A stretch of DNA of 45,076 bases, from positions 5,440 through 50,515 of the forward strand of contig JAPLVH010000025.1 in the NCBI GenBank assembly GCA_026397205.1, written 5' to 3'. The translations under genes and the position numbers were made by a program. The DNA is from Candidatus Berkelbacteria bacterium (GTDB taxonomy: Bacteria > Patescibacteriota > UBA1384 > XYA2-FULL-43-10 > CAINNR01). Positions 1 to 45,076 of this stretch are shown in pieces; the stretch's first letter is position 1, and the number at the start of each line of letters is the position of its first letter. The notes under the pieces are model-generated. The model was not told the DNA's origin, searched no databases, and saw nothing but the letters and a program-made list of their open reading frames with translations.

Positions 1-1
1 A

Positions 2-160
2 CTTCATCGCCATCCTCATCGCGGCGGAGTGATTAAAAAAGAGTTAGCAGAACGGGGGATTGCCGATTTGGAAAGGAGGCAGAAAAAATGGATGAAGGAG
101 AATTGGACAAATTATTTGAAAAAGCAAGAATTAAGATCTCAGAATTTAGAATCTAATTAA
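2..160 (+). CDS. C-terminal fragment of an ORF truncated by the window start (frame 2), unknown product; last ~9 residues (LRSQNLESN) are encoded by a dispersed repeat
   Basis: Open frame 2 from window start to TAA at 158-160. A competing 22-aa ORF (MDEGELDKLFEKARIKISEFRI, ATG at 88) follows a good SD (ggaaaggagg), so the frame is uncertain. Confidence 0.35.
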   Translation, partial: LHRHPHRGGVIKKELAERGIADLERRQKKWMKENWTNYLKKQELRSQNLESN

Positions 161-232
161 GAATTGAGAATTGTTTATTAATTAGCAAACTTCCATAATT
201 CTTAATTCTGCATTCTTAATTCTTAATTCTGC
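128..232 (+). repeat. Dispersed ~105-bp inverted-arm element, family A copy 1
   Basis: aagaattaagatctcagaatttagaatctaatt...cttccataattcttaattctgcattcttaattcttaattc. Confidence 0.85.
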
Positions 233-335
233 TTGCCATTTTCTGGCTTTTCCGCTATACTAAAAGTATAAAGATTCTTCGACTTCGCTCAGAATGACGA
301 AGTGGATGAACGCAATCGAAAGTAGGTGATTTCAG

Positions 336-530
336 TTGATAGAAATTAAACGAAAAGGAAACGAAAGATTTGAATCATTGCTCCGCCGCTTTAATCGCGA
401 GATTCAGCAAAGTGGCGTTTTGACATTGGCGAAGGAAAATCGCTATTTTGAAAAGCAACCGAACCGAACAATGCGCCGGGAGTCGGCAACAAGACGAACA
501 GAACGGAGAAAGATAAAGCAAGGTTATTAG
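336..530 (+). CDS. rpsU: 30S ribosomal protein S21 (TTG start)
   Basis: Small basic protein, 'FESLLRRFNREIQQSGVLTLAKENRYFEKQPNRTMRR', typical S21 pattern. Confidence 0.85.
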   Translation: MIEIKRKGNERFESLLRRFNREIQQSGVLTLAKENRYFEKQPNRTMRRESATRRTERRKIKQGY

Positions 531-577
531 GCCACAAATGGACGGCGAACAAACTAACGGCTAACGGCGAACAAAAA

Positions 578-1027
578 ATGCTGATTAAAAAGATTGATGA
601 AAATTTGAAAAGCGCGATGAAAAAACATAACGATGATGTTGTCTCGGTTTTGCGAATGCTGAAATCGGCAATCAAAAATTTTGAAATTCAGAAAAAGGAC
701 GAAGCGACAGATGAGGAAGTTTTGAAGGTGATTCAAAAAGAGATAAAACAACGCCGAGATTCGATTGAAAGTTATCTGAGCAATAATCGGCCGGAGTCGG
801 CGGAAAAGGAAAAAACCGAAGTCGCGATTTTGACAGCTTATTTACCGGAGCAACTTTCGGACGCTGATCTGACCGCGAATGTTCAAAAAGCAATTGACGA
901 AACCGGTGCAACCGGTATGGCTGATATCGGCAAAGTGATGGCAGTTGTTATGCCGCAAGTTGCAGGCCAAGCCGATGGAAGCCAAGTTTCAGCGAAAGTC
1001 CGCGAGCTAATCGCCAAGAACGGATGA
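578..1027 (+). CDS. yqeY: GatB/YqeY domain-containing protein
   Basis: 149 aa, 'LKSAMKKHNDDVVSVLRMLKSAIKNFEIQKK...EVLKVIQKEIKQRRDSIESY...ILTAYLPEQLSD'. Confidence 0.9.
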   Translation: MLIKKIDENLKSAMKKHNDDVVSVLRMLKSAIKNFEIQKKDEATDEEVLKVIQKEIKQRRDSIESYLSNNRPESAEKEKTEVAILTAYLPEQLSDADLTANVQKAIDETGATGMADIGKVMAVVMPQVAGQADGSQVSAKVRELIAKNG

Positions 1028-1039
1028 CGAATTTTTCTA

Positions 1040-1495
1040 ATGACTAAAAACGAATTAAAAATCAAAGTTGAAATTGCCAAATCAAAAAATGTTGATTGTG
1101 ATTTGACTGAAAAATTGGCCAAGAGAATTGCAAGCGACATAATTATTAAGATTTCACCGGAGACAAAAGGATCGATTGAGTTGATGCTGACGACGGCGGG
1201 CAAAATCGCCGAAATCAATCAGAAATTCCGTGGCAAAAATGAGCCGACCGATGTGCTGTCATTTCCACTGGAACAGCTTGATGGCGCAAAAGAGAATATC
1301 ATCGGCACGATTATAATTTGTCCAGAAATCGCCAAACAAAAAAACGAAACTTGCGAAGAACTTCTGCAACACGGAATAATTCATTTGCTTGGATACGATC
1401 ACGAGACAGATGAAGAAGAATGGAATAGCGCCACATCAAAAATCAAATATCAAAAATCCCCACAGGGTAAGCTAGCGCAAAAAAATGACAGATAA
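1040..1495 (+). CDS. ybeY: Endoribonuclease YbeY (rRNA maturation factor), C-terminus replaced by repeat-encoded sequence
   Basis: 'NEPTDVLSFPLE' and 'LLQHGIIHLLGYDHETDEEE' zinc motif; tail SKIKYQKSPQGKLAQKNDR is repeat-derived. Confidence 0.9.
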   Translation: MTKNELKIKVEIAKSKNVDCDLTEKLAKRIASDIIIKISPETKGSIELMLTTAGKIAEINQKFRGKNEPTDVLSFPLEQLDGAKENIIGTIIICPEIAKQKNETCEELLQHGIIHLLGYDHETDEEEWNSATSKIKYQKSPQGKLAQKNDR

Positions 1496-1572
1496 AAATT
1501 CAAAAAAATAAATTCCGGCACGAAGTGCCGACCACAATTTTGATTTTTGCATTTTGATCTTTGAATTATTTT
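1436..1572. repeat. Dispersed element, family B copy 1 (overlaps ybeY 3' end)
   Basis: 'aaaaatcaaatatcaaaaatc...ttccggcacgaagtgccgaccacaattttgatttttgcattttgatctttgaa'. Confidence 0.8.
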
Positions 1573-1573
1573 T

Positions 1574-1954
1574 ATGACTTATAAAAGATTTTCCTACAAA
1601 AAGTTTTTCAATTCTTGGATGTATGCCTCGCGCGGGGTGGTGAATTTGCTGAAAACCGAGCAAAATGCCCGGATTCATTTGATTTACGCAATCGTTGTCG
1701 CCCTTTTGGCCTACTTTTTTTCCATCAGCCGGCTGGAGGCGATCATCCTCTTCTTCGCCGTCACTTTGGTCATTGCTGTTGAAATTATCAACACTGCGAT
1801 TGAGAGATTGCTCGACGATATTCGTCCCGAAAGTTGTAAAGAAGCCGAGTTTATTAAAGATGCAATGGCCGGAGCCGTTTTGATCGCGGCGACGATCGCT
1901 TTAGTCGTGACAATTCTAATTTTTTATCCTTATTTCAGCAAACTTTCGGCTTGA
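1574..1954 (+). CDS. dgkA: Diacylglycerol kinase family protein (DgkA-like)
   Basis: 'LLKTEQNARIHLIYAIVVALLAYFFSISRLEAIILFFAVTLVIAVEIINTAIERLLDDI' (EIINTAIE motif), multiple TM segments. Confidence 0.9.
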   Translation: MTYKRFSYKKFFNSWMYASRGVVNLLKTEQNARIHLIYAIVVALLAYFFSISRLEAIILFFAVTLVIAVEIINTAIERLLDDIRPESCKEAEFIKDAMAGAVLIAATIALVVTILIFYPYFSKLSA

Positions 1955-2008
1955 TAAATTTGCCAAGTGATCGCTTTTGAGATAAAATTGGATTGGATAC
2001 TGTTCCGA

Positions 2009-2057
2009 AATTCTTAATTCTTAATTCTTAATTCTTAATTCTTAATTCTTAATTCTG
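2009..2057 (+). repeat. Heptanucleotide tandem (AATTCTT)n
   Basis: 'aaattcttaattcttaattcttaattcttaattcttaattcttaattctg' upstream of ftsA. Confidence 0.9.
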
Positions 2058-2074
2058 AATTTTTCTGGAGGGTT

Positions 2075-3310
2075 ATGCCAGCAAGAAAAGCAATTTCCGT
2101 CGGTCTTGATATCGGCTCATCAAAGGTTGCCGTTTGTGTTGTTAGCCAAAATGCTGACGCGGTTGATATTTTAGCTGTCGGGCGGGCGAAAACCACCGGT
2201 GTTCGCAAAGGGGTGATTGTTGATGTTGAAGAAACGGTATCATCAATTACCGCCGCCCTTGACGAGGCCTGCAAGCTGTCCGATTTTGAAATCGGCAGCG
2301 CTGTCGTCGGCATCGGCGGTAGCCATTTGACTTCGGAAACCAGCCGCGGCGTTATCGCCGTCAGCAAAGTGGACGGCGAAATTACCGAAGCCGATGTCTC
2401 AAAAGTTATCGAGGCGGCAAAAGCGGTACCGAATCAACCAAACCGCGAGGTTTTGCATGTCATTCCAAAAACCTTTATCGTTGACGGTCAGGAAGGAATT
2501 ATTAATCCGGTTGGAATGTCGGGGATTCGACTCGAGGTTGATACTAATATAATTTCCGGCTCACTTTCAGCGATAAAAAATTTGGCCCGGGCAACTGATC
2601 AGGTCGGTCTGGCGATATCGGAGATGGTTTTTTCGCCACTCGCTACAGCAAAAGTAATTCTGTCAAAACAACAGCAGGAGATTGGCGTGATTTTGATTGA
2701 TATCGGCGCCGGCACGACTTCCTACGCCGTCTTCGAGGAGGGCGACCTTCTTCACTCCGGTGTTCTGCCAATCGGCTCCGACCACATCACCAATGACATC
2801 GCCATCGGTCTGCGGACAAATATCAATTTGGCGGAAATTATCAAAATTAAATACGGTTATGCGACGCCGGAGAAAATAAACGAAAAAGAGGAGATTGATC
2901 TGGCGAAGTTGGATAAAACGGAGGAGGGCACGACCAATGTCAAATATGTTGCTGAAATAATCGAGGCTCGGCTGAATGAAATTTTTATGCTGATTCGCGA
3001 TGATTTGCGGGCAATTAACCGCGATGGAATGTTGCCGGCCGGTGTTGTTCTCACCGGCGGTGGCGCCAAACTAGAGGGTATTCAGGATTTAGTTAAGGAT
3101 ATTTTGCGTCTGCCGTCGCAAATCGGCAAGCCGCAAATTTCCCTTTCCGGTCTTGTTGACAATGTCGCCGACCCGGTATATGCTACAAGTTGTGGGCTGG
3201 CTATTTGGGGACTTGTCTCCGGCGGACAAACGGTCCGTCGAACGCCAGGAACCGAAATCGGCGGAATTGTTGATAAACTAAAAAACACCTTTAAACATTT
3301 TCTGCCGTAA
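2075..3310 (+). CDS. ftsA: Cell division protein FtsA
   Basis: 'VGLDIGSSKVAVCVV', 'VILIDIGAGTTSYAVFEEGDL', 'GVVLTGGGAKLEGI', adjacent to ftsZ. Confidence 0.95.
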   Translation: MPARKAISVGLDIGSSKVAVCVVSQNADAVDILAVGRAKTTGVRKGVIVDVEETVSSITAALDEACKLSDFEIGSAVVGIGGSHLTSETSRGVIAVSKVDGEITEADVSKVIEAAKAVPNQPNREVLHVIPKTFIVDGQEGIINPVGMSGIRLEVDTNIISGSLSAIKNLARATDQVGLAISEMVFSPLATAKVILSKQQQEIGVILIDIGAGTTSYAVFEEGDLLHSGVLPIGSDHITNDIAIGLRTNINLAEIIKIKYGYATPEKINEKEEIDLAKLDKTEEGTTNVKYVAEIIEARLNEIFMLIRDDLRAINRDGMLPAGVVLTGGGAKLEGIQDLVKDILRLPSQIGKPQISLSGLVDNVADPVYATSCGLAIWGLVSGGQTVRRTPGTEIGGIVDKLKNTFKHFLP

Positions 3311-3313
3311 AAA

Positions 3314-3420
3314 AGTAAGAATTAAGATCTCAGAATTTAGAATCTAATTTAGAATTTAGAATTTTCCAAAAAGAATTCCACTTCCATAATTCTTAATTCT
3401 GCATTCTTAATTCTTAATTC
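3314..3420 (+). repeat. Family A copy 2
   Basis: Near-identical arms to 128-232; between ftsA and ftsZ. Confidence 0.85.
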
Positions 3421-3497
3421 AATTTCACCCTCTTGACAGCATCTGCTACAATGAAAATAATATATACCAAAGTTAGAAATTGAACGAGGAGAACTAA

Positions 3498-4703
3498 ATG
3501 GATAAAAAATCGGAGTTGGAGGGGTTCGCAAAAATCAAAGTTGTTGGTGTCGGCGGATCGGGCGGATCCGGCCTGACCAGAATGATTAACTCCAAACTTC
3601 GCGGAGTCGAGTTTGTGGCAATAAACACTGACGCCCAAGCGCTGGCTTTCAATGAGTCGCCGGTGAAAATTCAAATCGGAAAAGAAACAACCCGCGGACT
3701 TGGGTCAGGCGCTGACCCGGAGATCGGTCGAAAAGCGATTGAGGAAAACAAAGAGGAAGTTTATGAAGCGCTAAAAGGTGCTGATATGGTTTTCGTCACC
3801 TTTGGTGCCGGCGGCGGAACCGGAACCGGTGCCGGACCGTTTGTCGCCGAAATCGCTAAAGAACTTGGCGCCCTGACAATCGGCGTCGTCACCAAACCGT
3901 TTTCCTTTGAGGGCCTTCGGCGGATGAAAATTGCCGATATTGGTATCGGCGAAATGAAAGACAAGGTTGATACTCTAATTACGATTCCCAACGACCGGCT
4001 TTTGCAGGTCATTGACAAAAAAACTTCGCTTTTTGATGCCTTCGGAATTGTTGATGATGTTTTGCGTCAAGGCGTTCAGGGCATCGCCGACCTGATTACT
4101 TTGCACGGAATTATTAATGTTGATTTTGCTGATGTCAAGGCAATTATGTCCGACGCCGGTTCGGCCCTGATGGGAATCGGCCGCGGCTCCGGCGATAACC
4201 GGGCAATCGAAGCGGCCCGGGCGGCAATTGATTCACCACTCTTGGAACTTTCGATTGACGGCGCCAAAGGAATTTTGTTTAACATCACCGGCGGACCGGA
4301 TCTCGGAATGTACGAAATTGATGAAGCGGCAAAAGCAATCACCGAAGCCGCCGACACCGATGCCAATATTATTTTTGGCGCCATAATTGATGAAGCGATG
4401 CAAGGCGAAGTCAAAATCACCGTCATCGCCACCGGATTTGAAACCGACAACAGCAAAATCCATAAGCGGCAAAACTACGGACCGACGGCCAGTTCGGAAA
4501 TTCCGTCGTCGCAAATGATTTCGCGCGAAGACCACTTTGCCGAAGAAAAAAATGATTTCGGCTCGTCGTTTGGAAACTCACGCGGCAATGATCGCTACGG
4601 TCAAAATGATAACAATCAACTGCCGCCGGCAGACCAACCGGACTCCGACAAAGATGATAACGATCTGGAAATCCCAACCTTCATCCGCCGAAAACTTCGC
4701 TAA
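3498..4703 (+). CDS. ftsZ: Cell division protein FtsZ
   Basis: Tubulin signature '[22 protein letters not shown]'; 'NTDAQAL'; C-terminal '[12 protein letters not shown]'. Confidence 0.98.
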
Positions 4704-4739
4704 TTTCTGCATGCCCACCGCGGCTTTAGCAAAGGCGGG

Positions 4740-4845
4740 TCATTGCGAGGAACGAAGCAATCTTTCCGTCTGTCATCTCGAGCGAAGTCGAGAGATCTTA
4801 AAAATAGTGTCATTCTGAACTTCGCGAAGAATCTATCCAATAATA
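4740..4845. repeat. Cluster of short dispersed 'ERSREI'-type repeats after ftsZ
   Basis: 'cattgcgaggaacgaagcaatc', 'gtcatctcgagcgaagtcgagagatc', 'tcattctgaacttcgcgaagaatc'; related copies at ~272-302 and 27528-27572. Confidence 0.7.
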
Positions 4846-4862
4846 ATGTATTCATATACGCG

Positions 4863-4897
4863 AAAAGCGGCCCGTACTAAGGGTCGCTTTTGGCATG
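4863..4897 (-). terminator. Rho-independent terminator of the 107-aa minus-strand gene
   Basis: Reverse complement 'aaaagcgacccttagtacgggccgctttt': imperfect inverted repeat with T-rich end. Confidence 0.7.
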
Positions 4898-4909
4898 GTG
4901 CAGTGCTCG

Positions 4910-5233
4910 TCATAGGCAGCGTCCGCCTGCGCTGTCCTCATTGGTCAGATCAGCGGACTTGACTTTCTCTGGAACCATCCAGAATCGGTCCCAGTTTTCG
5001 AATGGTAACGTCCCGCCGTGGCCATTCGGTTCAGCCACTAACTGACCATACTCCAGCAGTTCGTTCGGCGGCCAGAAGTCGCCGAACGGAACAACTTCCA
5101 CGGGTATCAGCAAGTACGTTCCTTTTGGATCGTACTCACAGTTGCACTCCGGCGTTTGCTCAACTTCACCTCCGGTGTCCGTGATGATGTAGACGCCACA
5201 GATCTTCGAAAAGTCACAGTCGTCGGGATTCAT
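4910..5233 (-). CDS. Hypothetical protein, 107 aa, cysteine-containing, no recognised family
   Basis: ORF with SD (ggaggtgcagg atg), consensus promoter upstream and terminator downstream. Confidence 0.6.
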   Translation of the reverse strand: MNPDDCDFSKICGVYIITDTGGEVEQTPECNCEYDPKGTYLLIPVEVVPFGDFWPPNELLEYGQLVAEPNGHGGTLPFENWDRFWMVPEKVKSADLTNEDSAGGRCL

Positions 5234-5266
5234 CCTGCACCTCCGATTGGGTTTGATTGTGCATTC

Positions 5267-5300
5267 ACATTATAGCAAAATCTTTCCATTCTGTCAAGCG
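5267..5300 (-). promoter_or_regulatory. Consensus sigma70-type promoter for the 107-aa gene
   Basis: Reverse complement TTGACA-N17(gaatggaaagattttgc)-TATAAT. Confidence 0.8.
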
Positions 5301-5403
5301 CCAGCGAAAAAAATTGCTGGATTTTTGGAAAAGTTGATGGTTTAATTCCCGCTATCAGACGAGAATTTTTTTGAAGTTGGTTAAAAAATGTTAAAATAAA
5401 ATT

Positions 5404-5862
5404 ATGAAAATAGAAATCGATCAAAGCGGAAAAATTGAAAATACCAACAAGCCAACCGTGATAGCATATTCTGGAGACAAGAATAAATCCTTGATAATTT
5501 TTGCCGGTGAAAAACAAAAACTGCAAAAATATTTTCGCCGTATCGGCAAACCAAGTTCATTTGTCTATATCGTTTTTGCTGTCCTGATATTTATTTTGAT
5601 TAAGAGTGAAAAAACAATTGATGAAATTATTATTGATCGTGAATACGCTGGCCAAGAACCGCTAATTAAAAATTATCTGATTCAATTTATTAAAAAATCC
5701 GATAGACATTTTGACAAAAAGAAAATTTATTTCCATCAGATCGGTAAAAAATCACCAGCTCATGATTTATCAGTTAAGTCATTTCGAAAGAAAAAGGCCG
5801 ACATTAAAGTAAAATCCGATGACGTATTAAAATTTTTGACAAAATTAAAATCGGGTGTTTGA
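5404..5862 (+). CDS. Hypothetical protein, 152 aa
   Basis: Single open frame, protein-like composition; no family recognised. Confidence 0.6.
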   Translation: MKIEIDQSGKIENTNKPTVIAYSGDKNKSLIIFAGEKQKLQKYFRRIGKPSSFVYIVFAVLIFILIKSEKTIDEIIIDREYAGQEPLIKNYLIQFIKKSDRHFDKKKIYFHQIGKKSPAHDLSVKSFRKKKADIKVKSDDVLKFLTKLKSGV

Positions 5863-5953
5863 TGGTTGCTTAAGTGCAATTCGCTGTCTTGCAGGTCGGC
5901 AACCCACCCGATCTCTTAATTTCATTGTAGCAAAAATAATAACATCTTGTCAA
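5835..5953 (-). ncRNA. Putative small RNA with own promoter, converging on the 3' end of the 152-aa gene
   Basis: Minus strand: TTGACA (5948-5953)-N18-TACAAT (5924-5929), then nested inverted repeat 'atcgggtgggttgc...tgcaa...ttgca...gcaacc...cacccgatttt'. Confidence 0.45.
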
Positions 5954-5956
5954 TAG

Positions 5957-6001
5957 ACAAAACCAGCTCTGCCACCTCGTAGGTGGCAGAGCTGGTTTTG
6001 T
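5957..6001 (+). terminator. 21-bp perfect hairpin (3-nt loop), probable transcription terminator
   Basis: acaaaaccagctctgccacct-cgt-aggtggcagagctggttttgt. Confidence 0.7.
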
Positions 6002-6128
6002 TATCGACGAGATGCTGATTTTTCCACTGCTAATGTGGAATTTTTTGAAAAGTTGGTGAAAAAAATACTGCCGGAGTGGTTTTAAGTGCCGGTGGAAAAA
6101 GATAAAACTTTTCACGCTTAAAGTATGG

Positions 6129-6181
6129 TTGACGCCACTAGATGTAGTTGGAGATAATGAATCAAACACCAGATGTTTGAT
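6129..6181 (+). promoter_or_regulatory. Candidate nrdR-nrdJ promoter with two NrdR-box-like sites
   Basis: TTGACG...GATAAT; box 1 CCACTAGATGTAGTTG (6135-6150), box 2 ACACCAGATGTTTGAT (6166-6181); start-to-start 31 bp. Confidence 0.5.
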
Positions 6182-6186
6182 TCAAA

Positions 6187-6300
6187 TTAAGAATTCAGAA
6201 TGCAGAATTTAGAATTATGGAAGGGGAATTTTATTTTTAACAATTCTCAATTCTAAATTCTAAATTAAATTCTAAATTCTGAGATCTTAATTCTTAATTT
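6187..6300 (-). repeat. Family A copy 3 (inverted orientation)
   Basis: Reverse complement matches family A, including 'ccttccataattctaaattctgcattctgaattcttaatt'. Confidence 0.85.
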
Positions 6301-6307
6301 TCTTCCC

Positions 6308-6766
6308 ATGCTTTGCCAGAACTGCAAAAAATCCGACACAAAAGTAATTGACTCGCGCGAAATGGCCGGAAACATTAGGCGACGGCGCGAGTGCTTAAAG
6401 TGCGGATTTCGCTTCACGACTTATGAAAAATTTGAAATCCCGAATTTGAAAATCCGAAAAAAAGATGGTCGAGTTGAGGAATATGACCGGAAAAAAATCG
6501 AGTCGGGAATTAAGAAATCGCTGACAAAAGACGAATGCGATGATCAGCGAATCGCCGAGATTCTTGACGACATCGAACAGGAGATTATTCAACTAAATCT
6601 GCGGGTCGCCGACAGCCAGAAAATCGGCGAAATCGTCGCCAAGAAATTAAAAAAATTCGACGAGGTCGCTTATCTGCGCTTCGTTTCCGTTTACAAATCA
6701 ATTTCGTCGGCGAAAAATTTTGAGAAAGAAGTTAAGAAATTAGTTAGGAGGAGTGATGCCAGATAA
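6308..6766 (+). CDS. nrdR: Transcriptional repressor NrdR
   Basis: 'MLCQNCKKSDTKVIDSRE...RRRRECLKCGFRFTTYEKFE' zinc ribbon + ATP-cone. Confidence 0.95.
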   Translation: MLCQNCKKSDTKVIDSREMAGNIRRRRECLKCGFRFTTYEKFEIPNLKIRKKDGRVEEYDRKKIESGIKKSLTKDECDDQRIAEILDDIEQEIIQLNLRVADSQKIGEIVAKKLKKFDEVAYLRFVSVYKSISSAKNFEKEVKKLVRRSDAR

Positions 6767-9161
6767 AACCAAAGTTGACGACATTAAAGTTGCGCCGACA
6801 GCGCTTTTTGCCGCCGAAAAAGAGGAGATCTCGTTTGCCAGAAATGTTTTGTCCGGCGAAGATGAATTTCCCGAGCCGGTTATTTCTGAAAATTCGCGCA
6901 TCGTTTTGGAGCGCCGGTATTTGAAAAAAAATGAAAAAGGCGAAGTAGTCGAGATGCCGCGGGATTGCTTTTTGCGCGTGGCAAAAACTATCGCCGAGGC
7001 CGACAAAAAGTATGACAAAAAAGCCGACACCGAAAGTTTAACCAAAACTTTTTATAAAATGATCGCCAACTTTGAGTTTATGCCGAATTCGCCAACTCTG
7101 ATGAACGCTGGCCGAGAACTCGGCCAGCTTTCCGGTTGCTTTGTTCTGCCGGTCGGTGATTCTATGGAGGAAATTTTTAATGCGATAAAATATACCGCAC
7201 TGATTCACAAATCCGGCGGTGGCACCGGCTTTTCCTTTTCACAACTCCGCCCCTCTGGCGATCAAGTTAAAAGTACTTCTGGCGTCTCCTCCGGTCCAAT
7301 TTCTTTTATGTCCGCTTTTAATGCCGCCACCGAAGCGGTCAAACAAGGTGGCACCCGTCGGGGCGCCAATATGGGAATTCTGCGCGTTGATCATCCGGAC
7401 ATTTTGGATTTCATTGATGCCAAAATGGTCGAGGGAAAATTGGCAAATTTTAATATCTCCGTCGCCATCACTGACACTTTTATGAAAGCACTGGAAAAAA
7501 ACAGCGAATATGATCTGATAAATCCGCGAACGAAAGTGGCAACGAAAAAACTTAAAGCTCGCGATGTCTTCGATAAAATCGTCGGCAATGCTTGGAAAAA
7601 CGGCGAACCGGGAATTGTTTACATTGACCGAATAAATAAATCTAATCCAACGCCGGCGGTTGGCGAAATCGAGTCAACAAATCCTTGCGGCGAACAACCA
7701 CTTTTGCCTTATGAATCCTGTAATTTGGGCTCAATAAACCTGGCAAAGATGGCCAAATTTGCCGCAGGCCGTGCCGAGGTTGATTGGAATAAATTGGAGG
7801 CGACGACCCACAACGCCGTTCACTTTCTCGACAATGTTATTGATGTCAACCGCTACCCTCTGCCGGAAATTGATAAAATGACCAGAGCAAATCGGAAAAT
7901 TGGGCTGGGAATTATGGGCCTCGCCGACCTGTTGATTCAGCTGAAAATTCCTTACACTTCGGAAAAAGCGATCTCACTGTCGCGAAAAATTATGAAATTC
8001 ATCAGCGATCAGTCGAAGGTGATGTCGGAAATTTTGGCTAAAGAGCGCGGCGCTTTTCCTAATTTTGACCAGTCGATTTATGCCGGAAAAACTCCGCTCC
8101 GCCATGCCACGACGACAACGATCGCCCCGACCGGAACAATTTCAATTATCGCCAACGCCTCGTCAGGCATTGAGCCACTGTTTGCCGTTTGCTACCAGCG
8201 AAATGTTATGGATAATGATATTTTGGTTGAGGTCCATCCTTTTTTCGAGCGAATCGCCAAAGAGCGGGGATTTTACTCCAAAGAGTTGATGGAGAAAATT
8301 GCTGATGCCGGATCGCTCCATGATTTTTCGGAAATTCCTGATGATGTCAAGGAGATTTTTACTGTTGCTCACGATGTCTCGCCCCAACAACACATCGCGA
8401 TCCAAGCGGCATTTCAGGAATATACTGACAACGCTGTTTCGAAAACGATCAATTTTCCAAATTCGGCAACGCGTGATGATATCAATAATGCCTATATTTT
8501 GGCTTATAAAACCGGCTGCAAAGGTGTAACGGTTTACCGCGACGGCAGTCGAAACGAGCAAGTCCTTTCAACTGGAAAATCAAGTGATAAATCAAAATCC
8601 GATGATCCCAAAACCGAAATCGTCTACGAAACCAGAATTAAACCGCGGCCGCGGCCGGACACCGTCGTCGGGACAACAGAAAAAATCCCGACTGGACTTG
8701 GAGACATGTATGTGACGATCAATGAGGACGAAGAGGGGATGAATGAGGTTTTTGTTCGGCTGGGAAAATCCGGCGGTGAAGCGGCGGCGATGAATGAAGC
8801 ACTCGGCCGATTGATTTCGGTTGCACTTCGTAGCCGAGTCGAGCCGCAAATTATCGCCAAACATCTGAAAGGCATTCGCGGCTCAAGTCCGGTCTGGCAA
8901 AACGGCGAATTAATTTTGTCCTGTCCCGATGCGATTGGCAAATCAATTTCAAGGTATATCGAACGAAGCAAAAAACTCGGGTTGGAATTTTCCGATGTTG
9001 CTCCCGCTATTACGACCGCTGATGATAAACCAAAAAAGAAGAAAAGTTTTGTCGAACAGGACCAACTTCTAACCCAAACCTGTCCCGATTGCGGCGGCGA
9101 AGTTGAATTTGAAAGTGGATGCTATACTTGTCACGGCTGCGGATTCTCCAAGTGCGGATAG
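6753..9161 (+). CDS. nrdJ: Adenosylcobalamin-dependent (class II) ribonucleoside-diphosphate reductase
   Basis: 'NSPTLMNAGRELGQLSGCFVLPVGDSM', 'NPCGEQPLLPYESCNLGSINLAK', 'TGTISIIANASSGIEPLFA', C-terminal 'CPDCGGEVEFESGCYTCHGCGFSKCG'. Confidence 0.95.
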   Translation: MMPDKTKVDDIKVAPTALFAAEKEEISFARNVLSGEDEFPEPVISENSRIVLERRYLKKNEKGEVVEMPRDCFLRVAKTIAEADKKYDKKADTESLTKTFYKMIANFEFMPNSPTLMNAGRELGQLSGCFVLPVGDSMEEIFNAIKYTALIHKSGGGTGFSFSQLRPSGDQVKSTSGVSSGPISFMSAFNAATEAVKQGGTRRGANMGILRVDHPDILDFIDAKMVEGKLANFNISVAITDTFMKALEKNSEYDLINPRTKVATKKLKARDVFDKIVGNAWKNGEPGIVYIDRINKSNPTPAVGEIESTNPCGEQPLLPYESCNLGSINLAKMAKFAAGRAEVDWNKLEATTHNAVHFLDNVIDVNRYPLPEIDKMTRANRKIGLGIMGLADLLIQLKIPYTSEKAISLSRKIMKFISDQSKVMSEILAKERGAFPNFDQSIYAGKTPLRHATTTTIAPTGTISIIANASSGIEPLFAVCYQRNVMDNDILVEVHPFFERIAKERGFYSKELMEKIADAGSLHDFSEIPDDVKEIFTVAHDVSPQQHIAIQAAFQEYTDNAVSKTINFPNSATRDDINNAYILAYKTGCKGVTVYRDGSRNEQVLSTGKSSDKSKSDDPKTEIVYETRIKPRPRPDTVVGTTEKIPTGLGDMYVTINEDEEGMNEVFVRLGKSGGEAAAMNEALGRLISVALRSRVEPQIIAKHLKGIRGSSPVWQNGELILSCPDAIGKSISRYIERSKKLGLEFSDVAPAITTADDKPKKKKSFVEQDQLLTQTCPDCGGEVEFESGCYTCHGCGFSKCG

Positions 9162-9167
9162 AAAACC

Positions 9168-9285
9168 AATTTTCAATTTCTAATTTACAATTTACATTGA
9201 ATTTTCAATGACGAAATGTTTAAACGTTTGAAAATTGAAAAATTGTGAATTGATTGAAAATTGAAAATTTTAAATTGTAAATTAT
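9168..9285. repeat. Dispersed inverted-arm element, family C copy 1
   Basis: 'caattttcaatttctaatttacaatttacattgaattttcaatgac...acgtttgaaaattgaaaa...'; near-copy at 10087-10205. Confidence 0.75.
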
Positions 9286-9793
9286 GATTATCGTATATTC
9301 AGGAAATGGCAAGGGCAAATCAACCGCCGCTTTTGGCTTGGCGATCCGCGCCGCCGGCTGGGGAAAAAAAGTCGCCATCGTTCAATTTATCAAGGGCTAT
9401 AAAAATACCGGCGAGTGGAAATTTTTTTCCCGAATTCCGGAAATTGATATTTTCCAGTCGTTTGACGATGAAACGATGTCAATCGGCGAGCCGACAAAAA
9501 TTCACAAAAAAAACGCCTTTAAAAGTTTGGCGCAAGCAAAAGAAATCATCGAATCCAAAAAGTATGATGTTGTCATACTTGACGAAATCAACAACGCAGT
9601 TTTTTATCACCTCGTGGAGGCGGGGGAGATGATAAAAATTTTGAAAACCGCGCCGGCAGAGCTCGACATCGTTCTGACCGGCCGAAACGCTCCGTCAGAA
9701 TTTATCAAAATTGCCGATTTGGTTTCAGAAATAAAAAATATAAAACACCCTTTCGATTCCGGCAAACCGGCAAAAAAGGGGATTGATTACTGA
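9284..9793 (+). CDS. cobO: Cob(I)yrinic acid a,c-diamide adenosyltransferase (CobO/BtuR-type)
   Basis: 'MIIVYSGNGKGKSTAAFGLAIRAAGWGKKVAIVQFIKG', 'VVILDEINNAVFYHLV'. Confidence 0.9.
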   Translation: MIIVYSGNGKGKSTAAFGLAIRAAGWGKKVAIVQFIKGYKNTGEWKFFSRIPEIDIFQSFDDETMSIGEPTKIHKKNAFKSLAQAKEIIESKKYDVVILDEINNAVFYHLVEAGEMIKILKTAPAELDIVLTGRNAPSEFIKIADLVSEIKNIKHPFDSGKPAKKGIDY

Positions 9794-9799
9794 AAATGA

Positions 9800-10059
9800 A
9801 AAGCCCGCCGGCGAACCGGCGGGACTCGTAATTGGGTAAGGGGGTGGAGGAGATTTCCACCCAATCGTCTGGAGACCAATCCTTCGCGGGGTTTAGTGGG
9901 TTCTCCCGGCTCCATTATGGCCGCCTCCCGCCATGCGAGACGATCGCATGTAAGACAACCATGTTTGTGACTAACTTATTTGGGATGGTCTATGTCCAAA
10001 ATCAGCCAGCCACATTCTTGATTATAAATAATTATAGCAAACAAATTTAAATTTGTCAA
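9800..10059 (-). ncRNA. Putative structured non-coding RNA T1 (promoter to terminator)
   Basis: Minus strand TTGACA (10054-10059)-N17-TATAAT (10031-10036); terminator stem cccgccgg-cgaa-ccggcggg (9804-9823); internal hairpins (catgcga-tcgtc-tcgcatg; gggtgga-aatctcc-tccaccc). Confidence 0.6.
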
Positions 10060-10086
10060 TAGGTTTTGGAAAAAAGTCCGAATTTT

Positions 10087-10205
10087 GAAGCTAAAAACAA
10101 CAATTTTCAATTATCAATTTCTAATTTCCATTGAATTTTCAATGACTAAATTTCCAAACGTTTGAAAATTGAAAATTGGAATTTGATTGAAAATTGCAAA
10201 AATGA
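10087..10205. repeat. Dispersed inverted-arm element, family C copy 2
   Basis: Near-identical architecture to 9168-9285, shared core 'attgaattttcaatgac.aaat...aaacgtttgaaaattgaaaa'. Confidence 0.75.
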
Positions 10206-10242
10206 AAATTGTCTGTTATTCTGAAATTACATTTACAATATC

Positions 10243-10358
10243 ATCAAATTTTGGGCAAGACGGTGACCCGTCTTGGCGCAAGCCGAGGCAGGAAATCCGC
10301 CACAGTCCCGCTACCGTGATCCACAAGTTAGTGGTCAGTCGGAAAACCAAGATTTGAT
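10243..10358 (+). promoter_or_regulatory. Cobalamin riboswitch (aptamer)
   Basis: 'GGCAGGAAATCCGCCACAGTCCCGCTACCGTGA...AGTCGGAAAACC' conserved core; P1 stem atcaaattttgg (10243-10254)/ccaagatttgat (10347-10358). Confidence 0.9.
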
Positions 10359-10445
10359 TTAAATCCTTCGGTCGAAAGGTTGAGCCGTAACATTTTTACG
10401 GCGAAATCCCGAACATTTTTGGGTTCATAAAATGTCGAGGGACAT

Positions 10446-10467
10446 AGCGACTTTCAGGTCGCTTTTA
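10446..10467 (+). terminator. Terminator hairpin of the cobalamin riboswitch expression platform
   Basis: agcgac-tttcag-gtcgct-tttt immediately upstream of the DUF4430-like gene. Confidence 0.65.
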
Positions 10468-10488
10468 TAATCTAGTACAGGAGAAAAA

Positions 10489-10863
10489 ATGAAAAGAATT
10501 TTAATTATTTTGGGAATTTTGATTGTGATCGCCGCCGCGATCTGGGGTGGAATATACTATAAGAATAAAAAGAATAACGAAAATAAAAAACAAGCAACTG
10601 AGACAACAATTAATAACAATGCCAAAGTTGTCGAATATGATGGAGAGGACGGCAAAACCGTTTTTCAAATTTTGAAAGATAAATATCAGGTTGACTCGAC
10701 TGATTCGTCCGCTGGAGTTTTAGTCAATGCAATCGGCTCGGTGAAAAATACTTCAACACTTTTTTGGCTTTATTCGGTCAACGGCGTTGATGCCACAGTT
10801 TCCGCCGATCACTATTTCACAAAAAACGACGATAAGGTAAAATGGGAATATAAGGGATTTTGA
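10489..10863 (+). CDS. DUF4430 / transcobalamin-like C-terminal domain protein, membrane-anchored
   Basis: N-terminal TM + 'DGEDGKTVFQILKDKYQVDS...LVNAIGSVKNTSTLFWLYSVNGVDA...DHYFTKNDDKVKWEYKGF'; directly downstream of B12 riboswitch. Confidence 0.75.
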   Translation: MKRILIILGILIVIAAAIWGGIYYKNKKNNENKKQATETTINNNAKVVEYDGEDGKTVFQILKDKYQVDSTDSSAGVLVNAIGSVKNTSTLFWLYSVNGVDATVSADHYFTKNDDKVKWEYKGF

Positions 10864-10962
10864 CGTTCGTCAAAATTTTAGCTAAAAAGTGAAAAGTACA
10901 TAGCTAAAAGCTATGGAAGTTTTACTATTTGACGAGATCCGAATGACTAATGCCAAATAAAA

Positions 10963-11523
10963 ATGGAAAAAATCGAAATGACAAATGACAAAGAAAAGCT
11001 TTTCAAAAACATTTTTCTGACGCTGATTTTCGTTGTCGCAATTATTTTGCGGCTAATTCCTCATCTGCCGAATTTTGTTCCGATTACCGCGCTCGCCCTT
11101 TTTGCCGGCGTTTATTTTTCCGGACCATTGGCTTATCTTTTACCGCTTCTGGCGATGATTTCGACCGACATTTTTCTCGGCTTTCACTCAACGATGCTTT
11201 TTGTTTATTGTTCGATAATTTTGTCAGTTTTTATTGGTCAACTAGCTCGCAAGAAAAAAAATCCGTTAATAATTCTCGGAGCAACCTTGACATCATCAAT
11301 TTTGTTTTTTCTGATCACTAATTTCGGTGTTTGGCTGACAACAAATTGGTATCCGGCAACATTGGCCGGTTTAATTTTATGTTTCCAAATGGCGATCCCA
11401 TTTTTCCGCAACTCTTTGTCCGGCGACTTTTTTTATGCTATAATTTTCTTTGGATCGTATGAATTCGCCGTAAAGTATATACTTAATAAATCGGGAGTTA
11501 AACATGTCACCGGAAAAATTTGA
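10963..11523 (+). CDS. Multi-TM membrane protein, DUF6580 / ECF-transporter S-component-like
   Basis: 'RLIPHLPNFVPITALALFAGVYFSGPLAYLLPLLAMISTDIFLGFHSTMLFVYCSIILSVFIGQL'; downstream of riboswitch-controlled gene. Confidence 0.65.
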   Translation: MEKIEMTNDKEKLFKNIFLTLIFVVAIILRLIPHLPNFVPITALALFAGVYFSGPLAYLLPLLAMISTDIFLGFHSTMLFVYCSIILSVFIGQLARKKKNPLIILGATLTSSILFFLITNFGVWLTTNWYPATLAGLILCFQMAIPFFRNSLSGDFFYAIIFFGSYEFAVKYILNKSGVKHVTGKI

Positions 11524-11806
11524 GGAGCATATTAATCGAGACAAAATAATATTGGTTGATTTTCACGCCGACTGGTGCGGACCGTGTAAAATGATGGAAC
11601 CAATTGTCGAAGAGATTTCAAAAGAAAAAAAAGTTGATGTCTTGAAAATCGACATCGAAGAAAATCCGGAAATCGCTGGTAAATATAATGTTATGAGCAT
11701 TCCAACTTTTCTACTTTTCAAATCAGGGAGTATCGTCGGTCATTTGGTCGGCGCCGTTTCAAAAGAAAATTTGGACGGCGCAATCGCCAAAGCATTGACA
11801 AAATAA
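11504..11806 (+). CDS. trxA: Thioredoxin
   Basis: 'ILVDFHADWCGPCKMMEPIVEEISKE', 'YNVMSIPTFLLFKSG'. Confidence 0.95.
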   Translation: MSPEKFEEHINRDKIILVDFHADWCGPCKMMEPIVEEISKEKKVDVLKIDIEENPEIAGKYNVMSIPTFLLFKSGSIVGHLVGAVSKENLDGAIAKALTK

Positions 11807-11825
11807 AAAATGTATGCTATAATGG
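11795..11825 (+). promoter_or_regulatory. Consensus promoter with -35 inside the trxA 3' end
   Basis: 'gcaTTGACAaaataaaaaatgtatgcTATAATgg', N17 spacer; -35 overlaps codons ttg aca. Confidence 0.7.
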
Positions 11826-11969
11826 AGTTGTTGACAATGAGGGTTTGAAATACATCTCTCAAAAAGTCAAAGCCCTTTAAATGAGGAATCCCGCGGAGCG
11901 CAAGCGAAGTGGGATTTCTCTTTAAGAGGCGTGAAATCACAGTCGTTCAGCCCAAGGAGGTTGGACAGA

Positions 11970-12199
11970 TGCAGAAGGTTTTTGTCGTCATTGCAATCGC
12001 GCTAGTCGTTGTCGGTGTCGTGATGATGGCAAATCATCGCGAACTGATAATCGAAGCCGGCGTCGAATTCTGCTTTGCCGGCGCTGCTATGCTTTTCGCC
12101 GGCGACTTCGCCGGACGGCTGGCAGTAATAGTCCGGCGACGCCGACAAGTCTCCAGCTGGACAGCAGAGTTGGAAGATATCTTTCGACCGACCACATGA
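11970..12199 (+). CDS. Small membrane protein, 76 aa (start revised from the 11909 ORF)
   Basis: SD 'aaggagg' then ATGCAGAAGG; two hydrophobic segments; followed by terminator hairpin at ~12187-12221. Confidence 0.55.
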
Positions 12200-12233
12200 C
12201 ACATCGTGGCCGGTCGTTTTCTTTTTCCTCGAG

Positions 12234-15146
12234 TTGTGCTTTAATCAAAGTATGACCAAAAATTTACAATTTGATTTTGATGCCGACGACAAAATTATTG
12301 ATCAAAAAATAAAGTTGAACAATCGCCAGCTTGAAGTTGTAAACTACAAAACCGGTCCGCTTTTGGTGATTGCCGGTGCCGGAACCGGGAAAACCGCCGT
12401 CATTACTCATCGAATCGCCAATATTATCGCTAAAAAATGGGCTCGCTCCTCGGAAATTTTGGCCTTGACATTTACCGACAAAGCGGCGGCCGAAATGGAG
12501 GGGCGAGTTGACCAACTAGTGCCGTACGGCTACACCGACATTTGGATTTCGACTTTTCACGCTTTCGGCGACCGGTTTTTGCGCGATTATGCTATTGACC
12601 TCGGTCTGCCGGCAAATTTCAAAGTCCTAACCCAGACCGAACAGGCAATTTTTTTGCGTCAAAATATTTACGCTTTTGACCTGAATTATTTTCGGCCTAT
12701 CGCCGATCCGCTGTCGCATATTTATGAACTTTTAAATCATTTCTCGCGGCTGAAAGACGAATTAATTTCGCCCGAGGATTATCTTACTTGGGTTCAAGAT
12801 CAAAGATCAAAGATCAAAGATCAAAATGACAAAGACGAAATTCAAATAGAAAAAAATCTTGAATTGGCAAAAGCATATTCGAGATACCAGGAGCTGATGA
12901 TTCAATCCGGCAATTTGGATTTTGGCGATCAGATTTTTTTGGTTTATAAACTTCTCTCCGAAAATAAAAAAGTTCTCAAGGAATGCCGAAAGAAATTTCG
13001 CTATATTTTGGTTGATGAATTTCAAGACACAAACTTTGCTCAAAACGAAATTGTTAAACTTTTGGCCGGCGTTGATGTAAATATTATGGTTGTTGCCGAT
13101 GATGATCAAGCGATTTATAGGTTTCGCGGCGCCTCAATTTCTAATGTTTTAAATTTTAAAGATTCATACAAAAATGTAAAACAAATCGTTTTAAAAAATA
13201 ACTTTCGTTCGTCGCAAGAAATTCTCGACGGCGCTTATCGCTTAATTCAAAACAACAATCCCGATCGGCTGGAAGTTCAAAACAAGATTGACAAAAAACT
13301 CAAGTCCAATTTTCACGGCGCTGAACCAGAGCTTTTATTTTGCCAAACTCTTTCCGCCGAAGCCGACAAAGTTGTTGAAAAAATAGTCAAGTTAAAAGAA
13401 AAAGGGGATTTCAAAAATAATGAATTTGCAATTTTGGTCAGGGCCAATAATCAAAGCGAGCCGTTTATCCAAGCGCTCACAACAAAGGGAATTCCGGCGA
13501 TTTTTTCCGGCGCCTCCGGACTTTATACCCAGCCGGAAATTAAAATGATTTTGGCATTTTTGAAAACGATTTCCTTCACCGATGACAATTTGGCTTTTTA
13601 TCAACTGGCGACTTCTGATATATACCAAATTTCTCACGATTTGATCTCTGAAGTATATACTAAATCGCGGCGAGAAAATCGCTCAATTTCTAATTTGGTA
13701 AAAGATAACAAAAAATTTGTCGAAATTTCTGCTGACATTAAAAAATTTCGCCAGAAAATAAACGAACCAGTTGGAGAAATTCTGTATGAATATCTGACCG
13801 AAAAATCATATCTAAAAAATTTAACCGCCGACCTAAGTATCGAAAACGAGCAAAAGATTTTCAACATCGCCAAATTTTTCGACACCATCGCCCAGTTCAA
13901 TCATTCATCGGACGAAAGGGGAGTGCTGGAGTTTTTGGAAAATTTGGAACTCATAATTGATGCCGGTGGTGACTTGAAATCAGCTGAAGTTGATCGCGAT
14001 TTCGACGCCGTCAATATTTTAACCGTTCATTCGGCGAAGGGGCTGGAGTGGCCGGTGGTTTTTGTCGTAAATTGCGTCGCCGATAGATTTCCAAGCCGTA
14101 ATCGCCGCGAGCAATTGCCAATTCCCGATGAATTAATCAAGGAACGCTTGCCGGAAGGTGATTGGCATTTGCAGGAGGAACGCCGGCTTTTTTATGTCGC
14201 CGCAACCCGTGCAAAAAACTATTTATTCTTTACCGCCGCCGAGGACTATGGTGGTAAACGGGCAAAAAAAATCTCACCATTTGTTCTGGAATTTCTGGCA
14301 GAAAATCAACCGGAAAAATTAAAACATTCTCTGTCACCGGAAGAAAAAATCAACCGTTTCAAAAAACTGCCTCGGCCCAAGGCTGACCGGCCTTTGGCCG
14401 GGACTAAATTTTCTTCCGAAATTTTGAAACTATCGCGCCAGCAAATTGATGACTATTTCTCCTGTCCGAAGAAATTTTACTTCGCCCACATTATCAAAAT
14501 TCCACTTTTAGAAAATCAAAATTTAATGTACGGAACGGCAATCCACGCCGCACTTGATCACTATTTTCGGCGAAAAATAAACGGCGACCGACCGACACTC
14601 AATCAATTAATTGCTGATTATGAACAGGCATTCAAAAATGTTGGTTTTATTTCACGCCAGCAGGAAGAACTGCGGCACAACCAAGGAATTTCGACATTAA
14701 CAAATTTTTACGATCGCGATCAAAAAGATTCGATTGTGCCGTCGGCGGTCGAGGAAGTTTTTGAATTTGCTGATGAGAATGTCAAAGTTGTCGGACGATT
14801 TGATTTGGTGCGCAAAATTGCTGATGATGCTGAAATTTGCGATTTCAAAACCTCCGATGTTCGCGAGCAAAAAGATGCCGACAGACGGATTAAGGAATCA
14901 ACACAAATGATGATTTACGCTTTGGCCTGGCGAGAAAAATATCAGACGATCCCAAAAACTACTTTGTTTTTTATCGAATCGGGGTTAAAAGGCGAGCGAC
15001 AATTTTCCGACAAGGAAATTGACGCCACTCGCCAGATGATTTTGGCTGTCGCCGCTGGAATCCGCAAATCTGATTTTTCCGCCCAGCCAGATATTTTTCA
15101 GTGCAAATATTGTCCGTACAAAGAGATATGTCCGGAAGCAATCTGA
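12234..15146 (+). CDS. UvrD/PcrA-family helicase with C-terminal PD-(D/E)XK nuclease domain and AddB/Cas4-like cysteine cluster
   Basis: 'LLVIAGAGTGKTAVITHRIA', 'ILVDEFQDTN', 'VVADDDQAIYRFRGA', 'LFYVAATRAK'; C-term 'DYFSCPKKFYFAH...EICDFKTSD...CKYCPYKEIC'. Confidence 0.9.
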   Translation: MCFNQSMTKNLQFDFDADDKIIDQKIKLNNRQLEVVNYKTGPLLVIAGAGTGKTAVITHRIANIIAKKWARSSEILALTFTDKAAAEMEGRVDQLVPYGYTDIWISTFHAFGDRFLRDYAIDLGLPANFKVLTQTEQAIFLRQNIYAFDLNYFRPIADPLSHIYELLNHFSRLKDELISPEDYLTWVQDQRSKIKDQNDKDEIQIEKNLELAKAYSRYQELMIQSGNLDFGDQIFLVYKLLSENKKVLKECRKKFRYILVDEFQDTNFAQNEIVKLLAGVDVNIMVVADDDQAIYRFRGASISNVLNFKDSYKNVKQIVLKNNFRSSQEILDGAYRLIQNNNPDRLEVQNKIDKKLKSNFHGAEPELLFCQTLSAEADKVVEKIVKLKEKGDFKNNEFAILVRANNQSEPFIQALTTKGIPAIFSGASGLYTQPEIKMILAFLKTISFTDDNLAFYQLATSDIYQISHDLISEVYTKSRRENRSISNLVKDNKKFVEISADIKKFRQKINEPVGEILYEYLTEKSYLKNLTADLSIENEQKIFNIAKFFDTIAQFNHSSDERGVLEFLENLELIIDAGGDLKSAEVDRDFDAVNILTVHSAKGLEWPVVFVVNCVADRFPSRNRREQLPIPDELIKERLPEGDWHLQEERRLFYVAATRAKNYLFFTAAEDYGGKRAKKISPFVLEFLAENQPEKLKHSLSPEEKINRFKKLPRPKADRPLAGTKFSSEILKLSRQQIDDYFSCPKKFYFAHIIKIPLLENQNLMYGTAIHAALDHYFRRKINGDRPTLNQLIADYEQAFKNVGFISRQQEELRHNQGISTLTNFYDRDQKDSIVPSAVEEVFEFADENVKVVGRFDLVRKIADDAEICDFKTSDVREQKDADRRIKESTQMMIYALAWREKYQTIPKTTLFFIESGLKGERQFSDKEIDATRQMILAVAAGIRKSDFSAQPDIFQCKYCPYKEICPEAI
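12798..12825 (+). repeat. (GATCAAA)x4 heptanucleotide tandem inside the helicase gene
   Basis: 'gatcaaagatcaaagatcaaagatcaaaatgac', encodes QDQRSKIKDQND. Confidence 0.85.
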
Positions 15147-15149
15147 GAA

Positions 15150-15305
15150 AATAACCAAGATACAAGAAACAATAATCAAACAATACTCAAATTACAAATT
15201 CAAAATTTCAAACATTTGAGTTTTTGAGATTTTTGATTTGTTTGTGATTTGCTTCTTGCGATTTGTGATTTATTTGTTTCTTGTATCTCGTTTCTTGGTT
15301 ATTGA
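15150..15305. repeat. Dispersed inverted-arm element, family D copy 1
   Basis: 'aaccaagatacaagaaacaataatcaaac...ttgatttgtttgtgatttgcttcttgcgatttgtgatttatttgtttcttgtatctcgtttcttggtt'. Confidence 0.75.
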
Positions 15306-15350
15306 TTTTGTGATTTTAGCTTCAAAATCCGGACTTTTTTCCAAAACCTA

Positions 15351-15820
15351 TTGACAAATTCTTGGCGGTTTGCTATAATGTATTTATTAATTAACATATT
15401 CGACACAGGAGACCGGCAATGGCAACGTCGCCAGCGCCGGTCTCCGCCCATCTTTCAAAATATCATCGCCGGCTAAGTGAAAATAATTCGATTGTTTTCA
15501 TCAAGCTTGCGACAGAGCCAAAATCTGCAGTAGCAGAAGTGCCGGTCGTTTTGTGCTGGCACACAACTCTGGCGCAACACTCGGCCGAGAACTTGGGGGC
15601 TTATGCGGAGACGCATTTGCTCACGGATCCGCCCAAGCTATCGGCTTCCAAACCGAGTTGCCCTCTTCGGACATCTGCCGGACGAAAATCCGGCGCCGAT
15701 TTGGGCGACTCGGCCAACCTTTTCCGGAGTGGTGCTCCGGCACGGCTCTGGCTGATAGCAATATCAGCCATCCAGACAACAAGTCCCGCCACCTTCAATG
15801 TGTGGCGGGCTTTTCGTATT
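15351..15820 (+). ncRNA. Putative structured non-coding RNA T2, ~430 nt
   Basis: TTGACA (15351-15356)-N17-TATAAT (15374-15379); hairpins ggagaccggc/gccggtctcc, ccggag/ctccgg, tggctgata-gcaa-tatcagcca; terminator cccgccac...gtggcggg-cttttc (15785-15814). Confidence 0.6.
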
Positions 15821-15851
15821 CAAACCGTCATTTTTCTGCTACTATAATAGT

Positions 15852-16868
15852 ATGAGTCAAACCATTTTGATAATTTTGGCGGTTGTAATAATTATGGTCG
15901 CAGCCGGAGTAATTTTGGCGGCTTATTTTCGCCGGCTTTTTTTGGAAGCAGAAAATCGCCGAACTTCAGACCAATCACTGCAAATGCTAAATCAAAATAT
16001 CCAATCGCTGCAAAGCAATGTCGCCGAAAAAATAGACCGGACAAATTCGGCAATTAATGACCGGCTCGACAACGCCGCCCGAGTAATTTCCGCCGTCAGC
16101 TCCGAACTGGGCAAGATGTCGCAAATCGGCTCGCAACTTTCAAATTTCCAAGAGTTTTTGAAATCACCGAAACTTCGCGGCGGACTCGGCGAGCAGGGAT
16201 TAAAGGATATGCTGGCGCAATGTCTGCCGGCCGAACTTTACAAAATGCAATATAGTTTTCGAAACGGCCAGATCGTAGACGCAATTATTAAAATTGATGC
16301 CGGCCTGATTCCGGTTGATGCCAAATTTCCGCTGGAAAATTTTAATCGCTTTCTCAACGCCAAAACGGAAGCGGACAAAATCGAGGCGAAAAACAAATTT
16401 CGCTCCGATTTTCGGGTTCATATTAACGCCATCGCTAAAAAATATATCAATCCAGATGAAGGCACCGCCGATTTTGCTTTTATTTATCTGCCGTCGGAGT
16501 CAGTATTTTTTGAAATTGTTAACAACGAGCGCGATCTTTTCGATTATGCAGCAAAAAATAAAGTTATCCCGTCCAGCCCGTCAACTTTTTTCTACTATCT
16601 TCGGACGATAATGCTTGGACTTGAAGGCAAACGAATTACCGAAATGAGCCGGGAGATTATGAAAACGCTAAAATCAATTAAGCAGGAATCGGGAAAATTC
16701 GGCGATAATTTGGGCCGACTTAATAAACATTTGACCAACGCCAAAAATACGATGGAGACAGTTAATTCCGGCTACGCCAATTTGGCCGGCAAAATTGATT
16801 CCGTTGGCGCGCTGGAGGATCGCCAGGCGAAACTTTTAGAGGAAGCGAATGAAGAAATTAAGGAATAA
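15852..16868 (+). CDS. rmuC: RmuC-family DNA recombination protein
   Basis: Coiled coil + 'LRGGLGEQGLKDMLAQCLP...IPVDAKFPLENFNRFL'; ATG at 15852 chosen over upstream ORF start inside T2. Confidence 0.85.
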   Translation: MSQTILIILAVVIIMVAAGVILAAYFRRLFLEAENRRTSDQSLQMLNQNIQSLQSNVAEKIDRTNSAINDRLDNAARVISAVSSELGKMSQIGSQLSNFQEFLKSPKLRGGLGEQGLKDMLAQCLPAELYKMQYSFRNGQIVDAIIKIDAGLIPVDAKFPLENFNRFLNAKTEADKIEAKNKFRSDFRVHINAIAKKYINPDEGTADFAFIYLPSESVFFEIVNNERDLFDYAAKNKVIPSSPSTFFYYLRTIMLGLEGKRITEMSREIMKTLKSIKQESGKFGDNLGRLNKHLTNAKNTMETVNSGYANLAGKIDSVGALEDRQAKLLEEANEEIKE

Positions 16869-17609
16869 TATTTGGTTTTGGCTTGGGTTAATTCTTATTT
16901 CGGTGGCGATTGCCGGCGGAATAATTTTTTATCTAACCAAACATTTTGGGCGAGTTAAAGCGCCGACATCAACGACGACATCTACGCCGACATCCGATGA
17001 GAAAATAACGACACCTGATGTTGCTGACATGCGCCAGGAAGTTCCGGTTCCGATTTTGATGTATCACCACATTCGAGTTTATAATGATTCGAATGATTCA
17101 ATCGGCACTGGCCTTTCGGTTCCGCCAAATCAATTTCAAGAAGAAATGAATTACTTGCGAGATAACAATTTTACGACGATTAATTTTTTCGACTTTGTAA
17201 ATTTTCCAGCTAGCAATCTTCCTGACAAACCGGTAATTGTGACATTTGACGATGGTTACCAAGACGCTTTTGACAACGCGATGCCGATCTTGAAAATGAA
17301 TAATCAGAATGGAGTTTTCTACATTATTTCCGGATTTCTCGGCCGGCCGGATTTCAAAAAAAATTGTCCGATGAATTATTGACCAGCAAGTCGACATTGG
17401 AAAATATTGTCGGAAAAAATATAATTAGTTTTTGCTATCCGTCGGGAAAAAATAATGATGTTGTAGATGTGGCAACCAAAAACGCCGGATATTTAACTGC
17501 GACAACCACAAACCCGGGAATTTCGACCACAAAATCCGACAAATATAAAGTACCGCGAATCAGAATCAACCCGGGATTAACAATTACAGAATTTGAAAAA
17601 AAATTATGA
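16849..17609 (+). pseudogene. Polysaccharide deacetylase family protein, split by frameshift at an A8 run
   Basis: Frame A: 'VPILMYHHIRVY...KPVIVTFDDGYQDAFDNAMPIL...'; frame B: 'LSDELLTSKSTLENIVGKNIISFCYPSGKNNDVVDVATKNAGY...'. Joint at 17356-17363; region expected to hold the HxxxH motif is missing. Confidence 0.75.
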
Positions 17610-18586
17610 CCGATAAGCCAAAACAATATATAGTTGATGAAAAATCAGCCGGCAAACGATTGGATGTTTTTTTAGTTTCAATTTTGCCAAATTTTAGTCG
17701 GTCAAAGATTCAAGATTTTTTAAAAAATCGACTGATAACTATTAATGGAAAAAGTATGAAATCTTCATACAAAATTGAAAAAGGCGATTTGCTAGAAATT
17801 AATCCGGAAATTTTTAATCGAAATAATTTATCAATTCAACCGGAGAACAGTAAGATCGAAATAATTTTTGAAAATGACGACTTTTTAGTTGTCAACAAGC
17901 CGGCTGGAATTATCACACATCCAACAGAAAAAATTCGAAAAAATACCTTGGTTAATTGGCTGGCAAATCACGACAAGAAAATTCTTGAAGTCGTGATTGA
18001 TAAAAATAATCCGGTTTCAAAAATGCGTCCGGGGATTGTTCACCGACTGGACAAAGATACCAGTGGAGTGATGATTGTCGCCAAAAACCTAAGAACAATG
18101 AAATATTTGTCAAACGAAATTAAAAAACACAAAATTGAAAAAACTTACATGGCGCTCTGCTTTGGCTGGTTGCCAAAAAAAGGGATTCTGAAAAATTTTC
18201 TCGGCCGGAAAAAAAGTCAAGGAAAATTTTCTGTTGTCAAAAAATCAGAGGGCAGGGAAGCGGTTTTAAATTTTAAATCAATAAAATATTTTCAACTTGA
18301 CTCTGGCGAAAAAATGACCTTAGCGGAAATTAAATTAGTCACCGGCCGAACGCATCAAATCCGCGTACAATTTGCAACGACCGGAAATTGGATTCTCGGC
18401 GACAAATTATATAATAGTAAAGAATCAAAAAGCTTGTCAAAAATACTCGGGATTTCTCGTCAGCTTCTACAAGCCAAACAAATTTCCTTTGATTTTTTAA
18501 CCGCTAAGCATTTTAATTTTTCTGCTACACTTCTGGAAGATTTTGAAAATATCTTGTCGGAGATTGAAAAATTTGAAGTTAAATAA
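17606..18586 (+). CDS. RluA/RluD-family pseudouridine synthase with S4 domain
   Basis: 'GKRLDVFLVSILPNFSRSKIQDFLKNRLITING' (S4), 'GIVHRLDKDTSGVMIVAKN', 'TGRTHQIRVQF'. Confidence 0.9.
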   Translation: MTDKPKQYIVDEKSAGKRLDVFLVSILPNFSRSKIQDFLKNRLITINGKSMKSSYKIEKGDLLEINPEIFNRNNLSIQPENSKIEIIFENDDFLVVNKPAGIITHPTEKIRKNTLVNWLANHDKKILEVVIDKNNPVSKMRPGIVHRLDKDTSGVMIVAKNLRTMKYLSNEIKKHKIEKTYMALCFGWLPKKGILKNFLGRKKSQGKFSVVKKSEGREAVLNFKSIKYFQLDSGEKMTLAEIKLVTGRTHQIRVQFATTGNWILGDKLYNSKESKSLSKILGISRQLLQAKQISFDFLTAKHFNFSATLLEDFENILSEIEKFEVK

Positions 18587-18680
18587 AACAATATTCATAC
18601 TTCTTCATACTTTTCTTGACAAACGATTTTAGTATATGCTAGCGTAATACATAGCATGTTTTTAATTTGTTAGGATAATT

Positions 18681-19307
18681 ATGGATCGAGAAAGAATTAC
18701 AATTTCAATTAAAAGTGCACTACTTAAAGAAATCGACAAAAAAATTGACGGCGCTAGAATGCGTAATCGGTCTCATGCAATTGAACTTTTGGTTTCTCAA
18801 TCACTCGGGTTATCGCAATTCGAAACAGCGGTAATTATGGCCGGCGGCAAAGGCGCCATCCGATTAATCCCAGTAATTGAAAGTGCGATTGAAAATTTGA
18901 AATCATTCGGTTTTTCCGAAATTTACATTGCCACCGGTTTTCTCGGCGACAAGATCAAACAGGCAATCGGCGATGGCAAAAAATATCAAATTAGAATAAA
19001 TTATATCGAGGGCGGAGAGGGGACAGCCGGAGCGCTTTTGCCACTCAAAGACAAGGTGAAAAAAACTTTTGCCGTAATAAACTCTGACGAAATAATCAAT
19101 TTGAATCTAAAAAACCTTTTTGACTTTCATCAAAACCATCTGTCGCAAGCGACAATTGCAACAAAGAATGTTGAACTAATGAGGGGTTATTACATTTTCG
19201 AACCGGAAATTTTTTCCTATATTCCGAAAGGGTTTTCAATGTTGGAGGAGGATGTTTTTCCGCAGTTAAGCGAAGAGGGAAAGCTGTTGTTGTATCCGCT
19301 ACGATAA
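18681..19307 (+). CDS. N-terminal ribbon-helix-helix domain fused to a degenerate sugar-nucleotidyltransferase-like domain
   Basis: 'RERITISIKSALLKEIDKKIDGARMRNRSHAIELLV' (RHH); 'AVIMAGGKGAIRLIPVIESAIENLKSFGFSEIYIATGFLGDKIKQAIGDG...EGTAGALLPLKD...FAVINSDEI'. Confidence 0.75.
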   Translation: MDRERITISIKSALLKEIDKKIDGARMRNRSHAIELLVSQSLGLSQFETAVIMAGGKGAIRLIPVIESAIENLKSFGFSEIYIATGFLGDKIKQAIGDGKKYQIRINYIEGGEGTAGALLPLKDKVKKTFAVINSDEIINLNLKNLFDFHQNHLSQATIATKNVELMRGYYIFEPEIFSYIPKGFSMLEEDVFPQLSEEGKLLLYPLR

Positions 19308-19348
19308 GCTTTCTGGACGATTAATAAAAATTAGATTATAATAGAATC

Positions 19349-20647
19349 ATGACTCGAAGAATCTGGTACACTTTTCTGGGAATTATCATAATCTTAACAC
19401 TGGCGGTTTTGATCGATCTACCACACGGACCGAATTTTTTTGGTCGGGAAATTAAAGCTCACCTCGGCTTGGATTTGCAGGGCGGAACCGAATTGATATA
19501 TCAAGCCGATCTGTCGAAATCAACCAACCCATCCGGGGATATGACAAATTTGATCGCTGTTTTTAGCCAACGGGTTGACCGGCTCGGTGTAAGTGAACCG
19601 ACAATTCAACAGCAGGGGAATGATCAAGTTTTAATTGAACTTCCGGGAATTAAAGACATAAATCAGGCAATCTCGACTATCGGCCAAACCTATGAACTGG
19701 TTTTTATGACCCAGGCCGCCGACGCGACAAAGGGAACGGCCCTAAAAAATTATTACGACGACTCTTATACTTACCCCGGTTTCTGGGCGCCAACTGAACT
19801 TACCGGCAAGGATTTGGTCTCCGCCGATGTCACTTATGATAACTCCTCGTCCAGCGCTGTCGCTAGCAAGCCGGTGGTCTCAATTACTTTTAACGATGCT
19901 GGCAAAGCGAAATTTGCTTCTCTGACAAAAGATAATTTGAATAAGCAAATTGCCATCGTTTTGGACAATCGAATCGTTTCGGCACCAACGGTTCAAGCGG
20001 AAATTTCCGATGGCAAGGCGATCATCACCGGCTCGTCAACAATTAAAGACGCTCAAAAATTATCCGACCGACTTAACGAAGGTGTTCTGCCAATCCCGGC
20101 CTCAATCATTGGCCAACAAAATGTCGGCGCAACTTTGGGTGCCGATTCAGTCAAGGCCTCATTAGTTGCCGGTGTCATCGGACTCTTTTTAGTCGCTCTC
20201 TTTATGATCATCCACTACAAAGTTCCTGGTGCCATCGCCGTTGTTGCCCTTTTAATTTACAGCTCTGTGACACTGGCGTTGTTTAAAACCATTCCGGTGA
20301 CAATGACTTTAGCCGGAATCGCCGGATTTATTTTGTCTGTCGGCATGGCGGTTGACGCTAATATTCTAATTTTTGAACGGACCAGGGAGGAGCTTCGCGC
20401 CGGGAAAGAAATTGTTTCAGCAATAGAAGAGGGCTTCCGCCGCGCTTGGCTATCAATCCGCGACTCGAACTTTTCAACAATTATCACCTGTATCATCCTA
20501 TTTTATTTCGGCAGCGGATTGATCAAAGGATTTGCTCTGACGCTGGCAATCGGCGTTTTAGTTTCGCTTTTCACCGCCATCACCGTCACCAGAACATTTT
20601 TAATTTTAATTTCCAAAACCCGAGTTCGGAGATTTTTAAATGTTTAA
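19349..20647 (+). CDS. secD: Protein translocase subunit SecD
   Basis: 'AHLGLDLQGGTELIY', 'SAPTVQAEISDGKAIITGS', 'AGIAGFILSVGMAVDANILIFERTREELR'. Confidence 0.95.
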   Translation: MTRRIWYTFLGIIIILTLAVLIDLPHGPNFFGREIKAHLGLDLQGGTELIYQADLSKSTNPSGDMTNLIAVFSQRVDRLGVSEPTIQQQGNDQVLIELPGIKDINQAISTIGQTYELVFMTQAADATKGTALKNYYDDSYTYPGFWAPTELTGKDLVSADVTYDNSSSSAVASKPVVSITFNDAGKAKFASLTKDNLNKQIAIVLDNRIVSAPTVQAEISDGKAIITGSSTIKDAQKLSDRLNEGVLPIPASIIGQQNVGATLGADSVKASLVAGVIGLFLVALFMIIHYKVPGAIAVVALLIYSSVTLALFKTIPVTMTLAGIAGFILSVGMAVDANILIFERTREELRAGKEIVSAIEEGFRRAWLSIRDSNFSTIITCIILFYFGSGLIKGFALTLAIGVLVSLFTAITVTRTFLILISKTRVRRFLNV

Positions 20648-21539
20648 CATTGTCGCCAAAAGAAAATACTTTTATTTAATTTCTTCGCTGGCAATCATTG
20701 CCTCGATCTTTGCGGTTATTTTTTGGAAACTAAACTTCGGTGTTGATTTTCGTGGCGGCTCGGTTGTTGAAATTTCAGCACCGGGACTTGCAAATCAACA
20801 AGACAAAATTCTTCAAGCCGGCGGTGATTCAGAGATTTCAATTGACTCTTTGACGACTTCCGGCTCAGACAAAATTATAATTCGAACCGGAAGTTTGTCA
20901 ACTGCCAAACACGACAAATTTTTGGCCAACATCAAAAAAGACGCCGGAGCAAACGCAGCCGAGGACTCTTATCAAAATGTCGGTCCGGTTGTCAGCCACG
21001 ATTTAACAGTCAAAGCAATTTGGGCGGTGATTATCGCTTCAATTGCGATAATTTTCTATGTCGCTTACGCTTTTCGCAAAGTTCCAAAGCCGGCAAGTTC
21101 CTGGCGATTCGGCGTCACCGCTGTTGTCGCTTTGATTCACGATTTAATTATCACCACCGGATTTGTTGCCGTCGTCGGACACTTTTACTCTTTTATGCAA
21201 GTTGATTCGCTTTTCATCACTGCACTTTTGACGATTATGGGTTTTTCCGTCCACGACACAATTGTCGTTTTTGATCGCCTGCGGGAAAATTTAATTCGCC
21301 ACCCGAAAAATGATCTGGCATCTTTGGCCAACGACTCAATTTTGCAAACAATTTCCCGTTCGATCAATACTTCGATTACAACAATTTTAGTTTTGACCGC
21401 GCTTTTCGTTTTGGGCGGATCTTCAATTTCACATTTTGTTTTGACGCTTATTGCCGGCATCACCTTCGGAACCTATTCGTCAATTTTTATTGCGACGATG
21501 TTGTTGATAAGTTGGGATAGAAATCAAATTAAGAATTAA
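20640..21539 (+). CDS. secF: Protein translocase subunit SecF
   Basis: 'FGVDFRGGSVVEI', 'ALLTIMGFSVHDTIVVFDRLRENL', overlaps secD. Confidence 0.95.
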   Translation: MFNIVAKRKYFYLISSLAIIASIFAVIFWKLNFGVDFRGGSVVEISAPGLANQQDKILQAGGDSEISIDSLTTSGSDKIIIRTGSLSTAKHDKFLANIKKDAGANAAEDSYQNVGPVVSHDLTVKAIWAVIIASIAIIFYVAYAFRKVPKPASSWRFGVTAVVALIHDLIITTGFVAVVGHFYSFMQVDSLFITALLTIMGFSVHDTIVVFDRLRENLIRHPKNDLASLANDSILQTISRSINTSITTILVLTALFVLGGSSISHFVLTLIAGITFGTYSSIFIATMLLISWDRNQIKN

Positions 21540-21635
21540 GATCTCAGACTTCAGAATTTAATTTAGAATTTAGAATTGTTAAAATAAAATTCCCTTCCAT
21601 AATTCTGAATTCTTAATTCTACATTCTCAATTCAA
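21530..21635 (+). repeat. Family A copy 4
   Basis: Starts over the secF stop codon: 'aaattaagaattaagatctcagacttcagaattt...cttccataattctgaattcttaattctacattctcaattc'. Confidence 0.85.
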
Positions 21636-21813
21636 AAATAGGGGACTGCCTCCGGAGAAATCCGGATTTTTATTTTAGTGTAAATTTCTTCCGATCGTGA
21701 ACAGATTTCACAAAATATATTTTCTAAAATAAAAATACAAATAAAAAAACAAAATAAATTTGCCATCAATCAGCAAAAATGAGCTCAATTTAGGGACTTT
21801 TTTCCAAAACCTA

Positions 21814-22148
21814 TTGACAAATTTCAACTTGTTTGCTATAATGTTTATACAAGCTACAAAGCACCGTAGCTGGACCGGAAATTTCCCCGGTCCGCCGCAC
21901 ACCCCGGAACGGGAGTCTGTATGACTTTCGTTGGTGTGGATAAAGACAAAGCATTCGAACGTCTTCGGCGGATGTATCGATTGCCACGGCACTGATTACA
22001 CTGGAGGAAAGTGTAGTGCTGTGAACCAAAACCAAAACGAGTGAGCGTCCACTTTAGGTCGCAATAATCTCAGTAGACGATTCCTCCTTTCGTCTGCAAA
22101 CCGGACAACAATGCCCGCCCTCGACATACTGAGTGGCGGGTTTTCGTT
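21814..22148 (+). ncRNA. Putative structured non-coding RNA T3, ~300 nt
   Basis: TTGACA (21814-21819)-N17-TATAAT (21837-21842); several perfect hairpins; terminator cccgcc...ggcggg-tttt (22114-22144). Confidence 0.6.
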
Positions 22149-22309
22149 TTGTCAAAAAATTTTTTATATCCCAACATTTGGTGGCGAAATTAGGAATTTG
22201 CCGACAATCTACACAAAATATTGTGGTTAGATGAATAATTTATCAGCCGAAATAAAAAACCTCAAACTGGGGCATTTTGGAGGTATTTAGCTACAAAATA
22301 GGCGACAAA

Positions 22310-22432
22310 TCACAAATTACAAGAAACAAATTCCAAACAATATCTAAATTAGAAACTCAAAATTCCAAATGTTTGAACTTTTGAGATATTTGATTTGTTT
22401 GCGATTTGGAAATTGTGATTTGTAATTTTGTC
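22310..22432. repeat. Family D copy 2
   Basis: 'acaaatcacaaattacaagaaacaaattccaaac...tttgatttgtttgcgatttggaaattgtgatttgt'. Confidence 0.7.
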
Positions 22433-22683
22433 GGATAATGTAGGTTATGCGACATTTTATCGCACTTAAACACATACTATTATATGTGCAGAAATTCACG
22501 CTCGATAATCTTTTCTTGAACTCTCAAAAAATCGCCCAAATTATTCTCTTCTAAATTGCCGGCATATTTTTCTCTATACTTTTTCTTTCCGGAAATTTTT
22601 CCGGTCCAAAAATAAACAAAAATATAAACTGCAAAATTTCCCACTCCCCTACCAAATAAAAAAACGCCAGAATTGACGCCAAA

Positions 22684-22798
22684 TAAGAATTGAGAATGTA
22701 GAATTAAGAATTAAGAGTTATGGAAGGGAAATTTTATTTAAAAATAATTCTCAATTCTAAATTCAATTTTTAATTCTAAGATCTTAATTCTTAATTGA
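22684..22798 (-). repeat. Family A copy 5 (inverted)
   Basis: Reverse complement aligns to family A arms and the 'cccttccataa' core. Confidence 0.85.
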
Positions 22799-25718
22799 TA
22801 TTTACCGCCACTCCTTCATCCAAAACTTTCGAATTATCGGCGGTCGCATTGTCACTGTTATTTTTTTCCGCAATTTGTCCCCCGTCGTCATCCTTTTTTT
22901 CTAATTCCTTTGGCAACTCCTTGGTTTTGTAGACCCGCTTCATCAACTCGATCATTTTCTTGCCGGCATCATCAACAATAATTCCCTGTTCCTCAAATTT
23001 CTCCGGCAGGGCTTCCTGCCCGACATACCATTTCACACCGCCGCGCGCCGTCTGCTCTTTGTAAATTTTATCGCCGATAATATTTTGCCATTTTAAAATT
23101 CGGTTTTTGTCATCAGCTTTTTCAGCGATCGTCTCCAAAATTACATTTTCATTATTTTGATTTTCGGCATCCGGCGTCTTTTCCGGCGCTTTGACTTCGG
23201 CCGATGGCGATGTTGCCGGCGAACCATAATGAACCGGTCGCTCCTTGTCGTCGCGGCTAACAAAGTGCGAGGCATCTGATTCGGCTTTCAGTTCATTTTC
23301 CAGCTCCAGCGATTTTTCCATTATCATGCTCTCAACTGCCGCCCGATCGGAGGCATATTTTTTTCGCGATGATTCGATAATTCGCTCCAGATTTCCGGAA
23401 ATTTTGCTAACCGGTGGCAGTGTTCGAGCCGAAAATGCCGGCTTGGTGACGCCATCAATTAACAGTTTTATGTAGGCCTGAAATTTGTCCAGATTGACCA
23501 AATCATTGGCGTCAAAAACCGGCTCATACTCCTTGACCAAAAAGGTGGCATCAGTTCCTCCGACTCGGAAGGAAACGACAGTGCCGACATTGCCAAAAAC
23601 CGCGTCGCGAACAACCTCTGGCATCTGAGCGACATACTGATTGGCAACTGTTAAATTTAAGTTGTATTTCCTCGCCTCGGACAAAATGACGGCGAAGGAT
23701 TCGGTGGCAAAGTTCTGAAATTCATCAACATAAAGGTAGCAGTCCGGCCGATTGTCGCTGGTAACATCGGCTCGGCTCATTGCCGACAGCTGGACTTTGG
23801 TAATCATCATCGCACCCAAGAGAGCCGAGTTGTCCTCACCGATTTTTCCGTGCGAAAGATTAATAACCAGAATTTTTCGGCTATCCATAATCTCACGAAT
23901 GTTGATTCGCGAATGTGGTTGACCGACAATGTTTCTAATTGTTGAGGTCGAGAGGAATTGGCCAACTTTATTCAAAATCGGCGAAACTGCTTCGGTTCGA
24001 AACTTGGCATCGTATTGAGCAAATTCGGTCACCCAGAAGTCGCGAATCACCGGATCAACAACGAATGAAACGACCTTCTCCCGAAATCTTTTCTCTGTCA
24101 ACATCCGCGGAATGTCGAGCATTGTTGATTCGGGATAATCCATCAGGGCCAAAACAGTATTTCGTAAAATATGCTCCAATCGCGGACCCCAAGAATCGCC
24201 GAAGATTTTTTTGAAAATGCCGACAAAGCCGGAAGCGACCATGCCCTTGAAATCATCCTCAACTTTGTCGAGTAAATTAAAAGCGATCGGAAACGAGCGA
24301 TCGGCCGGATCAAAAACCACAACATCTTCGACCCTCTCGTCCGGAATGCAAGCCAAAACCTTGTCCGCCAATTCGCCGTGCGGATCAACGACAATAACGC
24401 CACGGCCCTCGACGACATCATCGTAAACCATATTTTCAATTAGTGTTGATTTTCCGACACCGGATTTTCCAATGATGTAGCAGTGGCGGCGGCGATCGTC
24501 AAGTTTGATGCCAAATTTTCGATAAACATTGCGAAAATTTGTTTCGCCCAAAACGGTTAAATCTTTCTGCTCATTATTTTCAAGTAGCGGCAAATCAGCC
24601 GGCGGTTCGCCTTTTTTACTGCCGGCCCAAACAATATGCGGAGTCGAAACGGTCAGATGCGGCAAGTGATAAATCGCCGCCAGTTCGGCGATATTTAAGA
24701 TGTATCCTTCGCTTTGAAAATCTCTTTTCTGATAATTTTCGAGAAAGCCGGGATCGTTGACAACAATTTCACTCCGCTTAAAGCCGTTGGCGTTTGTCGA
24801 ATTAAATTGCTTGAAGGTTGCGGCAATTCCATCAACTTTCGATTGTGCCGATGCCGAATCGTCGGAGATTGCCATAATTCGAATCTTGGTTTCAAAGCCA
24901 AGTTTCATGATTTTGAATTCGATTGCCTTTAGCGCGTCTTCAACCGGTCCGGAAAGTTTAATTTCTTTGGCTTCAGCCAACTCGGAAAGTTCAACTTCGC
25001 GACCGGCGTTAACTAAAACCTTCATAAAGTTACCGGCAAACTCCAGCATTTTTGTCCAAATAATTTTCGGTAGCGTTTCCCAGCCAAGTTTAATTTTGTC
25101 GTGGCCTTTGCGGATCTTTTCGATGTGCTTTATCCCCTTCTCCTGCCAATCGTCAGCGACCGGCCGAATCAAAACTTGAAGCCAAACCTCCTCGCCCGGA
25201 TTTATTTTCGACATCACCGAGGTGATCGCTGACAAAGGATCAACTTCAAAATCGGAGAAAATTTTTAACGGATAAACATCTAATTTTGTTGTCGTTAGTT
25301 CACAGCCGGCGGAAAATTTATTTATTAGATCAGTTTTTTTCGCATAATCGGGCGTCCGATTTATTTCAACTGTCGGATATTGAGCGTAAATCTGACCTTC
25401 GACAAAATCAATTAGCGTTTTTGGCACCTGGACATAAAATTGGACAAATTTGTCAACGGAAACTATTTCAAAGCTTAAGTGATGCTGAAACGGCAAGGCG
25501 TCGGAGTAAATTCCGTGAAGTGAGGCGAACATCTGCTCGGCCGCCAGCGGCGCTTTTTCGTTGTTGCGCGGGACTTCAATAATCAGGGTTTCGTAATCCT
25601 GAATTGACTCCCAACCGATCTCCTTCTCCTGGCTTCTGATTCGCCACCACAAAATTACCAAATAAATTGGTGCAGCGATAATGACGGCATAAATTATGTA
25701 GAGAAAAACAACCATCAA
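22791..25718 (-). CDS. VirB4/TraG/HerA-like ATPase (type IV secretion DNA-transfer family), copy 1
   Basis: N-terminal TM; Walker A 'IGKSGVGKSTLIENMV', Walker B 'GVIVVDPHGEL', 'DCYLYVDEFQNFATESFAVILSEARKYNLNLTVANQYVAQM'. Confidence 0.85.
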   Translation of the reverse strand: MMVVFLYIIYAVIIAAPIYLVILWWRIRSQEKEIGWESIQDYETLIIEVPRNNEKAPLAAEQMFASLHGIYSDALPFQHHLSFEIVSVDKFVQFYVQVPKTLIDFVEGQIYAQYPTVEINRTPDYAKKTDLINKFSAGCELTTTKLDVYPLKIFSDFEVDPLSAITSVMSKINPGEEVWLQVLIRPVADDWQEKGIKHIEKIRKGHDKIKLGWETLPKIIWTKMLEFAGNFMKVLVNAGREVELSELAEAKEIKLSGPVEDALKAIEFKIMKLGFETKIRIMAISDDSASAQSKVDGIAATFKQFNSTNANGFKRSEIVVNDPGFLENYQKRDFQSEGYILNIAELAAIYHLPHLTVSTPHIVWAGSKKGEPPADLPLLENNEQKDLTVLGETNFRNVYRKFGIKLDDRRRHCYIIGKSGVGKSTLIENMVYDDVVEGRGVIVVDPHGELADKVLACIPDERVEDVVVFDPADRSFPIAFNLLDKVEDDFKGMVASGFVGIFKKIFGDSWGPRLEHILRNTVLALMDYPESTMLDIPRMLTEKRFREKVVSFVVDPVIRDFWVTEFAQYDAKFRTEAVSPILNKVGQFLSTSTIRNIVGQPHSRINIREIMDSRKILVINLSHGKIGEDNSALLGAMMITKVQLSAMSRADVTSDNRPDCYLYVDEFQNFATESFAVILSEARKYNLNLTVANQYVAQMPEVVRDAVFGNVGTVVSFRVGGTDATFLVKEYEPVFDANDLVNLDKFQAYIKLLIDGVTKPAFSARTLPPVSKISGNLERIIESSRKKYASDRAAVESMIMEKSLELENELKAESDASHFVSRDDKERPVHYGSPATSPSAEVKAPEKTPDAENQNNENVILETIAEKADDKNRILKWQNIIGDKIYKEQTARGGVKWYVGQEALPEKFEEQGIIVDDAGKKMIELMKRVYKTKELPKELEKKDDDGGQIAEKNNSDNATADNSKVLDEGVAVNIN

Positions 25719-25756
25719 AAAATTCCTCTCCTAGTTCATTATAACAAATTAGAATC

Positions 25757-25845
25757 AAGTTGTAAGCTGGTAAGTTTTAAGCAAGAATATTTTGATTTTG
25801 CGGATTTGCTTATAGCTTACAGCTTATTGGCTTACAACTTTTCAT
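25757..25845. repeat. Inverted-arm element family F ('gtaagct'-based) copy 1
   Basis: 'agttgtaagctggtaagttttaagcaag...gcttatagcttacagcttattggcttacaactt'; related sequence at 26960-26993. Confidence 0.6.
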
Positions 25846-26872
25846 AAATATATCCTGAAGCAACTTTCTTAAACTCCTTTTTCGTCTGAAGGTTGATCAT
25901 AATTGTGTTCTTTTTGACTTTTCTGGCTTTGGAAACTGTGGCGATAATTTCGCCAAGTGAGAGCGGAGTTTTTGAGTTCTGTAAAAGATTTTTAATCACA
26001 TCGTAAATTGTGCCGTCGGAGTAGCCCCATTCGCGAAGGGCGTAAAGTCCGCGACCGATGAGGACGAAGCGTTTGTCGGAGATCAGCTCGTTGTGAACAG
26101 TCGGCCGGACGATTTTTTTGTTGTCAAATTTCATTTCAGAAATTTTCTCCGTAATCGCCATAAAGTGCATCGGTTTACCGTCATTTTTAAGGACATAGTA
26201 AATTTTATCCCGAACATTTTTTGGATTTACCGACGGCCAAATAGAGAGCCCTATAAAATTATTCTTTGCCAGCGCCAATTTTTTGCTAATTGCTATAACC
26301 GCGGCAACAAAATTTTTATCCAATTTCTCCAAACCCGGGGTCTGGGAAATTATTTCATTGAAAGATTGCAGCACACCGGTCGACTTAAAATGGGAGACGA
26401 TTTTATTTATGGTTGCAACAATTTTTTCTTTTTTGATATTTGTCAATCGCCAAGCGTTTTTTAGCTCTTTAGTTTCGTCAATGTTTTCAAACTGTTTTGA
26501 AATTGTCAAAATCAGGCGTAAATAATTCGACTTTTCCTCATTACCTAAAATCTCGATAAATTTCCCCGGTAAATTTTCATTGATGATCACTCCCCCATTT
26601 GCTGAAAATTTATCGTTTATTTCAGTCAAAATTTTTTCGCCGAAATCAGAAAAATCTTTGTCAATTTTCCGCTTGGCATTATTCTCAATTTGGCGAATTC
26701 GCTCGCGCGAGAGTCCGAAATTTTTTCCAACCGCCGCCAAGGTCTCAACTTTTCCCTTAAGCCCAAAGCGACCGATAATAGTTCGCTTTTCTTTTTCGTT
26801 TAAATCACGAATAATTCGGTCAGCAACCGCTATCAAATTTTCCTCTCCTGGTTTTTTTGCTTTTTCAGCCAT
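25832..26872 (-). CDS. Sigma70 region-4-like HTH protein with C-terminal HARE-HTH-like domain(s)
   Basis: 'LNEKEKRTIIGRFGLKGKVETLAAVGKNFGLSRERIRQIENNAKRKI'; C-terminal 'GKPMHFMAITEKISEM...VHNELISDKRFVLIGRGLYALREWGY'. Confidence 0.7.
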   Translation of the reverse strand: MAEKAKKPGEENLIAVADRIIRDLNEKEKRTIIGRFGLKGKVETLAAVGKNFGLSRERIRQIENNAKRKIDKDFSDFGEKILTEINDKFSANGGVIINENLPGKFIEILGNEEKSNYLRLILTISKQFENIDETKELKNAWRLTNIKKEKIVATINKIVSHFKSTGVLQSFNEIISQTPGLEKLDKNFVAAVIAISKKLALAKNNFIGLSIWPSVNPKNVRDKIYYVLKNDGKPMHFMAITEKISEMKFDNKKIVRPTVHNELISDKRFVLIGRGLYALREWGYSDGTIYDVIKNLLQNSKTPLSLGEIIATVSKARKVKKNTIMINLQTKKEFKKVASGYIYEKL

Positions 26873-26987
26873 GGTTTTTGGTTAATTAATTTTTGATTTC
26901 ATTTTCTCTGTTTGATTCCGTTTGTTTCGGATTTCTGATTTCTGGGTTTGATTTTTAAATTTTGCTTACAGCTTACTAGCTTACGGC

Positions 26988-27506
26988 TTATTCTATAATC
27001 ACATTCTCCACCGCCGCCCAATCACTTTTGCCGGTTTCCGGAATCAATCCGACAATTTTGTCGCCAACTTTGGCTTTGAAATAAGTCACTGACGCCGACA
27101 AAACATTGTAGAGCTGGCCGTCAACATCAATCCGGAAGTCGCCAGATGATTCCTCCAAAATTCCGGTAACTTTTTTTCTTTCAACCGGTGCAATCTGTTT
27201 ATAAATGAAACTGCCGTCAGGTAAAATTGTTAATTTCAGAATGTCGCCGCAAACCAACTTTGATTTTGAAGCGTAATTTGCCGGCACCAAATATTTTTTG
27301 CCCTCTGGGGCGATAAAACTTTCGCCGTCAAAAACGCCTTCGATGATATTACTATTTAATGTCGAATCGTCGGCAATTTCCCGCGCCAACTCCCCTATTT
27401 CTTCGGAAAAAATTAACGATCTCGCCTTTCGAATCTGACTTTCGGCACCATCTAAAAGTTGTTTAATTTGAATTAAATTTTCTTCTTCAATTTTGTCTTT
27501 TTTCAT
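26988..27506 (-). CDS. Conserved-looking hypothetical protein, 172 aa
   Basis: Long open frame with balanced composition; no recognised family. Confidence 0.6.
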   Translation of the reverse strand: MKKDKIEEENLIQIKQLLDGAESQIRKARSLIFSEEIGELAREIADDSTLNSNIIEGVFDGESFIAPEGKKYLVPANYASKSKLVCGDILKLTILPDGSFIYKQIAPVERKKVTGILEESSGDFRIDVDGQLYNVLSASVTYFKAKVGDKIVGLIPETGKSDWAAVENVIIE

Positions 27507-27737
27507 TTTTTGTTTTAATTGTTTTTGTCATTGCGAGGAGTTCGCAATCAAGCGAACGACGTGGCAATCTTTTTTTGTCAGTGTTGATCAGTGGGCTGTT
27601 GTCAGTGTTAGTTAAATGATACAACAAAACATTTCCAATGTCAACAACAACAAGCAACTTTTTGCAATTTTTAAATAGTATGAAAAAGTATGATGATATC
27701 CCAACAAAAAAAGTTGAGCAACAATGCCCAACTTGTG

Positions 27738-28685
27738 TCATTTCATTCTTCCCATGCTAGTAAAGTTATTATACGCTTTGGCAACAAATTCAACTTGATT
27801 TTCAGAAACTAATTTTCTCGGTTTGCCATGATAGCAGTTCACAGAGTCGTCTTTGGCGACGATAATACCTTCGTAAGTCAATCGGTGAATGAACGATTTT
27901 GGTAGTTGATATTTTTTCTCTGCTTCGGGAATCATAGACCAATTACCATCCGGAACTGGAACATTTTTTCGCAACCAATCATGATCCAAAGTATTCCGGC
28001 GATCCTCCTTAACCAACTCCACAGCAATTGGAATATTGGGAATTTCAGAAGTCGGAATCCTGTAAGTGATTCCACTTGCCCCTTTTCCCCTTAGGATGTA
28101 GCAAGTTACCAATCCTGCTTCAACAACAAGAGAAATATCACCAATCCAAAAGCCAGTAATTTTGGCAATTTCTCTTCTTGTTAAGGTATCTTTGTAAACA
28201 TCCGGAATATCGCCGGACTTTTTCATGGCCTTGATCGCATACTTAATCACATCTCGCTCGCACCCGAGCAATCTGGCGATTTCATTTTGATTTTTCCCAG
28301 TCGAAAGTTCAAGTTTGATTAACAGATTTAAGGCGGCACGTTCATCTTTGCTGGCATATCGGTTTCTCCTTTGTAATGGCCAACTCTTTATTTCGCCCGT
28401 TGCCAGCAACATTCTCCGATAACTCCAGATCATGGCTTTCGTCAAATCAAGAAGTTCGACAATATCTTTCATGTCCCAACCTTCGAGATAAAGCTCCTTT
28501 ACCTTGTCCGCTGTTGATTTGTAACCACCAGATTTGGCTTTCTCTATGTATCGTCGAGCCGTGCGGGTAGAAACAGATAATAACACTGCAATTTCATCAA
28601 TCGTTTTTCCTTCTGCAGAGAATTTTTCTGCCGATTCAATTCTTGCTTTGAATATTTCTTGCGTGACTATCAACTTCGTCACCAC
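27738..28685 (-). CDS. Multi-HTH DNA-binding protein (putative regulator), 315 aa
   Basis: 'KTIDEIAVLLSVSTRTARRYIEKAK', 'WDMKDIVELLDLTKAMIWSYRRM', 'KNQNEIARLLGCERDVIKYAIKAMKK', 'LTRREIAKITGFWIGDISLVVEAGLV'. Confidence 0.75.
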   Translation of the reverse strand: MVTKLIVTQEIFKARIESAEKFSAEGKTIDEIAVLLSVSTRTARRYIEKAKSGGYKSTADKVKELYLEGWDMKDIVELLDLTKAMIWSYRRMLLATGEIKSWPLQRRNRYASKDERAALNLLIKLELSTGKNQNEIARLLGCERDVIKYAIKAMKKSGDIPDVYKDTLTRREIAKITGFWIGDISLVVEAGLVTCYILRGKGASGITYRIPTSEIPNIPIAVELVKEDRRNTLDHDWLRKNVPVPDGNWSMIPEAEKKYQLPKSFIHRLTYEGIIVAKDDSVNCYHGKPRKLVSENQVEFVAKAYNNFTSMGRMK

Positions 28686-28714
28686 CTTTTGTGACCAGAT
28701 TGAAGTTCTGCTTC

Positions 28715-28796
28715 ATTATTACAAAAAAACCTTTGTCTGTCAAGGTTTTTTGGGATTTCATCACCGTATTTAAGTGATCACTTGTATTTAGTGATA
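28715..28796 (-). promoter_or_regulatory. Promoter plus upstream near-palindromic operator of the multi-HTH gene
   Basis: tcaccgtatttAAGTGATCACTTgtatttagtgata (28761-28796); TTGACA (28738-28743)-N17-AATAAT (28715-28720). Confidence 0.65.
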
Positions 28797-28851
28797 TAAT
28801 TTTATCTATTCGTTTTTAGTTATTGGGAAAATTAGTGATCCGTTCTTGATG

Positions 28852-31419
28852 CTATCCGTTTGGCCCCGTTCGATTTCCTTCGCCAATGCCGGGAAGATCA
28901 ATTTTGTCAATTTGTGATCGATCGGAAATTTCCTCCTCGACGACTTCCTTTGCCCGACCATATTTCAAACGCGATAGTTGACGAATTGCTTCGGCCAATT
29001 TCCCGTCGCCGCCGGTTTCATCTGGCGGAATGCTTTGGCCGTTAAATGCCGGCATCGGCGCATTATCAATCAACTCGCGAATGTAAAAATTAAATTTATC
29101 AACATTGGTCAAGTCGTCCAAAGTCAGCGGTGAAAATTCCTTAACCAAAAATTCGGCGTCGGCGGCACCGATTCGGAACGAAATCAAATTGCCGGCATTG
29201 CCAATGACGGCGTCGCGAATTTTTTCATCTAATTGCGCAATGTATTGGTTGGTGATTGCCAACGACAATTTATATTTTCGCGACTCGGACAAAATCGTCG
29301 CAAAAACATCGGTGATAAAATTTTGAAACTCGTCAACATAAAGATAAAATGGCGTCCGCTCCGCTTCGGGAACATCCTGACGGGAAAATGCTCCCATGGC
29401 GATTTTTGAAACGATTATCATACCGAGTAAAAACGCATTAATTTCGCCGATCAAACCCTTGGATAATTTGCAAAGCAAAATCTTTTTTCCGTCCATCACC
29501 TCCCGAAAATCAAAAGCCGATTTCGACTGGCCGATGATATTTCGCATCATATCGTTGGTCATAAAGCGACCGAATTTCGAGGTGAAATAGTTAAGCATTT
29601 CCGATTTGTGAAAGTCGGATGTTTTGGTCATCTGCTTTTCCCAAAACGATCTGACCACCGGATCCGTCACATATTTTGTCCGCTCTTTTTCAAAATCCGG
29701 ATCGGTGAAAAGCCGCGGCAGGTCAACCAAAGTTCCGCCGTCGGGATGCGCCATTAAAGTCAGCGCGCCGTTTCTCATCCAGTGTTCAAACTGCGGACCG
29801 ACAATTCCAGTTTGATTCGGATCAAAAAGTTTGTAAAAAATTTGGATTGCTTCCTGAACCAAAAAATCCCGCTGCTCGTTGGTTTTCCACTCCAAAAGAT
29901 TCAAACCCATTGGCCGTTCGGTATCGGAGGGATCGAAAATTATCACATCGTCGGCACGCTCTTTTGGTATATGCGCTAGTATATACTCAATAGCATCGCC
30001 GTTCGGATCCAAATAGGCCACGCCTTTGCCATTTTTAATGTCCTGCAGAATCAAATTTTGGTAAAGAACGGTTTTGCCAACGCCAGTTTTTCCGACCATA
30101 TAAATGTGACGCATCCGGTCGGCATCTTTAATTCGAATCGGCAAAACTTGACCTCGATAACTGGTTTCGCCGACAATTACGCCCTCGGTTGGCAGTGCCG
30201 GTGGTGGCGACTCCTTTTTCGAATATACCCAAGCAATGTTTGGTGTCTCGGTAAAACGGTTTGGTAGATGATAAATTGACGCCAATTCTTCGGTATTGAG
30301 AAGTAGTCGCGGTTCCCTGCCGTAAATTCGATAAATGTAATTGGCGACGGTCTCCCGTTGCCGTTTGGCTTTTTTCGGCTTAAAACCATTATTTTCCGGT
30401 GTGAAAAATTGGGAAAACGCCGAGGTAATCACTGACAAAGTTTCTTTGGCTTTTTCCTTCGTCGGCGCCACCGACAAAACCCGAATCTGACAATCAAATC
30501 CGGTTTTTCCCGACTTTTCCGCCAACAATTTCAGCTGTTGCTCCTGCAAGGGATTTTGCCGGAATTGATTTTGCGCCAGTTTGTCTTTTTCCTCATCAAC
30601 CAGTGATTTTCCGACCGCCACCTTCCCAACATTACCGGCAAAGGTGAAAAAACTTTCGCTGACGCGCTGATTGGCCGAGGTGTTATAGTATTGCGATGAT
30701 TTTCCGGCCTGAATTCCCTTCGCCGCTTTCTCGACCGCAAAACGCCAGGTGTTGTCGGTTGGCCGAATCAATATCTGAATCCCGACATTGCAATTTTCAC
30801 CCAGGCGCGACATCGCATTGACGATGCCGTTTAGGGGATCATATTCAAGGTGGCGATAGGTCTTAATCGGAAAGAAAAACTTTTTTAAGAGCCGTAAATT
30901 ACTAGCGGCAATTTCGCCCTTGATATTTTTGAAAATTGAAAACTCGCGCGTCTCATCAACCTCGACAATCGCATCCGGATATTGTGACAGAATACTTTTT
31001 TCGATTGACTCTTTGAGCGCCACGGGTGTACCGATGTAAAATGAAACCAAGCCCTTTTTGGAAATAATTTCAACCGAAATGTGATCCTGACCGACAATTT
31101 TCTTTCCGAGTTTCGGGTCAAAAAGCGCTTCCAGATTGGAAAAAAACGGTTCAATTACTCCGGCCATTTCACGAAAATCCAACCGCTCCTCGGTTTGCTC
31201 GACGACTCTTTCTTTCGGAATCGAAATTTTTAGCATCAACCAATCCTTGGTTTTTTCCAACTGATATTTATAAAGTAGCCGTTTTTTAATCGCTAAATAA
31301 ATTAAAATTCCAACAACGACGATCGCCACGATCAACAAAAACCACCACCAACCTGAGCTGGCGGTTTGGTTTGCCGAGTATGTTGTGCCGTAATTATTCA
31401 ATCCCCTCCTTACTAACAC
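28852..31419 (-). CDS. VirB4/TraG/HerA-like ATPase, copy 2 (paralogue of 22791-25718)
   Basis: Walker A 'VGKTGVGKTVLYQNLI', 'VAYLDPNGDAIEYILAHIPKERADDVIIFDPSD', 'PFYLYVDEFQNFITDVFATILSESRKYKLSLAITNQYIAQL'. Confidence 0.85.
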   Translation of the reverse strand: MLVRRGLNNYGTTYSANQTASSGWWWFLLIVAIVVVGILIYLAIKKRLLYKYQLEKTKDWLMLKISIPKERVVEQTEERLDFREMAGVIEPFFSNLEALFDPKLGKKIVGQDHISVEIISKKGLVSFYIGTPVALKESIEKSILSQYPDAIVEVDETREFSIFKNIKGEIAASNLRLLKKFFFPIKTYRHLEYDPLNGIVNAMSRLGENCNVGIQILIRPTDNTWRFAVEKAAKGIQAGKSSQYYNTSANQRVSESFFTFAGNVGKVAVGKSLVDEEKDKLAQNQFRQNPLQEQQLKLLAEKSGKTGFDCQIRVLSVAPTKEKAKETLSVITSAFSQFFTPENNGFKPKKAKRQRETVANYIYRIYGREPRLLLNTEELASIYHLPNRFTETPNIAWVYSKKESPPPALPTEGVIVGETSYRGQVLPIRIKDADRMRHIYMVGKTGVGKTVLYQNLILQDIKNGKGVAYLDPNGDAIEYILAHIPKERADDVIIFDPSDTERPMGLNLLEWKTNEQRDFLVQEAIQIFYKLFDPNQTGIVGPQFEHWMRNGALTLMAHPDGGTLVDLPRLFTDPDFEKERTKYVTDPVVRSFWEKQMTKTSDFHKSEMLNYFTSKFGRFMTNDMMRNIIGQSKSAFDFREVMDGKKILLCKLSKGLIGEINAFLLGMIIVSKIAMGAFSRQDVPEAERTPFYLYVDEFQNFITDVFATILSESRKYKLSLAITNQYIAQLDEKIRDAVIGNAGNLISFRIGAADAEFLVKEFSPLTLDDLTNVDKFNFYIRELIDNAPMPAFNGQSIPPDETGGDGKLAEAIRQLSRLKYGRAKEVVEEEISDRSQIDKIDLPGIGEGNRTGPNG

Positions 31420-31536
31420 TTCCCGACGATCTTAGGTGTCGGGACTCCGACCGAAGCGTCGGAGGACTTTTTGAGAAACACTGACGACTCACTGACCTCG
31501 TAATCCTTTGTAATCCGTAATTTTCCTTTGCCGTCC

Positions 31537-32082
31537 TTATTTTTCCTTAGTTGCCCATTGATCTTCCAAATTTGCCGCGTCGGGAGAATTTATTTCCTCA
31601 TCCCCGACAATTGCACGACGATATCCTCCGACATTTTCCACCGGCATTTCCGCCGCCGGTTCTTGCGCAATTTTTAATTCTTCATTTACAACTTCTGGAA
31701 TTTCTTCAACTGCTTTGGCGACTTGTTGTTCAACTTCTGTCTCTGCTGGCGATTCGACTGCTTCCGGCGTGACACTTTCAGATGCCGGCATTTCAATTTT
31801 TGGCTCAACGATTTCCGGCTCGGCAATCGCAACTTCCGGCATAACCGTTTTTGGAATTTCCAACTCCCCTTTTCCACTTTCTGATTTTCCACCAACAAAA
31901 ACCTCCGGTGTTGGCGTCATCGCGTCTTGACCATTTTCCGTCGCCACCACTTCATTAAACCAGCTCCCTTTCTCGGCTTCTGACAATTCAGGAATTGCTT
32001 TTTTGATCTCTAACGCAAAATTCGGATCGCCAGTTTCGCGATACATGGAAATCATCCGATCAATATCTGAACGACTAGCCAT
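31537..32082 (-). CDS. Acidic Glu/Pro/Val-rich hypothetical protein
   Basis: 181-aa ORF; overlaps the start of the next gene (32075), consistent with an operon. Confidence 0.6.
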   Translation of the reverse strand: MASRSDIDRMISMYRETGDPNFALEIKKAIPELSEAEKGSWFNEVVATENGQDAMTPTPEVFVGGKSESGKGELEIPKTVMPEVAIAEPEIVEPKIEMPASESVTPEAVESPAETEVEQQVAKAVEEIPEVVNEELKIAQEPAAEMPVENVGGYRRAIVGDEEINSPDAANLEDQWATKEK

Positions 32083-32398
32083 TTTTCATTTTCTCAATTA
32101 TTTCACTTCGGATTTCCAAAAGTTCGTTGGCAATTTTTTCCGCCGCGCCGGGAATGTTATCGCCCAAAAATTTGGCGATTTCTTCCTGATTTCCGGCGGA
32201 AATTTTTTCATCCAACTCGGCAACGCCCTCCTCCGGCAGATAAATCAAAATCAAATTAATCAGTCGGTCGTTGACTAATTTCGCCAATTTTTCCTCAACC
32301 GCAACTTTTTCCTCGGGCGAAAATTTGTCAAAACCGAGCTCAACAAAAAGCTGATTCTGAAACTCCTGCAAAACATTTTCAACATTATCTTCGGCCAT
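32075..32398 (-). CDS. DUF5663-like hypothetical protein
   Basis: 'NQLFVELGFDKFSPEEKVAVEEKLAKLVNDRLINLILIYLPEEGVAELDEKI' resembles CPR DUF5663 proteins. Confidence 0.6.
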   Translation of the reverse strand: MAEDNVENVLQEFQNQLFVELGFDKFSPEEKVAVEEKLAKLVNDRLINLILIYLPEEGVAELDEKISAGNQEEIAKFLGDNIPGAAEKIANELLEIRSEIIEKMKNG

Positions 32399-32407
32399 TT
32401 TGCCTCC

Positions 32408-34746
32408 TTATTTTTTCAAATACCATTTACAATGATTTTCTAATATAAATTTTGAATCAATGGGGTGTCTGCTAGTATCTGTGCTTGCTGCCCTGCCTTC
32501 AAGCCACAATTGGGCATCAAAATTGCTATCGGATTTCTGTTCAATCTTTGTATATGTTTGACTGCCAATTAAAAGCCCAATTTTATTGGATCGGGGATTT
32601 TCGGACACCGCGCCAACAAATTCCTTGAAATTGTCTTCGCTAAGTTCGCCCTGCGATTCATATTCGATTACGGCAAATTCTTCGTCAGAATATGTTTCCG
32701 CACTCGGCGTCGGCGGCGTGGTTCGGGTTCCGGTTCTGGTTTTTCGACATTTTTTGGTTTGAAATCTATATCCAAGTTACGAATTCGGTCCTGGGTAATC
32801 TCTGTAAATTTATTAAATCTAATCTCAATATTATCTCCAATACCAATCTTCAATTTTTCGGCAATTTTTTGACTCTCCATTGATAATCTAAAACCATATG
32901 TATTTTTATCGATGATAAACTGGACTCCAAGGTGCTTCCGAAAACCCTCACCGAAAGAAATCTCAACGATTTTTGCTGGAAAATATTTACCGACATGTTC
33001 ATTACAATCTTTAATTAATTCTGACATTATTTCAACTTCGGTTTTTTCTTTCTTCTCCTCTTTCTCCGGCTCTTTCGTTGGTTCCGGTTTTTTCTCCTCT
33101 GGCTTTTTTGTTTCCACCGGTTTTGCCGGTTCTGGTTTCTTTTTCTCTTCCTTGACTGGGATTTCGTGAGTTCTGAATAATTCTTCCGTATATTTTCGAC
33201 CGGTTCGGCCTTTGGCGAATCCGATCGCCGCCAGTCCGACGGCACCGGCAACCGGAGCAATGACCGCTGTGGATGAAATACCGCCGGCAGTCGCCGTGGC
33301 AAAAATTTCAGGCGCTAGTTGTGGAAAAGACAAAATATGTCGTTGCGATTCGACCGACAGATTCAGGAACTCGCCACGATGGGACAAAATAAATTCGCCT
33401 AATTTTTGACCGGAATTTCCAGCCGCAGCACTCAAATCAATATTATTAATCCCCGCCTCCTGAGTCAGATGATCAAGTGAAGAGTGGGCGTGTAGCATCG
33501 TGTCAAAATGCGCTAATCCTTGCTCGGTAAACCCGCCGGGATGAGCGCCGGGAATTTTTGCCAACTCTTCGGCGTGGCGAATAATTTCAAAATTATCCGA
33601 CTGGCGATAAAAATTATACTCCTCAGCCGTGTGCGGCTGACCCCGATATTGATCAACCATTTGCTGATGCTGTAAATGCTCCGTCCGCAATCCCTGTTCC
33701 TTGCCGGCTAGTTGCTCGGCTTGTCCATGAGAAACAATCTTGTCCGACAGCCAACCAACTAAAGTTCCGACAGTTGCGCCGATTGCCGCGCCTTTCAGCG
33801 CTGACGCCCAAAGCTGCTTCCGTTTGCCGACCAGAATTTCCTCGTAAAGTTTTTTGTATTTCTCGCTGGCGGCGGCGGAGATATTTTTGCCAAAATCCTC
33901 TTCGGTTTTGCTCATTTTATCAATCTTTTCAATTCCGATTCCATCAGTTCTGGCTTTTTCCGCCAAGATATTTCGAATCATTCGATATTTTCGCGCCAAC
34001 TCCAGCTGTTCGAGCGGTTTGCCACGAACTTTTTTACCACGAACAGCATTGTCAATAATTCCAATCGCCGCCGTCAATTCCTCCGGCGACATTTCCTTTA
34101 ATTCGTCTGGATTTTTGCCAATGATATCCAGCTCGCTCATCCACTTTTTCACCGACTCCTGTTTCTGCCGACCGTAAATATAACCGCGAAGTCCACCGAG
34201 CGCGCCACCGGTAATTCCGCCGACAATCGGATTGGCAATTTTGTAAGCCACAAGCGCCTTTTCCAAAATTGTCGCCGCCGCCGCGCCACCAACAATATCA
34301 ATAATTTTTATATCCTTACCTTTAATATGCAGAGTCAATTTTTCCGCCAGACGATGATATTTTCCTACTACGCCTTTGCGCGATTCTAAAATTTGGCGAA
34401 ACAACATTGCGTCGGCATCGAGTTCGTCAAGAATTTTCTTCGCCCGGTCGGGGTTTCGCTCGATCTCTACTTTTGCAGCATCAATTTCGGCTTGAAGTTC
34501 TTTGTCTTCCAGCTTGCCATTAATATCCAACTCTTTTTGAATAATATCTGGTTTCGGCTTTTTCGGCTCTTCGGTTTTTTTCACCGGAATTCCAACTCTT
34601 CGATCAATCTCTCTATCTTTCTCCCTCAATTCGTCTTCTTTGCGTTTTAGGCCATCCCAATCGCGATCAAAACCAAGGACGCGTTTTACGCGACCATAAA
34701 TTCCTTTTGGCTTTTCTGATTGAATGTTTTCCCTTCCTTCTGGCAT
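32408..34746 (-). CDS. Large protein with glycine-rich hydrophobic segments, probably frameshifted at ~32720 (692-aa main frame 32668-34746; tail frame 32408-~32720)
   Basis: Main frame ends in PRRRRRVRKHILTKNLP; alternate frame continues TTPPTPSAETYSDEEFAVIEYESQGELSEDNFKEFVGAVSENPRSNKIGLLIGSQTY... Confidence 0.6.
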
Positions 34747-34851
34747 TTGTAGTATTTCAATTAAATTCCATTTGATATTTGGAATTTGTCATTTGATATC
34801 TACTTCTACCTACTATTATATAGTATTCAAAATCAAAAAAAAAGCACTTGG

Positions 34852-34885
34852 TCCATTTCTGAACCAAGTGCTCGGTATTCGCGCC
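34852..34885 (-). terminator. Terminator of the 216-aa gene
   Basis: Reverse complement 'agcacttggttcagaaatggaccaagtgcttttttttt'. Confidence 0.9.
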
Positions 34886-34897
34886 GGTGTGCGCGGG

Positions 34898-35548
34898 CTA
34901 ACTGCCGGACGGGTCGGTGTTGCTTGGGTCGGCGGGGTCATTGTCGGGAATTGTGTAGCGAATCTCCGTTCGATCCCTGCCATTGCTGGTGTAGACATAG
35001 ACGGACTGCCCGAGCCGGCTCCTGCCGTCGTTTGCGAGGGCTTTGACGAGCTCAACCGAGCCGGTTGGCGCCGTCGTCTGGTTCTGGCCACCAGCACCGC
35101 AGACCTTCTTCTTCCAGACCTTGATCGCCTGGGCGATCAGGATGTAGCCCCAGACGAGGGCAGTGGCATACAACAGGAACACTGCGACATCATTGATCGA
35201 AACCATTGAACTTCCTCCGTTTTCCGACTTTGGCGCCGGTTCCGGCACTTTGGCCGGAGGGTTCATCGCCACGGCAATCTCTGCCTTGGCGATGGCATAG
35301 CAGTCGCTAAGCGACGCCACGCGGTACTTCTCGAGCATCTCTTTCTCGACGCTCCCCACTCCTCCGAGCGGGTTTTGCTCGACGAATGACAGGCGCTTGT
35401 CAAGCCCGGCGATCTGTGCCCACAGCTCGTTGGCACGGGCGTAATCACCGGCGGCAACCGCCACCAGTCGCTGGCTGGCTAGGTCGCCAGCAAATGACGA
35501 GACGGCGATGATGAAAAGCATGACGGCGACGGCAATTCTCATTGCCAA
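34898..35548 (-). CDS. Membrane protein with signal peptide and internal TM, 216 aa, relatively GC-rich
   Basis: 'MRIAVAVMLFIIAVSSFAGD', 'VAVFLLYATALVWGYILIAQAIKVW'; SD aaaggagg; consensus promoter upstream. Confidence 0.7.
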   Translation of the reverse strand: MAMRIAVAVMLFIIAVSSFAGDLASQRLVAVAAGDYARANELWAQIAGLDKRLSFVEQNPLGGVGSVEKEMLEKYRVASLSDCYAIAKAEIAVAMNPPAKVPEPAPKSENGGSSMVSINDVAVFLLYATALVWGYILIAQAIKVWKKKVCGAGGQNQTTAPTGSVELVKALANDGRSRLGQSVYVYTSNGRDRTEIRYTIPDNDPADPSNTDPSGS

Positions 35549-35676
35549 TCGCCTCCTTTCTTTTATTTTTTTGCGTCCAAGTGCCGCTTCAAGGCGGAGG
35601 GGGAACCTTGAAGCGACGCTTCGGCGCAGAAAACATTTTTAAAGTTCGAATATACTATTTTTCACTCTGCTTTGCC

Positions 35677-35759
35677 ATTATAGCATACCTTTTCCAAAAT
35701 GTCAATAGCTTGAACCCGAAATATCACTGTATTTAAGTGATCACTTAAATACAGTGATA
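35677..35759 (-). promoter_or_regulatory. Consensus promoter and 38-bp perfect palindrome upstream of the 216-aa gene
   Basis: tatcactgtatttaagtgatcacttaaatacagtgata (35722-35759); TTGACA (35700-35705)-N17-TATAAT (35677-35682). Confidence 0.8.
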
Positions 35760-35766
35760 AAAATTT

Positions 35767-35797
35767 AAAAAACCACTTCCGATTTCTGAAAGTGGCT
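35767..35797 (-). terminator. Terminator of the TIM-barrel gene
   Basis: Reverse complement 'agccactttcagaaatcggaagtggttttttaaa'. Confidence 0.8.
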
Positions 35798-35799
35798 AA

Positions 35800-36537
35800 T
35801 CAAGTTGCAAGAACAATTCGCTTCATTTCGTAAACGAAGCTGCTGGCTTTTTTGATTGTCAGTTGAAAATCGAGAATTAACTCCGGCCGATATTCCGCCA
35901 TGTAATCAACATCTGATCGATGCGACGAGGTGAGAAATTTCCGCAGAATTCGCCGATGATTGCCACCGGTTCCTTTGACATGAACCACTTTGACAAACGG
36001 TGAAATAATCGGGATTTTGTCGATGATTTCATCAACGCTTCGGCCAAACGGGTTGGTCGCTACATTTTCTACCAGATGCTCGGTATCCAAAACCAGTTCA
36101 ATATTTCTTTTTTGGCATACCTTTGCGATTTTTTCCAGGGACATGTTGATTTTCGGGCCGATTTCCACCAGCCGATCACAGCCGACACTCTCGAAATCAT
36201 GTGCAATCATTCGTCCGGGCAAACGAGCAAAAACCTCGCGGCAAATGTCCGGATTCGGGAACAGAACATAATCCTTAAGATTTGCCGGCAACATTCCATC
36301 GCCATCGCGATGAAATGCAGCTTGGAAAAATCCGTCAACCGGATTCCAAGCTTTTTCCTTGTACCAACGCAATCCTGGCGGGAAATGTTCAGAGCCGGTC
36401 ACGCCGCGAACCGGCATAATCTGGCTGATTTCAGAAAATGCTGCCAATTCTTTCACCAAGCCCTCAATATCGCGCAGATTATGAGGAGTCAGTGACATTG
36501 TTGAGACGCCAAAACTCGGACCGGATATTTCCGACAT
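35800..36537 (-). CDS. Sugar phosphate isomerase / AP-endonuclease-like TIM-barrel protein (start revised to 36537)
   Basis: SD aaaggagg then ATGTCGGAAAT; 'NIELVLDTEHLVENV', 'VKVVHVKGTGGNHR'; the longer ORF start (36615) lies on the -35 element. Confidence 0.6.
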   Translation of the reverse strand: MSEISGPSFGVSTMSLTPHNLRDIEGLVKELAAFSEISQIMPVRGVTGSEHFPPGLRWYKEKAWNPVDGFFQAAFHRDGDGMLPANLKDYVLFPNPDICREVFARLPGRMIAHDFESVGCDRLVEIGPKINMSLEKIAKVCQKRNIELVLDTEHLVENVATNPFGRSVDEIIDKIPIISPFVKVVHVKGTGGNHRRILRKFLTSSHRSDVDYMAEYRPELILDFQLTIKKASSFVYEMKRIVLAT

Positions 36538-36586
36538 CGTCGCTTTCCTCCTTTTCGTTTTTGTTACGACGATTTCTGCCAACTTA

Positions 36587-36696
36587 TTTATATCAAAATA
36601 CTTTGCCGATGTCAAGGTTTTCGCGACAAGTTTTCAAAATACTTTCTCAACGATTAACTCCCTCACTTTGATACGCTAGCGTATCAAAGTGAGGGA
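36587..36696 (-). promoter_or_regulatory. Promoter plus upstream 36-bp perfect palindrome (copy 1)
   Basis: ccctcactttgatacgctagcgtatcaaagtgaggg (36661-36696); TTGACA (36610-36615)-N17-TATAAA (36587-36592). Confidence 0.75.
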
Positions 36697-36748
36697 TCAC
36701 AACCAAAAAAGGAGAAAACGAATTTTCCTTTTTTAGTTTTTGTAAATT

Positions 36749-37228
36749 CTATTCCGCCGGGTCTTCTGGTGCTGGTGAAACTACCGGCGCTGACTGATCA
36801 GTTGATGCCGCTGGCACAACCGGTTCCGCCGGAGCTTCCGGCATCGGTGCTGGTGCTGGTGCAGGAGCTGGCGCCACTGGAGCGACATCAGCTTTATCCG
36901 GCATCTCTTCGGCTGAGTCCGGAAGAGTTTCTTCAACCGGTCGGGGCGGCGCAACAACCGAGTCCGTTGCATCGTCTTCGTCTGCCGGAACTTCCGACAT
37001 CGACACTGATTCGACTGGTGCAACTGGTGCCGGCGTTTCCAGAAGCGGCTCTTCGACCGGAGAAGTTGCGACATCATCGGCCGCTGGTGCGGCCGGCACA
37101 ACCGGCGTCGGATTTGCCATCAGGGCGTCATCGTTTGCCGGCGGAACTGCGCCGGGCACGGCGTTATTTTGTAAGGAATCATCTGCCGAAACTGGAGCTT
37201 GGCTCTGGTCGTCCATTTTCACCTCCAC
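36749..37228 (-). CDS. Pro/Ala/Glu-rich low-complexity (probably disordered) protein
   Basis: SD 'tggaggtgaaa' before ATG (37216); 'VAPVAPAPAPAPAPMPEAPAEPVVPA'. Confidence 0.6.
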   Translation of the reverse strand: MEVKMDDQSQAPVSADDSLQNNAVPGAVPPANDDALMANPTPVVPAAPAADDVATSPVEEPLLETPAPVAPVESVSMSEVPADEDDATDSVVAPPRPVEETLPDSAEEMPDKADVAPVAPAPAPAPAPMPEAPAEPVVPAASTDQSAPVVSPAPEDPAE

Positions 37229-37245
37229 AATTAATTATTTCTAGA

Positions 37246-38517
37246 CTAATTTTCTCTGATTGTTAATCTTTTGTCAATCGAAGCCCGAATTTCCCGCATC
37301 AAGGCAAAATATGTCCAAAGATTATGTAATGTCAGAAGTCGAACGCCAAGGATTTCTTTTTCTCTGACCAGATGCGAAAGATAGCTTGTGGAAAATTGAT
37401 TTTTACATGTCGGGCACTGGCAATTTTCATCTAATGAATTTTTGTCCTCGCGATATTTAGAATTTAGTAAATTGATTTCTCGGTATTGAGTTATTAGTTT
37501 TTCGTTTTTTCTAGCTTTAGCTGACCCTGTGGGAGTTTTTAGTTTCACGTAAGCGACATTATGCCTCGCCATTCGTGTTGGCAAAACGCAATCAAACATA
37601 TCAATGCCGAGCTTTGTCGCCTGAATTATATCCTCCGGCGTCCCGACGCCCATCAAATACCGCGGTTTTTCGACTGGCAAAATATCATTTAGGAGAGCGA
37701 CAATTTTAAACATTTCCTTTTTTTTCTCGCCAACCGCAAGTCCACCGATCGCGTAGCCGTCCAAATCCATCGCTACCATTTTCTCGGCACAATATTTTCT
37801 TAGGTCAGGGAAAATTCCGCCCTGAACAATCCCAAACAAAGCAGGTTTGAGGTTTATGATTTGAGATTTGAGATTTGTTTGTGATTTGCTTCTTGTTTCT
37901 TGAAATTTCCGATCAAGATGTTTTTTCGATCTTTTCAACCATTTTATTGATAATCCAGCTGCTTTCTCAACTTCGAATTTCAACTCTGATGCAGGCGGAC
38001 AAACATCGAGAGGCATAATTATGTTCGAGCCGAGCGCCAACTGAATGTCAATAACTTTTTCCGGTGTAAAAAAATGTTTTGAACCGTCAAGATATGACTT
38101 GAATTCAACTCCATCATCAGTAATTTTCACCAATGAATTTTCCTTGCCTTCATTTCGAATTTCTGATTTTGAATTTGTTTGGAAATTGGAAATTGGAAAT
38201 TGGAAATTGCGTTTTCCGAGTGAAAACGCCTGAAATCCGCCCGAATCAGTGAGAACCGGCCCCTGCCAACGATTATATTCGCTAAGTCCGCCTAGTTCTG
38301 CAATCAATTTTTCGCCCGGTCGCAAATATAGGTGATAAGTATTTCCAAGAATTATTTCGGCGCCAAGATCGTGCAACTCCCAAGGCGCAACACTTTTGAC
38401 CGCACCGACCGTTCCAACCGGCATAAAAACCGGGGTCTGAATTTTGCCGTTAGCAGTCGTTAACTCACCAATGCGAAGCGATGACTTATTTGTTTGTTTT
38501 TTGACGAGAAACTTCAT
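37246..38517 (-). CDS. tgt: tRNA-guanine transglycosylase (Tgt) with three repeat-like in-frame insertions
   Basis: 'GPVLTDSGGFQAFSLG', 'ALFGIVQGGIFPDLR', 'DGYAIGGLAVGE', 'YLMGVGTPEDI', 'CQCPTCKN'. Confidence 0.95.
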   Translation of the reverse strand: MKFLVKKQTNKSSLRIGELTTANGKIQTPVFMPVGTVGAVKSVAPWELHDLGAEIILGNTYHLYLRPGEKLIAELGGLSEYNRWQGPVLTDSGGFQAFSLGKRNFQFPISNFQTNSKSEIRNEGKENSLVKITDDGVEFKSYLDGSKHFFTPEKVIDIQLALGSNIIMPLDVCPPASELKFEVEKAAGLSIKWLKRSKKHLDRKFQETRSKSQTNLKSQIINLKPALFGIVQGGIFPDLRKYCAEKMVAMDLDGYAIGGLAVGEKKKEMFKIVALLNDILPVEKPRYLMGVGTPEDIIQATKLGIDMFDCVLPTRMARHNVAYVKLKTPTGSAKARKNEKLITQYREINLLNSKYREDKNSLDENCQCPTCKNQFSTSYLSHLVREKEILGVRLLTLHNLWTYFALMREIRASIDKRLTIREN

Positions 38518-38518
38518 A

Positions 38519-38637
38519 AATCAAATATTAAAAATCAAAGATCAAAATGCTGGTCGGCACTCCGTGTCGGTATTAAATTCTTTTTAACTCTTTTTTATCT
38601 GTCATTTTGATTTTTGATATTTGATTTTTGATCTTTC
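38519..38637. repeat. Family B copy 2
   Basis: 'aaatcaaatattaaaaatcaaagatcaaaatgctggtcggcactccgtg...atctgtcattttgatttttgatatttgatttttgatc'. Confidence 0.8.
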
Positions 38638-38693
38638 TAGATTCTACCAAAAAAGGCCCGAGGAGTCGAGCCCTTTTGGTGATAAGCATCAAT

Positions 38694-39365
38694 TTATTTC
38701 AGTTCAACCGTCGCGCCGGCTTCCTCAAGTTTTTTCTTGGCGGCTTCGGCATCCTCTTTTTTTGCGCCTTTGAGCAAATCTTTCGGTGCGGCTTCAACCA
38801 AATCTTTGGCTTCTTTTAAGCCAAGGTCGGGTTTGATTTCGCGAACGGCTTTAATCACTTGAATCTTTTTGTCACCAGCGGCTGTCAGAACAACATCGTA
38901 AGTTGATTTCTCTTCGACGGCGTTTTCGGCCGTCGCTCCGACAGCTCCGCTCGTCGGAGCAACCGCGGTAGCTGATGCCGAAACGCCGAATCGCATTTCC
39001 AACTCTTTGACCAACTCCGAAAGCTCAAGAACTGAAAGATTCTCGATTGACTCGATCAACTCTTTGAATTTTCCCGACGGCGCCGGTTTTTCTTCGACGA
39101 CTTCTGCGACAGCCGGTTTATCTTCAACTTTTTCCTCTCCGACGACTTCCCTGACTTCCTCAACTTTCTTGTCCGCCGTAGCTTCTTTATCGTCCGAAGC
39201 TTCTGCGGAGGATGAAGCGGAGGAGGATTCGACGACTTCCTTGACTTCCTCAACCTTTTCTTCGACTTTTTCGACCGCCTCGGTTGCCTCTTCAATTTTT
39301 TCTTCGGCAACTTCAGCCGCTTCGGTGGCTTCCTCAACTTTTTCCTCTTTTACTTCATCTGCCAT
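38694..39365 (-). CDS. rplL: 50S ribosomal protein L7/L12 with ~100-aa acidic N-terminal extension
   Basis: '[26 protein letters not shown]...[45 protein letters not shown]'; preceded by EK/V-rich repeats. Confidence 0.95.
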
Positions 39366-39454
39366 TTTTACTCCTCTTTCTAATTAATTTTTAATTTTAA
39401 ACTATAATTTTATCTTGCGATAGCTGACCCTGTGGGCACTTATCATTTTTAACT

Positions 39455-39970
39455 TTAAACTTGTTTGTCGCGATATTGTGCTAAAACACTGACCAACCCT
39501 CGAACATTTCCGGCCAGCACATTGACGATTCCGGAAAGCGGTGAAGCGATTGATCCGACAACCTTGGTGTAAAGTTCTTCACGGCTCGGCAAGATTGACA
39601 GCGCGTTAATCATAGTAACCGGAACAAAAAGTTTGTCAATAATTCCGCCCAAAACCTCAACATTTTCATGCGTTTTGGTGAAATTTTTCACCTCTTTAGC
39701 GCCAGAAACTTCATCGGCTGAAAAAGCAATCGCTAGCGGACGCTTTAGTATTTCGGCATCAACTTCAATTTGATTGCTCGTAAGGGCGATTTTCGCCAGA
39801 GTGTTTTTGACAACAGAAAAACCAACACCTTTCTCTTCAAGCGAATTGCGAAAATTTTCCATCTCTTTCACCGGAAGTCCGGAGTAATCAACAAAAACTG
39901 CTTTTTTGTTCGCAAATTCGGCGAGGAGTTTTTCCAGCATTAACTTTTTTTGGGCTTTTGATTTTGCCAT
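39455..39970 (-). CDS. rplJ: 50S ribosomal protein L10
   Basis: 'AVFVDYSGLPVKEMENFRNSLEEKGVGFSVVKNTLAKIAL'. Confidence 0.95.
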   Translation of the reverse strand: MAKSKAQKKLMLEKLLAEFANKKAVFVDYSGLPVKEMENFRNSLEEKGVGFSVVKNTLAKIALTSNQIEVDAEILKRPLAIAFSADEVSGAKEVKNFTKTHENVEVLGGIIDKLFVPVTMINALSILPSREELYTKVVGSIASPLSGIVNVLAGNVRGLVSVLAQYRDKQV

Positions 39971-39997
39971 CGCTCGTTACCTCGCTAGTCCTTACGA

Positions 39998-40105
39998 ATT
40001 TACAAATCTAATCGAAATTACGAATAAAGCCAAATACAAAATTCCTAATTTGTAATTTTTATTCGTACTTTCGTTCTTAGATTTATTCGTAAATTGGTAA
40101 GGAAA
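39998..40105. repeat. Inverted-arm element, family E (single copy seen)
   Basis: 'aatttacaaatctaatcgaaattacgaataaagcc...tttttattcgtactttcgttcttagatttattcgtaaattgg'. Confidence 0.6.
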
Positions 40106-40287
40106 TAAAAATATCGACGATCATTCCGCCGACAGATCAAGAAATATACTAAAGCTGAATTAATGTCAAAACTTCGACATAAAAATTAGCATTTTTTATA
40201 TTTCCTGCGCCGGTCTTGTAAGTTTATCCGCCGTAGCTCTGATTTGTCAAAGCAAAGGCGGACCGACGGTCTTTGGAATATGTTCTT

Positions 40288-40423
40288 ATCTTATCAAAGC
40301 AATTTCTACCTGTCAAGCATTATCTACTAAATTATCCGCCAGCATTTTTTCAAAATTCCAATTTTTTTCACCGCACCACGATTAACTCCCTCACTTTGAT
40401 ACACTAGTGTATCAAAGTGAGGG
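40288..40423 (-). promoter_or_regulatory. Candidate rplJ leader promoter plus 36-bp perfect palindrome (copy 2)
   Basis: ccctcactttgatacactagtgtatcaaagtgaggg (40388-40423); TTGACA (40311-40316)-N17-TAAGAT (40288-40293). Confidence 0.65.
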
Positions 40424-40488
40424 ATGATAATCATAACAAAAAAACGCCAACCGATTTGGCTGACGCAACTGAATTGGTGAAACCAATA

Positions 40489-40955
40489 CTACTTCTTGTT
40501 TCGACACGGATTTGCGTCGTCACGCGGATAACCTGCTTTTGTTAGAGCTTTATCCAATTCGGAGATACAGGTTGTACTGTTCAAGTCATCCATTCCAGTA
40601 AGTTCCATTGCGGCCTGACGAATCGCACCAGGATGTTCTCTGAGATATTTCTCCAATTAATATATCCGACAGTAATTCCCGCCATCTCTAACGCTTTTTC
40701 GTAAATCTCCTGACTGTGTTCCTCTAGATACCTGGCAAATTTCCCTCTCGGTTTCGGCAAAACACCATGTTCTTTCATTTGATCACGAAGATTCTTAATT
40801 GGACTGGGTCGCAGCGGGTCAAGAATCGATTTGGCAATTTCCAGCAAAACTATATCCCCTATCTTGCGCAACTCTTCAACAACTTTTTGAATTTGCGGCG
40901 CCGTCGGCTTTCGCATGTCATTCTCCTTGTCGTGGCTAAATACATCGTATACCAT
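40489..40955 (-). CDS. Hypothetical alpha-helical protein, probably frameshifted near 40655
   Basis: Frame A '...FARYLEEHSQEIYEKALEMAGITVGYIN'; frame B 'LEKYLREHPGAIRQAAMELTGMDDLNSTTCISELDKALTKAGYPRDDANPCRNKK*'. Confidence 0.5.
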
Positions 40956-40973
40956 TTTTTAATTTTCGTCAAC

Positions 40974-41005
40974 AAAAACAGCCGAATTTCTTCGGCTGTT
41001 TTTCA
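40974..41005 (-). terminator. Terminator hairpin downstream of rplA
   Basis: 'aaaaacagccgaatttcttcggctgttttt'. Confidence 0.85.
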
Positions 41006-41065
41006 GTAGTATTTTCAAAATGTCTTAAAAGTGTGCTCAAAAGAGAACCGTCCCCTATTTTGGGA

Positions 41066-41821
41066 CTATTTTGGGATTTCGATTTGGACGCTTGGCCCCA
41101 TTGTCGAGGTCAGATAGGCCGACAAAACCTTATTTTTCGGCAAAACTTTCAGAAATGCTTCCAAATTTTGTCTAATTTTCTCCGGCCCAAAGGAAATTTT
41201 AGCGATCGCTAAATGGATATTTTTTTCGCCATCCTGTTTGTATTCAACTTTTCCCGAGCGAATTTCTTCCGCTGCCACTTTCGTATCTTCGACTACCGTT
41301 CCCGATTTCGGCGACGGCATTAGTCCACGCGGACCAAGAATTTTTGCCACGCCGGCGAGTTTCGGCATAACTGACGGAGTTGCGATAATCAAATCAAAAT
41401 CAATTTTGTTCGATTTTACTTTGGTCAAAAATTCATCAATATTTTTTTCCGAGATCTCAAAAACTTTTTTCTCTTTCGGTGCGCCAGCCGGCAAAACAAT
41501 CATTCCGCGAATATTTCCAACTGACAAAAAGGCGTGAATTTCAACGGTTGCATCAAATTTTGCAACTGATGTTTCAATTATTTTTTCGATCGCTTCTTGA
41601 GTCGAATATACTTTATTTTTGTCGATTTTCGTTTGGGCGTCCAGATATTTTTTGCCACGCTTTTTAGCTGTGATTTTTTTCTTGGCAACTTTCTTTTCCG
41701 TTTTTTCTTCCTGTGATGCTTCCGCTTTAACTATTTCCTCTTTTGCCTCGGCAACTTCCTGCCGAACCGTCGTCTCATCAATTATTTCCTCCGAAACCAT
41801 CTCCTTAACTCGTTGTCCCAT
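41066..41821 (-). CDS. rplA: 50S ribosomal protein L1 with ~55-aa charged N-terminal extension
   Basis: 'KKYLDAQTKIDKNKVYSTQEAIEKI', 'ATPSVMPKLAGVAKILGPRGLMPSPKSGTV'. Confidence 0.95.
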   Translation of the reverse strand: MGQRVKEMVSEEIIDETTVRQEVAEAKEEIVKAEASQEEKTEKKVAKKKITAKKRGKKYLDAQTKIDKNKVYSTQEAIEKIIETSVAKFDATVEIHAFLSVGNIRGMIVLPAGAPKEKKVFEISEKNIDEFLTKVKSNKIDFDLIIATPSVMPKLAGVAKILGPRGLMPSPKSGTVVEDTKVAAEEIRSGKVEYKQDGEKNIHLAIAKISFGPEKIRQNLEAFLKVLPKNKVLSAYLTSTMGPSVQIEIPK

Positions 41822-41880
41822 TTTTATCTCCTAAATTTATTCGTTGTTAGTTATTTGGATCAATTCGTCATCCATTTCTG

Positions 41881-42495
41881 TCAAATTTCTATCGTTGTCC
41901 CCACTAATTTATTTTCCTCAATAAAATTTCTGATAATTTCGTCAACATCTTTCTCTAACATTTTGTCAATTATCGGACGCGCTCGTTTGGAAAATATTCC
42001 CAGAACGAATTCTTTCGCCTCCGGTTTTTCGTAGGGATGTGACGACTCGACGCCGGCAATTTTTTTATCAGAAATTCCAATTCGCAATCGGGTAAAATTA
42101 TCCTCTCCCAGAGAGGTAATTATACTATCCAATCCTTTGTGCCCACCAGAGGAACCCGACAAACGAATTCGCGACATTCCGACCGGCAAATCCAAATCAT
42201 CAGAAACGATAAGTATATCGGCAATATCTATGCCATAAAAATCAACGATTTTCCGAACGGCATCGCCGGACAAATTCATAAATGTCAGCGGTTTAACGAG
42301 TAGAATTTTATCGCCAGAAATTTGTGTCTCGGCAATTTCCGCCTTAAATTTTTTACTGCTGTTAAATTTAAGCATCTCGCCGACCAAATTCAATCGCGGA
42401 TGTTTTGCCAGAAGATCAACAAAATCAAACCCGACATTGTGCCGCGTTCCGACATATTTTTCCCCTGGATTTCCAAGACCAAAAATAATTTTCAT
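41881..42495 (-). CDS. pth: Peptidyl-tRNA hydrolase
   Basis: 'MKIIFGLGNPGEKYVGTRHNVGFDFVD', 'LVKPLTFMNLSGDAV', 'DDLDLPVG', 'SGGHKGLDSII'. Confidence 0.95.
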   Translation of the reverse strand: MKIIFGLGNPGEKYVGTRHNVGFDFVDLLAKHPRLNLVGEMLKFNSSKKFKAEIAETQISGDKILLVKPLTFMNLSGDAVRKIVDFYGIDIADILIVSDDLDLPVGMSRIRLSGSSGGHKGLDSIITSLGEDNFTRLRIGISDKKIAGVESSHPYEKPEAKEFVLGIFSKRARPIIDKMLEKDVDEIIRNFIEENKLVGTTIEI

Positions 42496-42498
42496 AAT

Positions 42499-42606
42499 TC
42501 AAAAATCAAATATCAAAAATCAAAATGACAAATTAAAATGTAAAAATAGTTCAGCCACGAAGTGGCTACCACAATTTTGATCTTTGATTTTTAATTTTTG
42601 ATTTTT
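42499..42606. repeat. Family B copy 3
   Basis: 'caaaaatcaaatatcaaaaatcaaaatgac...cagccacgaagtggctaccacaattttgatctttgatttttaatttttgatttttc'. Confidence 0.8.
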
Positions 42607-42609
42607 CGA

Positions 42610-42915
42610 TTACATTCCCGGCAATCCCATTCCACCCATCACATCTTTCATTTTTTCCGCCGCCAAGGCCTGTGAACGGGAGATTGCCTGGCTGACAGTA
42701 TTTAAAATTTGTTTCTCCAGCTCTGACTTATTTTCCGGTCGCAAAGATTCGGCGTCGAGTGAAACTTCAACCAAATGCTGTTCACCGTTAAAAACCACAG
42801 TCACCCAGCCGTCGTTACTTTTGGCCTCGATTTCCGTGTCTTTTAATTCTTTCTGAATTTCCCGCGCCTGTTTTTGCAATTTGTAAAGATCCTTCATTTT
42901 TCCAAAATCAACCAT
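42610..42915 (-). CDS. ybaB: YbaB/EbfC family nucleoid-associated protein
   Basis: 'MVDFGKMKDLYKLQKQAREIQKELKDTEIEAKSNDGWVTVVFNGEQHLVEV', C-terminal 'MGGMGLPGM'. Confidence 0.9.
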   Translation of the reverse strand: MVDFGKMKDLYKLQKQAREIQKELKDTEIEAKSNDGWVTVVFNGEQHLVEVSLDAESLRPENKSELEKQILNTVSQAISRSQALAAEKMKDVMGGMGLPGM

Positions 42916-43017
42916 AATTTTCTCCTTTCGATTTTATTCTGTCATTCCCATGAAGACGGGAATCTACTGATAGTTTTTCACTATTTTGGATCCCCGCCTC
43001 CGCGGGGATGACAAACA

Positions 43018-43743
43018 TCATCGCCGAAACAAATTTGTCAAAGCAAATAAAATTATAGCAAAAATTGCGCCAATTAGCAAGAGGTTGATAACGGAAAAAA
43101 GCAAAATGCCGAGCCGGTCAACCGGCAAAAGAATTCCCAAGTATTTTGAAACTAAAAGAAAACCGACAGCGATGATAACCAGCGAGATAATCGAATTCAA
43201 AATATCCTGCCGGCTGGGAATCATTGTCACGGCAACGGAAATCGTCAGGTACAACAGCAGAAGATTTCTGACCGAGAGATGAATGACGCTTTTTAATAAA
43301 TTACTGCTGGCAACGATTAAAGAGCTTGATAAATTTTTTGTTGTTGAAATATCAGCGCTGGCGATGTTTAGATGTCGGGATATAAAATAAATTATGACGA
43401 TACCGGCAACCAGTGGCGCCAGCGAGATGATGACTGATCCTAAAATCGGGATTTTTGATTTTCGATGTTTAACATGACCGCCATCTTTATCAAAAAACGA
43501 CATTTCCGTCACTTTAGCGCCGGTGATCAGACAGCCAAAACCATGCGCCAATTCGTGGATGATGACGCCGGGCGCTAAAAAAATCCGATAACGCTCGCCG
43601 AAAATACTTTGCGACAAAAAAAAGTCAATAACATAAGACGAAAAAATCATCACGACAAACAAGATCGCCACCAATTTGTAGTGAGCAAAAACTGTCGGAG
43701 AATAAAATGTGTTGAGTTTTGAGAAATAACGCACAAAATTCAT
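43018..43743 (-). CDS. M50-like membrane metallopeptidase (site-2 protease-like)
   Basis: 'GVIIHELAHGFGCLITGAKVTEMSFF' HExxH motif; multiple TM segments. Confidence 0.8.
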   Translation of the reverse strand: MNFVRYFSKLNTFYSPTVFAHYKLVAILFVVMIFSSYVIDFFLSQSIFGERYRIFLAPGVIIHELAHGFGCLITGAKVTEMSFFDKDGGHVKHRKSKIPILGSVIISLAPLVAGIVIIYFISRHLNIASADISTTKNLSSSLIVASSNLLKSVIHLSVRNLLLLYLTISVAVTMIPSRQDILNSIISLVIIAVGFLLVSKYLGILLPVDRLGILLFSVINLLLIGAIFAIILFALTNLFRR

Positions 43744-43745
43744 AG

Positions 43746-43855
43746 ATATAAGTCAAAAATCAAAAATCAAAATGTTGGTCGGCACTCCGTGCTGGGATTT
43801 AATTCTTTTAATCTTTTTCATCTATCATTTTGATTTTTGATATTTGATTTTTGCA
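43746..43855. repeat. Family B copy 4
   Basis: 'caaaaatcaaaaatcaaaatgttggtcggcactccgtgctgg...catctatcattttgatttttgatatttgatttttgc'. Confidence 0.8.
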
Positions 43856-43858
43856 TTA

Positions 43859-44872
43859 CTAGTTCTTGACCTCGGCTTCCAACAACCCCTCAATCCCACC
43901 GGCCAGCACCGCTTCCGGATTTGATGATTCAAAATTCGTCCGATGATCTTTGACCAATTTGTACGGATGAAGTATATACGACCGAATTTGACTTCCCCAC
44001 TCCGGCTCGGCCGACTCGCCCCGAAGTTCGGAAATTTTTTCTTTATGTTGATCCTCGAGCATTTTTGCCAGTCGGGCCGAAAGTACCGACATCGCCGCCG
44101 CTTTATTTTGAAGTTGCGACCGCTCGTTTTGACAAATGGCGACAATTCCGGTTGGAATGTGAGTAATTCGAACGGCGGAATCGGTGGTGTTGACGCTCTG
44201 GCCGCCGTGCCCACCGGCACGAAAAGTATCAATTTTAATTTCTGAAGCCGGAATTTCCAATTTGTCAAGTGGCGAAATTTTCGGCATCACCTCAACCAAA
44301 GAGAACGAGGTCTGGCGCAAATCCTTGGCATTAAACGGCGACTGGCGAACCAAGCGGTGAACGCCGGTTTCTCTTTTCATCCGACCGTAAGCGTAATTTC
44401 CATCAATTTCCAAAGTCGCCGATTTAACGCCGGCGATTTGACCCGGAGTCTGATTTAAGATTTTCGCCTCGAAATCATTATTTTCCGCGAATCGCAGATA
44501 CATTTTTAGAAGCATTTCCGTCCAATCCTGTGCGTCATCGCCGCCGGCGCCGGAATAAAAGTTAATAATCGCCGAATGATCGTCGTACTTGCCGGAAAAA
44601 TAAGTTAGAATTTCCAGCTTTTTAATTTCGCTTTCGATGATTTCTTGTTCGTCATCACCGGCAATTTCAACTAATTCTTCAAGATCGGTAACTTTCTTGA
44701 TTTCATTTTTTAGATTCTTTAGTTCTTTAGTTCTCTCGTTTGCCATTTCTTGATTGTTCCAAAACCCCTCCGATTGCATTTCGGTTTCAATTTCACGGAC
44801 TCTATTTTCTTTTTCAGCAATTTTCAGAGTTGATTTCAACTCGGCAATTTTCTTTTCCAAATCCATAATCAT
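43859..44872 (-). CDS. prfB: Peptide chain release factor 2
   Basis: 'TFRAGGHGGQSVNTTDSAVRITHIPTG' (GGQ), 'HRLVRQSPFNAKDLRQTSF' (SPF tripeptide of RF2). Confidence 0.95.
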   Translation of the reverse strand: MIMDLEKKIAELKSTLKIAEKENRVREIETEMQSEGFWNNQEMANERTKELKNLKNEIKKVTDLEELVEIAGDDEQEIIESEIKKLEILTYFSGKYDDHSAIINFYSGAGGDDAQDWTEMLLKMYLRFAENNDFEAKILNQTPGQIAGVKSATLEIDGNYAYGRMKRETGVHRLVRQSPFNAKDLRQTSFSLVEVMPKISPLDKLEIPASEIKIDTFRAGGHGGQSVNTTDSAVRITHIPTGIVAICQNERSQLQNKAAAMSVLSARLAKMLEDQHKEKISELRGESAEPEWGSQIRSYILHPYKLVKDHRTNFESSNPEAVLAGGIEGLLEAEVKN

Positions 44873-44905
44873 ATTTTATCACATTTGACACTCATTTCCT
44901 TGAAA

Positions 44906-44946
44906 ATGAAAAAATCCCCAATGACAGATCATCGAGGATTTTTTCT
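44906..44946. terminator. Probable terminator region upstream of prfB
   Basis: 'aaaaaatccccaatgacagatcatcgaggattttttc': A/T-flanked inverted repeat with T tracts on both strands. Confidence 0.6.
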
Positions 44947-45076
44947 ATGCTACAGGACAAAGATAAATCTTTGAACCCTATAAGCCAAAATATAATTAAG
45001 AATGTAGAATTATGAATTAAGAATAAAAATCCCACATCTCTTTGATTGCCAACCACCTATTATTTGCCGTTTTGCT

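Follow-up and report, generated by a model that had tools for sequence, protein, structure and literature searches.

The tgt gene, which encodes queuine/preQ1 tRNA-ribosyltransferase (Tgt), lies on the minus strand of a 45,076-nt stretch of DNA that was analyzed as a whole (the window). Three segments of its product are extra relative to canonical Tgt, for which 80 Tgt sequences of non-CPR bacteria, all outside the window's own group, served as the reference. The gene and its segments are as follows.

37246-38517, minus strand: tgt ORF (423 aa), in which the inserts lie (PF01702, 438.6 bits)
38134-38211, minus strand: insert 1, aa 103-128, RNFQFPISNFQTNSKSEIRNEGKENS; GGAAATT/AATTTCC heptad array plus flank (absent in >70% of the 80 canonical Tgt)
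37855-37905, minus strand: insert 2, aa 205-221, FQETRSKSQTNLKSQII; a lone A-rich arm belonging to the CAAATCACAAACAAATC family of heptads (same-genome matches)
37480-37536, minus strand: insert 3, aa 328-346, TPTGSAKARKNEKLITQYR; heptads of the AAACTAA type, with the hairpin module nested among them (canonical loop 6 aa in 80/80)
37510-37533, minus strand: hairpin module of 24 nt within insert 3, CCCACAGGGTCAGCTAAAGCTAGA, frame-neutral (genome copies)

A first-pass annotation of this DNA had claimed three extra in-frame segments in tgt and had proposed an alignment to homologues, a mapping onto structure, and a genome search for the insert DNA. Its coordinates and motifs hold. When the window's Tgt was aligned with Tgt from 29 relatives and the 80 canonical sequences, precisely three stretches, those listed above, were extra (absent in >70% of the 80), and these are the inserts. 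The corresponding loops measure 31, 29, and 25 aa in the window's Tgt, against canonical medians of 5, 11, and 6 aa; among the canonical sequences, the first loop ranges from 5 to 13 aa and the second from 8 to 33 aa. The AlphaFold model has a mean pLDDT of 89.8 with a confident core, and in a Foldseek comparison, it matches the Zymomonas mobilis TGT (E = 2.6e-42; TM, 0.80/0.91). All three inserts map outside that core. Inserts 1 and 3 are low-confidence loops (pLDDT of <50 at aa 109 to 118 and 120 to 122 of insert 1 and of ∼58 in insert 3), and insert 2, rather than being a disordered loop, lengthens a helix and is predicted with moderate to good confidence. The inserts, which include the peptide stretches KRNFQFPISNFQ, SKSQTNLK, and PTGSAK, are in frame and leave the active-site and zinc residues in place: Asp91, Asp309, Cys366, Cys368, Cys371, and His398 are invariant or nearly so in the alignment. 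The two aspartates correspond to the catalytic aspartates of TGT and the cysteines and histidine to its zinc ligands. Judging from sequence and model, Tgt has probably retained its activity with the inserts.

To locate further copies of the insert DNA, we slid a 63-nt probe along tgt against a 280-kb sample of the genome, whose stretches were drawn partly from contigs with known matches, so that match densities in it cannot be extrapolated genome-wide. Outside the inserts and their edges, the probe matched zero or one place; the maxima fell at inserts 1, 2, and 3 or their edges, with up to 2, 10, and 5 places, respectively. The genome search returned copies of inserts 2 and 3 and of the flank of insert 1; for the GGAAATT array of insert 1, no second copy was found in the genome. 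The related features elsewhere in the window are listed below.

15223-15271, plus strand: intergenic relative of insert 2 (94% identity in 36 nt), which forms the T-rich arm of a complete palindromic element
22380-22428, plus strand: another relative of insert 2 (84% identical to 15223-15271)
38521-38640, no strand assigned: intergenic full palindromic heptad element in the rplL/tgt gap, with an A-rich arm, a GC hairpin, and a T-rich arm (fold)
39413-39436, minus strand: intergenic copy of the 24-nt module in the rplJ/rplL gap, locus L168 (motif match and module alignment)
1459-1482, plus strand: GGGTAAG variant of the module, within a heptad element, in the tail of the ORF named ybeY by the first-pass annotation
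12787-12835, plus strand: in-frame heptad array (GATCAAA) in a PcrA/UvrD-family helicase ORF (12234-15146)

Insert 1 sits between FSLG and KITDDGVEF and had been described as heptad encoded, which is the case: TTGGAAA is repeated 4.4 times with 100% identity at 38179 to 38209, and the lag-7 agreement of the insert is 21/21. The insert folds with a z score of -1.8. Its flank, AACAAATTCAAAATCAGAAATTC, is identical to an element at the polA locus (L183) over 25 nt (100% identity). The perfect GGAAATT array itself looks to have expanded locally.

The segment before ALFGIVQGG, insert 2, is likewise built of heptads, as had been proposed (TTTGAGA repeated 4.6 times at 37846 to 37877). Its DNA has 18 more same-genome matches, with a best nonself E value of 2.8e-11, and in the 280-kb sample, it matches 10 places, against 1 for a reversed control. 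Fourteen arms of the family align over ∼45 nt to the consensus ATAAATCACAAATCACAAGAAGCAAATCACAAACAAATCAGAAATC, and their conservation exceeds what simple periodicity would give. Alone, insert 2 has a minimum free energy of 0. The CAAATCACAAACAAATC family is essentially limited to the window's genome.

For insert 3, the claim was that one of its motifs recurs in the ybeY tail and between rplJ and rplL. The motif CCCACAGGGTCAGCTA is found exactly at 37518 to 37533 and 39421 to 39436 (both on the minus strand) and with one mismatch at 1459 to 1474 (plus strand), three occurrences where 0.03 are expected. It belongs to the 24-nt module, of which the genome holds 18 exact 12-nt cores (0 in the control) and ∼29 copies with at most one mismatch; the dispersed copies have near-constant boundaries. 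If the module is removed from insert 3, the flanks AAACTAAAAACT^AAAAACGAAAAACTAATAACTC regain the 7-nt phase, with 6/7 agreement across the junction. Over 23 modules whose flanks were joined in this way, junction agreement was 0.61 at lag 7 versus 0.31 to 0.48 at lags 5, 6, 8, and 9. Other forms of the module are 21 nt long, and the heptad phase returns upon excision of either 24 or 21 nt. Insert 3 therefore consists of heptads into which a hairpin is nested, and the three inserts belong to one superfamily of A-rich elements with a 7-nt period rather than being of three kinds, which refines the first-pass description.

The module also occurs in frame in PrmC, MiaA, an XerC/D-like recombinase, and a radical-SAM ORF, and the frame in which it is read varies by host: PTGSAKARK in Tgt, PTGSAEARK in PrmC, PQGQLSQE in MiaA, and PHRVSYRKK in the XerC/D-like ORF. 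A GGGTAAG form that carries TAA and ends in AAAA (L264-L267 and L271-L274) is almost only intergenic, and the form inside genes is the one with TCA. We considered an in-gene preference for module lengths divisible by three and set it aside: all nine clear sense copies are 24 nt long, but so are most others, which makes this no proof.

Across the 280-kb sample, 84 lag-7 arrays were counted, versus a mean of 1.8 at lags 4 to 6 and 8 to 12. Within ORFs of at least 150 aa (simple longest-ORF calls), 31 arrays are in frame, versus 0.5 at other lags. The units include GGAAATT, CAAATCN, TCAAAAA, AATTCTT, AACTAAA, and others. Between genes, the elements can be long hairpins in which an A-rich arm is followed by a T-rich arm (z scores of -6.1 to -7.3). 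A 115-nt stretch of the element in the rplL/tgt gap, for example, folds at -31.7 kcal/mol (z = -6.1), and relatives of this element lie at 42499 to 42612 and 43753 to 43853. The in-gene copies are single heptad arms, and single arms fold poorly. The first-pass inference that intergenic elements have entered Tgt as tolerated in-frame loops, in the manner of Rickettsia palindromic elements (RPEs), is supported by the same-genome copies, the preserved frame, the position relative to the core, and the presence of such inserts in many other core genes; the presumed direction of movement is from intergenic DNA into the gene. The in-gene copies differ from RPEs in not being palindromes. One further repeat family was seen in the window, with two 59-nt copies at 36650 to 36708 and 40378 to 40436 that are 90% identical and contain a perfect palindrome (CCCTCACTTTGATACGCTAGCGTATCAAAGTGAGGG in the first).

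Could the segments have arisen by local slippage, i.e., minisatellite growth within tgt alone, with no insertion of dispersed elements? Heptads are prone to slip, insert 3 minus its module is a simple heptad array, and the 4.4 GGAAATT units of insert 1 are both perfect and unique in the genome. However, inserts 1, 2, and 3 match unlinked loci over 25 to 50 nt, nonperiodic parts included, a single long consensus is common to the 14 arms, and the module is dispersed with near-constant boundaries. We regard slippage alone as unlikely, and for inserts 2 and 3, it is largely refuted. Dispersal of the repeat units is well supported, and local slippage must have acted in addition in insert 1.

The heptads and the module are not confined to Tgt. 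Hosts named by NCBIfam include valine-tRNA ligase (ValRS), glutamate-tRNA ligase, LepA, TsaD, MiaB, MiaA, QueA, PrmC, DnaE, PolA, MutM, an XerC/D-like recombinase, and a PcrA-like helicase, and several of the host proteins carry more than one insert. Compared with solved structures, QueA, TsaD, and LepA carry the segments as additional loops; that of LepA has ∼48 residues, versus 5 in LepA of known structure. The RNase P RNA is 491 nt long against a model of 367 positions, and ∼105 extra nt lie in one loop with a 7-nt period (L284:1644-1746, G000 C15), indicating that stable RNA genes are invaded too.

Two of these host loci have further peculiarities. At the polA locus (L183 [G000 C29:15000-34999], minus strand, ∼14308 to 16800), polA apparently falls into two ORFs in different frames, one for the 5′-3′ exonuclease and one for the Klenow part. 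A composite element of heptads and a 21-nt module lies at the junction, and profile positions ∼288 to 488, the 3′-5′ exonuclease region, are missing. The helicase ORF at 12234 to 15146 of the window has a Cas4-like nuclease stretch at its C terminus, in an AddA-like layout.

The intragenic arrays are strongly oriented. In 29 of the 31, the coding strand is the A-rich strand (binomial P = 5e-7), and in 19 of the 31, the opposite strand has no open frame; stop codons on the T-rich strand thus go far toward explaining the orientation. As 7 and 3 have no common factor, identical heptads in a stop-free tandem can be read in every frame of their strand and always encode the same 7-residue peptide repeat. 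All three coding-strand frames are open in only 5 of the 31 arrays, so frame independence is at most a contributory explanation.

We then compared the Tgt loops with those of the relatives; the order was represented by 11 genomes, and the Tgt of the nearest full-length relative is ∼66% identical. The relatives carry unrelated sequences at the same three loops, with no conservation of residues. The first-pass annotation had held that unrelated sequences at these sites would count against insertion, and such sequences are literally what is found; yet many of them are repeats of the relatives' own genomes, which strengthens the case for insertion instead of refuting it. In G006, a 67-nt ATTCCCGC palindrome occupies loop 3 (matches of 83 to 90% in 40 kb), and in G008, a related palindrome occupies loop 1 (95% over 38 nt). 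Heptad arrays are present in the Tgt loops of G003, G004, G005, G007, and G025. Loops that are nearly empty occur in G002 (loops 1 and 2), which is of the same family, and in G010, of the same order. Unrelated repeats at the same sites without conservation suggest that these loops are recurrent sites of landing or survival and not conserved functional parts.

The module is common to the family of the window's genome (29, 16, and 2 copies). In G002, it is mostly 23 nt long and sits inside other, nonheptad repeats, which points to mosaic elements. The tgt gene of G002 (L020/L149, G002 C8:28935-30034) consists of two ORFs of 259 and 153 aa; the break is outside the three insert sites and reflects a frameshift or a sequencing error. 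Apparent orthologues of a THUMP/RlmL-like methyltransferase (L192 [G004 C1:1-20000], 9312 to 10175, and L176:10341-11588) carry heptad inserts in seemingly the same two places.

These comparisons bear on the alternative that the loops have a lineage-specific function in Tgt, for instance in tRNA or partner binding, and happen to be of low complexity. Many members of the class have long loops at all three sites (S1, 5 to 55 aa; S2, 9 to 43 aa; S3, 6 to 55 aa), and insert 2 lengthens a helix. However, the lack of residue conservation at the sites made us judge a function of the inserts in Tgt unlikely, and near-empty versions exist within the same family (G002, with an S2 of 14 aa) and order (G010). 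In addition, the insert DNA is repeat derived in several of these genomes, and the same elements are present in many unrelated enzymes. Taken together, we consider this alternative very improbable. An intron- or byp-like nature of the elements, as intervening sequences that are removed from the RNA or bypassed in translation, would suit the insert in RNase P RNA, an RNA gene, and the palindromic, bypassed interrupting elements known from yeast mitochondrial genes (PMC6649704), but it is hardly credible here, as the frame is open across the insert in the in-gene copies examined, as expected if they are translated, an Rfam search of the window found no known RNA and no known intron, and the in-gene arms lack a hairpin.

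The reading that we favor, with a probability of roughly 0.87, is that single arms of dispersed heptad elements, some with the module, were copied into protein genes, where they are tolerated passengers. Short A-rich elements of 7-nt units are scattered through the genome, and in intergenic copies, facing arms pair into long hairpins. Single arms, some with a nested 24-nt module, would have been copied into protein genes, and Tgt would have taken three, in three surface loops. Such copies may persist where the coding strand is the A-rich strand, so that the stop codons of the T-rich strand are avoided; where the total length of the insert is divisible by three; where the second arm is absent, which would leave the mRNA unstructured; and where the arm lands in a loop tolerant of a flexible segment. 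Once translated, the inserts would be polar, flexible peptides; they would most likely be passengers, either neutral or mildly deleterious, rather than working parts of the enzyme. Slippage on site would then extend some arrays, such as the perfect GGAAATT repeat in insert 1.

A search for a connection with a RAYT/Y1 transposase found none: the sole PF01797 gene has neither heptads nor the module at its flanks. The single Y1 transposase (L171 [G000 C21:24296-24628]), with an open frame of 270 aa, has unrelated inverted repeats, GGGGACGGTTCTCTTTTGA, on either side in a TIRYT-like layout. A broader proposal is that the heptads make up a mobile system of repeats that is fitted to coding DNA by its frame independence and that invades essential genes and remodels core enzymes across an order of Patescibacteria. 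A frame-neutral 24-nt module would then add to the ability of heptads to keep invading the essential genes of a reduced genome. We find this proposal doubtful.

Selfish repeats that code for protein have been considered peculiar to Rickettsia and Wolbachia, apart from isolated REP and MITE cases elsewhere. In the reduced genome studied here, repeats are found in many enzymes of translation, tRNA modification, and replication, and one protein often has several; the Tgt observation is confirmed and is larger than first described. A search of the available literature for such repeats in Patescibacteria/CPR, including heptad inserts in core proteins, found no report. The inserts provide a natural test of the amount of foreign peptide that an essential enzyme can accommodate, and they explain odd insertions in proteins of such genomes that might otherwise pass for adaptations. 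They are also a warning that such loops are unsuited as phylogenetic characters. Unrelated repeat families have struck the same Tgt loops in related genomes.

The palindromes in the Tgt loops of G006 and G008 are presumably dRS3-like/VIPAKAGI elements, which are unrelated to heptads and occupy the same loops in other genomes. The STRR of heterocystous cyanobacteria are one known kind of heptamer direct repeat. Another, the TAACTGA repeats of Beggiatoaceae and Cyanobacteria, is found chiefly at the edges of proteins or in hypothetical proteins (PMC4679880). Like TAACTGA repeats and STRR, the elements described here are tandem 7-nt units, mostly intergenic, with a stop-free strand that can be translated; unlike them, they comprise many different heptads and show palindromic arm pairing. 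Moreover, in contrast to TAACTGA repeats, they are located within the catalytic domains of core enzymes, and the TAACTGA unit is absent from our tandem-repeat and array listings. In Borgs, the tandem repeats of ORFs have a unit length that is a multiple of three, and they encode disordered protein regions (PMC9879509). Heptads are similar in being A-rich tandem repeats in ORFs that would yield flexible peptides but differ in that the unit measures 7 nt, the frame is kept only by the total length, and the host is a cellular chromosome.

The 24/21-nt module resembles REP/BIME sequences (PMC3733652, PMC2817692) in being a short hairpin with dozens of copies in mosaic combinations, and REPs have been reported within genes; in Xanthomonas recB, two species carry one at nearly the same position (PMC3733652). 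Unlike REP/RAYT systems, CCCACAGGGTCAGCTAAAGCTAGA lacks a GTAG or CGTC tag (GTAG occurs only in some 21-nt forms), and neither module nor heptads flank the genome's one Y1 transposase. In comparison with MITEs, the intergenic heptad copies are inverted repeats, and the module junctions regain the heptad phase.

RPEs (Ogata 2000/2002, reviewed in PMC2229807) occur between genes and in frame in conserved genes, including RNA genes. Like RPEs and Wolbachia palindromic elements, the heptads occupy intergenic sites as well as in-frame positions in conserved protein genes, and like RPEs, they are present in a stable RNA gene (RNase P RNA). By analogy with the insert-bearing Rickettsia Gmk, which was shown to be active (PMC2229807), the host product may be expected to be active. 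In-gene RPE copies, however, are palindromes of 105 to 146 bp with terminal inverted repeats (PMC2229807), whereas heptad elements are built of 7-nt tandem units, have single arms as in-gene copies, show no known sequence relation to RPEs, and inhabit a small-genomed lineage that, judging from the genome sizes of the host and its relatives, is probably patescibacterial and not Rickettsia. The heptad elements are RPE-like in behavior but are not RPEs, as they fail the palindromic anatomy of the in-gene copies.
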